Source: Candidatus Poseidoniaceae archaeon (lineage in GTDB: Archaea; Thermoplasmatota; Poseidoniia; Poseidoniales; Poseidoniaceae). From it: DNA of 64,000 nt. The position numbers were made by a program, and so were the translations under genes. The stretch lies in assembly GCA_949372875.1 (NCBI GenBank), contig CASIAW010000003.1, positions 1 to 64,000 on the forward strand, written 5' to 3'. Under the pieces are notes generated by a model that saw only the letters and a program-made list of their open reading frames with translations, was not told the origin of the DNA and did not search any database. Below are positions 1 to 64,000 of the stretch, piece after piece; positions within the stretch are counted from its first letter, which is position 1; each line of letters begins with the position of its first letter.

Positions 1-2
1 GA

Positions 3-362
3 ATTATGACGCTTGATCTCTTGGATGGTGGAGCCTATGAACGTCTGGAGACGCTCGGCCAATTGCTTGATGAATGTGTTGAGCCGGTTTTAGAGAAACA
101 TGGCTATCCTATGCGCCTCATGCGTCGAGGAAGTTTGTTCTGGTTTTCTCCAAGTTCAGCCCAACCGCCTGCGAGAGCCGACTTGATTCCAAGTGATGCA
201 GGCAAGTTATATTCTGATGTCCACAAGGGATTACTCGAGAGAGGATACATGTTGGCACCATCGGCCTATGAAATTGGATTTATCGCTACCATACATGAGG
301 AGCATCATATCCTTGGTATGGCCGATGCACTGGACGAAGTGCTTGATGAATTGGAGTGGTAA
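3..362 (+). CDS. hemL: Glutamate-1-semialdehyde 2,1-aminomutase, C-terminal part (cut by window edge)
   Basis: The frame is open from the left edge, so this is the 3' part of a longer gene. About 118 residues match the end of the PLP-dependent aminomutase that makes 5-aminolevulinate from glutamate-1-semialdehyde in the C5 pathway. The conserved tail is visible: the GSLFWF strand, the LLERGYMLAPSAYE segment that corresponds to the family's MLxRGVYLAPSxFE, and the GFIATIH segment. The catalytic lysine would lie upstream of the window. Its TAA stop is followed one base later by the hemE ATG, so it heads an apparent heme operon. The identification rests on the C-terminal motif and on the context. 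Confidence 0.85.
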   Translation: MMTLDLLDGGAYERLETLGQLLDECVEPVLEKHGYPMRLMRRGSLFWFSPSSAQPPARADLIPSDAGKLYSDVHKGLLERGYMLAPSAYEIGFIATIHEEHHILGMADALDEVLDELEW

Positions 363-363
363 T

Positions 364-1395
364 ATGAACGGAAAGCAACGAATTGTTTCGGCTTTGAATC
401 TTCAGCCAGTCGATCGGACACCCGTGTGGTTCATGCGTCAGGCTGGTAGACACCTGCCCGAGTATCGAAAGATTGCTGCTGAGCATTCTTTTTGGGAGCG
501 ATGCATGGATGTTGACTTGTGTACCGATATTACTCTTCAACCACTGAACAGGTACAAAGGCATCGATGCAGCCATCATCTTCAGCGATATTCTTACGCCA
601 CTCCCAAGCCTTGGCTACGATGTGGAATATGGTGGCGGCATTCGAATCAGTGATTTTGATTTGTCGCACGTTGACGACTGGACTGATTTCAGTGCTCGAA
701 AGCATGCTCCTTGGGCTGCGGATGGGCTCAAGGCAGTTGGCGAAGAAATCGGAGATACAAAGGCTCGACTCGGGTTTGTTGGCTCGCCATGGACCATTTG
801 CATGTATTTGTTGTCTGGTGGAACTGGCGACAAAGACTTCCACAACGCTCGTGCCAAAATCTATTCGAATCCAGAAGAGGCAGAGAATCTTCTTTTGAAG
901 ATGGGAGAGATAGTTGGAGGTCTTTTGGCTGACCAAGTCAACCATGGAGGTGCAGATGCAGTCCAAGTCTTCGATACTTGGGCTGGACTTCTTTCACCTG
1001 AAACATACCGCAAGTTTGCTATGCCTGCAACACGAAAAACGATAGAAGTATTCCGTGAAAAAGTAGGTTCAGAAGTGCCTTTGATTCACTATGCCAAAGG
1101 TTCAGGTCATCTTCATTCGGCTATTCGAGAACTCGATGTTAATGCAATCTCCTTGGATTGGAGAGATGATTTAGCCCAAAACCGTGCCCAATTTGGTGAC
1201 AAACTTGCATTCCAAGGTAACCTTGACCCTTCTCTTCTCCATGGCTCGACAGATATGGCACGAGTCGCAACCCAGGATGTTCTTAGAGCAGCTGGGGATA
1301 AACCCGGACATATCTTCAATTTAGGTCACGGTTTTGCTCCGTCTGCAAGAATAGATTGTGTAGAAACCGTTCTGCGTGAGATTACGGGTGAGTAA
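364..1395 (+). CDS. hemE: Uroporphyrinogen decarboxylase
   Basis: This 343-residue protein is the usual length for HemE, which converts uroporphyrinogen III to coproporphyrinogen III in the cytoplasm. Near the N-terminus it has the signature [18 protein letters not shown], whose two arginines bind substrate carboxylates. A FSDIL segment with the catalytic aspartate follows, and an FNLGHG motif lies near the C-terminus. I chose the ATG at 364 because it begins the conserved [11 protein letters not shown] start and sits one base after the hemL stop; longer in-frame starts would overlap hemL. hemF follows after 2 bases, so the genes look co-transcribed and translationally coupled. Confidence 0.95.
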
Positions 1396-1397
1396 CC

Positions 1398-2309
1398 ATG
1401 CGTCAGTCGATGATCGACATGGTGTATGAGATTCAAGATGAAATCTGTGAAGCACTTCGAAGTATTGACGGGGTTGATTTCCGTCAAGATGAATGGACTC
1501 GTGAAGAGGGCGGAGGCGGTCGAAGCAGAGTTTTTTCAGGCGGAAAGGTCTTTGAAAAAGCCGGCGTCAATGTGAGTGTTGTTCACGGAACCTTGAGTCC
1601 TCAAGCAGCACAATCGATGGGCGGCGGTCATGAACTCAAAGGCAAAGACTTAGATTTCTTTGCCACAGGAGTGAGTCTTGTTTTACATCCACATAATCCA
1701 ATGGCACCTACAGTTCACGCGAATTATCGATATTTCGAACGAGGCGAGGGTGAGAAAGAGGGAAGTTGGTGGTTTGGTGGAGGAGCAGACCTAACGCCGA
1801 GTTATCTCTTTGAAGACGATGCTCGACATTTTCATCAAGTTCTGAAAAATGCTTGTGATAACCACCAAGTTGGCGACTATCCTGCTTACAAAAAGTGGTG
1901 TGATGATTACTTTTACATCAAGCACAGAGGTGAACGCAGAGGCCTTGGGGGGATTTTCTTTGATGATTTGAACAGCGGCAGTAAAGAAGAATGCTTCCAA
2001 TTCGTATCCGAATGTGCGCAATCATTCTTGCCTGCTTATCTTCCTCTTCTGGAGAAGAGAAAGGACCTCCCTTTTACCGATGAGCAAAAACAATGGCAGC
2101 AACTACGGCGAGGTCGCTATGTCGAATTTAATTTGGTCTATGACCGAGGAACAAAGTTTGGCCTCACGACAAATGGACGTATTGAGAGTATTCTCATGTC
2201 ACTTCCACTCACTTCCCGTTGGGAATACTGTCACGAAGTAGCACCAGGTAGTGAAGAAGACCTTCTCTTACAGGTGCTCAAAGAGCCACGAGATTGGCTG
2301 AATGATTGA
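1398..2309 (+). CDS. hemF: Oxygen-dependent coproporphyrinogen III oxidase
   Basis: This 303-residue protein performs the O2-dependent oxidative decarboxylation of coproporphyrinogen III to protoporphyrinogen IX. Family features seen are the [11 protein letters not shown] stretch near residue 35, the VNVSVVHG segment, the [17 protein letters not shown] block, the [11 protein letters not shown] motif with the family's conserved acidic and aromatic residues, and a C-terminal [21 protein letters not shown] block. It is HemF and not the radical-SAM HemN type, so the pathway implied here is aerobic. It starts 2 bases after hemE, and its end overlaps possible upstream starts of the next gene, consistent with an operon. 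Confidence 0.96.
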
Positions 2310-2323
2310 AGAAGGATGTTAGC

Positions 2324-3583
2324 ATGTCGGACGTTGAACATTGGATTCGTCACGGCGTTGAAATGCGACGTCCGCTGTTAGTGAAACAATCACTTTCGCA
2401 ATCTGAGAAAGTAATCATCGTCGGGGGTGGCCTTTCAGGAATGAGTTGTGCATATCGAATCGCACAAAAAAGACCGAGTGCTGAAGTTATTTTGATTGAA
2501 AAATCCGAACATCTTGGTGGAGTTATATCGACATGGACTGAAGAGGAATGGGTCTGTGACCTTGCAGTGAATGCAACTCGAGCCCACCCTGCATTTTGGC
2601 GACTCGTCAAAGACCTCAATCTTTCAAAACAGTTCCAACCCTCTCGTCCCCGGGCGAAATCCCGATGGGTTTTACTTGGTGAGAAAAGGCATCGTTTGTC
2701 GCCCTTCACACTGTTTAAAATCGGACCTCTTCGCCTACTTAGAGCAATACGAGGTGGCAGAAAGGGAGGCGTTTCTGTAGCCCAATTACTTCCACATAAA
2801 CAGATTGCAGATGCCTTGACTTTGGGTATCGTCAACACGACTTCTGAACATGTCGATGCTGATTTTCTCATGCCTTCTATGACTCGTTTTGGGCCGATTC
2901 CCCCTCTCAAAAATTCTCGATTGAAAAAGCAAATCAAGGCTACTTATCCACTTTTCACGCCAAAGAAAGGCGCAGTTGCTTCCTTTGAAGGTGGAATGTA
3001 TTCGCTTATCGATGCATTACAGAACCAACTTGAGTCAATGGAGAACGTGACGGTGATCACTGGCCAGAGTGCAGAGTCTCCCCAATCTGTGGCAAGCCAA
3101 TTTGATGTATCCTTAGATTCGATACTGTGGACTGCTCCGGTTTTGGAAACTGACCGGGAACTCACAAAATTGAGCGTATTTGCAGTGGGATATCGCAACG
3201 AAGATGTGGCACACATTGACTATGGCTATGGAACCTTGATTCCTGATGCTTCAATCCCAATCAGTGGTATCCTTCATGAAAGTGACCTTCACCATTCTCA
3301 GCGTGCACCCGAAGGTCATCGGTTGTTTCGAATTATGGCGCCTCACGCCCGCTGGGATGGAGATGAAAGCAAGATTGAAGAATCTATAGAACGGCTCTTA
3401 AGCGGCAAGAAGCCTGTGATTTTCCGAAATCTTGGTGTTCAAACCATACCGACTTATCCACCAGGATATATGCAAGGTCTATCTCAAAAATCAATTGATT
3501 GCAGTTATGCGGGATGGGGAGTAAGTGGCGTTTCAATAACTCACGTGGTCGATGAAGCCGAGCGTGTTGCAGAGCTATTCTAA
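2324..3583 (+). CDS. hemY: Protoporphyrinogen oxidase, FAD-dependent (HemY/PPOX type)
   Basis: An FAD-dependent amine-oxidase-fold protein of about 419 residues. It has an N-terminal dinucleotide-binding motif (IIVGGGLSGMSCAYR) followed by LIEKSEHLGGVIST, typical of PPOX, and the closing YAGWGVSGVSITHVVDEAERVAELF segment corresponds to the family's C-terminal FAD-contact motif. It would oxidise protoporphyrinogen IX to protoporphyrin IX. Gene order after hemE and hemF supports the assignment. A TTG at 2306 overlaps hemF; I prefer the ATG at 2324, preceded by GAAGGATGTTAGC. It ends tail to tail with hemH with a 4-base overlap. PPOX, as opposed to another amine oxidase, is inferred mainly from context and the N-terminal motif. 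Confidence 0.85.
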   Translation: MSDVEHWIRHGVEMRRPLLVKQSLSQSEKVIIVGGGLSGMSCAYRIAQKRPSAEVILIEKSEHLGGVISTWTEEEWVCDLAVNATRAHPAFWRLVKDLNLSKQFQPSRPRAKSRWVLLGEKRHRLSPFTLFKIGPLRLLRAIRGGRKGGVSVAQLLPHKQIADALTLGIVNTTSEHVDADFLMPSMTRFGPIPPLKNSRLKKQIKATYPLFTPKKGAVASFEGGMYSLIDALQNQLESMENVTVITGQSAESPQSVASQFDVSLDSILWTAPVLETDRELTKLSVFAVGYRNEDVAHIDYGYGTLIPDASIPISGILHESDLHHSQRAPEGHRLFRIMAPHARWDGDESKIEESIERLLSGKKPVIFRNLGVQTIPTYPPGYMQGLSQKSIDCSYAGWGVSGVSITHVVDEAERVAELF

Positions 3584-4611
3584 GCCGCAATAGGTGAACT
3601 GAACTTGTTGTGAATCATCTTCTCAAGTCCTTCAATCCAATCTTCGTTATCATTGAGGCACTTTATGACAGTCAATTCTTCCCCGCCAAGTTCTTCAAAG
3701 TGTTCACGAATACCGATGTCGAGTTCTTCAAGAGTCTCCAGTCCGTCGGCTAAGAATGCAGGTGCTACAATCGCCAACTTTTTGATACCTTTTTTGGCTA
3801 ATTCCTCGACTTTATTCATCGTTGAGGGTTCTAGCCATTTCACTGGCCCAAGCCGGCTTTGGAAACTGATTGACCATTGTTCTGGTTTGAGGCCAAGTAG
3901 ACCGACCACGGTGTGGGTTGTCTCAAAACATTGATGGCCGTAACACATCTTGTTTGCATCGGTTTTAATCGAACAACAGTTGTTTGTTTTTTGGCAATGT
4001 TTTTTGCTTTCATCAATTCTTTTGACATGTGAAACTGGAAGTCCATGATATGAGAAAAGCAAGTGCGTATCTTCATCAATGTGCTCTTGAATGGAATTTG
4101 CTAGAGGGACAACATAGTGTTCATCGGTTTCAAAGTGTCCCATTTCAATGATTTTAGGATTCCAGTCGATTTGTTTCAGTTGTTTGTATGTATGCTTGAG
4201 GGAGGATTCGGTCGTAGCTTGTGCAAAGTGTGGGAACATGGGTAGGAGAAGAAGTTCCTCTACCCCTCTGTCACGTAAGTTCTCGAGACCGCTTTGGATG
4301 CTTGGTTCTCCATACCTCATTGCAAAATCGAATTCGATTTCTTCTGATTTTTGAGCGAGAGACTTGGTTATTCGATCTGAATACACACGGAGAGGTGAGC
4401 CTTCATCCATCCATATTTTTTGATAAAGAGGAGCGGTTTTTTTCGGCCGAACTCTCAAAATAATTCCTCGCACGAGGAGATGACGAAGTGGTGCAGGGAT
4501 GTCGATTACATCTGGGTCGAGGAGAAACTCTCTGAGATATTTTCGAACTGATTCAACAGTCGGTTCAGTTGGAGTCCCTACATTGATGAGGAGAACTCCT
4601 TTCTTACCCAT
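3580..4611 (-). CDS. hemH: Ferrochelatase with cysteine-rich insert
   Basis: This 343-residue enzyme inserts Fe2+ into protoporphyrin IX. Landmarks are GVLLINVGTPTEPT at the start, LLLLPMFPHFAQATT, LLFSYHGLPVSHV with the metal-site histidine, WSISFQSRLGPVKWLEPST, and APAFLADGLETLEELDI. A cysteine cluster (HCQKTNNCC then MCYGHQC) lies after the SYHGLP region; comparable insertions occur in several bacterial ferrochelatases and can ligate a 2Fe-2S cluster, so one may be present here. I chose the ATG at 4611, which begins MGKKGVLL; an upstream ATG at 4635 would add eight residues. It faces the hem operon convergently and completes the path from glutamate semialdehyde to heme. Confidence 0.94.
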   Translation of the reverse strand: MGKKGVLLINVGTPTEPTVESVRKYLREFLLDPDVIDIPAPLRHLLVRGIILRVRPKKTAPLYQKIWMDEGSPLRVYSDRITKSLAQKSEEIEFDFAMRYGEPSIQSGLENLRDRGVEELLLLPMFPHFAQATTESSLKHTYKQLKQIDWNPKIIEMGHFETDEHYVVPLANSIQEHIDEDTHLLFSYHGLPVSHVKRIDESKKHCQKTNNCCSIKTDANKMCYGHQCFETTHTVVGLLGLKPEQWSISFQSRLGPVKWLEPSTMNKVEELAKKGIKKLAIVAPAFLADGLETLEELDIGIREHFEELGGEELTVIKCLNDNEDWIEGLEKMIHNKFSSPIAA

Positions 4612-4967
4612 GGTTAAATCAAGGGACTCATGCACTTAATGATTTGTTCTTTACCTTCATCCTTCAACAACGCTTTCGTTTGTAGAAAAATCTACGCAAA
4701 TGGTGTACGTGCCGAGCCAATGAAGAAAGCAAATGAAAACAGATTCTTCATGGCGCAAGTCCACCATGGATTCGATGATAACTGCTCAAATGGTGGACGT
4801 GCCGAGCCAACAAAAGAAGCGTTTGTTGGCATCTCTTTTGTGGCTGAACGGCCAACTGAACTGTATTTATTTATTTCTGGTGGACGTGCCGAGCCAATGA
4901 AGAAAGCAAATGAAAACAGATTCTTCATGGCGCAAGTCCACCATGGATTCGATGATAACTGCTCAAA
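4612..4967. repeat. Array of tRNA-Ala 3'-end copies, R-A-R-B-R-A-R layout
   Basis: There is no gene here. A 16-base sequence equal to the last 16 bases of the neighbouring tRNA-Ala, read on the minus strand as CTCGGCACGTCCACCA, recurs at 4701-4716 (one mismatch), 4791-4806 and 4878-4893; the fourth copy, 4968-4983, is in the tRNA itself. The spacers are A (4717-4790, 74 bases), B (4807-4877, 71 bases) and A again (4894-4967, identical to the first). Spacer A holds an inverted repeat ATGAAGAA/TTCTTCAT and a GTCCACCA that is the inverse of the repeat end. Spacer B starts with the hairpin CCAACAAA-N7-TTTGTTGG. Period is 87-90 bases. Short open frames across it follow the repeats and look meaningless. 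Confidence 0.9.
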
Positions 4968-5043
4968 TGGTGGACGTGCCGAGATTTGAACTCGGGGCCT
5001 CTACCATGCCAAGGTAGCGATCTTCCAACTGATCTACACGCCC
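4968..5043 (-). tRNA. tRNA-Ala (GGC anticodon), CCA encoded
   Basis: Read on the minus strand it folds into a full cloverleaf. The acceptor GGGCGTG pairs with CACGTCC and contains the G3-U70 pair that is the alanine identity element. The D-stem is GATC/GATC. The anticodon stem CTACC/GGTAG encloses the loop TTGGCAT, giving anticodon GGC, and the T-stem CCGAG/CTCGG encloses TTCAAAT. A discriminator A and the CCA end are encoded (4968-4971 read in reverse), whereas the other two tRNAs in this window lack encoded CCA. Its last 16 bases are the unit repeated three more times downstream. Confidence 0.97.
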
Positions 5044-5183
5044 AAATGGGTGCTTTCGCAGTCATCCCACTTGAACGCCCATCATAAGCATTGCCAACTC
5101 GTCATGCTTGTTTTGAAATTGCTTTCTTATCCTTCAGTGACTTGTTTCATGCCTCCTTTAAGTACTGTAGACTGATTACTTTT

Positions 5184-6035
5184 ATGGTACGTAAAATGAG
5201 GCGAAAAGACATCGAAAAGGACCTCCAAAATGCACTTGATAATGGGCATAATGTCTGGGCCATTGGTGATGTTCATGGCTTCTCTATGACACTGGAAGCC
5301 TTGCTTGACCAGTGTGAATTATCGATGGATGACCGGGTGGTTTTACTCGGCGATTTAATTGACCGTGGGCCTGATAGTTTTGATGTTGTTCGTATCGCTC
5401 GTAGCGACCCTCGTATTCAGTGTGTGAAAGGCAACCATGAAGACATGATGGTGAATGGATTTAACCTAGAATCCCTCAATAAACCGAACAGTGATATGAT
5501 GACTTGGCTGCAAAATGGTGGATATGCTACAGTTGCGTCCTATATCCGGGATTACACCGATGATTTTGGACAAGAAGATTCAGAGCGCTTACTCGCACAA
5601 GTCGAAGATGATAAAGAATGGATGGAACGCTTGCCCTCTCATCTTATTCTGGACCAGTGGCGTTTAGTTCATGCAGGTTATGACCCGAGATTAGAACTTG
5701 AAGACCAAGAAGAAAGTGTACATCTATGGATTCGAAGACCCTTTCACTCAGCTACCAAACCAATTGACAAAAACCGTACTGTGCTGTTTGGACATACTCC
5801 TACAATGTCTCTGAACCATTCAATGGGCCCAGAGGGATGGGGTAAACCATGGTTTTCAAAAATAGCAACAATTGACGGCCGCTCGGCAAGTATAGGCTTG
5901 GATACCTGTGTTTTTCATGATGAAAACAAACCTGCGCTGCTCACCGCTTTCAATCTCCAAACGCTCGAAGTGCGGCAAATCCAACGTGTTGAACCTTGGG
6001 ATTTAGAAGACAGAGAACGAGCGAAGCAATACTAA
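5184..6035 (+). CDS. Calcineurin-like metallophosphoesterase (PP1/ApaH type)
   Basis: This 283-residue protein carries the full binuclear-metal phosphoesterase signature: GDVHG near residue 30, GDLIDRGPDS near residue 60, GNHED near residue 85, then HAGYDPR and FGHTPT. The order and spacing resemble bacterial and archaeal PrpA/ApaH-type protein or nucleotide phosphatases; the substrate cannot be told from sequence. I chose the ATG at 5184 because homology to the family begins just after it. An AT-rich CTTTAAGTACTG lies about 20-27 bases upstream and could be a TATA-type promoter for a nearly leaderless mRNA. It follows the divergent tRNA-Ala. Confidence 0.85.
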   Translation: MVRKMRRKDIEKDLQNALDNGHNVWAIGDVHGFSMTLEALLDQCELSMDDRVVLLGDLIDRGPDSFDVVRIARSDPRIQCVKGNHEDMMVNGFNLESLNKPNSDMMTWLQNGGYATVASYIRDYTDDFGQEDSERLLAQVEDDKEWMERLPSHLILDQWRLVHAGYDPRLELEDQEESVHLWIRRPFHSATKPIDKNRTVLFGHTPTMSLNHSMGPEGWGKPWFSKIATIDGRSASIGLDTCVFHDENKPALLTAFNLQTLEVRQIQRVEPWDLEDRERAKQY

Positions 6036-6090
6036 ACTGCCTTTTTTTACCATGTAATCAATATATACCGCAACCTACTGGCATAGGTGT

Positions 6091-9000
6091 ATGAACAAGA
6101 TTGCTGTCTACCTTTGCATAGCCATTTTACTTGGTCAAGTGATGTTATTTTCAGGTGAAATGAATGCTTTTCACTCGACTTCGGATTCCGAATTCGATGC
6201 TGAAAATACAGCACTGACATCTGGGCGTAATCATACTGAAGATGCAGGTTGGGTAATCGAAACTGTAGAAATATCCAGCTTACAAGCGAGTTGGGCCGAC
6301 GATCATGGCATTTACAATTCCTTGGCAGTTGATTCAAATGGTATGCCTCACATATCTTATCTTTCAGCAGTTGCAAATGGTTTTGTCATAAATCACACAT
6401 CCTTCGATGGCCAAACATGGAATTTTAACACTGCAGCGACATCATCTGGTAGCCCATGTTTAGCCCTTGACTCTTCAGACAGCCCCCATGTTGGCATATA
6501 CACTTATCATTCTTCATCAAGCACTGCTGATCTCAGATTAGCGACACCTACAGGGCAAGGCTCAAGTTCATGGACTCTTGAAATGATAGATAATTCTTCA
6601 TCAAATGTCGGTAGTAATTGTGATCTAAAAGTTGGTCCAAATGGGGACATCTATGCTGTATATTGGGACTACCACGAAACCAATATCTCAAATGATTCTC
6701 TAAAATTTGCTCACTATGACGGTAATTCATGGACGACCTCTGTGATTGACAGCGATGGCGGCAGTGACTCTTCTTTGCAAATAGATGATTTAGGAAATCT
6801 TCATGTTTCTTATCGAGATATAACAAATGAGGGATTGAAATATGGTATAAATAATGGCCAAGGATGGGTTTTATCGACGATTGAAGGCAATGGCCAAGGT
6901 AAAGGCAATTCGTTAGTTCTTGACAGTAACAACAACCCTCATGTATCTTATTTTGATGGTAATAATAATCGTTTGAAATATGCAAGTTTGACTGGAACAA
7001 GTTGGTCGATTTCAACTGTTGAAACAGGTCTCTCTTGGGGGAACAGTTCAAGTGCTTCTCAAACAGATACTTCAATTGGAATCGATTCATCCGATAATGT
7101 GCACATTTCATACTTTAACGCCGGCCTTAAGTATGCGTCTTATGATGGCACTTCTTGGAATTTCACACTGATTGACACTGTAGAAAATATCCAGGGTAAT
7201 ACAAACTTAATTATTGATAACGGTCAACGAATACACATTTCTTATCACGATAACGCAAATAAAAGTTTGAAATATGCTACTTATCAAGATTCTCAAGATC
7301 CTCAAGATATCTGGGATTTGTCGATTGTTGATTCTCAAGCGGATGTAGGAGAATATTCCTCCATCGTTCTTGATTCCAATGATGATACTCACATTTCCTA
7401 TTTTGATGCATCCACAAAGGACTTGAAGTATGCAACTGATGTTTCCGGCCAGTGGACTACATACACCATTGACTCTGAGGGGGATGTTGGTTACGGCTCT
7501 TCCATTGCTATTGATTCGAATGATGCGCTTCACATCTCGTATGATGATTCGACTAATGGTGACCTCAAATACGCTACCAATGCCAACGGGTCTTGGGTGA
7601 TCTCAACTATCGAAAGTCAGGGCAATGTAGGTGCTTATTCATCGATTGGCGTTGATTCATACAATGGGATACACATCTCCTACTATGATGCAACAAACGG
7701 TGATCTTCGTTATGCAAACAACCAATACTCAAACAGTCAATGGGTAGCGGCTTCAGTTGCCACTTCGGGTAATGTAGGCCACCACACCTCACTCGCCATT
7801 GATTCCGACGATACCGTTCACATTTCGTATATCGATTATGATAATGAGTCACTTCATTACGCCAAAAACACTTGGGGGCCTTCGGGTTGGGTGACCAGCG
7901 TTATTGATTCAGATTCACATTCAATCGGGACCTCTACCTCAATTGCCGTCGATGACTCGAACAAGGTCCACATTTCTTACCAAGATGTCACCAATTCTAA
8001 TCTAAAATATGCAACAGATGAATCTGGTTCATGGACGACTGCGACTGTTGATGCCTTAGGGGATGTAGGTGATACTTCCAGTATCACTACGGACTCTGAA
8101 GGCGTCGTACACATCTCTTATTTTGATGATACAAACGAAAACCTGAAACATGCTACAAATTACAATTCCACACAAACTCCTCCGAATTGGATGATTATGA
8201 CCGTTGATTCATCGGGTGCTGTAGGCGAATATTCTTCAATAGCGTTCGACTCTGAAGACAGAGCACATATCTCTTATCATGATTTAACAAACTCTGATTT
8301 GAAGTATGCTACTTCTGAAGGTCCTCAAGATGGCGAAGGCATAACCGATCCATCTGATGCGACTGTCTGGTTTGACAATGAAGGCTATGCCTCTATGTCA
8401 CCCGGTGAAATTTCAATTACTTTTGACATCTATACTGATTGTGAATGCAGCCTCAAGGCTTGGGCCTATTTGGACGTGTACCTCAACGGGACAAAAATCG
8501 ACACTCCTTTTGGAACCGCTTATACGGTATCGAAGGATTCGAGCGTTTCCAAAACTGTAGTTTGGACAGCTCCGAATACTGGGACATATGACTTCTATCT
8601 GGCTCTTTTCACCGGCGAACAATCTCCATCGACGAAGGTCGACGAAGCATGGATACAATCGATTTCATTGACGGGGAGTGATTGGCAAACTTCCACCCTT
8701 GATTCAAATGGCGACTTTGGAGTACACACATCAATGGCTGTTGATTCAAACGGAGACCTTCACATTGTCTATTATGACGGCACGAATGAAGCAATAAAGT
8801 ACGCTACTGATGAAAGTGGTTCATGGGTCTATTCTCCACTCGATATTGTAGGCACAGCAACGGATACATCAATCGCCGTTGACTCTAATGATATCGTATC
8901 CATTGCCTATTATGAGGGCACTAATGGCTACCTCAAATATGCGACGCAGGTTGATGGTTCATGGGCATTCACAACGCTCGATTCATCAGGTGACGCTGGC

Positions 9001-11325
9001 GCTTACCCCTCGTTAGCGTTTGATTCCAATGACAATGCGCACATTTCATACTGGGACTCCACCAATTTTGAACTCATGTATGTCACTGATGTGAGCGGCT
9101 CCTGGGTCATTGATACTCTCGACTCTACAGATGATGTTGGTAAATGGACTTCAATAGGAATAGATTCTGAGGATAAAGTGCACATTTCATACTATGACTC
9201 CACGAATGGCGACCTCAAATACGCTACCGATGTCAGCGGTACTTGGGAATATTCACCTGTTGATTCATCTGGTACCTTAGGCACTTACTCTTCATTGATT
9301 ATAGATTCAAGCGACGATATTCACATCTCCTATTATGACGGTATGGTCGGCGACCTCAAGTATGCAAATGATGAAACCGGCTTTTGGACAATAACGACTG
9401 TTGACTCTGTTGGAAATGTTGGTATGCACAATTCCATAGCCTTAGATTCAAACGATGATGTTCACATCTCTTACTACGACTATGCTCCAAATTATGACTT
9501 TAAATATGCAACGCATAGTTCTGGTAGCTGGGACAGAACAATCGTTGATTCGGATGGTAATGTTGGAGGATTTGGTTCAATGGTCATCAGTTCGAGTGAT
9601 GATATTTTCATTGCATACCGAGATGTCACCAACCAAGATTTGAAGATTGCAATCAATCTTGACTTTACCGCAAACTCATCCGATGGTAGCGACAACAATG
9701 GCGGGGATGATGGTGGCGACAACCCGTCGACTGACACCGATGGTGATGGTGTTCCTGACGAGGACGACCATTGTTATGATGGTAGAACGAATTGGGATTC
9801 AACGACTGCTTCAGATTATGATTCAGACGGATGTCAAGACTCAACTGAAGATTGGGATGATGACAACGACGGTATTGATGATCAAGAAGACATGTGTCCT
9901 ACCGGTTCACTCGATTGGTATGCTTTTGATTCTTCAAATCCAGATAACGATTATGACGGTTGCCGGGATTCTGATGAGGATTTCGATGATGACGATGATG
10001 GTTATCTCGATACAGAAGATACCTGCCCACTCAGCCGACGTGGTGCGGTTGTTGATGAGACTGGCTGTGAAACATCATTCCCTGATGATGACGGTGATGG
10101 TGTTGCTAATGACTACGACCATTGTGACGATACGGATGTCGGTCAGGAAGTCGACTGGCACGGATGTGACATCTGGGAAGACCAAGACAATGACGGCGTC
10201 CATGATCATGATGATGATTGTCCAGACACATTAGAAGGCAGCACTGTTGACCAGACTGGTTGTGTTGAAGGCACATCCGGTGGCGATTCAACCGGTAATT
10301 TGACCGACAATTCATCAGGAACTGGAAATCAAACAGATAATCAAACCGGCAACAATACCGGAAATCAAACTGGAAACAATACCGGGAATCAGACGGATGC
10401 AGGAAACCAAACCGATGACATCGATGATATAATTGAAGATGAAGACGACGAAATTGTCGATCTCTTGGATGAGGATTGGTATCAAGATATTCCCGTTTTC
10501 GGTTCGCTCATAGAACAGGCACAAACTAAGTATGGACAGTATGCTGGTATCGGCGTTCTCTCTGTTACAATTCTCGGCTATCTTTATCGAGGAGTGACGA
10601 TGCGTTCAGAATACAAAATGAATAAGAGAGTCAAGAGGTTCAAGAAGCAAATAGGTAAGGCACAAAGCGCCAAAGAATTGCGTCGTATTCAAACTGAGAT
10701 AGAGGATGCCGATGACAAAAGATTGCTTCCTAGAGGTTCTCTTGGCGACTTACTTTCTCTCATCGAATTACGAGCGGAAGATTTGGGATTGACCGATTTC
10801 ATTACGCAGGACTCTTTGGTTGAAGCAGGTATTACTCGGGGTGAGTTACTCGATGGTGTTGATGCATTAAATCAGGCGCGTGAAGATCTCGCTTCTGCAC
10901 AATTTGATGCTGATAACTCGTCTCAAGGACGTGGACCGCCCGGCATCTCACTTCCAGCAAGAGGGCCGCCAAAGCAAGCGGCTACGGCTACTTTGAAGGG
11001 TGCTGCTAAAGGCGGTGGAGTTAAGCGTCCATCGTATCATCCAAAGGACCTCAACCGTGACGGTTCAGTCGATGAGGATGATGAGGAAATTTGGGCGAGT
11101 ATGTCGCAGAGTGAACGCGATGCAAAACGAAATGCTTCTGCTCGGATAAATACGAACATAGCTGCCCAAGTTGTGGCCTTCTCCAAATTACCTCCGAGCC
11201 TGAAGTCTCGTTGCCATTGCGGCAAAAAGAAGGCTTATGGCAAGTGTTGTTTCAAGAAAGACAAGTGCCCTTGTGGGAACGGTAAGAGATTCTATCAGTG
11301 TTGTGCGAAAGAACGAGGCTATTGA
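6091..11325 (+). CDS. Giant surface protein: beta-repeat ectodomain, Ca-type repeats, N-glycosylation stalk, membrane anchor, SEC-C tail
   Basis: 1744 residues. A signal peptide opens it (MNKIAVYLCIAILLGQVMLFSG). About 20 repeats of 40-50 residues follow, with consensus near DSNDxxHISYYDxTNGDLKYATDxSGSW, suggestive of beta-propeller blades. A non-repeat beta domain (residues about 750-860) splits them into roughly 13 and 7. Residues about 1200-1405 hold Asp-rich, Cys-containing DxDGDG units like thrombospondin type 3 calcium repeats. A short stalk of NxT/S sequons follows (about 1405-1450). One membrane helix lies near 1485-1500, then a basic, partly helical region, an EF-hand-like DLNRDGSVDEDDE, and two closing cysteine clusters (CHCGKKKAYGKCC, CPCGNGKRFYQCC) that match the SEC-C zinc motif. 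The predicted topology is outside repeats and inside tail. Role unknown; adhesion or substrate capture is inference. Confidence 0.8.
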   Translation: MNKIAVYLCIAILLGQVMLFSGEMNAFHSTSDSEFDAENTALTSGRNHTEDAGWVIETVEISSLQASWADDHGIYNSLAVDSNGMPHISYLSAVANGFVINHTSFDGQTWNFNTAATSSGSPCLALDSSDSPHVGIYTYHSSSSTADLRLATPTGQGSSSWTLEMIDNSSSNVGSNCDLKVGPNGDIYAVYWDYHETNISNDSLKFAHYDGNSWTTSVIDSDGGSDSSLQIDDLGNLHVSYRDITNEGLKYGINNGQGWVLSTIEGNGQGKGNSLVLDSNNNPHVSYFDGNNNRLKYASLTGTSWSISTVETGLSWGNSSSASQTDTSIGIDSSDNVHISYFNAGLKYASYDGTSWNFTLIDTVENIQGNTNLIIDNGQRIHISYHDNANKSLKYATYQDSQDPQDIWDLSIVDSQADVGEYSSIVLDSNDDTHISYFDASTKDLKYATDVSGQWTTYTIDSEGDVGYGSSIAIDSNDALHISYDDSTNGDLKYATNANGSWVISTIESQGNVGAYSSIGVDSYNGIHISYYDATNGDLRYANNQYSNSQWVAASVATSGNVGHHTSLAIDSDDTVHISYIDYDNESLHYAKNTWGPSGWVTSVIDSDSHSIGTSTSIAVDDSNKVHISYQDVTNSNLKYATDESGSWTTATVDALGDVGDTSSITTDSEGVVHISYFDDTNENLKHATNYNSTQTPPNWMIMTVDSSGAVGEYSSIAFDSEDRAHISYHDLTNSDLKYATSEGPQDGEGITDPSDATVWFDNEGYASMSPGEISITFDIYTDCECSLKAWAYLDVYLNGTKIDTPFGTAYTVSKDSSVSKTVVWTAPNTGTYDFYLALFTGEQSPSTKVDEAWIQSISLTGSDWQTSTLDSNGDFGVHTSMAVDSNGDLHIVYYDGTNEAIKYATDESGSWVYSPLDIVGTATDTSIAVDSNDIVSIAYYEGTNGYLKYATQVDGSWAFTTLDSSGDAGAYPSLAFDSNDNAHISYWDSTNFELMYVTDVSGSWVIDTLDSTDDVGKWTSIGIDSEDKVHISYYDSTNGDLKYATDVSGTWEYSPVDSSGTLGTYSSLIIDSSDDIHISYYDGMVGDLKYANDETGFWTITTVDSVGNVGMHNSIALDSNDDVHISYYDYAPNYDFKYATHSSGSWDRTIVDSDGNVGGFGSMVISSSDDIFIAYRDVTNQDLKIAINLDFTANSSDGSDNNGGDDGGDNPSTDTDGDGVPDEDDHCYDGRTNWDSTTASDYDSDGCQDSTEDWDDDNDGIDDQEDMCPTGSLDWYAFDSSNPDNDYDGCRDSDEDFDDDDDGYLDTEDTCPLSRRGAVVDETGCETSFPDDDGDGVANDYDHCDDTDVGQEVDWHGCDIWEDQDNDGVHDHDDDCPDTLEGSTVDQTGCVEGTSGGDSTGNLTDNSSGTGNQTDNQTGNNTGNQTGNNTGNQTDAGNQTDDIDDIIEDEDDEIVDLLDEDWYQDIPVFGSLIEQAQTKYGQYAGIGVLSVTILGYLYRGVTMRSEYKMNKRVKRFKKQIGKAQSAKELRRIQTEIEDADDKRLLPRGSLGDLLSLIELRAEDLGLTDFITQDSLVEAGITRGELLDGVDALNQAREDLASAQFDADNSSQGRGPPGISLPARGPPKQAATATLKGAAKGGGVKRPSYHPKDLNRDGSVDEDDEEIWASMSQSERDAKRNASARINTNIAAQVVAFSKLPPSLKSRCHCGKKKAYGKCCFKKDKCPCGNGKRFYQCCAKERGY

Positions 11326-11954
11326 TTTCACAACGTCTCTTCGGAAGATTACTTCGTGCATTTCTTGAGGGTGATGCCTCACCCTTGCCCATGGGCGACG
11401 CTCAAGGGTCCGATTCCGTTGCTCTTGCTGATACGCCGATACCTTCTCACGAACCACATTTGCCAGTTGAATTGATTCATTCAGCCTTACACGTCTTATC
11501 GGGGGTCACCGACGCTGTTTTTCGCCCTTGGATCAGTGATAGAATTACTCTTGTCTGGCTTGAAAACGAATCGAAACGTTTGGGAATGACTCGGTTTGAG
11601 GAAGGGCCGAATGAATTAACTCGCCGCCGGCGCCTACGAATCGACCCAGGTGAAGTTACCATTGGATTGCATCCTGCTCTGCTTGAAGATGAGCGACTTT
11701 ACAACCATACTTTTGTCCACGAGTTCCTTCATGCTGCAGGTCTGACCGCTCATTCGGCTCAACATGATGCATTAACGCAATCCGTCGCTCCGTCTCCTTC
11801 GATGAAAGATTCAACTCTGCTTCAGCGAATTCGAGATTCAGTTCTCGGAGATGCGCGAGTTCAAGAATGGAAATGCAAGTCATGCGGCTATGAATGGAAG
11901 CGAACCACGGTTCGCCGTCCCACACGCTGTCACAAATGTGCAAGACCACTTTGA
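11298..11954 (+). CDS. SprT-like zinc metalloprotease with C-terminal zinc ribbon
   Basis: 218 residues from a GTG that overlaps the end of the preceding gene; a TTG at 11322 and an ATG at 11392 are alternative starts, and I cannot decide between them. The core has the gluzincin motif HEFLHAAG (about residues 140-147), in which two histidines bind zinc and the glutamate is catalytic. The C-terminus is a four-cysteine zinc ribbon (CKSCGYEWKRTTVRRPTRCHKC). This SprT/Spartan-like arrangement is associated in other organisms with DNA-protein crosslink repair. The family assignment is by motif order; the biological role is inferred. Confidence 0.72.
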   Translation: MLCERTRLLISQRLFGRLLRAFLEGDASPLPMGDAQGSDSVALADTPIPSHEPHLPVELIHSALHVLSGVTDAVFRPWISDRITLVWLENESKRLGMTRFEEGPNELTRRRRLRIDPGEVTIGLHPALLEDERLYNHTFVHEFLHAAGLTAHSAQHDALTQSVAPSPSMKDSTLLQRIRDSVLGDARVQEWKCKSCGYEWKRTTVRRPTRCHKCARPL

Positions 11955-12007
11955 GCACGATTTCAATGGTTAACCTTCATCAAGTGTGAACCCCGCGCTC
12001 ACAATAA

Positions 12008-12080
12008 GGACGTATAGTGTAGTTGGATATCACTTTGGCCTTCTAAGCCGAAAACCCGGGTTCGAATCCTGGTACGTCCG
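12008..12080 (+). tRNA. tRNA-Arg (UCU anticodon)
   Basis: A 73-base cloverleaf. The acceptor GGACGTA pairs with TACGTCC, the D-stem is GTG/CAC, the anticodon stem TTGGC/GCCGA encloses CTTCTAA (anticodon TCT, reads AGA), and the T-stem CCGGG/CCTGG encloses TTCGAAT. The discriminator is G. No CCA is encoded (GCCTTC follows). There is no intron. It lies convergent with, and 8 bases from the end of, the AlkB-like gene. Confidence 0.95.
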
Positions 12081-12088
12081 CCTTCAAT

Positions 12089-13057
12089 TTATTCAGAAAC
12101 GGATGACTGATGTCTTTGTAGCATCAATTTTCCGAACAGTGGCGGTAAGAGCGCCAGCCAAAACATGCCATAGTAACCTGCGGGGAGTTGTGGTGATTCA
12201 TTGTGAACAGTCAATCGTTCATATGAGGTGCTGGAACGAAGGTGGTGAGATGGGTGCAGAGGTAGTTCCAAGAGCGTCCAACGAGAGAGGCGGCGACGAC
12301 TTTCCCAAGCATGGGTTGCATTGGGTCGTTCATCCATTGAACGCTGTAAGCCGTGGTGTTGAATATAGTTGACAAATTCCAGTAAGTAAATGGCTACTGC
12401 GGCTTGTCCGATGAAGGCTGCAAGGTATGGCCAACCTGCGAAACCGAGCACTATCAATAACAGAAGTTCAACAATCAACGAGTTTCTTGTGTCTCTTGGA
12501 CGGGCTTTGAACGCTCCTTTGACTTGTCGTGGTAACGTTTGCAGAACATGATAGTAAATGCCTCGGCCCCATGGAGAGGATGTTGGGTCTACATCACGAG
12601 CCCAGTGCTTGTGATGGGTATGGTTGTGTTCTGTGGTGAAATGGAGATAAAGCACGCAAAATAATGACAATCGGGCGCATTTCCAACTGAATGACTTTGG
12701 CCGCCTGTGGCCTAATTCATGTGCAGCCACGATTCCCGATGCACCATTCGAAAGCCCTGCTGAAAGGAACCCCATCGTCGTAAATACTGTCAAACCGTCG
12801 AGTGAAATCCGCCAAAAAAGGGCAATGAGTACAATTGGGACGAACCAAGCATGGAGGTGAGCGATGATGTTGTGGGCTTTCCCTTCTTGTAGAGGGTCAG
12901 TTGAGGATGATTCACCAAGAATCAATTCAAGAAATGGATAGATTCCAAGAAGAAGGATCAAAGTAGAGGCCATCCATACTCCACCAAGCCAAAATGATGC
13001 GAGCGTTACAGCCGGAGTGAGCAGTCCCCACAAGTGCGGAACCCATCTTTGGTTCAT
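12089..13057 (-). CDS. AlkB-family membrane di-iron monooxygenase
   Basis: 322 residues with hydrophobic helices and the histidine motifs of integral-membrane alkane/xylene hydroxylases. These are AAHELGHRR (family HELxHK), TEHNHTHHKHW followed by DVDPTSSPWGRGIYY (family EHNRGHH plus DPASSRMGESIY), FVNYIQHHGLQR (family NYxEHYGL), and LPLHPSHHLRS replacing the usual LQRHSDHH. The ligand histidines of all four motifs are kept. The ATG at 13057 is preceded by GGTGATTTT, the Shine-Dalgarno type used across this window, so I prefer it to 13081. It probably hydroxylates a hydrophobic chain or ring using O2; the substrate is unknown. No rubredoxin gene is adjacent. Confidence 0.8.
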   Translation of the reverse strand: MNQRWVPHLWGLLTPAVTLASFWLGGVWMASTLILLLGIYPFLELILGESSSTDPLQEGKAHNIIAHLHAWFVPIVLIALFWRISLDGLTVFTTMGFLSAGLSNGASGIVAAHELGHRRPKSFSWKCARLSLFCVLYLHFTTEHNHTHHKHWARDVDPTSSPWGRGIYYHVLQTLPRQVKGAFKARPRDTRNSLIVELLLLIVLGFAGWPYLAAFIGQAAVAIYLLEFVNYIQHHGLQRSMDERPNATHAWESRRRLSRWTLLELPLHPSHHLRSSTSYERLTVHNESPQLPAGYYGMFWLALLPPLFGKLMLQRHQSSVSE

Positions 13058-13238
13058 AAAATCACCATAAAGTCGAATCATGTAAAGGCTGGCATCATCC
13101 GAGCAATACCTCCTTCCTCCAGATGTACTTTAGAAAAGGAACTTTTCTGAACTAAAATCTACGGATTTTTGCGCATTTGATTCAGTGGTTTAACCCGATG
13201 CTATCATATATGGATGGTTGGTGGCATGCTCGTTCACC

Positions 13239-13346
13239 ATGAAGCGAGGCTCACGTGCTTGGAAAAAAACCGGTAACCAACGGTGGAAATGGCGTAAGAA
13301 GAAGTTGCGCCGTCGAAAGCGTGCCCGAAAGCAAGCTAAGTCTTGA
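13239..13346 (+). CDS. rpl41e: Ribosomal protein eL41
   Basis: A 35-residue, extremely basic peptide running from MKRGSRAWKKTG through RWKWRKKKLRRRKR to a C-terminal QAKS. It fits the archaeal eL41 pattern MKRxxRxWKKxGxxRWKWxKKxxRRxKR, a single helix at the subunit interface. It is easily missed because of its size. A TATA-like CTATCATATATGG lies about 26-38 bases upstream of the ATG, suggesting its own promoter and a short leader. It sits alone between the AlkB-like gene (divergent) and tRNA-Trp. The assignment rests on composition, length and pattern match to remembered archaeal eL41 sequences. Confidence 0.82.
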   Translation: MKRGSRAWKKTGNQRWKWRKKKLRRRKRARKQAKS

Positions 13347-13368
13347 TTTTCGTAGTGAATCACCCACT

Positions 13369-13441
13369 GGGGGTATAGTATAGCTTGGTAGTATCGCTGG
13401 CTCCAAACCAGCTGGGGGGGGTTCAAATCCCTCTGCCCCCA
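13369..13441 (+). tRNA. tRNA-Trp (CCA anticodon), intron-less
   Basis: The acceptor GGGGGTA pairs with TGCCCCC, the anticodon stem GCTGG/CCAGC encloses CTCCAAA (anticodon CCA), and the T-stem GGGGG/CCCTC encloses TTCAAAT. The discriminator is A. CCA is not encoded. Many archaeal tRNA-Trp genes have an intron in the anticodon region; none is seen here. Confidence 0.94.
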
Positions 13442-13528
13442 CTTTCCAGCGCTCTATTCTACAATGCTATTTACAACCAAGGCATATGTTCTTGACACAT
13501 GCCACTACCGTAACTCTGAGGGAAGTCT

Positions 13529-15724
13529 ATGCGCCGTCTACTTGCTCTGTTTCTTTTTGCCATTATGATGGGTCCTGTGACTGGTTCGCTTGCCGTTGGA
13601 GATTTCGACGGCCGTAGTGAATGGTCGAGTGTTGATTCTGAAGGAATACAATGGATCTCATCGAGTCAAACTTTTGATGTCCCTACACAGACTCAACCTC
13701 AATGGGTCGATGATGACACACCTTGGTGGGAGAGGACAAATCTTGACCAAGACCGAAATGAAATCCACGATTCTCTTGAATCCATGGTTGGCGTTACTGG
13801 AGTCGGATTGGTCTATGATACTGACGTGACGGAAACTCACTTGAATGCTCTTCAACAACTTGGTTTGAATGTGGTCGATGTCATCGAAGCGGTTGACGGT
13901 GTTCTTCTCGGTCAAATCAATACGACTCTTGCTCCAACCCTAGCAGCTCTTGAAAATGTGGTCATGGTTGAAAGATATGGCAATGTCATTTTTTACGGCG
14001 ACGTTCAAACCCCGGCTGTCAAAGCAAGTAACTCGAGTTTCTATCCCATTGGTGCGTGGGACCTTGGCGTCTCCGGTGCCGGTGTGAACATTGCCATGGT
14101 TGATACTGGAGTCGATAACGAACATCCTGGGCTCAGTGAGAAATTCGTTGCTGGCTACGATGCTGTTTGTTACACTCCTTCAGACCCCATATGCATCGCC
14201 GCAGGTGGAGGGTTCCGTGAAACCGATGGAACCTTTGACCCTGATGATGGTAACCAACATGGAACCGCCTGTATGGGCATGGCGGCTGCTACCGGAATTG
14301 ATGCGAGTGGTGCACAAACTGAATTTTATGGTTCTGCTCCCGACGCTGCACTGGTTGATGTCCGAATTGGAACAGATGCAGGTGCTGGGCCGTTTGAAAA
14401 TTATGTTCTTGAGCAAGAGTTCTATGAATCTGCAATGAATGGCATTCAATGGATTATCGACAATAAGGACACTGCGTGGCAAGATGCAGATGGCACCAAT
14501 TATGGTATCGATATCCTCTCACTTTCTTGGGGCATTACTTCTCACGAAACAGGAGGTTCTGATGGTGGAGATATGCACAGCGAAATTCTCAACGTCGCTA
14601 TGGAAGCGGGAATTGTCGTAAGTGTCGCTGCTGGAAACGACGGCCCGAGTAATGATGGCCTCTCAGGCATGGGGTCTTCTTCTCTTTCTGTTACCGTCGG
14701 AGCAACAGATGATTTGAACACCGTTAACCGTGCTGATGATACCATTGCTGGATATTCATCTCGAGGACCACGTGCAGATAACGGTGACGGGAATCCACTC
14801 AACGAACTCAAACCAGAACTTTCAGCACCAGGTTCCAACATCATTCAAGCAGAAGGATGTGTGACAAGTGGAACATGCAACAACTTCCTGGGTGGCGATG
14901 CTGCTGATAACGGCTACACGAGCCGTGGTTCAGGTACTTCCTATGCTACACCAGCAGTTTCCGGAATTATGGCTTTAATGCTTGAAGCGAATCCAGAACT
15001 TTCTCCTGCTGAAATAAAAGAAATCCTCAAACTTACAGCAGAACGTCGAGGCGAAGCAACTCAACCTGATGTAGATCCGTTCTGGAACCGTGACTTCGGA
15101 TGGGGTATGGCCGATGCCTATGAGGCTACGAAAATGGCTTTCTTGCTCAAAGAACAGAACTTAACCGGCGCTGTAGACGTCTTTACTCAAGTCCACATCG
15201 TCAATGCATCTGTAAACTCTACAAGTGACTTGTTTGTCATTGAAGGAATGGCTTGGAGTCAAGCAAGTTCAGTTAGTGCAGTCGAATATAGAATTGGCAA
15301 TGGAGCTTGGAAAAGCGCCTCTTTTGAGGAAACAAGTGGTCAACTCGCAGCATTACAACGCTTTTCATGGACCATCGCATTGGACCTTGACGCTCTGGAC
15401 AAAGGAAACCAGTCCATTGAAATCCGAGGATTCAACGACGCAGGTGTTCAATCACTTCCTCTCTCGACAATGGTAATGGGAACAGGTGAAGGAAGTGCAT
15501 CGGCGGCTGATGGCTTCACACTGACCTTTGCTATGGGTGCACTCATTGCGGTCATCGTTCTCGTGGGGTCGTTATGGGTTGCTCGAACCGATACTCCTCT
15601 CGGGCTTTTACCACTCGATTCTGAATCTTCAATTGAGGCTGCTATTGAAGCAGATACAGAGATGGCTGATGCCATTGATGCGATTCTCGTAGAGAATACG
15701 CCTGTGGATAAAAAGCGTGGATGA
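13529..15724 (+). CDS. Secreted, membrane-anchored subtilisin-family serine protease
   Basis: 731 residues: a signal peptide (MRRLLALFLFAIMMGPVTGSLA), a propeptide-like region to about residue 170, then an S8 peptidase domain. The triad motifs are NIAMVDTGVD (Asp about 192), GNQHGTACMGMA (His about 244) and SGTSYATPAVSG (Ser about 470), with the oxyanion asparagine in SVAAGNDGPS. A beta-rich domain follows, then one membrane helix (ALIAVIVLVGSLWVA) and a short acidic cytoplasmic tail. It is predicted to sit on the outside of the cell membrane and to degrade proteins, which fits a protein-scavenging heterotroph. A promoter is not obvious; the start matches the signal peptide. Confidence 0.93.
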   Translation: MRRLLALFLFAIMMGPVTGSLAVGDFDGRSEWSSVDSEGIQWISSSQTFDVPTQTQPQWVDDDTPWWERTNLDQDRNEIHDSLESMVGVTGVGLVYDTDVTETHLNALQQLGLNVVDVIEAVDGVLLGQINTTLAPTLAALENVVMVERYGNVIFYGDVQTPAVKASNSSFYPIGAWDLGVSGAGVNIAMVDTGVDNEHPGLSEKFVAGYDAVCYTPSDPICIAAGGGFRETDGTFDPDDGNQHGTACMGMAAATGIDASGAQTEFYGSAPDAALVDVRIGTDAGAGPFENYVLEQEFYESAMNGIQWIIDNKDTAWQDADGTNYGIDILSLSWGITSHETGGSDGGDMHSEILNVAMEAGIVVSVAAGNDGPSNDGLSGMGSSSLSVTVGATDDLNTVNRADDTIAGYSSRGPRADNGDGNPLNELKPELSAPGSNIIQAEGCVTSGTCNNFLGGDAADNGYTSRGSGTSYATPAVSGIMALMLEANPELSPAEIKEILKLTAERRGEATQPDVDPFWNRDFGWGMADAYEATKMAFLLKEQNLTGAVDVFTQVHIVNASVNSTSDLFVIEGMAWSQASSVSAVEYRIGNGAWKSASFEETSGQLAALQRFSWTIALDLDALDKGNQSIEIRGFNDAGVQSLPLSTMVMGTGEGSASAADGFTLTFAMGALIAVIVLVGSLWVARTDTPLGLLPLDSESSIEAAIEADTEMADAIDAILVENTPVDKKRG

Positions 15725-15774
15725 CGCTTCTTCATTGCCTTGACTTGAAAAGGTCCACTTGATTCGGTGATAGT

Positions 15775-16929
15775 ATGCGAACGTTCAGTGACAGGGCTTT
15801 GAGTATCCAACCTACCGGCGTTCGTAAGATGTTTGACTTGGCTGGTGACGATGTTATTTCCTTCGGACTTGGCGAACCGGACTTCCAGCCACCACCAGTG
15901 GCCATTGAGGCTTTTCATCAAGCCATGCTTGATGGTCGAAACAAGTACACAACTACAGCAGGACTTCCAGCACTGCGTAAGAAAATAGCAGAATCATGGG
16001 AGTCGTACCAAACTGGAATGGATGAACAGAATATCTGCATCACCATGTCCGGAACCAATGCTTTACTCAATCTGTTTTTGACGCTGGTCAATCCCGGAGA
16101 AAATGTGTTGTTACCAGAACCTTACTTCCCCTTGTATGGGCCTGATGTTTCTATTGCAGGTGGTGAAGCTCGATTCTATCCATGTCTGTTTGAAAACCAA
16201 TTCATTCCTCGAACTGAAGACCTCGAAGAACTCATTGATGAGAACACAGTCGCTATTTTGTATAACTTCCCGAGCAATCCTACTGGTGGGACTCTGGATG
16301 AGCAACAACGAGATGAATTGCTTGAATTTGCTCAGAAACATGACCTCTGGTTAATTTCCGATGAAGTGTATGACCGAATCGTTTTCGATACGCCACATGT
16401 CTCCTTTATGGGGACTGGATATGAACGAGTCCTCCTTGTCAATTCGTTTTCCAAAACCTTTGCTATGACTGGTTGGAGAATGGGATACATTGCATCGACA
16501 AACCTCGAGGCAATGCAACAAATTATCAAGATGCAATACTACATTACGGCGTGCTCAAATGATGCTATGCAATATGCTATTCTCGCAGCGATGGAGCATG
16601 CAAGTGATTATCCAGACATACTCTCTGCCGAGTTCCAACAACGTTGTGATCTCATCGTTGAAAGGTTGAGAGCAATGCCAGGCGTTGAATGCCACAAACC
16701 CAAAGGAGCAATCTATGTATTCCCCAAGGTTGATGTCCCAAATATGAGTTCTGAAGAAGTGGCTTTAGAATTGCTCAAAGACGGTGTATTGTGTTCACCG
16801 GGTTCGGCTTTTGGACCCTCGGGAGAAGGTCATCTCCGGTTTGCTTTCACGATTAGCCAAGAAGATATTTCACGAGGAATGGACAAGGTCGAGAAGACAC
16901 TTCAACGGTTGCAAGCCTCATCCAGGTGA
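15775..16929 (+). CDS. Class I/II PLP-dependent aminotransferase (aspartate aminotransferase-like)
   Basis: 384 residues, typical length for fold type I aminotransferases of the AspC/archaeal family. Seen are ISFGLGEPDFQPP near residue 30, the YTTTAGLPALRKKIA block, NFPSNPTGG with the conserved asparagine, SDEVYDRI with the pyridoxal-contacting aspartate, and the lysine motif NSFSKTFAMTGWRMGY (Lys about 227), with the arginine that binds the substrate carboxylate near the C-terminus (LRFAFTIS). Amino-donor specificity cannot be read from the sequence. The next gene begins 4 bases after its stop, so the two are probably co-transcribed. Confidence 0.9.
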   Translation: MRTFSDRALSIQPTGVRKMFDLAGDDVISFGLGEPDFQPPPVAIEAFHQAMLDGRNKYTTTAGLPALRKKIAESWESYQTGMDEQNICITMSGTNALLNLFLTLVNPGENVLLPEPYFPLYGPDVSIAGGEARFYPCLFENQFIPRTEDLEELIDENTVAILYNFPSNPTGGTLDEQQRDELLEFAQKHDLWLISDEVYDRIVFDTPHVSFMGTGYERVLLVNSFSKTFAMTGWRMGYIASTNLEAMQQIIKMQYYITACSNDAMQYAILAAMEHASDYPDILSAEFQQRCDLIVERLRAMPGVECHKPKGAIYVFPKVDVPNMSSEEVALELLKDGVLCSPGSAFGPSGEGHLRFAFTISQEDISRGMDKVEKTLQRLQASSR

Positions 16930-16933
16930 TTCT

Positions 16934-17524
16934 ATGAGTTTGATTGCAGGAGTTGGTTTTTTCACTCTTGGTGGTTGTATGGGTTACGCCCTTCCACGGT
17001 TCCCTTTTCTTCTGATGTCTCGGACAAGAGGATTCAACACCCATTTTCCACCCCATCCTGAAGCAATTCCTCTTTCACCGCATTTGACCCAACGCGTGTT
17101 ACACATGCGGATGTTTTACTGGTGGGGTATGTTGGTTGTATTCCTCCCCTTGACAGTCGGTATTTTGTCAGTTCAATGGGGGAATGCAGCCTTTGGATTT
17201 GGCCTTTGGATTTCAGGTGGTTGGTTTCTTTTGAACCGTTTGCAATCTCTTTTTGGAGGTCAAACTCCGCCATGGACAAAGGACATGGCCCTTGAACTAC
17301 AGATTATTGCAAACAAAGCCGAACAAGGTGGAGGTTGCTGTAACTGGGCATCTCCCCACTGGCAAGTCGCTGGTATCGTTTGTGTCAATTGTAACTCTAA
17401 ACTTTCGAATATGCCCCGCCCTGACCTCGGTAGAAAGCGAAAGGACCGTCGCTTTGTCGGTTTCTTACGGCTCATGCTGAGTGACGGTTATCCTTTGGTT
17501 TCAGTCGAAGATGAAGAAGAGTAA
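16934..17524 (+). CDS. Unknown membrane protein with cysteine pairs
   Basis: 196 residues, not recognised. A hydrophobic N-terminal stretch (SLIAGVGFFTLGGCMGYAL) and two central hydrophobic segments (WWGMLVVFLPLTVGILSV, AAFGFGLWISGGWFLL) suggest three membrane helices. The C-terminal half is soluble and has GGGCCNW and CVNCNSKL, a possible zinc site, and a basic RPDLGRKRKDRR segment. The ATG at 16934 is chosen because AGGTGATTCT precedes it; longer forms would run back into the aminotransferase. No function can be assigned. Confidence 0.6.
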   Translation: MSLIAGVGFFTLGGCMGYALPRFPFLLMSRTRGFNTHFPPHPEAIPLSPHLTQRVLHMRMFYWWGMLVVFLPLTVGILSVQWGNAAFGFGLWISGGWFLLNRLQSLFGGQTPPWTKDMALELQIIANKAEQGGGCCNWASPHWQVAGIVCVNCNSKLSNMPRPDLGRKRKDRRFVGFLRLMLSDGYPLVSVEDEEE

Positions 17525-17609
17525 TGGCGTCAAACCTTTTCTTGAAAACCAGCGTTTCGGTATTGAACTCAAGGGCAATCTTTGAGGTAGGTATGAATCT
17601 GCCACAACT

Positions 17610-18947
17610 ATGGGGAGGTATGCGAGACGAAAAAAACTCATACCTCGTATATGGCTCACCTTTGTCGCGTTCTGTCAGGTTTTTTTGACTCCAATGGTCG
17701 CTTTTTCGATTACGTATCTCATCCAATTGTCGTATGCGAATGAACAAGCATCGATCACTTTCGATAAAGAAATGATTCCTTGGATCACTGCTGCCTCGTT
17801 GATGTATGGGATGATTGCACTCTTGTTGGCATTGATGCTCGGTGGATTCCGCCCGCTTCGCGTTATAGAGAAAGGTGGATGGATTCGGTTTTTGGGATTG
17901 AGCCGCGAGAAAGGCGACGCATCATCTCGACGAATCGCTCGACAGAATTACGCGAACTCACCACATGGACGATTAACTGTCCTGGCTCATGAACGCTGGG
18001 TGGATGGACATACAATTCTTTCAACACATGGTGGATTGATTCTTTTGGCGGTTCCCTTCCAAGTGATGCTTGCTACGGTTCCGCTGTTCTTGGTTCTCAT
18101 CATCCCTGATACAATTATGCATTCAAACCGGCGTTTGGAACTTGCGCTCTTGGTCTACATCTTCGGGCTCATGACCGTCATGCGTTGGTATCCGAAAATC
18201 GCTGAGAAATACATCGGAGTTGCATCATTCACTCGAAAGTGGTTAATTTCGATGACGAAACTTTCGTGGCTTGCTCCCGTACTTGTTCTGTGGCTTCTTG
18301 GCCGGGTTGCCAGTGTCGCTGTAATTGGATGGATGGGCCCTGACCTTAATCTCAGTATTAACTTAGAAAAAGAATTGTTCGAAACTTCTCTTTCTATAGG
18401 TTCGATTCCCGAAACTTCTTTTTTGGATTTGTTAACAGCACTTGCGGTCATGCCTCTTGCTGCGTTTACAACAATTGCCGTACTCGGTGCAGGTTCCTCG
18501 GACCCGCCAGAGTGGATGTATGATTATCGTCCGGCTCCATTGGAGAAAAAGCCACAATCGACCGCTTCAAAAATTATTGGTAAAGGAGCCGGTGTTGCAG
18601 TTTCTACTGCGACAACTGCAGCAGTGCTCGCTTCGACTGCTGTTGCAACCAAGGCTACTTCTGCGATGCACGCTGCAAGTGTGGTCGTTTCTGGCTCTTC
18701 AGCTGTCACACAAGCACCCGGTGCTGTGCAATCACTTTCAGAGGGAGTGTCCCACATCGGGCAAATTCATGACGTCACGGATGCAGTGCCTTCCAGCGAT
18801 ACAGATTTGGAGTTCGAAGGTATTAGTGATTTGTTTGACCAAGCGTCTACCTCGGAAGAGGTTCTTTCGCTTGATACGGAGTCAATTTCTATCCCAGACT
18901 TCCAGCAACCATCGATTAAAGGATTAAGAAAATCCAAAGAACTCTAG
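17610..18947 (+). CDS. Unknown multi-pass membrane protein with Ala/Ser/Thr-rich tail
   Basis: 445 residues, not recognised. About six hydrophobic segments occur in the first 300 residues (around 12-36, 56-78, 138-165, 178-195, 213-245 and 285-305). The last 135 residues are soluble, starting with PPEWMYDYRPAPLEKKP, then a low-complexity Ala/Thr/Val region and an acidic end. The segment HGRLTVLAHERWVDGHTILSTHGG between helices has several histidines but matches no motif I know. The ATG at 17610 follows GGGAGG closely and could be replaced by a downstream start. Confidence 0.6.
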   Translation: MGRYARRKKLIPRIWLTFVAFCQVFLTPMVAFSITYLIQLSYANEQASITFDKEMIPWITAASLMYGMIALLLALMLGGFRPLRVIEKGGWIRFLGLSREKGDASSRRIARQNYANSPHGRLTVLAHERWVDGHTILSTHGGLILLAVPFQVMLATVPLFLVLIIPDTIMHSNRRLELALLVYIFGLMTVMRWYPKIAEKYIGVASFTRKWLISMTKLSWLAPVLVLWLLGRVASVAVIGWMGPDLNLSINLEKELFETSLSIGSIPETSFLDLLTALAVMPLAAFTTIAVLGAGSSDPPEWMYDYRPAPLEKKPQSTASKIIGKGAGVAVSTATTAAVLASTAVATKATSAMHAASVVVSGSSAVTQAPGAVQSLSEGVSHIGQIHDVTDAVPSSDTDLEFEGISDLFDQASTSEEVLSLDTESISIPDFQQPSIKGLRKSKEL

Positions 18948-18959
18948 TCCTTTTCTACT

Positions 18960-18974
18960 GACCCCTACGGGGTC
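18960..18974. other. Short perfect hairpin GACCCC-TAC-GGGGTC
   Basis: A 6-bp perfect stem with a 3-base loop lies between the stop of the upstream gene (18947) and the next surface-protein gene. It is followed by ATAAAAAGG, not by a T-run, so it is not a classical terminator on the plus strand. It could be a leader element of the downstream mRNA; the function is unknown. Confidence 0.4.
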
Positions 18975-19027
18975 ATAAAAAGGCCATCTCTATATGCCAC
19001 TTGAAACTGGGAGGTGCTGTTGGTCTT

Positions 19028-22000
19028 ATGCGTCGTATCACTCCTTTGACTCTTGCCGCCCTCATGCTCATCCAAACTCTCACGTTGGGTATCGCTGCTC
19101 CAGTCAGTGCTACCGAGGCACGTGGCGGCTCAAACGATGATTGGCTTGTCTCGCAATTGACGATTGGAAACGCCAGTTCGAGTGCTGAAGTGTGGACACA
19201 ATCCGATGGGACAACTGTCGAATATTTGTTTGAAGGCGACACGATTGAAATCGAAATGGAGATTCAACGCGGTGGTAGTTCATTCTCAGGAAAGACTTCG
19301 GTTGCAATGATACAAATTTACCATCCAATCGGTTATGTTATGGATACATTCACTTGGACTTCTGGCGCCCTCATTGGAGGTCAAAAAGATTCAGGAACCT
19401 TTGCTTGGACGCCAAGCGCAGCACATTCAATTCTCAACACGACTACCAACGACCTTTCCGGAGGACTCATTATACGAGCCATGCTCGATAAGGATTCGAA
19501 CGGTGATGATCGGAATGAAAACGATATGTTGGAAAAGACGGTTCCTATCGCAATCATGAAGGACATTTTTGATGGTTCTACTTTGTCTTCTTCCACTTTC
19601 ATCTCTGCGCGCTATCCTGCCAACGGAGGAAATGCAGAAGGACAAGGCTCCTGGGAAGATTTGACCGGTGGAGCAATTGGATCCAAACACTGGGGAAATG
19701 CGGCTTCAGGCAATAATTACCCTTCGAATGCCCACGACCGTTTAGTCCATTCCTTCATTTCTCAAAACGGTCAAAATTGTGGAACGAATGCTCAACTTGA
19801 TGCTGGAATGTCCAATACTTACGGGACTGCTATTTGTCGAAATGTGTTCTATGCATCCAACTATATTTCTTCTCAAATCCATGTCCAAGCGTGGGGCAGT
19901 GTCGCAGCTGGCGACAGTGTTTCCCTGGAAATGTGGAGAGGCTCTGGTTCACAAAACATCAACGAATCCATCGTTTACGATATCAGTGCAGGCAATCCAA
20001 GTCAAGCACCAGACCAGTGGACTCGCATCAGTTGGGACCCACAAGTCACCTACTTGCAAAACCCATACGTGACAAATCAAAATGTGTTCCTTGGCGGAAA
20101 CTCGTATACTATGGGATTAGTACTACGAAGCGATAGCAGCGATGCATCGGAAGGATTCCATGTCGATGATTGGATTCAATTTGGTGTCCGTAAAGTACAG
20201 GAATATACTTTGGATGTTGTCTGCGATGCACCTGAAAACGGTTATTCTGCCCCTCCAAGTGCTATCCTCTCACTGTATTGCGTTGTAACCAATAACGGAT
20301 ACTCGCCTGCAACCATTCGCTCTGACTCGAACATTTCGAACTTGACATGGATGGACCCAGCCAATCCAATGATTCGCCAAGATGCAGTATACATGAGTGC
20401 AGCAGGTTATCCAACACTTGTTGGCGACCACGACACAAGCATTCTCATCCCACCGATTCAAGGCGGTGCTTCAGTCGACCTTTGGGTCAACTTGAGTATT
20501 CCTGCTGGTGCAGATGTTCAACAATTGACATGGCAACTCTGGTTGACTGATGCATCAGGTCAAAACTCTGGTGAAAAAGCGAGGGTATCCGCTCCTGTTG
20601 GCGTAACTGAACAATACGGTGTTTCTCTTTCTTCAACGTTAGGGCTACAAGCAGGTTCCATGGGTCCAGGCGAATCTGGATTGGTCCCGTTCCGCTTGCA
20701 AAACTCCGGTAACAGAGATGCTTCGTTTAATCTCGCCACAACCTTTTCCGAAGATGATTGGAATGCACTGCTGGTTAACGAAACAGGCGCTCCAGTATCA
20801 AACCCCGTCTACGTTGGTCGCGGACAGAGCATTAATCTCCAACTCAACATCACAGCTGCATCTGAATCAAACCCTGGAACTGTTTCGTTTACGTTGCGTG
20901 CAACATGCCCTTCATGTGGCGCATTGTTTGGTATCGATGTCTTGGTTCGGAACATCAATGTCCCAATCTACAGAGAGGTCTCACTTGATACCGACCAAAC
21001 CGATTTCTCAGGTGCGGCAAACGGTATCGCCAAGAAAGTCTACATCTCTATTTCCAACACTGGTAATGACGATGAACAATATGATATTTCTCTCACCCAG
21101 CAAAACTGGCAACTTGGCGCAAACCTTGCTGCAAGCCAAACTGCTGTAATGGACGCTTGGGATGGCACTTCAATCATTCAACTGAACCTCCCTATGCCAA
21201 TCGGACTTAGCCCTGGCTTGTATGGTTTGACGGTCACTGTGACAAGCGTTGAAGATTCAAGTGTGTCTGCTTCAATTGGAATGACGGTAGACATCCTTGA
21301 TACCGCTGCAGTTCATGTTTCAGACGAAGATGCAGATCAATCTTACATTCCTGGTGAATCACCTCAAACCATGGCTTTTGAAGTGCGAAACGACGGTAAC
21401 AGTGTTGACCGCTTCGCAATGTCCTTTGAGCTCCCAACTGGAATGGTTGCTGAATATACAAACCTCTATGATGGAAAAACACCCGAAATTATGACTGGTG
21501 CAAGTTACAATGTATCTGTTCGTTTCTCGTTCCTTGACGGAACAGAAGGCCAACTAACACTTGGTGTCATCGCCACGAGTGTGAATGATGCAAATATCAG
21601 TGCTACCGGCTCCTCGACATATCTTGTTGGGTCGCAGAACTGGCTCAAAATCATTCCAACAGAAATGTTGGTTATCGATGAGGCTGAACCTTTCGAAGAT
21701 TGGTCGATGACGGTCACAGTCCGAAATCAATACACGACAGCACAATCGGTTTCCATGAATTTGGACAACGGTGATTCGTCAAACTGGATTCAATCACGAA
21801 TCGCAAACAGTGACCGAACCTTTTCCTTGGCTGTCGAAGAAGAACGTCAAGTCACTGTCATCTTCACTGTTTCACAAGTTACATTGGATAACCTTGGCCA
21901 ACCTTCGCTTTTCACCAACCTTACTTTATGGGCTCAATCTCAGACGGTGAGTGATGCAGCTAGCACCACATTGCAATTGCAGTTGATTGAAACAGGAGCC

Positions 22001-22447
22001 TCCTCTGATGATGGTGCAGACTCTGATTCCAGTGGAATCGACGTTGTCTCAATTCTTATGTGGCTTGGATTCATCAGTATTTTCCTTGTTGGTATTGGTG
22101 TGATTTTCCGAATCCTCACAGAGGAGGATGAAGAAGACGATTACGGCGGATGGGGTGCGGAAGGTTACGAAGGTAGCGTTGAAGCAACTTACGGCGCAGT
22201 CGCTGCCGCACCGACCGTTCCAGTCGCTGGTGCATCTTACCAAGCTCCATCGAGTATGCCTCCAGCTGCTGCACCCGCAGCAATGCCACCTGCTCCAGCA
22301 CCGGCTGCACCGGTAGCGCCAACACCGGCTCTTGGTACAGCAGAAACTGCCCCGCCAGTTCCTGCTTCTGGGTTGCCAGATGGCTGGACAATGGACCAAT
22401 GGAATGTCTACGGACAGATGTGGCTTGAGCAAAACGGACAGGCTTGA
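19028..22447 (+). CDS. Large secreted surface protein with C-terminal anchor and WTMDQW tail motif
   Basis: 1139 residues from the ATG at 19028; a TTG at 19001 is the longer alternative, but the signal peptide MRRITPLTLAALMLIQTLTLGIA begins at this ATG. The body is a string of beta-sandwich-like domains with repeated phrases such as FRLQNSGNRDASFNL and ISNTGNDDEQYDISL, the look of CARDB/NEW3-type domains of surface proteins. A membrane helix (VVSILMWLGFISIFLVGIGVIF, about residues 1005-1027) precedes an acidic and Pro/Ala-rich cytoplasmic tail ending in GLPDGWTMDQWNVYGQMWL. That tail looks like a small conserved domain, not random sequence. The role is probably cell surface or protein binding; no enzyme motif was found. 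Confidence 0.75.
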   Translation: MRRITPLTLAALMLIQTLTLGIAAPVSATEARGGSNDDWLVSQLTIGNASSSAEVWTQSDGTTVEYLFEGDTIEIEMEIQRGGSSFSGKTSVAMIQIYHPIGYVMDTFTWTSGALIGGQKDSGTFAWTPSAAHSILNTTTNDLSGGLIIRAMLDKDSNGDDRNENDMLEKTVPIAIMKDIFDGSTLSSSTFISARYPANGGNAEGQGSWEDLTGGAIGSKHWGNAASGNNYPSNAHDRLVHSFISQNGQNCGTNAQLDAGMSNTYGTAICRNVFYASNYISSQIHVQAWGSVAAGDSVSLEMWRGSGSQNINESIVYDISAGNPSQAPDQWTRISWDPQVTYLQNPYVTNQNVFLGGNSYTMGLVLRSDSSDASEGFHVDDWIQFGVRKVQEYTLDVVCDAPENGYSAPPSAILSLYCVVTNNGYSPATIRSDSNISNLTWMDPANPMIRQDAVYMSAAGYPTLVGDHDTSILIPPIQGGASVDLWVNLSIPAGADVQQLTWQLWLTDASGQNSGEKARVSAPVGVTEQYGVSLSSTLGLQAGSMGPGESGLVPFRLQNSGNRDASFNLATTFSEDDWNALLVNETGAPVSNPVYVGRGQSINLQLNITAASESNPGTVSFTLRATCPSCGALFGIDVLVRNINVPIYREVSLDTDQTDFSGAANGIAKKVYISISNTGNDDEQYDISLTQQNWQLGANLAASQTAVMDAWDGTSIIQLNLPMPIGLSPGLYGLTVTVTSVEDSSVSASIGMTVDILDTAAVHVSDEDADQSYIPGESPQTMAFEVRNDGNSVDRFAMSFELPTGMVAEYTNLYDGKTPEIMTGASYNVSVRFSFLDGTEGQLTLGVIATSVNDANISATGSSTYLVGSQNWLKIIPTEMLVIDEAEPFEDWSMTVTVRNQYTTAQSVSMNLDNGDSSNWIQSRIANSDRTFSLAVEEERQVTVIFTVSQVTLDNLGQPSLFTNLTLWAQSQTVSDAASTTLQLQLIETGASSDDGADSDSSGIDVVSILMWLGFISIFLVGIGVIFRILTEEDEEDDYGGWGAEGYEGSVEATYGAVAAAPTVPVAGASYQAPSSMPPAAAPAAMPPAPAPAAPVAPTPALGTAETAPPVPASGLPDGWTMDQWNVYGQMWLEQNGQA

Positions 22448-22519
22448 ATCGTCAGTTCACCTCAAGCGTAGGGTTCAAGGCTGACTCGCCCTCGGCAAAG
22501 TTGCAACGGAGACGTTATC

Positions 22520-24151
22520 ATGTATGGAAATGGACAAGCACCAATCTTCATTTTGAAGGATGGAACACAACGAACACGTGGACGAACTGCTCAATCGAAC
22601 AACATTGCAGCTGCAAAAGCGGTCGCAGATGCAGTTCGCTCGACACTTGGTCCCAAAGGTATGGATAAGATGTTGGTCGATTCAATGGGCGATGTTGTCA
22701 TCACCAATGACGGCGCAACCATTCTCAAAGAAATGGATATTGACCATCCTGCTGCAAAGATGATTATCGAAGTGGCGAAGACCCAAGAACAACACTGCTA
22801 TGATGGAACGACCTCTGCTGTAGTGCTCTCTGGGGAACTCCTCAAGCGTAGCGAAGACCTCATTGAACAGAATGTTCATCCAACTGTAATTTGTGAAGGA
22901 TTCCGTTTGGCAGCAGAAAAGGCTGTTGAACTTCTCGAAGCACATGGTATCTCTACCGAAAACCAAGATTCAGTTCTCATGGAAGTCGCTAAGACTGCAC
23001 TGACCGGCAAGTCTGCAGGAGCAGTCAAGAGTTTCATGGCTGATATTTGTGTGCGAGCAGTTAACGCAGTTGGCATTATTGAAAACGATGAGCGAATCGT
23101 GGATCTTTCGGATATCAAAGTCGAAAAGCGACAAGGTGGTTCAATTAAAGATTCATCACTCATCGATGGTATTCTCTTGGACAAAGAGCGCGTTCATGCT
23201 GGAATGCCTCGTACCATGGCCGATGCGAAAATCGCCCTTATCAATTCTGCAATCGAGGTGAAGAAGACAGAGGTCGACGCTAAAATCCAGATTACTGACC
23301 CGAATCAACTCTCACTCTTCCTTGAAGAAGAAGAAAACTACATCCGTGGGCTTGTTCATAAGATTCAAGCCTCTGGTGCTACCGTTCTTATCTGTCAGAA
23401 AGGCATCGATGAATTAGCTCAGCACTACATGTCCAAAGCTGGAATCTTTGCGATCCGTCGAGCAAAGAAATCAGACATGGAAGCACTCTCAAAAGCGACT
23501 GCAGGTCGAATTGTGACAAATCTTGACGACCTTACGCCAGAAGACCTCGGTCATGCTGCTAAAGTCGAAGAGCGAAAAATCGGAGAATCTGATATGACGT
23601 TCATCACAGGCTGTCCAGAAGCAAAGTCCGTTTCGGTTCTCCTTCGTGGTGGAACCGAGCACGTAGTCGATGAAATCCGCCGAGCGTTTGACGATGCAGT
23701 TGGCGTTGTGTCAGTGGCTTGGGAAGACGGAGCAGTTCTCACCGGTGGCGGCAGTGTATTGGCCGCCCTCTCACGAGACCTTCGAACCTATGCGGAAACC
23801 ATCGGTGGCCGAGAACAAATGGCAATCGAGGCTTTTGCATCTGCTTTGGAAATCATTCCCCGAACACTTGCTGAAAATGCAGGTCTTGACCCCGTTACCA
23901 CTCTCATTGAACTTCGTAAAGCGCATGCTGATGGTCAATCACATGCAGGTATCAATGTCTATGAAGGTGGCGTTGTCGATATGAAAGAAGCCAACGTCGT
24001 TGAACCAATGCGCGTTGTTGAACAAGCAATCCAATCTGCAACAGAAACTGCTATCATGATTCTGCGAATTGATGACGTCATTTCATCGAAGGGTGTTTCG
24101 ATGGACGGCGGCATGGGTGACATGGGTGGCATGGGCGACTTCCAGATGTGA
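22520..24151 (+). CDS. ths: Thermosome subunit (group II chaperonin)
   Basis: 543 residues, the family length, ending in the Gly-Met-rich tail [14 protein letters not shown] typical of thermosomes. The N-terminal [28 protein letters not shown] block and the [12 protein letters not shown] region near residue 410 are clear. One oddity is that the nucleotide-loop motif usually written GDGTT is YDGTT here (residues 94-98): the aspartate is kept but the first glycycl position is tyrosine. Another is that the glutamate commonly found in GGGAxE is leucine (GGGSVL). It forms double-ring ATP-dependent folding complexes. It appears monocistronic, with about 70 bases upstream and no close partner. Confidence 0.95.
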
Positions 24152-24294
24152 AGTTGAACCTCAGTTCCTGCGTATTACGGCACAGAAATTTTGCTGAAAG
24201 GTGGCCCTTCTGTCACACGGTTATATGCGAACCTTGAAAGGCCCCTGCATGGTGGGAAACTTTGCTTACGACGACGTAAGTGTGGGTGATTTAC
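24152..24294. promoter_or_regulatory. Intergenic promoter region of the Fe-S-like module
   Basis: This 143-base gap holds the AT-rich ACGGTTATATGCG (about 24218-24230), a plausible TATA-type element about 65-75 bases ahead of the next ATG, and GGTGATTTAC directly before the ATG at 24295 as Shine-Dalgarno sequence. There is no terminator hairpin with a T-run after the thermosome gene that I can see. Confidence 0.4.
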
Positions 24295-26265
24295 ATGGCC
24301 ATTGTAGCAAAGGTATGGATTGAAGAAGATTGCATAACATGCGACGCTTGTCAAGACATATGTCCTGAAGTGTTTCTCGTTTCAGAAGATACATCGGAAA
24401 TTATAGCCGCAGTCCGCCTTGATGGTCAACTTGATCGTAACGTCGGTGGCGCAGGTATGTCTGGCTCTACCGGTGCAGATTACGGTGATATGATTCTCGA
24501 GGCTGCGGAAGCGTGTCCTGTTGAAATCATCAAATATGAAATTCAAGGTGAAGTCGCCGCTGAAGCAGTTGTAGAAGCCGCTCCAGCAGCAGCTGTCGCA
24601 GCGGCACCTCCAGCAGCGGCTGCCGCAGTAGCAACAGGCGGTAGTGACGCTCTGCAAGCACTCATGGGCGGTGGCGACCGTTCTCTTTCTATCTTCTTCG
24701 GTTCTCAAACCGGAAACGCAGCAGGACTGGCTGAAAAGACGGCAAAACTCGCATCAAATTACGGTTTAGTTCCAACAGTCTACGACATGGATGGATTTGA
24801 CCCAGCAGCGCTTGGTAACCACAAGCGGACGCTCATCATTACCTCTACATGGGGTGAGGGAGAAATGCCTGATAATGCTGAAACACTCTGGCAATCGGTG
24901 AGTTCACAATCTCCTTCGCTCAATGGAGTCTCTTTCAGTATCTGTGCTATAGGTGATACTGCATACGATGAATTCTGTAAAGCAGGAACCGATTGGGATG
25001 AAAAATACGTCGCACTTGGTGCGAACCGAGTCCATTCCATACAACTCTGTGATGTTGATTTTGACACACCTTGGAGTCAATGGGTCGAAGAAGCCCTTCC
25101 AATGATTGCTTGTGTCGATGAATCCGGCACTCTCCAAGAAGTTCTTCTCGATGAAATGAAAGAATACGGCTCCGGCTCTGGAGAAGAAGTCGTCTCTGGT
25201 GATTTCACTCCTGCCTCAATTATCCAACAGGACTTATCAATCACCCTTTCTTTATTCCGTTACTGTCCTGCAGCATCTGACACTGGATGGGATACCATCG
25301 CTTGTGCAGTTCCAGGGCACGCAACCGTTGAAGACCTCCTCGTTGCCGTTCAACACGATGTTGACGGCAGTTTGGCATTCCGCCGAGGTAATGGAAACGG
25401 AAGTCCAACCACAGGTCTACGGGTAAACGGTCGAATTGTCCTTGCTGACTTGATTCAAATCAGCGAACTGGTCAATGACGGTGGCGTTTTGAAGATTGAA
25501 CCACTTCCTGGTTATCCAGTAATTCGTGATTTGATTGTTGATTATTCCTCTTTTGAGACGAATCGTGTTGCCGCCAAACCATGGTTGCGAGCCGATCCTC
25601 GAGACGGGCACACGCTCCTCAACGGAAACGCAATGGGTACTATGGAGATTGCAACTGCAGCGACACTTCACTCAATGACTGACGTTGTTTCTTATCAATT
25701 GCTTCAATCAATGTCCGACACCTTTGCGTATGACTCGGAATACAAGGGTCCTGGAATCCTTCTTCAGCAATGGTCTCGAAGTATCGACCCTCGAACTGGG
25801 GAATCTCAACAAAATGATTTGATGCACTCTCTTGGAAGCGAACACGGTGTTTGGTCTGAGGCTGATTTCTCATCCGTCGCCCGCTACGGCTCTGATGGAC
25901 GAACAGCCTCGAAAGCACTCAACACAGCACGAGGAAAAATTCTGAACTCAACGAATTACACCGGCCCTCATGGCCGTCTTGTCAAATGGTATGGGCGCAG
26001 TGTGAAGTGGAGCGGAAACGTCAATGAAACGACCCTTTACCGCCAAGTCCTCGGACCTGTCGGCCTCTTAAGTAACATCTTTGATGGCGTATCTGCACGA
26101 ATGTTCCTTGGTTTCACCCGAACCGGTGCGCCGCCATTCCGTAGCCTACAAGCACTTCTGGCTCCACCTGCTGGAATCGGCAAGATTCCGAACATGATTA
26201 ACAGCAAAGTGGCTTCTCACCATGAAGTTGTAAATCTGTTCAACGAAATTGATCAGAGGTTCTGA
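24295..26265 (+). CDS. Ferredoxin-flavodoxin-SdhB-like fusion lacking SdhB Fe-S cysteines
   Basis: 656 residues. Residues 1-80 are a ferredoxin with C13xxC16xxC19xxxC23P and a later ACPVEII, enough for one 4Fe-4S cluster. An Ala-rich linker (about 88-115) leads to a flavodoxin-like FMN domain (FFGSQTGNA near 132, TSTWGEGEMPDNA near 184). From about 315 on it follows SdhB/FrdB: DGSLAFRR, VNGR, LKIEPLPGYPVIRDLIVD, KPWL, KGPGILLQQW. The plant-type 2Fe-2S loop is RGNGNGSPTTG in place of RSCRxGxCG, and the 4Fe-4S/3Fe-4S regions read IATAATLHSMTD and SEADFSSVARYGSDG, without ligands. A tail of about 100 residues is unique to this protein. It is coupled to the next gene (9-base gap). Electron entry by ferredoxin and FMN is inferred. 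Confidence 0.82.
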   Translation: MAIVAKVWIEEDCITCDACQDICPEVFLVSEDTSEIIAAVRLDGQLDRNVGGAGMSGSTGADYGDMILEAAEACPVEIIKYEIQGEVAAEAVVEAAPAAAVAAAPPAAAAAVATGGSDALQALMGGGDRSLSIFFGSQTGNAAGLAEKTAKLASNYGLVPTVYDMDGFDPAALGNHKRTLIITSTWGEGEMPDNAETLWQSVSSQSPSLNGVSFSICAIGDTAYDEFCKAGTDWDEKYVALGANRVHSIQLCDVDFDTPWSQWVEEALPMIACVDESGTLQEVLLDEMKEYGSGSGEEVVSGDFTPASIIQQDLSITLSLFRYCPAASDTGWDTIACAVPGHATVEDLLVAVQHDVDGSLAFRRGNGNGSPTTGLRVNGRIVLADLIQISELVNDGGVLKIEPLPGYPVIRDLIVDYSSFETNRVAAKPWLRADPRDGHTLLNGNAMGTMEIATAATLHSMTDVVSYQLLQSMSDTFAYDSEYKGPGILLQQWSRSIDPRTGESQQNDLMHSLGSEHGVWSEADFSSVARYGSDGRTASKALNTARGKILNSTNYTGPHGRLVKWYGRSVKWSGNVNETTLYRQVLGPVGLLSNIFDGVSARMFLGFTRTGAPPFRSLQALLAPPAGIGKIPNMINSKVASHHEVVNLFNEIDQRF

Positions 26266-26274
26266 GGCGATTCT

Positions 26275-27138
26275 ATGGCGGCTAAAAAGATTGCATACTA
26301 TGCCGGGAATACTGCCCGAGCGGCATCTTCGGAAGTAGAAGACTGTATCCAACCACTGTGTAAAACTCTCGGCATCTCATTAATCGAGATTCCAAAAGCC
26401 AGCAGCGATGGTGCGAACATCATCAAACAATCATCGCCTAAGCTTCAACACGCTTTAGTTGCTAGAAATCTCGCTTTGGCCGAATCAAAGGGCCTTGATA
26501 TTTTGACATCATGCGCCACCAGTCACGGCATCATGTGCGATACGATTGATGAATTCAAAGAGGACATCGGTTTTGCAAACCACGTCAATAACATCGTTGC
26601 ACGAACTTCCAGTGTGGAATATATGGGCGAATCACAATCACGGCATTTGTTGCATTACTTGGTCGAGGAAATTGGTCTTGACAAAATCAACGATGCAGTT
26701 GTCAATCCACTTCGATTGAACGTTGCGGCATACTATGGCCCAAATATGCAACGCCAAGGAGCCTGTGGGGATGATGACCCATTCATGCCAACATACATGG
26801 AACAACTGATTACCGCTTTGGGTGGAACTCCTGTTGAATATGATTTGAAGTGCCAAAGCGTCGGTGCTCCTGCTTTGCTCACCATTAACAAACCCGTTAT
26901 GCGAATGACAGCAGCCGTTCTTTCAGATGCAAAAAGCAGCGGAGCAGATGTGATTGTTTCTGCTTGCACGATATCTCATTCCAACCTTGACTCTTACCAA
27001 TCCAAGGCCGGTAAAATTGCTCGCAAAGACACCACAATGCCGATTCTTCATCTGGCAGAATTAGTCGCCTTTGCCTTGGGTCATTACCCTGATCGGTTTG
27101 CACAACTCCGAACACGTGCACTGGTCATCGGTGGTTAA
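26275..27138 (+). CDS. HdrB/SdhE-like CCG-domain protein with ligand cysteines replaced
   Basis: 287 residues with the two-domain CCG layout of heterodisulfide reductase HdrB and SdhE-type subunits. It has YYAGNT for YxxGC, ASSDGAN for ASCCGA, ARNLALAESKGLDILTSCATSHG for the ECNGC region, YYGPN for HYGCH, DDPFMPTYMEQLITALGGTPVEY, QSVGA for CCGA, and SACTISHSNLD for CPxCHxxLD. In each domain four of the five expected cysteines are gone; only C80 and C231 remain. The fold-defining residues persist, so this is not decay. It starts 9 bases after the fusion gene with GAGGCGATTCT before the ATG. Likely partner: the SdhB-like fusion upstream. Confidence 0.82.
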   Translation: MAAKKIAYYAGNTARAASSEVEDCIQPLCKTLGISLIEIPKASSDGANIIKQSSPKLQHALVARNLALAESKGLDILTSCATSHGIMCDTIDEFKEDIGFANHVNNIVARTSSVEYMGESQSRHLLHYLVEEIGLDKINDAVVNPLRLNVAAYYGPNMQRQGACGDDDPFMPTYMEQLITALGGTPVEYDLKCQSVGAPALLTINKPVMRMTAAVLSDAKSSGADVIVSACTISHSNLDSYQSKAGKIARKDTTMPILHLAELVAFALGHYPDRFAQLRTRALVIGG

Positions 27139-29799
27139 TCACCCGTGAAGCATCTCAAACACAGCAAGTGCGCTTGCAGTACCGATACCGTCACAAGCAC
27201 TGAGTTCTTCAGCACTGGCTGCAAACACGCCAGAAATAGTGGAAAAGGTCGTAATGAGGGATTCCGCCTTCTTTCTACCGATTCCAGGTATTGCTGAGAG
27301 AACATCCATTGATTCCGATTGCTGGAATGCTGTCCATCGATTAGCAAGCGGTGTTTCGAAGTCCTCTCCGAGTTCAAGTGCTTTGATCTCCGCCAAAGCA
27401 GCAGATATTGCTCGCTCGAGACTTCTTTCATCTTCAAAACGCTCTGATCTACGAAGAGCAGAAGTGGCCATACGTTCAATCAAATCATGCTCTCGTTTTG
27501 CGGCAGCAGCGAGGAAGTGTGCAGATTCTTCAGGGCTCTTCGTCATCATAATCGGTATTCCAAGGTCGAGACCGACATGGGCAAGAGCTCCATGTACCGC
27601 ATTTGGGTGGACAAATTGGCCATGGCCTTGTCCAATTTCAATCAACAGCATCGGTCTTGATGCGACGGCTGAAAGCCTTCGACATTGCTGCAAAAGGCGG
27701 CCATCTGTTAATGATTGAACTAAATCACGTGCAGTTTTCCTCTCAATGAGAATTCTATCTGAGATTCGTATGTCTCCATGTAGAAGGTGACTGAACTGTA
27801 TCGTAACGCCTAAACTTCGCAAATAAGGCCCCAGTGTTGAAGATGCTTCACGATGGTCAAGTGTTATTGCAACGCCTTCGTGTTCGGTTGTTTTCATATC
27901 TTCAACCACTGCCGAAGCAGCTGCAGAGGCTAAGTTTTCCTGTTGGCGATGGGACTGTCCATCGAGGATTGGTGCAGGATAGTCCGTGCGAAGATTTTCT
28001 GACTTTTGTTTCGGCCTTTCAACGGTCTTTACGGCCTCCGCAAACTGTTCCAAACCCATCTGTTGACTGTGTCGGCGTTCAGATGGTGCAATGACCGGTG
28101 GACCTCGCTCCTGCTTCTTCTCGGTTGGGTTCACTTGAGGCTCTGGTTCTTTGCGTACGTATTTGAGAGCAATCTCTCTTTGCTGCTGTTCGATGAATTC
28201 AGAGACGCTTATTTCACCTTCATCACTTCGAATGGAGAAGAACTCAAACACTTCATCAGTTGGGGGTGGCCGAGATGGAAGTAAACCACGGCTTTTAATT
28301 CTCTTTAACAAGCGGTACATGCGCAGTTCCCGCTTTTCTGCAGCAAGTTGAACATACTCATCACGTGTCCCCTCTGCAAGTAGTGTGTGAACTGTTCCGG
28401 CTTGTTGACGAGCAGTACGGCCTCGACGTTGAATCGCTCGTATTGCACTCGGGACCGGTTCATACAGAATGACGAGTTCCGCAGCAGGAACGTCTAATCC
28501 TTCTTCACCTACTGAGGTCGCTACCAAGACATTGATCTGGCCGTCTCTGAATCGCTGTAATTGTTTCAGTTGTTGCTTTTGGGTCATGCCTTTTCTCTTT
28601 CCTTTCCCTGACTGGCCAATGAATCTGTCTGCTACCACTGATTCTATAGAGTCGAGGAGAGATACAATATTTTCCACTGTATCTCGGTATTCAGTGAACA
28701 CAATGATTTTGCTTTCTGGATGTTCTTTGATTTGCTGTTGGACTAAGTCGTAAACGTATTTTGGTTTTGGATGGAGTTCAGGAATATCTTTTGAAGCTAT
28801 GCGAAATTGGTGAACAGCAGGTTTTGCCACAAACCGATTTGTCGTTCGTTCTCCACTTCGCCCATCCTCTTCTGCTCGATTGAGAAAAGACAATGCAGCC
28901 TTCATACCTTGAGTTTGAATAAGGTCGAGAAGGATGTGAGTGCGCCGTAAGTCGCCAATTCTGCGTGCAGCGTCGTATCCACGAACGTCTCGACGTTGAA
29001 TGGCTTGACTCGCGCGTCGTTGCGCCTCATCAATCATTTTTCCAGAGATGTATGTTGTCGGTGAAAGGAAACCAAGTTCTTGGAGATGTTTTGCCTCTTG
29101 GTCAAAGTGTTCTTTGAGGGGGTGGAGGAGGGTTTTCAGTGTATCTGGTAGCGGTAATCGGTGAGGAATCGTACTCATGTCTACAGCATAAGGTTGTAGA
29201 AGAGCGTCTTCTTTACGAGAAACATCCAAGCAATCAAAACCGTAAGTTCGGATAACTTCCATGATATTCTGTTCAGATGAACCTGGGCTTGCAGTAGCGC
29301 CCAATACCAACGGTGGATGTATATGGGCCTCTCGATACAAATTCCCGACTTGCGCATAGGCGTGTTTCCCGGTACCATGGTGCGCTTCATCAACAATCAG
29401 TAAACTGACCTCTGCCAGGTCTATCGAACCGTTAACGGCATCATTTCGAATGACCTGAGAGGTCGCCATGATGATTTGTGCTGCCTTCCAAACCGGTGGT
29501 CGCTTTGCTGGAGCAATATCGCCTGTGAAGGTTTGAATTAATTCGGGATCGAGGTTCAGCATCTCTCGAGCCATGCGTTGTTGTTGTTCGACCAATCCCG
29601 TAGTTGGGGCCAAAAGGAGGATTTTACCATTGTTCAATCGTAATGCTTCAGCCATTGCCATCCACTCGACGGCCGTTTTTCCAAAACCCGTGGGCATGAC
29701 CATCAACGTTGAAGCAGCTAAGGCATTACGTAGGGTCATCATTTGATAGGCACGTGCGTTCACACCGTCCTTCAAATAAGGATGAACAACCACTGCCAT
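27139..29799 (-). CDS. hef: Hef-type helicase/XPF-family nuclease
   Basis: 886 residues. The N-terminal SF2 helicase has MPTGFGKTA (Walker A), VDEAHHG (Walker B), GATASPG (motif III), and SVGEEGLDVPAAELVILYEP and QRRGRTAR in the second RecA domain. The C-terminal half has an ERCC4 nuclease, with GDIRISDRILIERKTARDL keeping the GDx-ERKxxxD metal site, and tandem helix-hairpin-helix motifs (IPGIGRKKAESL, CDGIGTASAL). This is the archaeal Hef arrangement (FANCM/XPF relative) that processes stalled forks. The ATG at 29799 begins MAVVVHPYLKDGVNARAYQ, where family similarity starts; a TTG at 29826 is possible. The gene is divergent from the ribosomal operon and its end lies one base from the CCG gene end. 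Confidence 0.93.
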   Translation of the reverse strand: MAVVVHPYLKDGVNARAYQMMTLRNALAASTLMVMPTGFGKTAVEWMAMAEALRLNNGKILLLAPTTGLVEQQQRMAREMLNLDPELIQTFTGDIAPAKRPPVWKAAQIIMATSQVIRNDAVNGSIDLAEVSLLIVDEAHHGTGKHAYAQVGNLYREAHIHPPLVLGATASPGSSEQNIMEVIRTYGFDCLDVSRKEDALLQPYAVDMSTIPHRLPLPDTLKTLLHPLKEHFDQEAKHLQELGFLSPTTYISGKMIDEAQRRASQAIQRRDVRGYDAARRIGDLRRTHILLDLIQTQGMKAALSFLNRAEEDGRSGERTTNRFVAKPAVHQFRIASKDIPELHPKPKYVYDLVQQQIKEHPESKIIVFTEYRDTVENIVSLLDSIESVVADRFIGQSGKGKRKGMTQKQQLKQLQRFRDGQINVLVATSVGEEGLDVPAAELVILYEPVPSAIRAIQRRGRTARQQAGTVHTLLAEGTRDEYVQLAAEKRELRMYRLLKRIKSRGLLPSRPPPTDEVFEFFSIRSDEGEISVSEFIEQQQREIALKYVRKEPEPQVNPTEKKQERGPPVIAPSERRHSQQMGLEQFAEAVKTVERPKQKSENLRTDYPAPILDGQSHRQQENLASAAASAVVEDMKTTEHEGVAITLDHREASSTLGPYLRSLGVTIQFSHLLHGDIRISDRILIERKTARDLVQSLTDGRLLQQCRRLSAVASRPMLLIEIGQGHGQFVHPNAVHGALAHVGLDLGIPIMMTKSPEESAHFLAAAAKREHDLIERMATSALRRSERFEDERSLERAISAALAEIKALELGEDFETPLANRWTAFQQSESMDVLSAIPGIGRKKAESLITTFSTISGVFAASAEELSACDGIGTASALAVFEMLHG

Positions 29800-30142
29800 G
29801 TGAAGTGTTTCGAGTCGAGGGTTCAAAAGGATACTGTGGACTCCCTCATGTGAAAGTGATTACGGTTTGATTAAAGAGGAGGAAATTCTACCTCTTTTCG
29901 AGGGCCGTTCACGCTACTCCTCCTCTTTTGCTGACCGAACCACTCATATACGGGAGGTAAGTCGGTTGGTTGCTCAAAGGTGAGCAGCCAGACACAATGG
30001 GCCATCCCCCGAGGACCCCTACTGTCTCGTCCCCCACTCGTGGGGATGGGGCGCAGTGTCACGGCTGTTCCTTTCTGGAGAGCCCTCGTATGCCCCCCCA
30101 CGGTGGGGCCAATGCGCTGTATAAAACACAGGAGGAATCCAC
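29800..30142. promoter_or_regulatory. Divergent promoter and structured leader of the ribosomal protein operon
   Basis: There is no gene in this 343-base gap. It holds an 11-base perfect inverted repeat AAAGAGGAGGA (29873-29883) / TCCTCCTCTTT (29918-29928). The motif ATATACGGGAGGTAAGT (29946-29962) is shared with the 16S promoter region. A hairpin GGTTGCTCA-AAGG-TGAGCAGCC follows. GC-rich stems are CCCCAC/GTGGGG (30032-30045) and CCCCA-CGG-TGGGG (30095-30107). CCATCCCC (30003-30010) can pair with GGGGATGG (30042-30049), which excludes the first CCCCAC stem. TATAAAACACAGGAGGAATCCAC then leads to the uL3 ATG, giving a strong GGAGG. Confidence 0.6.
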
Positions 30143-31162
30143 ATGGCAAAGAAAAGTCACCCACGAAGAGGATCGATGGCGTTTAGTCCGCGAAAGCGTG
30201 CTAGCCGTACATTTGGTTTGGTTAAATCGTGGCCTACAACCGATGCGAGCGAAGTGAGAATGCAAGGATTTGCCGGCTGGAAAGCAGGCATGACCCACAT
30301 ACTTGCTCGCGATTTAAACCCAAGAAGCCTTTCAGCTGGACAAGAAGTTCGTGTCCCAGTTACTGTTGTAGAATGCCCACGAATGCGTATTCTCGGCGTC
30401 CGTGGATATACCATGAACGCATATGGTAAGCAAGCAGCAGGTGAAGCATGGGCAGATGCAAGTCAAATCAGCGAAGCATTCCCTGATCTTTTCAAGCGCC
30501 TACCAGAGCGCAAAGAACACGACTCAGAAAAGCACTTCGAGAATCTCGATAAAGCTGACTTGGTCGAAGTTCGTCTTATTGTCGCAACTCAACCTGCATC
30601 CGTCTCCAGCCTTCCCTCAAAGACTCCAGACATCATGGAAATCGGTCTTGATGGTGGTACCATTGGAGAGAAGCTCGCTTACGCTAAGGAAAAGTTGGGC
30701 GAAGAATACTCTTTCGCAGACGCTTTCGATGAAGGTGGCCTCACAGATATCGTAGCAGTTACCAAGGGATACGGATGGCAAGGTGTCATCAAGCGTTTCG
30801 GTGGTAAATTGCAATCACACAAGAACTCCAAGAAACGCCGACAGCACGGTAACATGGGTGCTTTCGGTGACGGGTATGTTCGAAAGTCAATTCGTCAAGG
30901 TGGTCAAACAGGATATCACCAACGTACAGAATACAACAAGCGTATTCTTCGTGTCGCATCTCCTGAAGACCATGCTATTTCTCCGGCTGGTGGTTTCCTC
31001 CATTACGGTGAAGTCAATTCCGATTATATTCTCGTTAAGGGAAGTGTCCCAGGACCAGCAAAGCGTTTGATTCGTTTCCGAGACGCTACACGTGGTTCCG
31101 ACAAGGACCTACCACCTTACGAAATTACCTATGTAAGTACATCATCCAAGCAGGGGGTCTGA
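30143..31162 (+). CDS. rpl3: Ribosomal protein uL3
   Basis: 339 residues, archaeal length, beginning MAKKSHPRRGSMAFSPRKRA like other archaeal L3 proteins and containing the DIVAVTKGYGWQGVIKRFG and GNMGAFGDGYVRK signature region near the peptidyl transferase centre. First gene of a 25-gene S10/spc-type operon. GGAGG lies 8-9 bases ahead of the ATG. It is preceded by the structured leader described separately, which may allow feedback control; that is inference. Confidence 0.97.
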   Translation: MAKKSHPRRGSMAFSPRKRASRTFGLVKSWPTTDASEVRMQGFAGWKAGMTHILARDLNPRSLSAGQEVRVPVTVVECPRMRILGVRGYTMNAYGKQAAGEAWADASQISEAFPDLFKRLPERKEHDSEKHFENLDKADLVEVRLIVATQPASVSSLPSKTPDIMEIGLDGGTIGEKLAYAKEKLGEEYSFADAFDEGGLTDIVAVTKGYGWQGVIKRFGGKLQSHKNSKKRRQHGNMGAFGDGYVRKSIRQGGQTGYHQRTEYNKRILRVASPEDHAISPAGGFLHYGEVNSDYILVKGSVPGPAKRLIRFRDATRGSDKDLPPYEITYVSTSSKQGV

Positions 31163-31164
31163 AG

Positions 31165-32046
31165 TTGAAGGTCAATGTTCTCGATATTACAAACACAGTC
31201 AGTCAAGACGAAGTTGATGCAGGTCGACTCCAAGAGAATTTCGAAATTTCCGTTGAAAACGGAAAGAAAGTCACGCTCTCGGAAGCCTTCTCTACCGAAC
31301 TCCGAACTGATCTTATCAAGTTGGCAGTTGCTTCAAGCCGTGCTAACCGCCGCCAAGCATACGGTTCACGTGCTCACGTTGGAAAGCGTGCACCAATGGC
31401 CGGTATGAAGCACTCCGTCGAATGGTGGGGCAAGGGTCGTGGTGTTTCACGAATTATGCGCCGAACCGGTCAAAGCCGTGCAGCACAAAATCCACACACT
31501 AAGGGTGGTCGCCGTGCTCACGGACCAAAGGTCGAAAAGAACTGGGGTCGAAAACTCAATCTCAAGGAACGACGTATCGCTCGAGACTCTGCACTGTCTG
31601 CAACAACTTCTGTTGAGACCGTCAGTTCCCGTGGTCACCGATTCTCTGAAGAAATCTCCAGTCTACCTCTTGTTCTGGGCAATTATTCCGAAGTCCGAGA
31701 TGGAAAGACAGAGGAGTTCAACATCGAGACATTCAATCATGGCTCGGCAACTCGTAAAGTCATTGCAATCTTCAACGAAATTGGTCTTGGTGACGATTTG
31801 AACCGAGCCCGTGACGGACGAAACATCCGTGCTGGTAAAGCTACCATGCGTGGGCGTGTTCACAAAACTCCAAAGTCCATCCTCCTAGTAGTCAAGGAGA
31901 AGTCTGGATTGGCACAAGCTGCTCGAAACCTTCCAGGTGTCGATGTAGTGGCTGCTCGAGACCTGTGTGCTGAAGATTTGGCACCTGGTGGCGATATTGG
32001 TCGTTTGACCGTCTTTACAAAAGATGCCGTGGAGGCACTCAACTGA
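31165..32046 (+). CDS. rpl4: Ribosomal protein uL4
   Basis: 293 residues starting at a TTG two bases after the uL3 stop; the long loop rich in Arg and Gly (SVEWWGKGRGVSRIMRRTG to KGGRRAHGPKVEKNWGRKL) is the extension that lines the exit tunnel. Archaeal/eukaryotic L4 type. The C-terminal DLCAEDLAPGGDIGRLTVFTKDAVE block agrees with the family. The stop is part of TGAGGTGA, the Shine-Dalgarno sequence for uL23. Confidence 0.96.
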   Translation: MKVNVLDITNTVSQDEVDAGRLQENFEISVENGKKVTLSEAFSTELRTDLIKLAVASSRANRRQAYGSRAHVGKRAPMAGMKHSVEWWGKGRGVSRIMRRTGQSRAAQNPHTKGGRRAHGPKVEKNWGRKLNLKERRIARDSALSATTSVETVSSRGHRFSEEISSLPLVLGNYSEVRDGKTEEFNIETFNHGSATRKVIAIFNEIGLGDDLNRARDGRNIRAGKATMRGRVHKTPKSILLVVKEKSGLAQAARNLPGVDVVAARDLCAEDLAPGGDIGRLTVFTKDAVEALN

Positions 32047-32056
32047 GGTGAACATC

Positions 32057-32314
32057 ATGAATGCATACGACATTATTATTCAACCATGGTTGACTGAAAA
32101 ATCGATGGAAGCTCGTACAACCGAGGACCGTCTCGAATTTATCGTTCGACGCAGCGCAACTAAAGATCAAATCGCACGTGCAGTTGAAACCATCTTCGAA
32201 GTCGAAGTGGCAAAAGTCAACGTTCGAAACTCCAAACACGGCAAGCACGCTTCCGTAAAGCTTGCCGAAGGTTATGACGCAGAAGACGCAGCAATGCGCT
32301 TGGGAGCATTCTGA
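32057..32314 (+). CDS. rpl23: Ribosomal protein uL23
   Basis: 85 residues, archaeal length. WLTEKSMEAR at the start and KVNVRNSKHGKHASVKL in the middle are typical of L23, which sits at the tunnel exit and binds SRP. I chose the ATG at 32057, preceded by GAGGTGAACATC, over an upstream start inside uL4. Stop again fused to the next Shine-Dalgarno sequence. Confidence 0.96.
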   Translation: MNAYDIIIQPWLTEKSMEARTTEDRLEFIVRRSATKDQIARAVETIFEVEVAKVNVRNSKHGKHASVKLAEGYDAEDAAMRLGAF

Positions 32315-32325
32315 GGTGATTTATC

Positions 32326-33042
32326 ATGGGTAAGAGAATACGTGCACAACGAAAAGGTTCCTCTCCACGATACCGTGTTGCAAGCCATCGGTTCCCAGGT
32401 GCGAACCGCATGCCTCGCGTTGATGGTGTTGTTGGTGAGATTACAGAATTACTCCACAGCCCTGTTCATTCAGCACCCCTTGCTCGAATGAAGTTGCCTG
32501 ACGGTGAGTCCACACTCGTTGTGGCTACTGAAGGATTGTCTGTTGGTGCGAGTGTTGCAATTGGAGACAATGCAGCCCTCCGACCTGGTAACATTACCTC
32601 TCTGGCAAACATCCCAGAAGGTACCGCAATCAACAATCTTGAACTTCGTCCTGGTGACGGTGGCAAGGTTGCTCGTGCTGCTGGAAACTCGTGTTACATC
32701 GAAGCACGAATTGGCGACAAAGTTCGAGTTCGAATGCCATCAGGATCTCTCCGTGAACTTCCTGCAAACTGCCGTGCAACAATCGGCGTTCTTGCTGGAC
32801 ACGGCCGAGATGAAATGCCTCTGCGAACTGCTGGTGCTGCTTACTACAAGGCCAAGGCCCGTGGTAAGCTCTTCCCACACGTAAGCGGTGTTGCAATGAA
32901 TCCAGTCGACCACCCTCACGGTGGTGGAAACCACCAAGCTGTTCACGGTCCAAACTCAGTCGCTCGTGGCACCCCTCCAGGTGCTAAGGTCGGTCTGATT
33001 GCACCAAGCCGAACTGGTCGAGGCCGAGGTAAGAAAATTTGA
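32326..33042 (+). CDS. rpl2: Ribosomal protein uL2
   Basis: 238 residues. The universally conserved VAMNPVDHPHGGGNHQ loop, with the histidine near the peptidyl transferase centre, is present near residue 190, and the C-terminus RTGRGRGKKI is typical. GAGGTGATTTATC precedes the ATG. Part of the uL3-uL4-uL23-uL2 core order that is universal in bacteria and archaea. Confidence 0.97.
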   Translation: MGKRIRAQRKGSSPRYRVASHRFPGANRMPRVDGVVGEITELLHSPVHSAPLARMKLPDGESTLVVATEGLSVGASVAIGDNAALRPGNITSLANIPEGTAINNLELRPGDGGKVARAAGNSCYIEARIGDKVRVRMPSGSLRELPANCRATIGVLAGHGRDEMPLRTAGAAYYKAKARGKLFPHVSGVAMNPVDHPHGGGNHQAVHGPNSVARGTPPGAKVGLIAPSRTGRGRGKKI

Positions 33043-33053
33043 GGTGATGAATT

Positions 33054-33551
33054 ATGGCACGTAAGAAGAAGAAGTCCTTTATGACCCCTAAAGCCAGCCG
33101 ACGTAAGGCACGTAAGCGCCTTTCGACGACCACTGGCCGTGTAAAGAAAGAGTTCACCTATCGTGGATACTCTGTCGAGGAATTGTCTCAATTCCCACTC
33201 TTCCCTCCGGAAGATGACCCATCTGCAAACTCGATTGCTACTGTTCTTTCAGCCCGAGCTCGTCGTTCGATGGTTCGAGGATTCTCTGAAGAGAATGAAC
33301 ACTTCCTCAACCGAGTTCGCCGTTCAAACGGCAAGACCGTTCGAACACACCGCCGTGATATGCCAATCCTTCCAGAATTTGTTGGAAAGACCATCTCTGT
33401 TTACAGCGGACAAACATTCGTTCCAGTTGAAATTAAGCCAGAAATGATTGGTCATTATCTTGGTGAATTCGCAATTACCCGAAGAGGCGTCGCTCACAGC
33501 GGACCTGGTGTCGGAGCAACACGTTCGTCGAAGCACGTGGCCCTAAAGTGA
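33054..33551 (+). CDS. rps19: Ribosomal protein uS19
   Basis: 165 residues, somewhat longer than common archaeal S19. The diagnostic part is MPILPEFVGKTISVYSGQTFVPVEIKPEMIGHYLGEF followed by SGPGVGATRSSKHV. The N-terminal 45 residues are Lys/Arg rich. GAGGTGATGAATT precedes the ATG, fused with the uL2 stop. Confidence 0.96.
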   Translation: MARKKKKSFMTPKASRRKARKRLSTTTGRVKKEFTYRGYSVEELSQFPLFPPEDDPSANSIATVLSARARRSMVRGFSEENEHFLNRVRRSNGKTVRTHRRDMPILPEFVGKTISVYSGQTFVPVEIKPEMIGHYLGEFAITRRGVAHSGPGVGATRSSKHVALK

Positions 33552-33561
33552 GGTGTGATGT

Positions 33562-34155
33562 ATGGTAAAGACACAATTAGACCGCCGTTCAAAGCGCCGT
33601 GAGAATCCTCAAAAGGGTTACACGCAATTACTCCAAGGTAGCCGACTTGCAACTGCTCGCGCAGTTAACATGGACATGCACGTTAAGCACTGTTTCGAAA
33701 TATGCCGATATGTCAAGAACATGAAGGCAGGTGAAGCAATCGCTTTCCTTAATGAAGTTCTCAAGATTGATTCAGACCGTGCAGACATTCGTCGAAAGGC
33801 AGCTGCAGTTCCATTCCGTCTTGGAAGCGGCAACAAGAAAAAGAAGCGAACTGGACCTTCCATGGTCGGTCACCGCAAAGGAAAAATCGGTCCAGGCCGT
33901 TACCCAGTCAAGGGCTCCCGTGCTATTATCAAGTTGATTCAGAGTGCAATGGAAAATGCTCGACATCAATATGAAGATGTAGATCCTGAAGAAATGCAAA
34001 TTACACACATTGCAGCACACCGTGGACAAATCCGCAAAGGATTCATTCCTCGTGCTCGTGGCCGTGCTACTCCTTCGAATCACTACCAAGTGAATCTCGA
34101 AATTTTCCTTGAAGACTTTACTGTTCAAGATGATGAGTTGGAGGACGACTTCTGA
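33562..34155 (+). CDS. rpl22: Ribosomal protein uL22
   Basis: 197 residues, long for L22 because of an extended, basic middle and an acidic C-terminal tail (FTVQDDELEDDF). LNEVLKIDSDRADIRRKAAAVPFR and the C-terminal HIAAHRGQIRKGFIPRARGRATP block identify it. Shine-Dalgarno GAGGTGTGATGT is fused to the uS19 stop. Confidence 0.94.
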   Translation: MVKTQLDRRSKRRENPQKGYTQLLQGSRLATARAVNMDMHVKHCFEICRYVKNMKAGEAIAFLNEVLKIDSDRADIRRKAAAVPFRLGSGNKKKKRTGPSMVGHRKGKIGPGRYPVKGSRAIIKLIQSAMENARHQYEDVDPEEMQITHIAAHRGQIRKGFIPRARGRATPSNHYQVNLEIFLEDFTVQDDELEDDF

Positions 34156-34166
34156 GGTGATTGATT

Positions 34167-34850
34167 ATGGCAGGAAAACAAAGTACACTCCGAACAATCG
34201 TTAACCGTAACGTCGAACGCCTTCTGGTCAAGGAATTCTTGATGAAGAACACCAAGAACTCTGGTTTTGGTGACTTGGTTATTCGACGAACTCCTCAAGG
34301 AACTGAAGTTACTGTTCATGCTGAACGCCCAGGTATGGTTATTGGCCGTAAGGGTAAAATCATCAATGAACTTCAAAAGCGCCTCAATGAAGAATTCGCT
34401 ATCGAAAATCCAAAACTCAAAGTTGAGGAAATCGACCGAAAGGCTGCAACATTGAATGCTCAAGTTATGGCTGAAAAAATCTCATCTGCTCTCGAGCGTG
34501 GCTGGTATTACCGTCGTGCTGGTGCTAGCGCAGCACAGAACATCATGGAATCTGGTGCTCGTGGCGTTATTGTCACCGTTGCTGGTAAATTGACAGGTTC
34601 TCGAAACCGAACTCAGAAGTTTATTCTTGGGCACGTCAAGTATTGCGGTGAAACTGCTCTACAGCACATGGACAAGGGCTACTCAGTCGCCGTTAAGAAA
34701 CTTGGAACCATTGGTGTCACTGTGGAAATCATGCGACCAGGAACACGTCTACCTCACGAAATCAGTATCTTCTCCGATGAAGAACTTCGAATTCGTGAAG
34801 AGCAAGCAGCAGCAGAAGCTGCAGCAGCACCTGCGGAGGCGAGTCAATGA
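34167..34850 (+). CDS. rps3: Ribosomal protein uS3
   Basis: 227 residues. The KH domain motif PGMVIGRKGKIINELQKRL is at about residues 55-75, and the C-terminal domain with GVIVTVAGKLTGSRNRTQKF and DKGYSVAVKKLGTIGVTVEIMRPG matches archaeal S3. The tail is Ala/Glu rich. ATG at 34167 preferred over a TTG at 34161, with GAGGTGATTGATT upstream. Confidence 0.96.
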   Translation: MAGKQSTLRTIVNRNVERLLVKEFLMKNTKNSGFGDLVIRRTPQGTEVTVHAERPGMVIGRKGKIINELQKRLNEEFAIENPKLKVEEIDRKAATLNAQVMAEKISSALERGWYYRRAGASAAQNIMESGARGVIVTVAGKLTGSRNRTQKFILGHVKYCGETALQHMDKGYSVAVKKLGTIGVTVEIMRPGTRLPHEISIFSDEELRIREEQAAAEAAAAPAEASQ

Positions 34851-35041
34851 GTCACGTATCAAACCGTGAAATCGCTTCGATGAGCCAAGAAGCTCGCGAA
34901 TCTCGCCTTCTTGAACTTCAAGAAGAGTTGCTTCAACTTCGTGCTGAAAAAGCACTTGGTGGAACACCCTCGAATATCGGAGCATACAAGGCTACACGCC
35001 GAAGTATCGCTCGACTCAAAACACATTTGAATAACAACTGA
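34847..35041 (+). CDS. rpl29: Ribosomal protein uL29
   Basis: 64 residues, overlapping the uS3 stop by four bases (ATGA). ARESRLLELQEELLQLRAEKALGGTPSNIG and the closing TRRSIARLKTHLNNN are the two-helix L29 pattern. Confidence 0.93.
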   Translation: MSHVSNREIASMSQEARESRLLELQEELLQLRAEKALGGTPSNIGAYKATRRSIARLKTHLNNN

Positions 35042-35062
35042 TGAAAAAAGGAGAAGAAAACA

Positions 35063-35362
35063 ATGGCGGCTATCTGTAACACTTGTGGACTCCCAAACGA
35101 ACTCTGCATTTGCCAAGAAATAGCCAAAGAACAACAAAAAGCCATCATATCAACCGACCGAAGACGCTATGGAAAAATCGTAACAAAAGTGGAAGGTATC
35201 GAAGACTCAGCTATTGACATTAATCAACTCGCAAAATTACTCAAAAACAAATGTGCAGCAGGCGGAACAGTAAAAGGACGAACAATAGAACTTCAAGGCG
35301 ATCACAAAAAGAAAGCAGCAGGCGTACTCAAGAATAACGGATTTAATGTGGAGGTGCGATGA
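35063..35362 (+). CDS. Translation initiation factor aIF1 (SUI1 family)
   Basis: 99 residues. It begins with the archaeal cysteine knuckle CNTCGLPNELCIC and continues with KIVTKVEGI, AKLLKNKCAAGGTVKGRTIELQGDH and AAGVLKNNGFNVEV, the SUI1 fold. It monitors start-codon selection on the small subunit. The position between uL29 and the RNase P protein is the common archaeal order. GGAGAAGAAAACA precedes the ATG. Confidence 0.95.
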   Translation: MAAICNTCGLPNELCICQEIAKEQQKAIISTDRRRYGKIVTKVEGIEDSAIDINQLAKLLKNKCAAGGTVKGRTIELQGDHKKKAAGVLKNNGFNVEVR

Positions 35363-35363
35363 T

Positions 35364-35621
35364 ATGGAAATCTACAATACAACATGGATTGGAACGACAT
35401 TGAACGTCGTTGAATCCACAGACCCGACTCTTGTTGGTCGCTCCGGAATCGTTCTTGACGAAACCAAAAACACCCTGGTTCTTATCGAAGGTGACGCTGA
35501 AGTCACTCTTGGCAAGGCCGCAATCACATTCACTATTGACAACAGCGATGTTGTCATTCGAGGCGCCCTCGTGGGTCAGCGCCCAGAAGATAGGACCCAA
35601 CGAAAATACAGGAAGGCCTGA
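35364..35621 (+). CDS. rnp1: RNase P protein component 1 (Rpp29/Pop4 family)
   Basis: 85 residues with an Sm-like barrel pattern: WIGTTLNVVESTDPTLVGRSGIVLDETKNTLVLIEGD and the Lys/Arg-rich C-terminus RPEDRTQRKYRKA. Subunit of archaeal RNase P, which trims tRNA 5' ends. I chose the ATG at 35364; GTGGAGGTGCGATGAT precedes it and overlaps the aIF1 stop region. The position in the ribosomal operon is conserved in archaea. Confidence 0.92.
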   Translation: MEIYNTTWIGTTLNVVESTDPTLVGRSGIVLDETKNTLVLIEGDAEVTLGKAAITFTIDNSDVVIRGALVGQRPEDRTQRKYRKA

Positions 35622-35625
35622 TACC

Positions 35626-35961
35626 ATGCGAGATATTGGAATTGATGTAAAAAACCCCGCCGGTGAGTGGGATGGAGACGAAAACTGCCCGTTTTATGGG
35701 TCCCTTCGCTTGCGCGGTCAAGTGCTTGAAGGAACCGTATCGAACGTTGGTATGCAGAAAACGATTACCATCAAGCGTCACAATGTTCGTTATATGGACA
35801 AGTATGAACGATACGAAAAGCGAACAAGTGCTGTTTCCGCACACTTGCCAACATGTATCGGCGAAGTCAGCGTCGGCGATTCAGTCAAAATCATGGAATG
35901 CCGTCCTCTTTCGAAGACGATTTCTTTCTGTGTCATTGAAAACTCTGGAGGTGAGGCTTAA
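35626..35961 (+). CDS. rps17: Ribosomal protein uS17
   Basis: 111 residues, archaeal S17 length. LRLRGQVLEGTVSNVGMQKTITIKR and CRPLSKTISFCVIE are family signatures of the OB fold. The ATG at 35626 is preceded by GGAAGGCCTGATACC; an upstream in-frame start would overlap rnp1. Confidence 0.95.
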   Translation: MRDIGIDVKNPAGEWDGDENCPFYGSLRLRGQVLEGTVSNVGMQKTITIKRHNVRYMDKYERYEKRTSAVSAHLPTCIGEVSVGDSVKIMECRPLSKTISFCVIENSGGEA

Positions 35962-36359
35962 TGCGTGGAATTGCAGGTAAGCAAACCCGTGGTCTACCTA
36001 CCGCAGCACGTCTTCACGTCGCTGATAATACCGGTGCTAAGGTTGTTCAAATTATCAACATTCTCCGACTTGGAAACACCATCCGCCGATACCCGGCTGG
36101 TGGCGTTGGCGATCTTGCCAAGGTTTCTGTCAAGAAGGGAACACCTGAAACACGCCGACAAATGTTCGATGCTGTCATTATTCGTCAGCGCCGCCCATTC
36201 CGCCGTGTCGATGGAACCTGGGTTCAATTCGAAGACAATGCTTGTGTCATCACCAATGAAAAAGGTGACGTCCAAGGGTCGGACATCAAGGGACCAGTTT
36301 CCCGTGAGGCAGCAGAACGCTGGCCTCGTATTGCGGCAAACGCAAAGCAAATTATTTGA
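35961..36359 (+). CDS. rpl14: Ribosomal protein uL14
   Basis: 132 residues, overlapping the uS17 stop by one base (TAATG). LHVADNTGAKVVQIINIL and the GVGDLAKVSVKKGTPETR block with AVIIRQRRPFRR and FEDNACVI are textbook uL14. Preceded by GGAGGTGAGGCTT. Confidence 0.97.
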   Translation: MRGIAGKQTRGLPTAARLHVADNTGAKVVQIINILRLGNTIRRYPAGGVGDLAKVSVKKGTPETRRQMFDAVIIRQRRPFRRVDGTWVQFEDNACVITNEKGDVQGSDIKGPVSREAAERWPRIAANAKQII

Positions 36360-36368
36360 GGTGAGATT

Positions 36369-36776
36369 ATGGTAAAAAGTATGAAACCAAACAAACAACG
36401 CAAGGCACACTTCAACGCTCCTCTTCACGAGAAGCGTCAGCGTATCTCTGCTCGTCTACAACTTGACAAACCCGATGCACGATTCGATGCTGTTCGCACC
36501 GTTACCGTTCGTGTCGGAGATACTGTGCGTGTAACCCGTGGCGATCTCGCTAACGGCGGAAAGCGACACGGTGGAAAGCGCGGAACAGACCCTTTGACGG
36601 GTCCTGTCATCCGAATAGATTCAGAAAAGGGTCGCCTTTACATTGAAGGTGCCAAGGCCAGCAAGGCCGATAACAAAGAAGAGGCGGTCCCGGTCCACTC
36701 TTCCAATGTCGTTGTCGTCAAACTTGACGAAACAGACAAGTTGCGTGTTCAGCAACTTACCGGTAACAGGAGTTGA
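36369..36776 (+). CDS. rpl24: Ribosomal protein uL24
   Basis: 135 residues, archaeal/eukaryotic L24 (L26-type) with the N-terminal KQRKAHFNAPLHEKR and the KOW motif VRVGDTVRVTRGD. Ser/Val-rich end. GAGGTGAGATT precedes the ATG, fused to the uL14 stop. Confidence 0.96.
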   Translation: MVKSMKPNKQRKAHFNAPLHEKRQRISARLQLDKPDARFDAVRTVTVRVGDTVRVTRGDLANGGKRHGGKRGTDPLTGPVIRIDSEKGRLYIEGAKASKADNKEEAVPVHSSNVVVVKLDETDKLRVQQLTGNRS

Positions 36777-36781
36777 AAAAG

Positions 36782-37483
36782 ATGGGAAGCAGTAACCACT
36801 TGAAGCGATTGGCCATGCCCCGTAGCTGGCCTCTTCCACGTAAGACCAGTATTTGGGTAACACGCCCAACTCCTGGTGCACATTCACTTGAATTGTGCAT
36901 GCCGATTAGTTTAGTCATTCGAGATGTTCTCGGATACGCTCGCTCCACTCGTGAAGTTCGACACATCTTGCACAATGGTCACGCTCTTATCGACGGCCGA
37001 GTTTGTAAAGATGTTCGCCGCGGTGTTGGCCTCATGGATGTCCTCACTCTTGGTGAAGACAACTTCCGATGTGTCCTTGACCACAATGGCCGACTTCGTT
37101 ACCGACCTATTTCTGCTGATGAAGCAGGATGGAAGGTTTGCCGTATTGAAGGAAAGTCAACCATCAAGGGGAACAAAACTCAATTGAACCTTCACGATGG
37201 ACGTAACCTCATCGTTGATGATGCTTCAGAATACTCGACTGGTAGTTCGCTCAAACTTGCTTTGCCAAGTCAAGAGATTATCGAACACATCAAGTTCGTT
37301 GAAGGCGTTCGCTGCTACCTTATCGGTGGTGCTCACGTTGGCGGATTTGCAAACATGAAGGCATACGATGTTAAGCGCTCAAGCATGCCGAATGAAGTTG
37401 AATTTGACGACTTCGGAACTATTGCTTCAAATGTGTTCACCGTTGGTGACGCTCCTCTCCCACACACTGAGGTGGTTGAATGA
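36782..37483 (+). CDS. rps4e: Ribosomal protein eS4
   Basis: 233 residues. HLKRLAMPRSWPLPRKTSIWVTRPTPGAH at the start, an S4 RNA-binding region (REVRHILHNGHALIDGRVCKD), and the KOW-like C-terminal VRCYLIGGAHVG region identify the archaeal/eukaryotic S4e. ATG at 36782 preferred over an overlapping TTG at 36773; GGAGTTGAAAAAG precedes it. Confidence 0.96.
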   Translation: MGSSNHLKRLAMPRSWPLPRKTSIWVTRPTPGAHSLELCMPISLVIRDVLGYARSTREVRHILHNGHALIDGRVCKDVRRGVGLMDVLTLGEDNFRCVLDHNGRLRYRPISADEAGWKVCRIEGKSTIKGNKTQLNLHDGRNLIVDDASEYSTGSSLKLALPSQEIIEHIKFVEGVRCYLIGGAHVGGFANMKAYDVKRSSMPNEVEFDDFGTIASNVFTVGDAPLPHTEVVE

Positions 37484-38007
37484 GTGACGCAGTAAATGCA
37501 ATGACCAAGCCTCGTATCACGAAAGTGAGCGTTAACATTGGTGTTGGAGAAGGTGGAGAACGCCTGGTCAACGCCGAGAACGTTCTCGAACTTGTGACTG
37601 GTGTTAAGCCACAACGCACACTTGGCCGCATTCAAAACCGTGACTTGAAGGTCCGTGAAGGCGCACCAATTGGTTGTAAGGCAACCATGAGGAACAAGGA
37701 AGCCATCACCAAATTCTTGACCGATGCTTTTTGGGTTCGAGAAAACATGATTCCATCATGGAACTTCGATCGTGAAGGTAACCTTTCTTTCGGTATTCGT
37801 GACTACACAGATTTCCCGGGCCAGAAGTATGACCCAGATATTGGAATTTATGGAATGGACATTACCGTTGTTCTTGAACGACCTGGCCACCGTGTCAGCC
37901 GTCGTCGCCGAGCAAAGGCGAAGGTCGGAATGGGTCATCGCTTAGACGCAGACGAATCACGTGCCTGGTTTACAGAAACCTTTGGCATCACTATCATGGA
38001 GGAATGA
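37480..38007 (+). CDS. rpl5: Ribosomal protein uL5
   Basis: 175 residues. The N-terminal [20 protein letters not shown] and C-terminal [24 protein letters not shown] are archaeal uL5. It overlaps the eS4 stop by four bases (ATGA) and has GAGGTGGTTGA upstream. Confidence 0.96.
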
Positions 38008-38009
38008 AT

Positions 38010-38162
38010 ATGGCAAGAGATCACGGAGAAAGAATTGGACGAACCATTGGTTGCCGACGCTGTGGACGACGCCGGGGAATGATACGCCGTCACGGGCTAC
38101 GCCTGTGCCGACAGTGTTTCCGAGATGTCGCTCCAGAAATTGGCTTTAAGAAAATGAATTAA
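38010..38162 (+). CDS. rps14: Ribosomal protein uS14, zinc-binding
   Basis: 50 residues from MARDHGER, too short for most gene-length cutoffs. Two CxxC pairs (C15/C18 and C33/C36, in TIGCRRCG and LCRQCFR) form the zinc knuckle of archaeal uS14. GGAGGAATGAAT precedes the ATG, just after the uL5 stop. Confidence 0.95.
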
Positions 38163-38175
38163 GGAGGAGAAAGAT

Positions 38176-38565
38176 ATGCAATTTGATCCACTCAACGACG
38201 CACTCATCAAGATGTACAATGCAGAGCAAGCAGGTAAGTTCAATGTTGAACTTGCACCAGCTTCAAAACTGCTTGGTAATGTTCTTGAAATTATGCAAAA
38301 ATCAGGCTATGTTGGCTCCATTGACCGAACAGAAAACGGTCGTGGCGGCACTTACTTAGTCGAATTACGCGGCGCAATCAACCGTTGTGGCACCGTTAAG
38401 CCACGACACAGCATTCGCCGACAAGAATACGACCAATGGGAGACACGCTACTTGCCTGCTCAAGACTTTGGTCTTCTCATTCTAACAACGAACTCCGGTA
38501 TCATGCATCACTATGATGCAAAAGATGCCCGCATAGGTGGTAAGCTACTCGCTTACGTATATTGA
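38176..38565 (+). CDS. rps8: Ribosomal protein uS8
   Basis: 129 residues, DPLNDALIKMYNAEQAGK at the start and TTNSGIMHHYDAKDARIGGKLLAYVY at the end, the archaeal S8 pattern. AAGGAGGAGAAAGAT precedes the ATG. The stop forms TGAGGTGA for uL6. Confidence 0.96.
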   Translation: MQFDPLNDALIKMYNAEQAGKFNVELAPASKLLGNVLEIMQKSGYVGSIDRTENGRGGTYLVELRGAINRCGTVKPRHSIRRQEYDQWETRYLPAQDFGLLILTTNSGIMHHYDAKDARIGGKLLAYVY

Positions 38566-38575
38566 GGTGAATAAT

Positions 38576-39118
38576 ATGGTAAAACTCGACAGAATCGAAC
38601 ACATCGTAACCATCCCTGAAGGCGTTAATGCCTCAATCAGCGAAGATGGCGTCGTCACTATCCAAGGTCCGAAAGGCTCCTTGTCACGAGAATTCGTTAG
38701 CACCTTTATCGATCTAATGCAAGATGGCAGTGGAGTGATTATTCGTGTTGACATGCCTCGCCGCAAGCAACGTGCTCTTGCGGGAACATGGAATGCTCAC
38801 TTGAACAACATGGTCAAGGGAGTTACAGACGGTTTCACTTACCATTTGAAAGCCTTCTATTCTCACTTCCCTATGACTATGGCTGTCAAAGGCAACATCT
38901 TTGTGGTCAACAACTACTTTGGCGAAAAAGTCCCTCGAAATGCGGACATTCTTTCCGGTGTTGTTGTCAAAGTCAACAACAAGGTAGAAGTTGTGGTTTC
39001 CGGTATCGACAAGGAACTTGTCGGCCAAACCGCCGCAAACATCGAAAAGTGCGCTACGGTCAAAAACCGAGATCGCCGTGTATTCCAAGATGGAATATAC
39101 CTCATCAACAAGGAGTGA
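38576..39118 (+). CDS. rpl6: Ribosomal protein uL6
   Basis: 180 residues. IPEGVNASISEDGVVTIQGPKGSLSREF and the second-domain VVSGIDKELVGQTAANIEKCATVKNRDRRVFQDGIYLINKE are uL6 signatures. Chosen ATG 38576 follows GAGGTGAATAAT. Confidence 0.97.
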   Translation: MVKLDRIEHIVTIPEGVNASISEDGVVTIQGPKGSLSREFVSTFIDLMQDGSGVIIRVDMPRRKQRALAGTWNAHLNNMVKGVTDGFTYHLKAFYSHFPMTMAVKGNIFVVNNYFGEKVPRNADILSGVVVKVNNKVEVVVSGIDKELVGQTAANIEKCATVKNRDRRVFQDGIYLINKE

Positions 39119-39123
39119 TATGA

Positions 39124-39738
39124 ATGGCAGAAGATTATGATACAATGACTGTTGCAGAACTCAAGGAACTTCTCAAGGAAGCGGGCTTGCCTGTTTCTGG
39201 TAAGAAAGCAGACCTCATCGCACGCTTGGCTGAAACCAGTGCTGCAGAAGAAGCCGCTTCTTCCGATTCCGAAGAAGATTGGGACGATGATGGAGATTGG
39301 GACGAAGAGGCTGTTGAAGGCCACGTCGCAAAACAAAAGCCGGTTCTCGACGAAGAGACAAAGGCTGCACTCGCACTTCGCTCTGAACAAAAGAAGAAGA
39401 CACCTTCATTCCGCCGAACTGAATGGTTCCGTTACAAGCGTCTTTCACGCTCTGGATGGAGAGCCCCTCACGGAATGGACAGCAAACAACGAAGAAATTA
39501 TCGATACCGCAGTTCCCTAGTTCGTGTTGGTCACGGCAAGGTTTCAGCAGCACGAGGACTTCACTCGTCTGGATTCCGTGAAATCATGGTTCAAAACACC
39601 ACTGATTTGGAAATCATAGATCCTGAAACCGAAGCAGCTCGCGTCGGTCGCAGTGTTGGTGGTCGAAAGAGAGAACAAATTTATTCACGTGCCGATGAAC
39701 TCGGTATTCGTGTCCTTAACCGAAGGAGGGATATTTGA
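39124..39738 (+). CDS. rpl32e: Ribosomal protein eL32 with N-terminal SAP-like domain
   Basis: 204 residues. The C-terminal about 125 residues are eL32 (PSFRRTEWFRYKRLSRSGWRAPHGMDSKQRR and DELGIRVLNRR). Ahead of them lies a SAP-type helix-extended loop-helix (residues about 8-40: MTVAELKELLKEAGLPVSGKKADLIARLAE), then a strongly acidic linker (SDSEEDWDDDGDWDEEA). SAP domains usually bind nucleic acid. The extension is in frame with no separate start, so it is a real fusion. Archaeal eL32 proteins often carry N-terminal extensions; the SAP identity is by pattern. Confidence 0.92.
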   Translation: MAEDYDTMTVAELKELLKEAGLPVSGKKADLIARLAETSAAEEAASSDSEEDWDDDGDWDEEAVEGHVAKQKPVLDEETKAALALRSEQKKKTPSFRRTEWFRYKRLSRSGWRAPHGMDSKQRRNYRYRSSLVRVGHGKVSAARGLHSSGFREIMVQNTTDLEIIDPETEAARVGRSVGGRKREQIYSRADELGIRVLNRRRDI

Positions 39739-40199
39739 TGCAAATTACCAACCAAAAGCGTCTTGCTGCTAAGTTACTCAAGTGCGGTGTTCACCGTGTC
39801 TGGATTAATCCAGCATATTTGGACCAAGTCTCTTCAGCTGTTCAAACAGATGATATTCGTGAATTCATCGAAGAAGGCTGGATTAAAGCAAAGCCAATCA
39901 AGGGAACCTCCCGTGTCCGTGCTCGTGCTCGTATCGAACAAAAGCGTAAGGGACGACGTAAGGGTCAAGGTAAGCGTGCTGGTACTGCCAATGCACGTAA
40001 TCCTCGAAAGCACCGTTGGATGCGAACCATTCGCTCTCAACGACGTGTTCTCAAAGAAATGCGAGAAGACGAGACAATCAAACCATCTCAATACCGCCGA
40101 TACTATCTCAAAGCCAAGGGTGGATCTTACCGTTCCATCGCTCACATGCGCTCTCAGATGACCATTGAAGGTGTTGAATTCAAAGGAGGTGAACAGTGA
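39738..40199 (+). CDS. rpl19e: Ribosomal protein eL19
   Basis: 153 residues. NQKRLAAKLLKCGVHRVWINP and the long basic stretch ending KHRWMRTIRSQRRVLKEMRE are archaeal L19e. It starts on the ATG overlapping the eL32 stop by one base, preceded by GGAGGGATATT. Confidence 0.96.
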   Translation: MQITNQKRLAAKLLKCGVHRVWINPAYLDQVSSAVQTDDIREFIEEGWIKAKPIKGTSRVRARARIEQKRKGRRKGQGKRAGTANARNPRKHRWMRTIRSQRRVLKEMREDETIKPSQYRRYYLKAKGGSYRSIAHMRSQMTIEGVEFKGGEQ

Positions 40200-40708
40200 T
40201 GCGAGGAACTCGCCGTCGCTCAGTTTTCCGTCGTCGTAAGGCTGGTCTAACCGACTACCGTCGCCGATTGAAACTCCTTCGTGGACGCAAGCCTCGTGCT
40301 GTAGTCCGTGTCTCGAACACTCGTACGACCTGTCAACTTGTGACTTGGGCTGCTTCTGGCGACCTTGTGACAATCTCCGTTACAGGTTCTGACCTTTCCA
40401 AGAAATACGGCTGGCCTCAAGATTTCTCTAAGAAATCTGTTCCAGCATCCTACTTGGTTGGCTTTGCAATGGGTAAGGCTGCTATGGCACAAGGTGCTGA
40501 AGAAGCAGTTCTTGACATTGGATTGGCTGCAAACACTCCAGGTAACCGTGTCTTCTCTGCCCTCAAGGGTATGGTCGATGCAGGACTTGAGATTCCTCAC
40601 GGCGAAAACGTCTTGCCTGATGAAGACCGAATCAACGGTTCTCACATCAGTGACGATGTCGCAGCCGCAGTTGAATCAACTAAAACCAAGATCGAGGGGG
40701 CATACTGA
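40199..40708 (+). CDS. rpl18: Ribosomal protein uL18
   Basis: 169 residues, binds 5S rRNA. RRRKAGLTDYRRRLKLLRGRKPRAVVRVSNT and the AVLDIGLAANTPGNRVFSALKGMVDAGLEIPHGE region are archaeal uL18. It overlaps the eL19 stop by one base and is preceded by GGAGGTGAACAGT. Confidence 0.96.
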   Translation: MRGTRRRSVFRRRKAGLTDYRRRLKLLRGRKPRAVVRVSNTRTTCQLVTWAASGDLVTISVTGSDLSKKYGWPQDFSKKSVPASYLVGFAMGKAAMAQGAEEAVLDIGLAANTPGNRVFSALKGMVDAGLEIPHGENVLPDEDRINGSHISDDVAAAVESTKTKIEGAY

Positions 40709-41475
40709 TGACAGAAGAAGAAATCGTACAAATGGCACCAGGGCTTATGCAAGCTCTTGCACCTGAAGAAGTTGAAGAGTCTCCAAGCGGTCGTCCACGA
40801 CGCCGTAAGCAAGACGACCCAATGTCTGGTCTGCGAAAGTGGGTTCCAAAGACGCGATTGGGTCAAATGGTTATGGCTGGTAAAGTTTTGACCTATGAAC
40901 AAGCATTGGCAACAGGACTTCCTATCCGGGAAGTCGAAATTATCGACGCATTGATTCCAAATCTCGAAGACGACGTTATCAAGGTGAACATGGTTCAACG
41001 AATGACTGACAGTGGACGACGTGTTCGCTTCAACGTCATGGCCTGTGTTGGAAACCGAGATGGCTATGTTGGTCTAGGAATGGCTAAGGCAAAAGAAGTA
41101 GCAGCTGCAATCCGTAAGGCAATCATCGCTGCCAAACTCAACCTTATTGCAGTTCAACGTGGAAACGGTTCTTGGGAATCATCCGCAGGACCTGGAACTT
41201 CTATTCCATTCAAGACCCATGGCCGTGCTGCTTCAACACGAGTTACATTGATGCCTGCTGCTAAGGGTAAGGGCTTGGTTATCGGAGAAACCGGTAAGCG
41301 TGTTCTGGATCTTGCAGGAGTTTCTGACGTTCTTTCACGAACGAAAGGTCAGACACGAACCACAATCAACTATGCTGGTGCAACATTCAACGCTCTTCAA
41401 AACATGAATACAACCCGTATTTCAGAAGAATCGAAAGAGCGATTGTTTATCCATAAAGGGAGGCTACTTGAATGA
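40708..41475 (+). CDS. rps5: Ribosomal protein uS5
   Basis: 255 residues. The dsRNA-binding-like motif VMACVGNRDGYVGLGMAKAKEV and the C-terminal GRAASTRVTLMPAAKGKGLV block are archaeal uS5. It overlaps the uL18 stop (CTGATGA) and is preceded by GAGGGGGCATACTG. Confidence 0.97.
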   Translation: MTEEEIVQMAPGLMQALAPEEVEESPSGRPRRRKQDDPMSGLRKWVPKTRLGQMVMAGKVLTYEQALATGLPIREVEIIDALIPNLEDDVIKVNMVQRMTDSGRRVRFNVMACVGNRDGYVGLGMAKAKEVAAAIRKAIIAAKLNLIAVQRGNGSWESSAGPGTSIPFKTHGRAASTRVTLMPAAKGKGLVIGETGKRVLDLAGVSDVLSRTKGQTRTTINYAGATFNALQNMNTTRISEESKERLFIHKGRLLE

Positions 41476-41942
41476 GTTGGATTGTCGTACGAGCACGAAG
41501 TAACGTTGGTGTAGAACGCCGTATCAAAGATACGATGTTGCACATGAACTTGACAAAAGTAAACCACGCAGTTATCATTCCAGAGAATGAGCAATACCGT
41601 GGAATGCTTCAGAAGGCGAAGGATTACATCACTTGGGGAGAAGCAACTCCAGAACTTGTTGAAATGATGCTCGCTGGCCGTGGCCGCATGGTTGGAGACT
41701 CACCATTGACAGATGCGCTTGTCGCTGAACACACTGACTATGAGGACATTAGTGCATTCGCTAAGGCGATTGCATCTGACGAAACAACGGTCAAAGCAAT
41801 CCCTGACTTGAAGCGAGTCTTCCGACTACACCCACCTCGAGGCCCTAAGGGCTGGGGTGGAATTAAGCGTTCCTTCGTCGTAGGAGGAGCACTCGGGTCC
41901 CGAGGAAATGAAATTGGTGCGCTCGTCGAGCGTATGATTTGA
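41472..41942 (+). CDS. rpl30: Ribosomal protein uL30
   Basis: 156 residues, archaeal long-form uL30. WIVVRARSNVGVERRIKDTMLHMNLTKVNHAVI at the start and VFRLHPPRGPKGWGGIKRSFV at the end identify it. Four-base overlap with the uS5 stop. Confidence 0.96.
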   Translation: MSWIVVRARSNVGVERRIKDTMLHMNLTKVNHAVIIPENEQYRGMLQKAKDYITWGEATPELVEMMLAGRGRMVGDSPLTDALVAEHTDYEDISAFAKAIASDETTVKAIPDLKRVFRLHPPRGPKGWGGIKRSFVVGGALGSRGNEIGALVERMI

Positions 41943-41952
41943 GGTGATTATT

Positions 41953-42369
41953 ATGGGTACAAAAGCAAATAAACATCGTGGAAGAAACCGATACCATGGA
42001 CGTGGCAAGAAAGCTGGCCGTGGTGCTGGTAAGCGTGGTGGACGTGGTAATGCTGGAATTAACAAGCACCGTGTCATGACTCGAATCAAGTATATGCCAA
42101 ACCATTGGGGTATGCATGGTTTCAACCGTCATCCAACACTTCGCACAGTTTACGTCACCGTCAACGTCAGTCAACTTGAAGACATGGCAAAAGGCGAGGA
42201 CACAATCAACTTGACCGAAATGGGAATCGACAAGATTCTCGGCAGTGGTCGAATTAATTCTGCTCTCAAAGTAATTGTTCAAGAAGCAAGTGCCCGAGCA
42301 GTTGAAAAAATTGAAGCCGCAGGTGGAAGCATCGAAGGCGGCGACGATGACGAATGGGAAGACGAGTGA
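41953..42369 (+). CDS. rpl15: Ribosomal protein uL15
   Basis: 138 residues. The basic glycine-rich start (NKHRGRNRYHGRGKKAGRGAGKRGGRG) and GFNRHP are archaeal uL15; the C-terminus is acidic (GGDDDEWEDE). ATG 41953 follows GAGGTGATTATT fused to the uL30 stop. Confidence 0.96.
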   Translation: MGTKANKHRGRNRYHGRGKKAGRGAGKRGGRGNAGINKHRVMTRIKYMPNHWGMHGFNRHPTLRTVYVTVNVSQLEDMAKGEDTINLTEMGIDKILGSGRINSALKVIVQEASARAVEKIEAAGGSIEGGDDDEWEDE

Positions 42370-42397
42370 TTCCCAAACTGATTAAGGAGGAATAACG

Positions 42398-44335
42398 ATG
42401 AAACACAAGCCAATGCCATTAGCAGTAGCCCTCTCTGGACTCCTCTATTGGGGACTTCTCGTGTATTGGGTCTCTGACGATCTGCAAGCAGGATTTGATA
42501 CTGTTGGCGGGGAAGCAGCAATGTTTGGTCTCGTCTTTTCTCTTGTCTATGTTGGCTACTTGATTGCGTGTCTCAAGATTGACATGCCAGAAGGTCTCAA
42601 ATCAATGCCTGTTGTTGGACGATACGGTAAGTTACTCGGCTGGCTTGCAATGCTTGGTCTTGCTGCTTGGTATGTGCGCCCATCCGCTTGGGGTGGATAT
42701 GATGAAGGCGTTGGATTCTTCCTTGTCGGTATCTGTCTGCTCGGATTCGGTGCCGCAGCTATCCTTACATGTTTCATGTGGAGTGGGGATGACAGCAGTC
42801 GTCTTTACGCTCTTCGCCGATTCGTCGACGTTTATCCAACCATCACAAAGCCCGAGCGTCACGTCCGCTTCAACGAAAAGATGTGGACGACAACCTTCGT
42901 TCTCATCATCTACTTCGCTATGACAAACGTCATGCTGTATGGTCTGTCCGGACAAGCACTGGATTTGTTCAGTGGATTCCGTTCCATTATGGCAGGTGCT
43001 TCAGGAACCATCATGCACTTGGGTATTGGACCGATTGTTACTGGTTCCATTATTATGCAATTGTTTGCAGGTGCTAAAATTATTCGACTTGACCTCAGTA
43101 ATTCTGATGACAAAGCAATGTATCAGGGTGTTCAGAAACTTTTGGTTCTCATTATGATTCCAATTGAATCGATTCCTCAAACATACGGTTTCCTCGACCC
43201 TCAAGAATTCCTTATCGATACATATGGTTTAGGTTGGGCAAACTTCGTCATTGTAGCTCAACTCTTTGCAGGTTCTTACCTTGTATTCTTACTGGACGAA
43301 CTCGTGAGTAAGTGGGGTATTGGTTCCGGTATTTCGTTGTTCATTGCTGCAGGTGTTGCACAATCAACCTTCGTTGGAACTCTTTCACCTCTCCCAGCAA
43401 CTTCTGGAGTTCCTTACTCTCTCCAAAACCCACCATCCGGAACCTTACCGATGATTTTCTATATGTTCCGTGAAGCGACGAACGCTGAAATGATCTCAAA
43501 CAACGGGTTTGAACAGATCTTACTGACGCACGTCAATCCTGTTGCTGCACTGTTCTCATCGGTTGTTGTATTCCTCGTGGTTGCCTATGCTGAGTCGAGT
43601 AAACTCGAATTGCCATTGACCCACGGAAAGGTTCGTGGACACCGTGGTAAATACCCGATTCGACTTGTTTATGCATCGAACATTCCGGTTATTTTGATGG
43701 CAGCATTGCTTGCAAACATCAACATGTTCTCTCTCCTCTTCTGGAGCCATCCTACACTGTCTCAAACACCGATTCTTGGTCGACAAGGTTGGCTGAGTGC
43801 CTCGCAGTATATTGGAACCTATGAAGCGGGACAGACGACTGCTTCAGGTGGTTTTGCCTGGTATGCGAGTATGGTGAATGGTGTGAATGATTGGCTGGTA
43901 CCGCTGTTAAATCAACAGGGTGACGTCTTTGGACACAGTTTGACGCAAATGATGGTACACGTCATCTTTTATGTCGCTCTTATGACCGTCGGTTCGATGG
44001 TCTTCGCGAAGTTTTGGATTGATACCACGAATATGGGTACGAAAGACGTAGCAAAGCAAATTGAACGAACTGGAATGCAAATTCCTGGTTTCCGAAAGAA
44101 CCCGAAAATCTTGGAAAAGATTCTCGAAAATTATATTCCCCCAGTCACCTACTTTTCGGGTGCATTCGTCGGTCTCCTTGCCGCAGGTGCGGACTTGCTT
44201 GGTACTGTAGGTAATGCGTCAGGAACGGGTCTGTTGCTTGCTGTAGGTATCATTTTGAGAACCTATGAGCAAATCCAGAAAGAACAGGCAATGGAAATGC
44301 ATCCAATGATTCGTCAGTTCTTCGGTGCTGATTGA
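42398..44335 (+). CDS. secY: Preprotein translocase subunit SecY with long N-terminal membrane extension
   Basis: 645 residues, against about 430-490 for most archaeal SecY. Canonical SecY starts near residue 146 (PTITKPERHVRFNEKMWTTTFVLIIYF) and shows GIGPIVTGSIIMQLFAGAKII, VSKWGIGSGISLFIAAGV, AESSKLELPLTHGKVRGHRGKYPIRLVYASNIPVI and the ending YEQIQKEQAMEMHPMIRQFFG. The extra front has about four hydrophobic segments (residues about 8-28, 38-60, 80-97 and 104-127). GGAGGAATAACG precedes the ATG, so the extension is translated from a good signal. It would form the Sec channel; the role of the extension is unknown. Last gene of the ribosomal operon; its 3' end is the first unit of a repeat array. 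Confidence 0.95.
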   Translation: MKHKPMPLAVALSGLLYWGLLVYWVSDDLQAGFDTVGGEAAMFGLVFSLVYVGYLIACLKIDMPEGLKSMPVVGRYGKLLGWLAMLGLAAWYVRPSAWGGYDEGVGFFLVGICLLGFGAAAILTCFMWSGDDSSRLYALRRFVDVYPTITKPERHVRFNEKMWTTTFVLIIYFAMTNVMLYGLSGQALDLFSGFRSIMAGASGTIMHLGIGPIVTGSIIMQLFAGAKIIRLDLSNSDDKAMYQGVQKLLVLIMIPIESIPQTYGFLDPQEFLIDTYGLGWANFVIVAQLFAGSYLVFLLDELVSKWGIGSGISLFIAAGVAQSTFVGTLSPLPATSGVPYSLQNPPSGTLPMIFYMFREATNAEMISNNGFEQILLTHVNPVAALFSSVVVFLVVAYAESSKLELPLTHGKVRGHRGKYPIRLVYASNIPVILMAALLANINMFSLLFWSHPTLSQTPILGRQGWLSASQYIGTYEAGQTTASGGFAWYASMVNGVNDWLVPLLNQQGDVFGHSLTQMMVHVIFYVALMTVGSMVFAKFWIDTTNMGTKDVAKQIERTGMQIPGFRKNPKILEKILENYIPPVTYFSGAFVGLLAAGADLLGTVGNASGTGLLLAVGIILRTYEQIQKEQAMEMHPMIRQFFGAD

Positions 44336-44593
44336 AACTGATACGTTTCACTACTGTTGTTTCACTCGCACGAGTGACACTTTTATTCACTTGTAGGTCA
44401 CTCAAGTGCTGATTGAAACTGATACGTTTCACTACTGTTGTTTCATTCGCTTGCTGAACAGTAACGATTTATTTTGAGTTCATCAATGCTGATTGAAACT
44501 GATACGTTTCACTACTGTTGTTTCACTCGCACGAGTGACACTTTTATTCACTTGTAGGTCACTCAAGTACTGATTGAAACTGATACGTTTCAC
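44325..44593 (+). repeat. Array of secY 3'-end copies, R-A-R-B-R-A-R layout, terminator-like
   Basis: A 24-base unit CTGATTGAAACTGATACGTTTCAC, whose first copy (44328-44351) contains the secY stop, recurs at 44409-44432, 44489-44512 and 44570-44593. Spacing is 80-81 bases. Spacer A (44352-44408) and the third spacer (44513-44569) differ only at the last base; spacer B (44433-44488) is different except for its first 12 bases. The unit holds a palindrome TGAAAC-TGATAC-GTTTCA. Spacer A has the hairpin CACTCG-CA-CGAGTG followed by ACACTTTTATT. Spacer B has TACTGTT/AACAGTA followed by a T-rich tract. These look like tandem transcription terminators at the operon end. From 44594 to 44669 I see only the AT-rich region ahead of the next gene. 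Confidence 0.85.
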
Positions 44594-44669
44594 AAGAGTG
44601 ATTGCTTTTCGCGTGATTTGTACTTTGTCCGGTGGAGATTTTATAGGGTTCAAACCGTAATTTTCGTTC

Positions 44670-46536
44670 ATGGCAGGGACTCAATCACCGAATCCATGGG
44701 AGGATGTGCAAGTAAAAGCGCCTCCACCCACTCAGTTGGTCTTCGAATTACCTTCAAAAGGCGTTTCTCTCGGAATCTTTGCATTTGCTACTGTTGTTGT
44801 TTTTGTTGTTCTTGGTCTACTCTTTGCAACAACGTTTTCTACCGAATCAATTGCTTCGACTTTGGATACCGATGGGGATGGAATCATCGATCGTGAAGAT
44901 ACCTTTCCAGGTGATGTCAATGAGTGGAAAGATTCCGATTTTGATGGTAAAGGCGACAATATGGACCTTGATGACGACGGAGATGGTTATTCTGACTTTG
45001 ATGAGTCCGAACGCTGCCTGCCTCATACAGACCCTCTTGACCACACAGATTTCCCACTCGATACCGATGGTGATGGGGAATGCAATACCGTTGACTTCGA
45101 TGACGATGGGGATGGATTTTCTGATGACATAGACGTCTATCCCCTTGATGGTACGGAATGGTATGATACGGATGGAGATGGCATTGGAAATACTCTTGAT
45201 ACCGATGATGATAATGACGGATATCCTGATGCATTTGATGATTTGCCGCTTGATCCTACGGATTGGTCCGACCTTGATGGTGACGGAATTGGCGACATAG
45301 CTGATTTTGATGATGATGGTGATTCATATAACGATTCAATAGATCAGTTCCCCCGAGATGCTACAGAATGGATGGATTTTGACGGCGATGGACAAGGCGA
45401 CAACAGCGACTTGGATGACGACGATGACGGTGTTCCGGATGATGTAGACGTAAACGATAACTCCGATTCTGCCCTTTCTTTGACCTTGCATTCCTTTGAA
45501 TTGTTAGATGATTTAGATTACTTCGATGATTATTCAGAAATCTATTTTTGCATAGAGGTAAATGAACAGAATATTGGATGTTCTCCAACAGGTGAAAATC
45601 AAAATTATATCACTATGGATACCAACAATCCAGTTGCTTTAGATTTTGAGTTCTTCTATGATTTACCAGAGCAAACATCACACCATGATATACAGATTTC
45701 AGTGTGGGATTCTGACCCGTTTTTGGATGACGCAGTCGACATAAATATCGCCGATGACGTTGAGGCATATGTCTTTTCTATCAACAGCAGCATCGCTTCT
45801 GTATTGGAATATCATGAGCTGACTGTATCGGGGGTTGGTGACAATGATGGCTATGATGGAATTCTCGAATTCTCCTACGCATTCAAGGACTTAAGAGTCA
45901 TGAATTCACCTCAGTTTAATTGGGTTTTTGACTATCAAGCCTACAGTCTTCTCTTGGATTTTGATTACTCCTTGTATCGTAATTTCAAGCTCTACGACCA
46001 CTCGACAAATTCTTGGGATGACTACCAACGTTTCGTCACACCAAATGAGAGTTATGTGTATGACCTTGCAGTAGAATTACGTGATTTAGCTATTACTAAC
46101 GGCTATGATACAGACCTTGAAATTGCAAACTTCATTCTTGCGTTTGTCGGTGGGATTCCATATCAATATGACATCGATGGCATGGGCGTAAATGAATATC
46201 CAAAATACCCCATAGAAATGCTCTGGGAGCACGCTGGAGATTGCGAAGACGCAGCCTCGTTGTATGTCTCGCTGGTCGAATCAATTGGTTTTGATGCGAT
46301 TCTCATTTTACTCTTGGTTAAGCCGAATGGCAATGAGGACTGGGGTGGGCATGCCATGCCAGCAATTCATATTCCAAATTATAGCGATGGCGAAAGTGTC
46401 GAATTGGAAGACCCCAGTAAAGCGGGTATGAAGTATCTTCTTCGCTGAAGCAACCGCTTGGTACGACGGTTATACGGGTGTAGGCGTCAATGTTTGGTAT
46501 GATATGGACAATCTCCACCTCTATGATATTGAGTGA
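44670..46536 (+). pseudogene. Membrane-anchored Asp-rich repeat protein with transglutaminase-like domain, frameshifted near the end
   Basis: The first frame runs from 44670 to a TGA at 46446-46448 (592 residues). Residues about 30-55 are a membrane anchor (LGIFAFATVVVFVVLGLLFATTF), then seven or more DxDGDG-type units (about 65-265), a beta domain, and a transglutaminase-like domain with a catalytic-type GDCEDAASLYVSLVES and GGHAMPAIHIPN. After MKY the frame shifts by +1: skipping base 46437 gives FFAEATAWYDGYTGVGVNVW and a natural stop at 46534-46536. The E-A-T segment occupies the position of the third triad element in the family. Either a sequencing error, a young inactivation or a programmed shift at CTTCTTC could explain it. 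Intact, it would be an outside-facing enzyme or adhesin. Confidence 0.75.
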
Positions 46537-46945
46537 GGTTTAGGGGCGGACAAACATTGTCGGCTCGTCATTTTAGTCTCCAAGTTCTATTTCACATCTC
46601 AATTGCGGCTCAGTCCGCCTTTTTCACTACCCTTGTCGAGAGGGTACGTTGATATATGGGAGGTAAGTGGCAAGGTTGCTTGCGTAGTCGAGAACGGCGT
46701 TGGCGGCTGAGTCTTCGGACGATGACTGTCGCCATCCTCTTGACACGTGAAGCCGAAGCTATTGCGATCTTGAGAAACCTTCCCCCCACGGAAGCTCGCT
46801 CTTGGTCAGGTAGGTGATCGAGATTATGACGTATTTTTGTGTAAGAAGCATTAGTGCATTATACTCTCGCCAATTTTTTTAGGACAGTAATTCAATTTCA
46901 ATAAATGAATTTGCGACAAGTAGCCTAAGGATCATAACAAGAGAA
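46537..46945 (+). promoter_or_regulatory. 16S rRNA promoter and leader region
   Basis: There is no gene in this 409-base gap. A GGCGGAC (46545-46551) and GTCCGCC (46613-46619) pair followed by TTTTT may end the upstream mRNA. The promoter-like ATATATGGGAGGTAAGT (46652-46668) matches the ribosomal protein operon upstream motif and is followed by a small hairpin GCAAG-GTTG-CTTGC. The rest, up to the 16S start, is leader sequence with no recognisable open frame; a run CAATTTTTTTAGGAC lies at about 46871-46885. The exact transcript start cannot be told from sequence. Confidence 0.6.
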
Positions 46946-48411
<1,466 letters not shown>

Positions 48412-48420
48412 AGAAAACCG

Positions 48421-48464
48421 GAGGCTGGAACTCTTTGTCGAGTTCCAGTCTCCACCCTTTTTTT
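48421..48464 (+). terminator. Terminator after the 16S gene
   Basis: A stem of 13 pairs, GAGGCTGGAACTC (48421-48433) with GAGTTCCAGTCTC (48440-48452), including one G-U pair, has a 6-base loop and is followed by a run of seven Ts (48458-48464). It is the clearest hairpin-plus-T-run in the window and explains why 16S is transcribed alone. Confidence 0.8.
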
Positions 48465-48543
48465 ACGCCCCTACCACTTTACTTTTTACACCGCATGAAT
48501 AGCATTATTTAGCGTAGCATTCAGCAATTGTCGAGGAAGCATC

Positions 48544-48993
48544 ATGCAACCAGGTCCAGACCAGCCAACCAACGTTCAAGACAGCGTTGTAGGAAGGGAC
48601 ATGCATACGGGTAATGTCATTCATAATCACTATCACTTGCCACCAACCCCTCAACCGGCACCACCCCCTCAGACAATCATCATTCAACAACAATCAGGGC
48701 AACAAACGCCTTTTTCAGGTTCGAATGTGATCCCTATTCATCCTTTCAAAAAAATTAACAGTCTCGACTGGCTTATTTTTGGCGTACTTTCGATTTTTTG
48801 TTCTTTTATTCCAGGCCTGAATTTGTGTTGCAGTATGGTGAGCATTGTGGGTATTCTTTCTATGCTACCGCATTTGAACCTCAAGCAAATGCAACCACAT
48901 CATCCAGAGGCTAAAAAAGTGGTTCCTGCACTTGTTCTCAACGGAATAGCACTGTTCTTGTGTATATTCTCGATTATCCTCATTTATTCTTGA
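48544..48993 (+). CDS. Small membrane protein with N-terminal DSVVGRDMHTGNVIHN motif
   Basis: 149 residues, function unknown. It begins MQPGPDQPTNVQDSVVGRDMHTGN, followed by a Pro/Gln-rich linker and two hydrophobic segments (WLIFGVLSIFCSFIPGLNLCC and VVPALVLNGIALFLCIFSIILIY). The N-terminal motif recurs in the gene at 50029 (QDSIVSGDIHTSDAVHN), so the two belong to one family. GAGGAAGCATC precedes the ATG. It lies between the 16S terminator and the convergent NAD kinase-like gene. Confidence 0.65.
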   Translation: MQPGPDQPTNVQDSVVGRDMHTGNVIHNHYHLPPTPQPAPPPQTIIIQQQSGQQTPFSGSNVIPIHPFKKINSLDWLIFGVLSIFCSFIPGLNLCCSMVSIVGILSMLPHLNLKQMQPHHPEAKKVVPALVLNGIALFLCIFSIILIYS

Positions 48994-49028
48994 GGGACAT
49001 TTGAAGGCTTACAGCTTTAATGACTCTT

Positions 49029-49922
49029 TCAATCTCCAGCAATAAACTGGTCTAAACGTGCAGTCATTGAGCGTCGGAATGTGAGCAGACGTAATTGTGG
49101 AGCCTCAGCGTTCACTGTGATTGTCGCTCCCCTATTGAAATGAACTTCATTCCAACCGTCGGGGACCACGTAGCCTCTGTGCATGTCTGATGTGATTGTC
49201 GTTGATTCTTCAGTCCAGTCCATCCACGACCAAGGCATGCCTTCACGTTCTGCAGGTGAAATATCACGGGCGAGTACAAAGTAGTGCGATGACTTGTGCT
49301 CATTCTTCACACGCTTAAACAACTGCTCGAGATCACCTTTCCCAGCGGCATTACTGAGCCAAGCGCCCTGTCCAAGCCACGTAGAAAAGAGTAGACCACT
49401 GCTCTGTTGGTGGCATTTATTCTCACCTCTTCGCAGGTGGTATTTACTTGGTGCATATTGGTGCGTATTTGCAATCAGTATGTCGTTCATAGCAGGATCA
49501 GTGGTAAATCGATTGCCGGATGTTGTATCGATAATGGCCTGTAAGCGAGGTAATTCGTTGACAATAGCATCTCCATTGAGTGCAGTCTCTAAATCTTCGG
49601 TGAATGTATCGATATTGGAGTCCATGTAGAATCCGAAACTTCCGTTGGGATCTTCACTTCGCGGGTGGGAATTTATTCCCATGACAGGCGTTGCCGCATC
49701 GATATTGTGAGATATGCTCGTCAATGTCCCATCTCCACCGAGAACCAGAACCAAATCTCGTCCGATAAAGTCGGCACGCCGAACATGTTCTCTTGCTCGA
49801 ATATCAATGCGTAAGTTTCCACGTCGTTGACTGGCTTCATCCAGTGCTTTGGTAACCAAGCCTAGACTGTGGTCGTGAACCGCCTCGAAGTTTTTTTTGT
49901 AGACCAGCAAAATGTCAGTCAT
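49029..49922 (-). CDS. NAD kinase-like protein (mitochondrial NADK2-like type)
   Basis: 297 residues. The GGDGT motif in DLVLVLGGDGTLTS is diagnostic for the ATP-NAD kinase fold, followed by PVMGINSHPRSEDPNGSFGFYM, a form that resembles NADK2-type proteins more than common bacterial NadK. MNDILIANTH and the SSGLLFSTWLGQGAWLSNAAG segment correspond to the conserved NE/D and GSTAY-like regions. It would phosphorylate NAD to NADP. The ATG at 49922 is chosen because GGAGGGGCGTT precedes it; a start at 49970 is longer. Specificity for NAD versus NADH or lipid-like substrates is not provable here. Confidence 0.8.
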   Translation of the reverse strand: MTDILLVYKKNFEAVHDHSLGLVTKALDEASQRRGNLRIDIRAREHVRRADFIGRDLVLVLGGDGTLTSISHNIDAATPVMGINSHPRSEDPNGSFGFYMDSNIDTFTEDLETALNGDAIVNELPRLQAIIDTTSGNRFTTDPAMNDILIANTHQYAPSKYHLRRGENKCHQQSSGLLFSTWLGQGAWLSNAAGKGDLEQLFKRVKNEHKSSHYFVLARDISPAEREGMPWSWMDWTEESTTITSDMHRGYVVPDGWNEVHFNRGATITVNAEAPQLRLLTFRRSMTARLDQFIAGD

Positions 49923-50028
49923 AACGCCCCTCCTCGTTTCTCCCAATCGTTCCTCCCTCTTCAACTCCACCGTATCTCACGAACATCGTGAAGAAGGATT
50001 GATATGAGAGGGAGACCGACTTAATTCC

Positions 50029-50730
50029 ATGCAACCAAATCCTTGGGATGATGGCGAGATTATCTCAAATCAAGTTGATGGAGTTTCTCTTCAAGACAGC
50101 ATAGTTTCAGGAGACATTCATACGAGTGATGCAGTGCATAATCAAGTGTATGACCCCCAACAAAATTATCAGCAACCCTCTCCTTTCGAGTCGGAAAGGC
50201 CTGATTCTCTTATCGTTGGTTCTGTTCAAAACTTCAACAATCCAATGGGCCAACAGGTCATCTACATGCAAACAACATCGTCTTCACCGAAAGTCATCGG
50301 AATTTTCGTAATCATATGGGGTGCAATTTCGCTTCTGGGTTCATTGCTGAACCTTGTACCTGTGACTGACCCAATTACTGGTGAAGAAGTGATTGTCCCT
50401 CAAATTGCCGTGATCATTAATGTTGTCAATGCTATTTTTGTTGGAATCACCTGTCTTCTCGCTGGTTTTTGGATGACCCAGTATAAGCGAAAAGGTATCC
50501 ATCTTGCCTTTGTGTCTCTTTTCTTCTCGTATTTCTTTGGTCTTGCCGCTGTTTATTTTGGAGGAGATGGGGGGTTGGGAGATTTGCTCGAAAATGATTC
50601 CGCAGTTCTAACTCTGGTAGCAGTATTTCAAGGAATTTGCTCAATCATTTGCGGATTAATTGTCGCTATACCTCTCATTGGTTCTGCTTATGGATTGGAT
50701 GATTCTTCGTTGTTCAATCCACTGAAATAA
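50029..50730 (+). CDS. Membrane protein sharing the QDSxVxxDxHT motif family
   Basis: 233 residues, function unknown. After an N-terminal motif, VSLQDSIVSGDIHTSDAVHN, shared with the gene at 48544, comes a Gln/Pro-rich region. Four hydrophobic helices follow (IGIFVIIWGAISLLGSLLNLV, IAVIINVVNAIFVGITCLLAGFWM, HLAFVSLFFSYFFGLAAVYFG, AVLTLVAVFQGICSIICGLIVAIPLIG). The gene is divergent from the NAD kinase-like gene; AAGGATTGATATGAGAGGGAG upstream may hold the promoter. Its role may be a small membrane scaffold, but nothing in it is catalytic. Confidence 0.65.
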   Translation: MQPNPWDDGEIISNQVDGVSLQDSIVSGDIHTSDAVHNQVYDPQQNYQQPSPFESERPDSLIVGSVQNFNNPMGQQVIYMQTTSSSPKVIGIFVIIWGAISLLGSLLNLVPVTDPITGEEVIVPQIAVIINVVNAIFVGITCLLAGFWMTQYKRKGIHLAFVSLFFSYFFGLAAVYFGGDGGLGDLLENDSAVLTLVAVFQGICSIICGLIVAIPLIGSAYGLDDSSLFNPLK

Positions 50731-50759
50731 TCAACAACCCCCTGCCACTTGGTCGGTAT

Positions 50760-51227
50760 ATGGGTACCTTGATTACAGGCCAAGCAGCAACATACGTCGA
50801 AGAATTGTGGATTCACACCGATGAACGGTATGAAATACGCTGCATCACCGCTGATGTTCAGCGCGTTGTCAAGGAAAGTGGCATTGTCGATGGTTTAGTT
50901 TTAGTCAATCCCATGCACATCACTGCATCATGCTACGTGAATGATTTGGAGTATGGTTTGCATCATGATATCATGAAATGGTTGGAAAAAGTGGCTCCAT
51001 TTTACGGTCGTGACGGAAAAGAAGGCGAGGAATATCATCATCATCGAACGGGTGAAGATAATGGAGATGCACATTTGAAACGTCAATTACTCGGTCAGCA
51101 AGTCACCATGCCCGTGAGAGAGGGAGGTCTTCATCTGGGGACTTGGGAGCAAATACACTACGCAGAATTTGATGGATGCAGAGACAAAAGAATACTCGTC
51201 AAAGTGTTCGGAATACTTGCTTCGTAA
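50760..51227 (+). CDS. YjbQ/UPF0047 family protein
   Basis: 155 residues, slightly longer than the usual 130-140. The pattern of the family is clear: VVKESGIVDGLVLVNPMHITASCYVND, a later HLKRQLLGQQVTMPVREGGLHLGTWEQIHYAEFDG, and the conserved HHD/H residues of the putative active site. Some members have thiamin-phosphate synthase-like activity in vitro; the cellular role is unsettled. The insert KEGEEYHHHRTGEDNGD adds charge and histidines. It begins 29 bases after the preceding gene and could share its transcript. Confidence 0.85.
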   Translation: MGTLITGQAATYVEELWIHTDERYEIRCITADVQRVVKESGIVDGLVLVNPMHITASCYVNDLEYGLHHDIMKWLEKVAPFYGRDGKEGEEYHHHRTGEDNGDAHLKRQLLGQQVTMPVREGGLHLGTWEQIHYAEFDGCRDKRILVKVFGILAS

Positions 51228-51288
51228 AGTGTTTACAAATGCCTTTTTGACTCCCAAGGGTTTTACACCCTCTTGATTTGGAAGATTT

Positions 51289-52662
51289 ATGTCACTCGAT
51301 GGAGTTAATCTCAACAGGGGCTTTTTTCATTTTACAACACCTTACCATTGGGTGAGTTGGATTTTTTGGGTTATTGGCTTATTGATGGTTGTTGCCGGGC
51401 TGGTAACGTTCAGGGTGGGTGGAGGACTTGCTTGTGCCCTTGGATTTTTGATCATAGCCGCTCTTTCACCAGCTTCTCTTCAAACGGATTTGCATAATGT
51501 TCGAAAGAATGCACCACAGCCTGATGACCTTGAGACCGACGCGCTCAAGAATGGATATGAACTTGAATCATGGTTTTTTGGACGCTCTTCATACAGCCCA
51601 ACCAACGACCCGAATGATTGGATTCTTCCAGCTCCAGGCCCCTCTACTTGGAATCAAGAGGACCGATATGCTGCTGATGGAGATGGGACTCCACTTGCTG
51701 AGCATCCGACCAAAGTGGGAACTCCAATTCCGGCTACCTTTGCCACTTTTGGCCTCAGCATGGTGTTGTTCATTCTTTTCCTCTCCATCTCATTAGGAAT
51801 GATTGTCCTTGATGAGAAAGCAATGGTTGACAGTGGGGAAATGCTGGCTGAAGACGCTAACATGAAATACACGCCCATCATCATGAGTATAGTCGGTTTA
51901 ATTTGGCTGTTACTCGGATTCTTCCAGCACAAGAGGCAACAACAAATGATTGACACACCGACTTCATTGGTTCGTTCTGTTCCTGCGGGTTCAGCAGAAC
52001 TCGTTGGTCAGGTCCGACCTGCTCCTGAGCAATGGATTAACGTTGTCGTTGATGGAAACTCCGACCGAATGATTCCTGGCTGTGTTGATTTCAGGTGGCT
52101 CTATGAAGTCTATGTGTGCCGCAAAGTTACCTCAACTGACTCAGAAGGAAACACTACGACCAGAGAAGAATGTAATTGGCAAAGGGTGCGCTCAGACAGC
52201 GGCTATGTTCCTTTCATGCTTCATGATGGCACCGGAGGAATACGTGTAGAATCAGGTAGTTTCAAGAATAAAGATCTTGGAAACTATGTCAAGAGGTGGA
52301 CTTCAAGCCATGCAGACACACTTCGCGACCATTTTCAAACCGAATTTGCAGCACGATTATTCCGTAATGGAGATGTTCGTAAGCACCGCTGGACTGCACA
52401 TGCACTTCGAATTGGAAACCCAGTGTATCTTATGGGAATGGTCAAACCTCGGTCAAATGAGGAAATGGCCCAAGAGAATCTTGATGGCAAAGTTGGCCAC
52501 ACCGCAATCTCAGTTCATGGTGAGAATACTCCTGGTATGAAAGCAAATATTCAGCGCGGCACTGAACTTGCGAATCTCGGAAAAATACGTTCTTCTGCTG
52601 AACTGCTGATTATGCCTATCGTTTGCATCTTATGTGGCATAACCATGTTCACGCTCATTTGA
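51289..52662 (+). CDS. GIDE-like membrane protein, copy 1
   Basis: 457 residues, predicted membrane helices near residues 20-60, 140-170, 190-210 and at the C-terminus. The soluble core (about 225-390) has DTPTSLVRSVPAGSAELVGQVRP, then a VDFRWLYEVYVCRKVTSTDSEGNTTTR strand region with WQRVRSDSGYVPFMLHDGTGGIRVES. This is the pattern of the GIDE domain of MULAN-type E3 proteins (SxxxGxxELxGxVxP, then PFxLxDxTGxVxV). No RING finger is present. A paralog sits directly downstream, so a tandem duplication occurred. Function unknown; possibly membrane-associated signalling or stress. Confidence 0.6.
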   Translation: MSLDGVNLNRGFFHFTTPYHWVSWIFWVIGLLMVVAGLVTFRVGGGLACALGFLIIAALSPASLQTDLHNVRKNAPQPDDLETDALKNGYELESWFFGRSSYSPTNDPNDWILPAPGPSTWNQEDRYAADGDGTPLAEHPTKVGTPIPATFATFGLSMVLFILFLSISLGMIVLDEKAMVDSGEMLAEDANMKYTPIIMSIVGLIWLLLGFFQHKRQQQMIDTPTSLVRSVPAGSAELVGQVRPAPEQWINVVVDGNSDRMIPGCVDFRWLYEVYVCRKVTSTDSEGNTTTREECNWQRVRSDSGYVPFMLHDGTGGIRVESGSFKNKDLGNYVKRWTSSHADTLRDHFQTEFAARLFRNGDVRKHRWTAHALRIGNPVYLMGMVKPRSNEEMAQENLDGKVGHTAISVHGENTPGMKANIQRGTELANLGKIRSSAELLIMPIVCILCGITMFTLI

Positions 52663-52704
52663 TTTTTCCACAGAGTTCAAGTCCTTGGGCGTGAACCGTT
52701 CTCT

Positions 52705-54084
52705 ATGGATGGCAAGGCGCCAGAAGTTGACGGTCGATTTTTCATCGCTACTCTTCCGTATACGCAAAATACTCAGATTGGGTGGTTTTGTGGAGTGCTG
52801 CTCTACATGTATGGCTTCTTCTTTAGCCCTTTTTGGGCACTTGCAGGTCTTGTTTTACTTTTTCTTACGACACCTCACCCCTTTGCCCAAGAATTGTCAC
52901 TTTTCAAGGAGAAGGTGACAACACAGTCATACCTCGAAAGCTATGCTGAGGAGCGTGGCTTCACCTCAGAGAAGTATTGGATGAAGCAAAGTTTAGAGGA
53001 ATCCAACGATGATGCTGGTGATTGGAACTTTCCAGCTCCAAGTAAGAATGTTTGGAATAAAGAAAATCCCTATGACGAAGACTACGAAGGCTCTCTGCTT
53101 CTCGAGCACCCCTACATGATTGGTGCACCAAAGCCACCATTACTGACCCTTCGAGCTGTCTATTTTACCCTCGGTCTGATCATGCTCCAATATTGGGGTG
53201 TTCTAGCTGCACTCAAACATAACCTCGAAACTTTTGGCTTCTTCTTTGGCTTCCTTCTTGATGATAATTCAAATGAGGGATTGCTCTTTGCAGTTCTTCT
53301 TGTCATCGTGTTTGGATACATTGCATTGTATCTTCTTCTGCTCATGTCATCAATGCTCAACAAGTTGATTGCCAACATGAACATGATTGATTTGCCTACA
53401 ACGCTCGTTTCTGAAGCCTCTGAGGGTGAAGTTGAGTTCATCGGTCAAGTCCGACCTGGTCCACACGGCTCAGTCAAAGTATTCGTCGATGATAATCCAG
53501 AGATGGCCTGTCCAAACCTTGTTTGTTTTGAATGGGTGCGTGAAGATTTTTCCGATGAAGTCGATGCACAAGGTCGGTCTTCTGATAGTTTTTTCAGTGA
53601 GCAAATGCGAGTCGTTAATCGGCTTTTGAAGAATTTTGCTGATTGGCTTTTCATTCGAGACACCATGCACTCTGAAGAATCTGCACGACAACGTGGTGGC
53701 ATACCATTCATTCTTCACGATGGTAGCGGTGGTATACGTGTTGAACCATCGATGTTTAGTCAAATAAGTTACCGCGATCCATTGAAAGTTTGGAATGTTG
53801 GTAAGACCCGCTGGACTCTCTACGGACTACAACTTGGCGACCCGATTTACATACGTGGAGGTCTCATCTCTCGTTCGAAAAAGGAACTTGCAGAGGAGAA
53901 ACTCGTAGATGCACCTAGCAACTCAAAGATCAAGGTCATTGGAAAGAATGTCACTCCAGAACAAGAATTTGTTCTGGCCCAAGGTTCTGAACACAGTATA
54001 CTTGCTTACACTTATTCAGTGTTTGAGACTTTTTATCTCCCGGTGATTTACCTGCTGCTGTTTTTGATAATGGCAATAGCATGA
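52705..54084 (+). CDS. GIDE-like membrane protein, copy 2 (paralog of the preceding gene)
   Basis: 459 residues, 42 bases after copy 1. Shared phrases include DDAGDWNFPAPSKNVWNKE (copy 1 NDWILPAPGPSTWNQE), LLEHPYMIGAPKPPLLTLRA (copy 1 LAEHPTKVGTPIPATFATFG), PTTLVSEASEGEVEFIGQVRPGPHG, GIPFILHDGSGGIRVEP, and RWTLYGLQLGDPIYIRGGLISRSKKELAEEKL. The middle insertion between the strands differs. There are four or more hydrophobic segments. The two proteins may form a hetero-oligomer; that is inference. The start ATG is supported by the shared N-terminal region (about residues 20-60). Confidence 0.6.
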   Translation: MDGKAPEVDGRFFIATLPYTQNTQIGWFCGVLLYMYGFFFSPFWALAGLVLLFLTTPHPFAQELSLFKEKVTTQSYLESYAEERGFTSEKYWMKQSLEESNDDAGDWNFPAPSKNVWNKENPYDEDYEGSLLLEHPYMIGAPKPPLLTLRAVYFTLGLIMLQYWGVLAALKHNLETFGFFFGFLLDDNSNEGLLFAVLLVIVFGYIALYLLLLMSSMLNKLIANMNMIDLPTTLVSEASEGEVEFIGQVRPGPHGSVKVFVDDNPEMACPNLVCFEWVREDFSDEVDAQGRSSDSFFSEQMRVVNRLLKNFADWLFIRDTMHSEESARQRGGIPFILHDGSGGIRVEPSMFSQISYRDPLKVWNVGKTRWTLYGLQLGDPIYIRGGLISRSKKELAEEKLVDAPSNSKIKVIGKNVTPEQEFVLAQGSEHSILAYTYSVFETFYLPVIYLLLFLIMAIA

Positions 54085-54114
54085 AGTTATGACCCAATAC
54101 TCATTGGTCGTAAC

Positions 54115-55335
54115 ATGGCAGAAGATGTAGTCATTATAGGCGGAGCAAGAACCCCATTTTGTGAATGGGTTGGCGGAAAGCGCGGCGATGGAAAGCAAGG
54201 CGGGTTGTTAAAATCTGTAAGTGCACAAGACCTTGGAGGTCTTGCTATCAAAGGAGCTCTTGAGAAAACGGGCACAGACCCTTCATCCGTCGATCATGTG
54301 GTCATGGGTTATGCTTTACAGACCTGCGCTCAATCGATTTACGGTTCACGTCATGCTGGACTAAAGGGCGGCATTCCGCAAGAAGTACCCATGCTTACTC
54401 TTTCACGTATTTGTGGTTCAGGTGTTCAATCAATTGTAACTGGTGCTCAAATGATTATGCTTGGAGAAGCATCTACCGTCGTATCAGGTGGTATGGAAAA
54501 CCTAAGCCAAGCACCGCACGTCATGCGTGGTGGGCGAGAAGGCTGGAAACTTGGTCGGTCTCCCAAAGTCGAAGATTACATGATGACCAATCTCCAAGAT
54601 ACCACTTGTGGAATGTTCATGGCTCAAACTTCGGATGAAATCTGTAACAGAAAAGGAGTAACTCGTGAAGAGATTGATGCTTATGCAGCACGTTCACACG
54701 CTTTAACAACTGCTTCTATAGAAAATGATGTCTTTGAACAAGAAATTGTTCCTGTGACCATTAAGAGTCGCCGTGGTGATACAGTTGTTACCCACAAAGA
54801 CGAAGACCACGTTGTCAAGAACACAACTGCAGAATCACTTGCTCAACTTCCGACTGCATTTGGTCCTGAATCCTTTGTAACTGCTGGAAACGCTTCTGGC
54901 GTCGTTGATGGTGCAGCAGCAGTTGTCATCAAATCGGCATCTCAAGCCGCCTCAGACGGTGATAAGCCACTTGCTCGTATTGTCTCTTGGGGCATTGTCG
55001 GACTTGAACCTGCAATCATGGCCTACGGGCCGGTTCCATCCTCTCGTAAGGCTCTGGAAAAGGCTGGATTAACAACTTCCGACATTGACCGGTGGGAAAT
55101 TAACGAGGCCTTTGCCGGTCAAGCAGTTGCTTGCATCAAAGATCTCGAAATTGATGTTGAGAAAGTCAATGTCAATGGCGGTGCTGTTGGTCTCGGTCAT
55201 CCATTAGCTGCTACTGGCACTCGTTTAGTTCTCACACTTGCTTACGAACTGAAGCGATGTGGTGGGAAGTATGGTGTTGCTACTGCTTGTATCGGTGGTG
55301 GCCAAGGCATTGCTATGGTCATTGAATCGCTTTGA
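54115..55335 (+). CDS. Acetyl-CoA C-acetyltransferase / thiolase
   Basis: 406 residues, typical thiolase size. The nucleophile cysteine lies in LTLSRICGSGVQSIVTGAQM (about Cys 100), NEAFAGQAVACIKD and VNGGAVGLGHPLAATGTRL carry the active-site Asn and His, and TACIGGGQGIAMV the second catalytic cysteine. It condenses or cleaves acyl-CoA (acetoacetyl-CoA or beta-ketoacyl-CoA). It could serve the mevalonate pathway or fatty acid degradation; no adjacent CoA gene decides. The thiolase is 30 bases after the GIDE-like copy 2. Confidence 0.95.
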   Translation: MAEDVVIIGGARTPFCEWVGGKRGDGKQGGLLKSVSAQDLGGLAIKGALEKTGTDPSSVDHVVMGYALQTCAQSIYGSRHAGLKGGIPQEVPMLTLSRICGSGVQSIVTGAQMIMLGEASTVVSGGMENLSQAPHVMRGGREGWKLGRSPKVEDYMMTNLQDTTCGMFMAQTSDEICNRKGVTREEIDAYAARSHALTTASIENDVFEQEIVPVTIKSRRGDTVVTHKDEDHVVKNTTAESLAQLPTAFGPESFVTAGNASGVVDGAAAVVIKSASQAASDGDKPLARIVSWGIVGLEPAIMAYGPVPSSRKALEKAGLTTSDIDRWEINEAFAGQAVACIKDLEIDVEKVNVNGGAVGLGHPLAATGTRLVLTLAYELKRCGGKYGVATACIGGGQGIAMVIESL

Positions 55336-55414
55336 TGGCTTTTTTCTCCGGCCTGATTAAACTCGCTTTCCCGAGTTTTCAAAACAGGCTTCTATAAGTG
55401 AAACATGTTGTTGT

Positions 55415-55903
55415 ATGGGTATGGACTCACTTGCTGTCGCTACATTTTGGATTTCTTCAATACTCATTCTTCCGATCTGGAGCCTTATGTGGTTCATGCC
55501 AAAGCACGAACTTACCAAGAAATTCGTAGGTGATATTCGTTGGTCTATTTTCCCTCTACTGATTCCTTACACGATTCTTGCTCTACCAAATGCAGTGGAT
55601 GTATTGTCAACCTTCCTTACTCAAATGCCAACACCAGAACTTGTTGTTGACTTGTTTGAAGACGATGAAGTGATTGCTTTGGCTTGGCTTCACATGCTGG
55701 CTTTTGATGTGTTTGTAGGCCGCTATGTTTGGTTGCGAATGCTTGCAGCTGACCGCCCAATGTATGTCTCAACGCCGATTTTGATTCTCTGCACAATGAT
55801 GGCTCCTCTTGGATTCCTTCTTGGTTTGCTGGCGACTTGGAATCAGCGCGACCTAGGCGACATGAAATTCAATACTCATGTTGAGACTCCTTCAGAATCT
55901 TAA
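55415..55903 (+). CDS. ABA4-like membrane protein (DUF4281)
   Basis: 162 residues, about four membrane helices. The region WLHMLAFDVFVGRYVWLRM followed by PILILCTMMAPLGFLLGLLA matches the ABA4-like DUF4281 pattern (WxHxLxFDLFVGRW, then PxGLL). ABA4 in plants acts in xanthophyll conversion; its prokaryotic relatives have no settled role. ATG 55415 or 55421 (MGMDSL) may be the start. A partner for carotenoid metabolism is not nearby. Confidence 0.62.
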   Translation: MGMDSLAVATFWISSILILPIWSLMWFMPKHELTKKFVGDIRWSIFPLLIPYTILALPNAVDVLSTFLTQMPTPELVVDLFEDDEVIALAWLHMLAFDVFVGRYVWLRMLAADRPMYVSTPILILCTMMAPLGFLLGLLATWNQRDLGDMKFNTHVETPSES

Positions 55904-55934
55904 GAGGTTCATTCAATACCAAACGCCCCCACCG

Positions 55935-56696
55935 ATGAGCATGGCTGCCCAACATAACTTGGATTGTAGTCACATTCCTTTTGAGATGCCGTCACGGAAA
56001 TGCACTTTGTATCAGAATTGGAAACAACTCACCTTCATGCACTGGAAAGTTGATGCGGATATGCTGCAGAAATACATTCCTGAAGGTCTGGAAATCGACT
56101 TGCATGAAGGGCATACCTACATCGGAGCCATCCCTTTCACTATGGAGAAAGTTCGTCCACGTGGTCTTCCTTGGGTCCCCTTCATCTCCACATTTGGAGA
56201 ATTTAACATCCGAGTATATGTTACGAAGGATGGCGTTCCTGGTGTTTTGTTCCTTACGCTCGATGCTCAGAGTAGGGTCACTTGCTTTCATGCTCCACGT
56301 TCTTACGGTCTACCTTACCGTTATGCAAAATCCAAGGTTCACGTCGAAAGTGACGATCGGTATGTTTGGTCTTCCCGTCGGAAAAATGGCGGTCAATCTT
56401 TGATTGGTTCAACTCAAAAGACCGGCCCAATGCAGCGTGCAAAGAAAGGTTCACTCGAGTATTTTCTTTTCGAACGATACAGTTTGTACACTTCACATAA
56501 TGGTGTATTGAAACGGGCTTATACGCATCATCTCCCTTGGGAGTATTACGCTGCTGAAGTGGATGTTCAAAGCAATACCTTACTGGAATCTTTCGACCTT
56601 GGAATTGATAATCCTCTGCGCCCCGAACATATTCATATGAGTCCGGGCGTCAATGTTCAAACTTGGAATATTGAACCGATTGAGGTGGGACAATGA
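55935..56696 (+). CDS. YqjF/DUF2071 family protein
   Basis: 253 residues from the ATG at 55935; start uncertain, because no Shine-Dalgarno sequence is seen and upstream in-frame starts exist at 55878. The family pattern is QNWKQLTFMHWKVDADMLQKYIPEGLEIDLHEGHTYIGAIPFTMEKVRPRGLPWVPFISTFGEFNIRVYV. It is a beta-barrel acetoacetate decarboxylase-like fold with no known activity. The stop overlaps the DCC gene start by four bases (ATGA), so the two are an operon; YqjF and DCC genes are neighbours in many bacteria, suggesting linked function. Confidence 0.75.
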   Translation: MSMAAQHNLDCSHIPFEMPSRKCTLYQNWKQLTFMHWKVDADMLQKYIPEGLEIDLHEGHTYIGAIPFTMEKVRPRGLPWVPFISTFGEFNIRVYVTKDGVPGVLFLTLDAQSRVTCFHAPRSYGLPYRYAKSKVHVESDDRYVWSSRRKNGGQSLIGSTQKTGPMQRAKKGSLEYFLFERYSLYTSHNGVLKRAYTHHLPWEYYAAEVDVQSNTLLESFDLGIDNPLRPEHIHMSPGVNVQTWNIEPIEVGQ

Positions 56697-57085
56697 CGCA
56701 GAAAGATACCCTCTTGATGGATGGCGATTGTGGACTCTGCACGCATACTGCGGTGTTTATGAATCCCCGATTAAAACAGCAGAACTCCATTCGTTTTCTT
56801 GCCATTGAAAGCGAAGAGGGTCAAGACCTCATCTCGACCTTTCCAGAAAATTTTCAAGCAGCAGACACGGTTTACTTGATTCGCAGTGGTAAGCCATACA
56901 TGCGCTCAGCAGCGGGAATACGCTGCCTTCTTTACATGAAATGGTATTATTCGATATGGTTCCCTCTCTTTTGGATTGTTCCTTTACCGCTGCGCAATAT
57001 AGCGTATCGCATCGTTGCGCGAAATCGTCATCGGGTGTTTAAACGACCAGCAACATGTATCTTCCCGAGTTTCAATATCGAGTGA
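56693..57085 (+). CDS. DCC-family thiol-disulfide oxidoreductase (DUF393)
   Basis: 130 residues. The motif MDGDCGLCTHTAVFM holds the CxxC pair with the preceding D-C that names the DCC family; a thioredoxin-like fold is expected. A hydrophobic segment near residue 85-105 (YYSIWFPLFWIVPLPLRNIAYRI) fits the family. It overlaps the YqjF stop. Redox function is inferred from family and motif. Confidence 0.82.
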   Translation: MTQKDTLLMDGDCGLCTHTAVFMNPRLKQQNSIRFLAIESEEGQDLISTFPENFQAADTVYLIRSGKPYMRSAAGIRCLLYMKWYYSIWFPLFWIVPLPLRNIAYRIVARNRHRVFKRPATCIFPSFNIE

Positions 57086-57117
57086 AACCTCATCACCTTC
57101 CGACTGTAGGGAGAATC

Positions 57118-59013
57118 ATGACGCAGACATGGGTGGTCGACTCCAATTGTTTCATTCATCTTGGTTCAATGGCTCCAGATTCCTTTGTCAAAGACACATC
57201 AAAGATTCTAAAAAAGAACCACCAGGACCTCATTGTGACTCCTGGAGTCCATGATGAAATTCGGAATGTCCGTTTTCAGAAGTGGTCTAATAAGCCGAAA
57301 GTACTTGATGAATTCAATGATATTTTGACAACCATTGCAGTAGAAGACAGTCAAATCCGAGGTCTTGCGCAAAAAATTGGCGAGAAAGCATCACCGCAAG
57401 ATGTGGATCTGTCTTTGATGGTACTCGCAACCCAACTCCATCGTGAAGGTCGAGAAGTCATTTTAGTGACGGACGATTTCAAAATGACGACATCAGGAGA
57501 GAAAGCAAACCTCGGCTACGCAACATGTCCTCCGTCGACGTTTATTCAACGCCTCGCTGCACAGAGTCCATCGAAGAAAAAAGGGCGCATGAAAAGTCTC
57601 TCTCGCCGAGTAAGAGCTGCTGAGATGCGCTATGCAATCAGTCGTGTTCACCAATATGACATTCAGGCAAAATTGACCTGGATGGTTGATTCTTTAATCG
57701 AAGACCGTCCTCAATCCCAGAAAACCTCAACTTCTTCATCAGAAATCAATCTTAAACGAGCTTTACAGCGTACATTAGCAGGTGAGCAAATCAAAGGAAG
57801 CCATATGAAAAAATTAGGCTCTCTCCCTGAAATTTGTAAACCTATTCTTTCTCTCGATTCTCACTTGTCGAAATTGACTTCAAACAACACTTCAGAGAAT
57901 CTCCTTGAAGCCTATGGTGAAACGCTTCTCTTATTGAGTGAGGTACTTGAAGCGATTGGGCTTGATTTGGCGCCGCTGGACGAATCATCTGCAGAACTCG
58001 TACATGGAGCGTTGAGTGGTTACTTGTATCGTACTGAAACGGCTCTTGGTTTGATGGCGAAGATGTCAGGAAAAAGGGAAACTGCACGCCTACACCTTTC
58101 TCGAGCGCTTCATTCTGCTACGCTCATCGATGATTCTTTTGCTGAAATGCACGCTGTGTTTCAACTCGGCCTGTTGGCTATCGCTTCGGAAAAGTGGGAC
58201 AGGTCTGCTCGTCTTTTTGAGACTGCAGACCGTCAAGCACAACTCATTTCTGCACCAAGGTTACCTTACTTGGTATGTGCCGGAATCTGCCGTCACTTGC
58301 TGAACGATACTCAATCTGCTCACCAGCATATCCTTTCGGCAAACAACATCATTTTAGAAAATAAAAAGATTGCATCGCAGCAATTGATGGACCTCGGAGA
58401 GGCTTTGCTTGCTCTTGATCAACCCGGTTTGGCGTTGGAAGTACTCGATGAAGCCATGGAGTGTGCATTGCCACATTGTTCACAGAAACAACTCGAACTT
58501 CTTTCTGAACACTTATTGATGGCGAACGCAGCGATGACGCAAGCAGACATGCTTCATCATGAAGGCCTGCGTTCACTTCTCGATGGTTTGAATCAGTTAA
58601 CGGATGAAGAAGCCGAAGAATTTGCGAAGAAGATCAAAGTGATTGAACAGCGAGCTGATGAGCATAATCAGCCCTTTGAAGAAACATGGAAAAACTGGCA
58701 ACCTTCAAACCAACTCATTCCAGTCAATGCTACGCTCCGAGTTGTGCGTGCCGAAGTTGATGAGAACCAAGATACGCTCGTTGTTGTTCATCATCCTGAA
58801 CTCGGTTCTATTGGCTTGTGGCTTCCTGAAGGGGAATGGAACGTCTCTTCAGGTCACTTACTTTCAATTGGTACGACTCGAGTCAAACTCGCTCTGCCAA
58901 CTGCTGAATTACAAGAGAATCACAGTATACGTGGTATTGTGGCAGTTGAGGACACAACTCAATTGCTGTTCAGTGCACCAGCGGATGATTTTATCATCGA
59001 GGATATGGATTAA
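57118..59013 (+). CDS. PIN-domain protein with long helical repeat C-terminus
   Basis: 631 residues. Residues 1-160 are a PIN nuclease: WVVDSNCFIH (first Asp), GVHDEIRNVRF, SPQDVDLSLMVLATQL and VILVTDDFKM supply the four acidic positions. The remaining about 470 residues are mostly helical, with TPR-like stretches in the middle (ALGLMAKMSGKRETARLHLSRAL, AVFQLGLLAIASEKWDRSARLFETADRQAQ, LGEALLALDQPGLALEVLDEAM) and a beta-rich end. ATG 57118 follows GGGAGAATC. Probably an RNA endonuclease with a protein-binding arm, distinct from toxin-type PIN genes because of size and lack of antitoxin. Confidence 0.78.
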   Translation: MTQTWVVDSNCFIHLGSMAPDSFVKDTSKILKKNHQDLIVTPGVHDEIRNVRFQKWSNKPKVLDEFNDILTTIAVEDSQIRGLAQKIGEKASPQDVDLSLMVLATQLHREGREVILVTDDFKMTTSGEKANLGYATCPPSTFIQRLAAQSPSKKKGRMKSLSRRVRAAEMRYAISRVHQYDIQAKLTWMVDSLIEDRPQSQKTSTSSSEINLKRALQRTLAGEQIKGSHMKKLGSLPEICKPILSLDSHLSKLTSNNTSENLLEAYGETLLLLSEVLEAIGLDLAPLDESSAELVHGALSGYLYRTETALGLMAKMSGKRETARLHLSRALHSATLIDDSFAEMHAVFQLGLLAIASEKWDRSARLFETADRQAQLISAPRLPYLVCAGICRHLLNDTQSAHQHILSANNIILENKKIASQQLMDLGEALLALDQPGLALEVLDEAMECALPHCSQKQLELLSEHLLMANAAMTQADMLHHEGLRSLLDGLNQLTDEEAEEFAKKIKVIEQRADEHNQPFEETWKNWQPSNQLIPVNATLRVVRAEVDENQDTLVVVHHPELGSIGLWLPEGEWNVSSGHLLSIGTTRVKLALPTAELQENHSIRGIVAVEDTTQLLFSAPADDFIIEDMD

Positions 59014-59822
59014 AATCCAGACAAGTCGGTGATATATTTCAAAGCCACAACCACTATGACTGCTAAAAATATCTTCATCAGTTGTTGTTCTGTTAAATAT
59101 TTCATACCATATCTTGCCCCGCTTCGAGATCCGAGTAGCGTGAGTGCCATGAATATGAGAATCAATAGAAACTCTTCACCGAGTTTTGAATACATATCTG
59201 AAGGCAGTGTAAGCAAATGGGCAAAGATTGCAACCGGGACAACAACCATCATGAAATGAAGACTTGTTCCAATTGCTTTTCGGGGTTCCAGTTGTGCAAA
59301 TGTTCGCATCACTGGGACGTAAATTACGCCAGCCCCAATCGCTAATACGCTTGACAAAACACCACCGATGCCTGTTCCAATTTGCAGAGGTATTGGCTGG
59401 ATTTCACCACTTGAGGCCCCATCTTGGTCTTGATTTTGAGATTCCTCTTTCATTTTCATTGATGTTTTGTAAATCGCCCATGAAATCATTATCAAACTCA
59501 AGACTTTGAACACTAAATCCATTTTATCTCCAATAAGTACGACCAAAACCACTCCCAAAATGGCTCCAGGAATTGCGCCGCGTAATCCAAGTTTGAGTGA
59601 GGCATCATCATAATGCTCCTCTTTTCTGTGAGCAAGCCCACTTCCCCAACTTACAACGGCTGTGAGTGAAAGAGAAACTGCAAACAGTGCTCCGTTTATT
59701 TCCCAACCTAGGCCATAGTGCAAGAGAGGAACGAAAATCATTCCTCCTCCCATGCCGAGGGGTGCGAATAAAAAAGCGACAATGAAGACTCCAAGTGAGA
59801 TGACCAGAGTTTCGATAATCAT
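59010..59822 (-). CDS. TauE/SafE-family membrane permease
   Basis: 270 residues. Typical for TauE/SafE (DUF81): ISLGVFIVAFLFAPLGMGGGMIFVPLL in the first helix and GTGIGGVLSSVLAIGAGVIYVPVM in the second half, the internal duplication of the family, with about seven or eight helices. ATG 59822 follows GAGGGAAGCAC. Members export sulfite, sulfoacetate or other anions; the substrate here is unknown. It overlaps the end of the PIN gene by four bases, convergently. Confidence 0.85.
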   Translation of the reverse strand: MIIETLVISLGVFIVAFLFAPLGMGGGMIFVPLLHYGLGWEINGALFAVSLSLTAVVSWGSGLAHRKEEHYDDASLKLGLRGAIPGAILGVVLVVLIGDKMDLVFKVLSLIMISWAIYKTSMKMKEESQNQDQDGASSGEIQPIPLQIGTGIGGVLSSVLAIGAGVIYVPVMRTFAQLEPRKAIGTSLHFMMVVVPVAIFAHLLTLPSDMYSKLGEEFLLILIFMALTLLGSRSGARYGMKYLTEQQLMKIFLAVIVVVALKYITDLSGF

Positions 59823-59921
59823 GTGCTTCCCTCTGAAATGAGTTCTTTTGAGTGCCGGTTTGGCAATCCAGATAGTTCTTGCAACAGTTCTTGCTTCAAG
59901 ACCTTGCCTACTTAGAAGAGC

Positions 59922-60539
59922 GTGAACCAATGGTTTGAAAGCCTAGCCGCCTGCCCTAGTTTCATGTCTGCTGTGCTTTATGTCGCTGGAGGGATTGTCG
60001 CTTTTCTCCTCCTTGTAGTTTCAATTTGGTTTTTCTCGGCGTGGAATCGACTCATTAACCTCGAAGAAAACATCGAAAACTCATGGGCTCAAATATCAGT
60101 TATGCTCAAACAACGTTACGACATGATTCCGAACCTTGTCAGCATTGCAAAAGGTATGGCACAACAAGAAATCAAGTTCTTCGACAAATTGTTTGAAGCT
60201 CGTGCATTGGCAGCAGGTGCCTTGCAAAGAGGAGACATGAACGGCGTCAGTCAAGCAGAATCTGCGTTCTCTGCAATGATTCCTCGAATCAACATGGTTG
60301 CTGAGCAATACCCCGAACTTAAATCCGATTCAGGATTCGTGAACATCCAAAACGAATTGGTCATAATGGAGAATACCATTGCAGACCGCCGAGAAATGTA
60401 TAACTCAACAGTTACCTCGTTTAACAAGACCATTCAAATGATTCCAACAGTCTTTGTTGCGAACATGAAAGGCTGCAAGCGTCGGGACCTGTTTGAAATC
60501 TTCGATCATGAACGTGAAAATGTCGTCATTGAATTTTGA
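59922..60539 (+). CDS. LemA family protein
   Basis: 205 residues from GTG at 59922, or fewer from an ATG at 59964 (MSAVLYVAGG). One N-terminal membrane helix (VAGGIVAFLLLVVSIWFF) is followed by a helical domain with NRLINLEENIENSWAQISVMLKQRYDMIPNLVSIAKG, the LemA signature, and RREMYNSTVTSFNKTIQMIPTVFVANM. Function is not settled; LemA proteins are membrane-anchored coiled bundles. It is divergent from the TauE-like gene. Confidence 0.9.
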   Translation: MNQWFESLAACPSFMSAVLYVAGGIVAFLLLVVSIWFFSAWNRLINLEENIENSWAQISVMLKQRYDMIPNLVSIAKGMAQQEIKFFDKLFEARALAAGALQRGDMNGVSQAESAFSAMIPRINMVAEQYPELKSDSGFVNIQNELVIMENTIADRREMYNSTVTSFNKTIQMIPTVFVANMKGCKRRDLFEIFDHERENVVIEF

Positions 60540-60606
60540 GTCGATTCTACTCACCCTCGTGCGTAACTTCAAACCGCAAGAAGAGTAAGGACAGATTGGT
60601 GGAGTT

Positions 60607-62007
60607 ATGTTTATCATTATTGGTTCAGGTCAACTCGCCATTCGTTTGAGTCAATGGTGTGCTGAACGACGTCGAAGTATTTTGATTGGTTTGGCTGCCC
60701 ATCTCCCTCTTGACGGGCCGCTTGAAGGCTGTGAAATTATGGCGCTTCCAAGCCCGACCTTACTCAACTCCTTACCTCTTGATGCGCACAAGCCTACCGC
60801 TGTACTCTTGCTTGACCCTGAAGCACTTGCAGATGAAGACCCCGTTACAGCAATTCAGAATCGCTGGTCAGATATTCCAATTCTCACGACTTTACCACTC
60901 GAAGGGGATGGCGTTGACCTCATCAGTGTTGATGATGTATCGATTGCTGCTATGCAAGATAGAATCCGTTCATGGGAGCGCAAAGATGGGGCAGGCGTGG
61001 TTTTACATTACCTCCAATCAATTCCTCCACAGTCAAAGGTAGCCATCTTCTGTCATGATAATCCAGATCCTGATGCATTAGGTGCAGGATTAGCCATGTA
61101 TGATTTGGTTCAGAAAATGGGACTGGTTCCTGAATTGTTGCATGGTGGGTTGATTGAGCATCAGCAGAATCGGGCCATGGTTCGCCTGCTTGACATACCA
61201 GTTCGTCGATTGATACTTGATTGGGAAGTCCAAGATGTCCTAAGGGATGCTGCTGTGGTCATGACCGTTGACTTTCACCGACCGGGTGCAAATAACATTC
61301 TTCCTGATGATTGCGTACCGCACATTGTTCTGGACCATCACTCTCTGGAGAAATCGGTTGCAGCAGATATTTCTCTTGTTCGACCAGAATTCTCAGCAAC
61401 TTCTTCACTTGTTTCCAGCCTTTTGATGAGCTTGAATCACCCTATCGATTCACGTATTGCAACGGCCCTTGCTTTTGGTATACGAACCGATACACTTGGC
61501 TTTACTCGAAACTTCAACCCAGTAGATATCCGAGCACTTTCATGGTTGAATGCCTTTGTCGACAAGGACATGCTTCGTTCTATAGAAGAGCCTCCGCGTT
61601 CACAAGAAACGCTTGAATCCTTTGCCGAAGCCTTGAGGTCCCGTATTCTGTTCAATTCCACTCTTCTCGCACCTCTTACTTCGATGCCAAACCGCGATTC
61701 ACTCGCCCAAATTGCAGATTTCCTGCTCCCGACAGAAGGCATTGATACAGTGGTCGTATTCGGTCCACGCCGAGGTAAAATTATTCTTTCAGCACGTTCT
61801 AAAGATGAGTCACTCCATCTTGGCCGACTGCTCTCTGAGAAGTGGAGCGGTGGATTATCCGGAGGTCACAAAGCCCTCGCTGGTGGTCAGATACCCTTTG
61901 ACGTTCTTCTTTCAGAAGTGCCTTCAGATCCCGAAGAAGCGAAAGAACACGCCGTTCAAGCGATGAGTTTAGCGCTCAAAGATTTATTTCCAAGAGAGGT
62001 TTTGTGA
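60607..62007 (+). CDS. DHH-family phosphoesterase with N-terminal Rossmann-like domain
   Basis: 466 residues. The N-terminal about 125 residues begin with MFIIIGSGQLAIRLSQW, a TrkA-N/RCK-like nucleotide-binding start. The DHH domain shows HDNPDPDALGAG, TVDFHRPG, and IVLDHHSLEK; the DHHA1 part has GGLSGGHKALAGGQIP near the C-terminus. Manganese-dependent cleavage of phosphodiester bonds in cyclic dinucleotides or short oligonucleotides (nanoRNase) is the family activity. The Rossmann part may sense NAD(H) or nucleotide; that is inference. It overlaps the next gene start by one base. Confidence 0.85.
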   Translation: MFIIIGSGQLAIRLSQWCAERRRSILIGLAAHLPLDGPLEGCEIMALPSPTLLNSLPLDAHKPTAVLLLDPEALADEDPVTAIQNRWSDIPILTTLPLEGDGVDLISVDDVSIAAMQDRIRSWERKDGAGVVLHYLQSIPPQSKVAIFCHDNPDPDALGAGLAMYDLVQKMGLVPELLHGGLIEHQQNRAMVRLLDIPVRRLILDWEVQDVLRDAAVVMTVDFHRPGANNILPDDCVPHIVLDHHSLEKSVAADISLVRPEFSATSSLVSSLLMSLNHPIDSRIATALAFGIRTDTLGFTRNFNPVDIRALSWLNAFVDKDMLRSIEEPPRSQETLESFAEALRSRILFNSTLLAPLTSMPNRDSLAQIADFLLPTEGIDTVVVFGPRRGKIILSARSKDESLHLGRLLSEKWSGGLSGGHKALAGGQIPFDVLLSEVPSDPEEAKEHAVQAMSLALKDLFPREVL

Positions 62008-63173
62008 TGGCTGAAACACCTTTTATTGACGTCTCCCCCACTTTACGAATATTGGGCACTGCACACGTTTCAACTGCAAGTGTTGAAGCAGTGCGTGAAC
62101 AAATCTCAACCTATCAGCCCGATGTTGTTGCTGTTGAATTATGCTCTTCCCGTCATGAAGCACTTACCAGCGACCGCCGATTGGATAAAGAAGGTTTACT
62201 GAAGGTCGTTAAAGAAGGAAAAGCCCCGCTGGTTCTTCTTCAATCACTCTTGGCTGCGGAACAGCGTAAGATGGGGATGGATGAAGGTCAGCAACCCGGA
62301 GCAGAACTTCTGGTTGCTGTTCAAGAAGCAGAAGCCGCCAATCTGGAAGTCTCTCTTATCGACCGAGATATACAAACGACTCTACGTCGAGCATGGAAAG
62401 AGATGCGCTTTAGAGAAAAGTTTCGAATTCTTTGGTCATTACTCGGGGAAGATGACGATGAAGATGGTCCGGATGTGAGTGAATTACTCGAGAACCAAGA
62501 TTTGTTGTCCTCCCTCATGGAAGAACTTCGTACCTTCTCTCCTGGCGCAGGTGTCGTTCTCATTGATGAGCGAGACGCCTTTTTGGCAGGAAAAATCTCT
62601 TCACTCCAAACCTCGGAAAAGAAGATTTTAGCAGTGGTTGGTGCAGGTCATCTCAAGGGTATAGAGAAGCATTTACTGGAGAAAACCTCTCCTGCTGAAG
62701 ATGGACTAAAAGAATTGGAAACACTGCCTGTCAGAGGACGCTTCTCGAAAAGTATTCCTTGGCTCATTCCTCTTTTCGTCATGAGCCTCATGGTTTACTT
62801 CATTGCCAACGGTGAAGGTGTAAGTTTGATTGAAATGTTCACCGTTTGGACTGCTGCAAACGCTGTATTCGCTGCACTTGGATGCGCACTTGCTCGTGGC
62901 CACCCCTTAGCGATTCTCACCGCCGCAGCAGCGTCGCCAATCACATCGCTCAATCCAACACTCGCAGCAGGTTGGTTTGCTGGCTATGTCCAATTAAAGT
63001 TGAGAGAACCAACGGCCGAGGATTTGCAACAATTTCTGAAACTCGAGAGTCTTGGTTCTTTTTGGACGAATAAAGCAGGAAGGGTTTTGCTTGTAACATC
63101 GCTTTCGAATCTCGGAAGTATGGCTGGAGCATGGTTTGCTGCAGCAGGATTATTGGGCAGCATTGGAATTTAG
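62007..63173 (+). CDS. TraB/PrgY-like membrane protein
   Basis: 388 residues from ATG 62007, preceded by AGAGAGGTTTTGTG. The N-terminal TraB/GumN-like domain has LRILGTAHVSTASVEAVREQI (GTAHVS motif), PDVVAVELCSSRHEAL, DVSLIDRD-like EVSLIDRDIQTTLRRAW, and VVGAGHLKGIEKHL. Three or four membrane helices follow (WLIPLFVMSLMVYFIANG, AANAVFAALGCALA, AGRVLLVTSLSNLGSMAGAWFAAAGL). Related to TraB (tiki-like) putative peptidases with conserved H and E. Translationally coupled with the DHH gene; it converges on folP with a four-base overlap. Confidence 0.85.
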   Translation: MAETPFIDVSPTLRILGTAHVSTASVEAVREQISTYQPDVVAVELCSSRHEALTSDRRLDKEGLLKVVKEGKAPLVLLQSLLAAEQRKMGMDEGQQPGAELLVAVQEAEAANLEVSLIDRDIQTTLRRAWKEMRFREKFRILWSLLGEDDDEDGPDVSELLENQDLLSSLMEELRTFSPGAGVVLIDERDAFLAGKISSLQTSEKKILAVVGAGHLKGIEKHLLEKTSPAEDGLKELETLPVRGRFSKSIPWLIPLFVMSLMVYFIANGEGVSLIEMFTVWTAANAVFAALGCALARGHPLAILTAAAASPITSLNPTLAAGWFAGYVQLKLREPTAEDLQQFLKLESLGSFWTNKAGRVLLVTSLSNLGSMAGAWFAAAGLLGSIGI

Positions 63174-64000
63174 TCAACTGCCTTGAGCACTCGGAACAAG
63201 TCCAGATGCTCCTGCACATCATGGACTCGCACAACATCAATCTGCTCCGAATGAGCGTATGAAGCGATTGCGAGCGTACCACTCAATCGATTTTCTGGGT
63301 CAGCATGACCGGTTAGTTGGCCGATAAGCGATTTCCGAGAGACGCCCCAGAGAACAGCAAACCCTTCAATACCCCTAAACAGTTCATGCCGTTGTAACAA
63401 TTCGAGATTGTGGTCGAGCGTTTTTCCAAAACCAATCCCGGGGTCCAGTATGATGCACTCCGCGGGGTGTCCAGCAGCAACCAAGGCACGAGCTGTTTCA
63501 AGTAATTGGGAACTGACTTCTTTGGCACAGTCTTGGTAGGTTGGTTCCTCTTGCATTGTTTGGGGTGTTCCTTGCATGTGCATGATGCAGACGCCACATC
63601 CACTCTCGAGTACAATCTTCACCATTTCAGGATCCCTTAGCCCCGATACATCATTCACTAAATCAGCTCCTGCATAGAGTGCTGCCTGCGCGACTTGTGG
63701 CCGGCGTGTATCGATTGAAATCAAGCCTTCAGAATTCTCACTTCGCAAAGCGGTAATCACTGGAATTACACGACTCATTTCTTCTTCGGCAGAAACAAAG
63801 TCCGCGTTAGGTCGAGTAGATTCACCACCAATATCGATCCAAGTTGCACCTTGGCTCCACATGATTTTTCCAGCCTCAACTGCTGATTCATATGTCGTTT
63901 TCCTGCTCTCTTGATGAAATGAATCTGGTGTGACATTAAGAATCCCCATCACGTGACATGAATCGTTTTCATGACGATGAAGACCGGATGAAATACGCCT
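63170..64000 (-). CDS. folP: Dihydropteroate synthase, 5' part probably beyond the window
   Basis: The frame is open to the right edge; a GTG at 63952 (giving MMGILNVTPDSF) is the only in-window start, but family members usually have residues before MGILNVTPDSF, so the true start may be outside. Signatures: MGILNVTPDSFHQES, GATWIDIGGESTRPNA, ISIDTRRPQVAQAAL, DLVNDVSGLRD, MHMQGTPQTMQ, ILDPGIGFGKT and GVSRKSLIG. It joins a pterin to p-aminobenzoate or a related ring in folate or methanopterin-type synthesis. The archaeal version may use a different aryl substrate. It is the last feature; its 3' end overlaps the TraB-like gene end. Confidence 0.92.
   Translation of the reverse strand, partial: RRISSGLHRHENDSCHVMGILNVTPDSFHQESRKTTYESAVEAGKIMWSQGATWIDIGGESTRPNADFVSAEEEMSRVIPVITALRSENSEGLISIDTRRPQVAQAALYAGADLVNDVSGLRDPEMVKIVLESGCGVCIMHMQGTPQTMQEEPTYQDCAKEVSSQLLETARALVAAGHPAECIILDPGIGFGKTLDHNLELLQRHELFRGIEGFAVLWGVSRKSLIGQLTGHADPENRLSGTLAIASYAHSEQIDVVRVHDVQEHLDLFRVLKAVD

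Follow-up and report, generated by a model that had tools for sequence, protein, structure and literature searches.

Can two neighbouring subunits of a respiratory complex lose nearly all the ligands of their iron-sulfur clusters and still be kept as working genes? The question is raised by a locus in a 64,000-nucleotide stretch of DNA (the window) from an archaeon of the Candidatus Poseidoniales (Marine Group II); the Poseidoniales are uncultured archaea that are widespread in the ocean. Two adjacent genes encode an SdhB-like protein fused to a ferredoxin and a flavodoxin (p1) and an SdhE/HdrB-like protein (p2). The lost iron-binding residues, the intact genes and the flavin-carrying domain together suggest that an old electron-transfer complex has been rebuilt for little or no iron.

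Gene organization and domain structure

The initial annotation proposed two intact, coupled genes, and both open reading frames were confirmed at the positions it gave, with nine bases between the p1 stop codon and the p2 ATG. The features of the locus, all on the plus strand, are as follows.

24295 to 26265: p1, ferredoxin, flavodoxin and SdhB-like protein, 656 residues (open reading frame, domain matches and homologs)
24295 to 24549: N-terminal ferredoxin domain, most likely with a single cluster, residues 1 to 85 (C13, C16, C19 and C74 kept throughout the 46 rows of alignment A4)
24550 to 24639: Ala/Pro-rich linker, probably flexible, residues 86 to 115 (model pLDDT below 50)
24676 to 25119: CPR/CysJ-type flavodoxin (predicted FMN) domain, residues 128 to 275 (all 46 rows agree at 18 expected FMN-loop positions)
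25228 to 25944: SdhB-like part without Fe-S ligands, residues 312 to 550 (S474 and E522, where ligands once stood, never vary)
25945 to 26262: p1 C-terminal tail, residues 551 to 656 (aligns with the outgroup SdhB tail; lowest dN among p1 parts in five of six pairs)
26275 to 27138: p2, SdhE/HdrB-like protein, 287 residues, with eight of ten non-cubane cluster ligands gone
26512 to 26514: p2 C80 codon (Cys throughout the 50 Poseidoniales rows of alignment A1)
26965 to 26967: p2 C231 codon (Cys throughout the 50 Poseidoniales rows of alignment A1)

The two genes are adjacent in the window and in the relatives fetched. Thermosome and Hef homologs flank all 20 loci examined, with two families represented; the order of the flanking genes was read directly in the window and in genome G043.

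In p1, Pfam detects Fer4_13, Flavodoxin_1 (E 1e-26) and Fer2_3 (3e-10). Residues 315 to 521 match the SdhB model NF004616 (8.6e-20), TIGR01931 covers the FMN part only (E 5.9e-33), and p2 matches CoB_CoM_SS_B (4.5e-39) and MFR SdhE (6.6e-37), all NCBIfam scores of the two proteins lying far under the models' own cut-offs. Structures were predicted for each protein as a single chain. The p1 model is of low confidence (mean pLDDT 63.7, tail below 50) and served domain-level matching only, with SdhB chains as the best PDB matches and CPR FMN domains next. The flavodoxin is of the CPR/CysJ type and, as first described, complete; with its FMN-binding loops conserved, it is predicted to bind FMN. 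The claim of a CxxCxxCxxxCP motif in the ferredoxin stood for its first three cysteines, which are always kept, but not for the last, C23, which gives way to another residue in 11 of the 46 rows. Because C23 varies while these three and the remote C74 are invariant, C13, C16, C19 and C74 are the most likely ligands of the single cluster.

The AF2 model of p2 is of higher quality (pLDDT 88.6), and its best PDB matches are HdrB chains (query TM 0.86 to 0.88), so that p2 is predicted to adopt the HdrB fold of two CCG domains. Profile comparison with intact outgroup SdhE gave a probability of 100% over 272 columns. Of the five cysteines per non-cubane cluster that characterize HdrB, p2 lacks four in each domain.

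Loss of iron-sulfur ligands

Archaeal SdhB from outside the order retains all 12 ligand cysteines in all eight rows. Among 66 Poseidoniales rows, 62 retain none of the 12 and four retain one, such that only 4 of 792 ligand cells are Cys. The SdhB-like part is thus devoid of cluster ligands, as the initial annotation had it, and a search for relatives with the canonical cysteines found none. Since the loss recurs across Poseidoniales rows, it is not a sequencing defect. Some former ligand positions now hold one fixed residue (S474 and E522 in 66 of 66 rows, and S195 of p2 in 50 of 50), and 7 of the 12 SdhB positions vary more than the median column, as would be expected from plain relaxation too.

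The replacement residues first named in p2 (N12, S44, D45, S83, P156, S195, V196 and S234) all proved right, as did the retention of C80 and C231 alone. The window protein thereby keeps two of the ten cysteines found in all seven outgroup SdhE rows. In a wider, 68-row alignment, C231 is Cys in every row and C80 in 67, the remaining row having a gap. Five of the 50 p2 rows are intermediate, with six of ten cysteines: in them CCG domain 1 has its full set of five ligands but the domain 2 set is gone, and they could still bind one non-cubane cluster. These intermediates show that ligands were lost stepwise, in an order that can be partly reconstructed.

A single loss of C12, C44 and C83 (one change for C12 on the p2 tree) was considered and set aside as unsafe on account of a conflict among trees. 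The p2 data, even without the ligand columns, reject the thermosome plus Hef tree by 122 log units; the SdhB-part data also reject it, more weakly (41), and place G043 first in family f2, and the SdhA-like data introduced below are compatible with it (difference 12, p-AU about 0.17). On the thermosome plus Hef or SdhB-part trees, we read by eye at least two separate p2 ligand losses. Transfer, hidden paralogs or convergence may account for the conflict.

Distribution, constraint and origin

In a single sample of the phylum, every one of the 48 Poseidoniales genomes has a p2 match. Purifying selection is strong, with dN/dS below 0.13 wherever computable, the values being approximate because dS is saturated. 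In outgroup archaea an intact SdhB gene adjoins an intact SdhE gene, and p1-p2 descend from this SdhB-SdhE pair, which belongs to the E-type succinate:quinone reductase (SdhABE). The SdhB part was already cluster-free, and joined to both the flavodoxin and the N-terminal ferredoxin, when the two Poseidoniales families diverged.

The pair is not the respiratory SDH enzyme, given that the same genome encodes a separate SdhA-SdhB pair (L100), over model cut-offs and with complete motifs, and that dhsB scores over its cut-off in 50 of 59 relatives. Two candidate single-frame fusions of p1 and p2 were rejected: the G033 frame stays open solely through an N in the stop codon, and G037, where the p1 tail is shortened at the junction, stands alone and may reflect faulty assembly.

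An SdhA-like third protein

An SdhA-like protein, which the initial annotation did not include, is encoded on another contig than p1-p2:

124803 to 126437 of contig C2 (genome G000), minus strand: SdhA-like protein

At E 1e-30 or better it occurs in 44 of the 48 Poseidoniales genomes; three of the other four have no match and one has a fragment. None of five family f3 genomes has it at that threshold. In one set, the protein that it matched best was the SdhA of true SDH. We take R260, H383, R418 and H240 to be the catalytic Arg/His residues of SdhA and His50 to be the covalent-FAD histidine: R260, H383, R418 and His50 are each absent from all 44 proteins, and H240 is present in 24. The protein is accordingly read as catalytically dead.

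Evolutionary rates suggest an association with the pair. Over 29 branches, with thermosome and Hef regressed out and p-values nominal across the ten pairs, rho was 0.57 between the SdhB-like part and the SdhA-like protein, 0.41 between p2 and the SdhA-like protein, and 0.40 between the SdhB-like part and p2, compared with 0.47 for the SdhA-SdhB positive control and -0.11 to 0.17 for six cross pairs. A first run (20 genomes, 37 branches) had given 0.50, 0.37 and 0.33 for the trio, and covariation weakens without genus g2 (0.48, 0.28 and 0.25). On single-genome branches alone, cross pairs reach 0.41 to 0.70 and the trio 0.80 to 0.85; with thermosome alone as background, Hef correlates with the SdhB-like part (0.78) and the SdhA-like protein (0.72). 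The SdhA-like protein thus covaries more strongly with the two proteins of the pair than with true SDH, which is suggestive, and it is probably a third member of a p1-p2 complex.

A two-protein module, with the SdhA-like protein an unrelated pseudo-flavoprotein outside the complex, is the alternative that survives best, though we consider it unlikely. It would fit the unlinked gene, the genomes lacking a match, the dependence of covariation on the branches chosen, and the tree, in which the long SdhA-like branch can be neither firmly joined to E-type SdhA nor kept apart from it (AU p 0.104). Such a module would leave unexplained a phyletic distribution nearly equal to that of p1-p2, degeneration in a matching way and, over the full branch set, covariation with p1 and p2 and not with true SDH subunits.

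A model for the complex and its alternatives

We tentatively favor, at somewhat short of even likelihood, a repurposed 'ghost' SdhABE complex in which tethered flavin domains replace the iron-sulfur wire. The N-terminal carrier, a ferredoxin or a second flavodoxin, would feed electrons to the tethered FMN domain. This domain would swing on flexible linkers and pass electrons straight to a docked partner or to a site in the SdhE-like subunit; that site would most likely be the pair of conserved thiols, C80 and C231, in what was once the heterodisulfide/quinone pocket. The ligand loss may plausibly have been driven by iron sparing.

The initial annotation suggested that the pair might be a redox sensor or a scaffold around other cofactors. 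The same shell might instead be a non-redox platform for docking or assembly, formed by the SdhB-like and SdhE-like proteins (and the SdhA-like one), with the ferredoxin-FMN arm serving a client. The SDH shell has lost almost every cluster residue and the majority of its catalytic residues, and the low dN of the p1 tail is as for an interface, but a pure scaffold would need neither C80 nor C231, which are always kept while most ligands of the same loops are lost; we regard it as a doubtful explanation.

We think it improbable that a heme, one small cluster or a mononuclear metal is bound by conserved histidines together with C80, C231 and the residues that took the place of the ligands. In a 57-row p2 alignment H124 is invariant and H235 and H259 nearly so, and the intermediate rows leave room for one non-cubane cluster in domain 1. 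However, cluster-bearing SdhE has invariant counterparts of H124 and H235 as well, so these histidines are not necessarily new ligands; most of the replacements are N, S, P, V or T, which are poor metal ligands.

Conversion of p2 to a two-cysteine racemase- or isomerase-like enzyme is very improbable. The comparison, which used PF01177 genes from the phylum and hhalign, gave matches that are local and below threshold: PF01177 E-values of 0.08 for the window p2 (13.1 bits against a cut-off of 31) and of 0.025 and 0.083 for two of five other Poseidoniales p2, and none in the other three p2 (domain 1 intact) or three outgroup SdhE. Foldseek matches to aspartate racemases begin at E 3e-5, but TM is just 0.29 to 0.38 for racemase-fold matches (E up to 0.001). 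An hhalign probability of 43% over 43 columns, with C231 aligned to a racemase Cys (intact SdhE, 4.8%), comes from an alignment that spans one loop, and the ferredoxin-FMN arm would have no obvious use.

A decaying pseudogene pair can be dismissed, for although ligand loss by itself would look alike, the order-wide retention, intact frames, low dN/dS and fixed replacement residues, together with the kept flanks, bear out the initial proposal of repurposing, not decay.

Relation to known systems

According to a published account (PMC2680327), E-type SdhABE includes the Wolinella 8-methylmenaquinol:fumarate reductase, and SdhE is related to heterodisulfide reductase subunit B. The Poseidoniales pair shares with SdhABE the homology to SdhB and SdhE and the neighbouring genes, but differs in the lost ligands, in the ferredoxin and flavodoxin gained by p1, and in an SdhA-like protein that is unlinked and lacks catalytic Arg/His residues. 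HdrB of methanogen heterodisulfide reductase (5odc, 8rvy and 7bkb) has the fold of p2 and its two pseudo-symmetric CCG domains; unlike HdrB, p2 lacks non-cubane [4Fe-4S] ligands and has no HdrA or HdrC alongside. The p1 flavodoxin resembles the FMN domain of CysJ and NADPH-cytochrome P450 reductase in sequence, predicted fold and complete FMN loops, but p1 lacks their FAD/NADPH domain, and electrons would arrive from the ferredoxin or another flavodoxin domain. The canonical SDH of the same genome shares SdhB homology with p1, but has intact motifs, a separate locus and, over the full branch set, no rate covariation with p1-p2.

Among the matches listed in a search of titles and abstracts in one open-access library, the p1-p2 module is undescribed. 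If the model is true, two adjacent subunits that shed almost all their redox ligands while the shell persisted order-wide would make an unusually clear example of a converted respiratory complex. Both genes are easily mistaken for subunits of SDH or of heterodisulfide reductase, an annotation that would imply electron transfer by a route that is impossible.

Exchange of the N-terminal carrier

The ferredoxin has itself been swapped for a second flavodoxin in some f2 loci, an exchange that the initial annotation did not include. Of 20 such loci, 11 have the ferredoxin, six a tandem flavodoxin (with Pfam confirmation for two of the six) and three neither, and on the p2 tree the carrier state changes at least seven times over 23 rows. 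This repeated exchange makes ocean iron economy directly testable as a cause. In its fullest form, which we hold to be distinctly unlikely as a whole, the model becomes a three-protein complex II ghost whose tethered flavin domain would swing between a new donor and the dithiol of the SdhE pocket, some lineages having also shed the last cluster through the second flavodoxin and gone from about 18 Fe to 0. In one assembly (G044, locus L039), the flavodoxin is absent and the ferredoxin is followed directly by the SdhB-like part.

Loss of cluster ligands

The module comprises two genes in a 2.16-Mb genome of 13 contigs:

24295-26265, plus strand: p1, 656 aa, made up of a ferredoxin domain, then a flavodoxin closely resembling CysJ and P450 reductase, then an SdhB-like part
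26275-27138, plus strand: p2, 287 aa, an SdhE/HdrB-like protein with two CCG domains

The initial annotation had described an SdhB-like part devoid of ligand cysteines, and this was borne out across the Poseidoniales: cysteine occupies just 4 of 792 ligand cells in 66 p1 rows (leaving out the short L025 and eleven loci that were duplicates or not used: L001, L055, L068-L070, L071-L075 and L094), and none of 552 in the 46 full-length p1 rows, which come exclusively from the window's own family. In outgroup archaea of the same phylum, SdhB with 12/12 cysteines adjoins SdhE in eight loci, and all seven SdhE proteins included in the p2 alignment have 10/10. That alignment holds 50 Poseidoniales rows, from about 70 distinct p2 proteins. 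The two ligands said to be the only ones retained by p2, C80 and C231, are cysteine in 50/50 rows, and the named replacements are seen as well: N12 in 45 rows (Cys in 5), S44 in 43 (Cys in 5), D45 in 28 (Cys in 22) and S83 in 24 (Thr in 17, Cys in 5), then P156 in 41, S195 in 50, V196 in 48 and S234 in 49. All ten ligands are present in 18 of 20 hand-picked CCG proteins taken from other families in the phylum, and nine in one more; the last, a fragment, has all five domain-2 cysteines.

Three genera (G152; G121 and G168; G043 and G057) depart from the loss described for both CCG domains of the window's p2: their domain 1 keeps 5/5 and domain 2 only 1/5. As ligand cysteines are also absent from the SdhB parts of these genera, save one in locus L041, the SdhB and domain-2 ligands were lost first and those of domain 1 later. 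C45 of p2 survives in the second Poseidoniales family; most members of the window's family have Asp there.

Distribution, constraint and genomic setting

p2 has a match in 55/59 relatives, including 15/15 with completeness of at least 90% and contamination of at most 5%; the four lacking one are at most 77% complete. In a sample of the phylum, all 48 Poseidoniales have a match (26 from the window's family, 22 from the second), a few of them truncated at contig ends, and none of the five genomes of family f3, from a different order of that class, does. Estimates of dN/dS are 0.016-0.063 for p2 (4/8 pairs with computable dS) and 0.043-0.081 for whole p1 (4/6 pairs), values that are rough because dS exceeds 1.5 in those pairs. 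Of the former ligand positions, some have become fixed (S195 in p2, S474 and E522 in p1) and others drift (366, 370, 464, 467 and 525 in p1).

The pair lies between two genes that, as we read their translations, encode a thermosome and a Hef-like helicase. Homologs of both lie at the p1-p2 loci of 20/20 genomes examined (five from the window's family, 15 from the second), and gene order around the pair in G043, of the second family, matches the window. No second p2 homolog turned up in the window's genome at E <=10. A Poseidoniales p1-p2 pair (p2 identity 71%) also occurs on L165, a contig titled uncultured Rhodobiaceae bacterium, which was most probably misbinned or mislabelled in its MAG. 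The window also carries

46945-48410: archaeal 16S rRNA gene, complete

although no 23S rRNA match was found within the 64 kb, so the two rRNA genes are not adjacent here.

Exchange of the N-terminal carrier

Of 20 loci in the second family, 11 have the N-terminal ferredoxin, six have a second flavodoxin in its stead and three have neither; no ferredoxin was found in those nine loci. Pfam recovered two flavodoxin stretches in both tandem cases scanned (two of the six). Two species of a single genus, g2, differ (L046, tandem flavodoxin; L047, ferredoxin), and the carrier state changes at least seven times on the p2 tree (23 rows). In the six tandem-flavodoxin species p1 lacks any Fe-S ligand set, and p2 has 3/10 ligand cysteines left (45, 80 and 231). 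In L039 (G044), ORF 2312-3724 is a p1 homolog whose ferredoxin is joined straight to the SdhB-like part, without flavodoxin.

Predicted structure and possible electron route

The predicted structure of p2 (pLDDT 88.6, pTM 0.89) best matches HdrB. The p1 model is poor (pLDDT 63.7); in the PDB it matches SdhB chains best, then P450-reductase FMN domains, and its stretches below pLDDT 50 (residues 86-115 and 295-310) are consistent with a mobile FMN domain. Conserved features are the FMN site, the p1 tail and, in most lineages, a carrier domain, as well as the pocket of p2 and its residues C80 and C231, which occupy equivalent places, one in each pseudo-symmetric domain. In the HdrB family the substrate is flanked on either side by clusters, and by analogy C80 and C231 may face each other. 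Since the SdhB part has no clusters, electrons cannot pass along the old wire. In the simplest scheme they would move from the carrier domain to FMN, and thence to a C80/C231 dithiol of p2 or a docked client. The initial annotation knew of no described system of this kind, and the papers listed by searches of one open-access library likewise gave no account of the p1-p2 module.

Respiratory SDH and an orphan SdhA-like protein

The respiratory enzyme is a different one from p1-p2. An SdhA-SdhB pair above model cut-offs lies elsewhere in the genome, dhsB exceeds its cut-off in 50/59 relatives, and a passage of a published survey describes canonical complex II in Marine Group II (PMC6336850). Two further proteins of the genome have cysteine-rich CCG regions, so proteins of that type persist in the organism. 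PF00890 identifies three strong SdhA-like proteins: SdhA, a presumably NadB-like protein, and an orphan on contig C2:

L288:4798-6420, minus strand: orphan SdhA-like flavoprotein without catalytic residues

The orphan occurs in 44/48 Poseidoniales at E <=1e-30, with internal stops flagged in three sequences (G014, G048 and G050). A second query at E <=1e-5 added a fragment in G047 and copies in G057 and G058 (both outside the 48); G041, G053 and G177 gave no clear copy, and family f3 gave solely hits of about E 1e-22 to 1e-24, in 3/5 genomes, taken as ordinary SdhA. At positions that we take to serve catalysis and flavin binding in SdhA, R260 is lost (Leu in 43, Ile in one), none of the 44 has H383, R418 or the covalent-FAD His, and H240 is retained in 24/44. 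The first Gly of the dinucleotide motif is present in 44/44 and the second in 40/44; the third is Ala in 38/44. The top match outside Poseidoniales is in G098, and the better ones include SdhA genes beside SdhE (G219, G097, G150 and G075). In a small comparison set the SdhA of the true SDH scores slightly above SdhE-linked SdhA, and the tree favors no particular origin for the orphan. Its neighbors, by our reading acyltransferase-like, a membrane protein and RFC-like, suggest no pathway.

Branch rates make the orphan a suggestive candidate for a third member with p1 and p2. After regression on thermosome and Hef (16 genomes, 29 branches), rho is 0.57 for the SdhB-like part with the orphan, 0.41 for p2 with the orphan and 0.40 for the SdhB-like part with p2 (p = 0.001, 0.029 and 0.030), compared with 0.47 (p = 0.010) for SdhA-SdhB, a known pair, all p-values being uncorrected over ten pairs, and -0.11 to 0.17 for the six cross pairs between trio and true SDH. 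An earlier run (20 genomes, 37 branches) gave 0.50, 0.37 and 0.33 for the trio. This covariation is suggestive, with several results counting against it. The trio values fall to 0.48, 0.28 and 0.25 when genus g2 is removed, and on single-genome branches alone the cross pairs reach 0.41-0.70 versus 0.80-0.85 for the trio. With thermosome as the sole background, Hef itself correlates with the SdhB-like part (rho 0.78) and the orphan (0.72).
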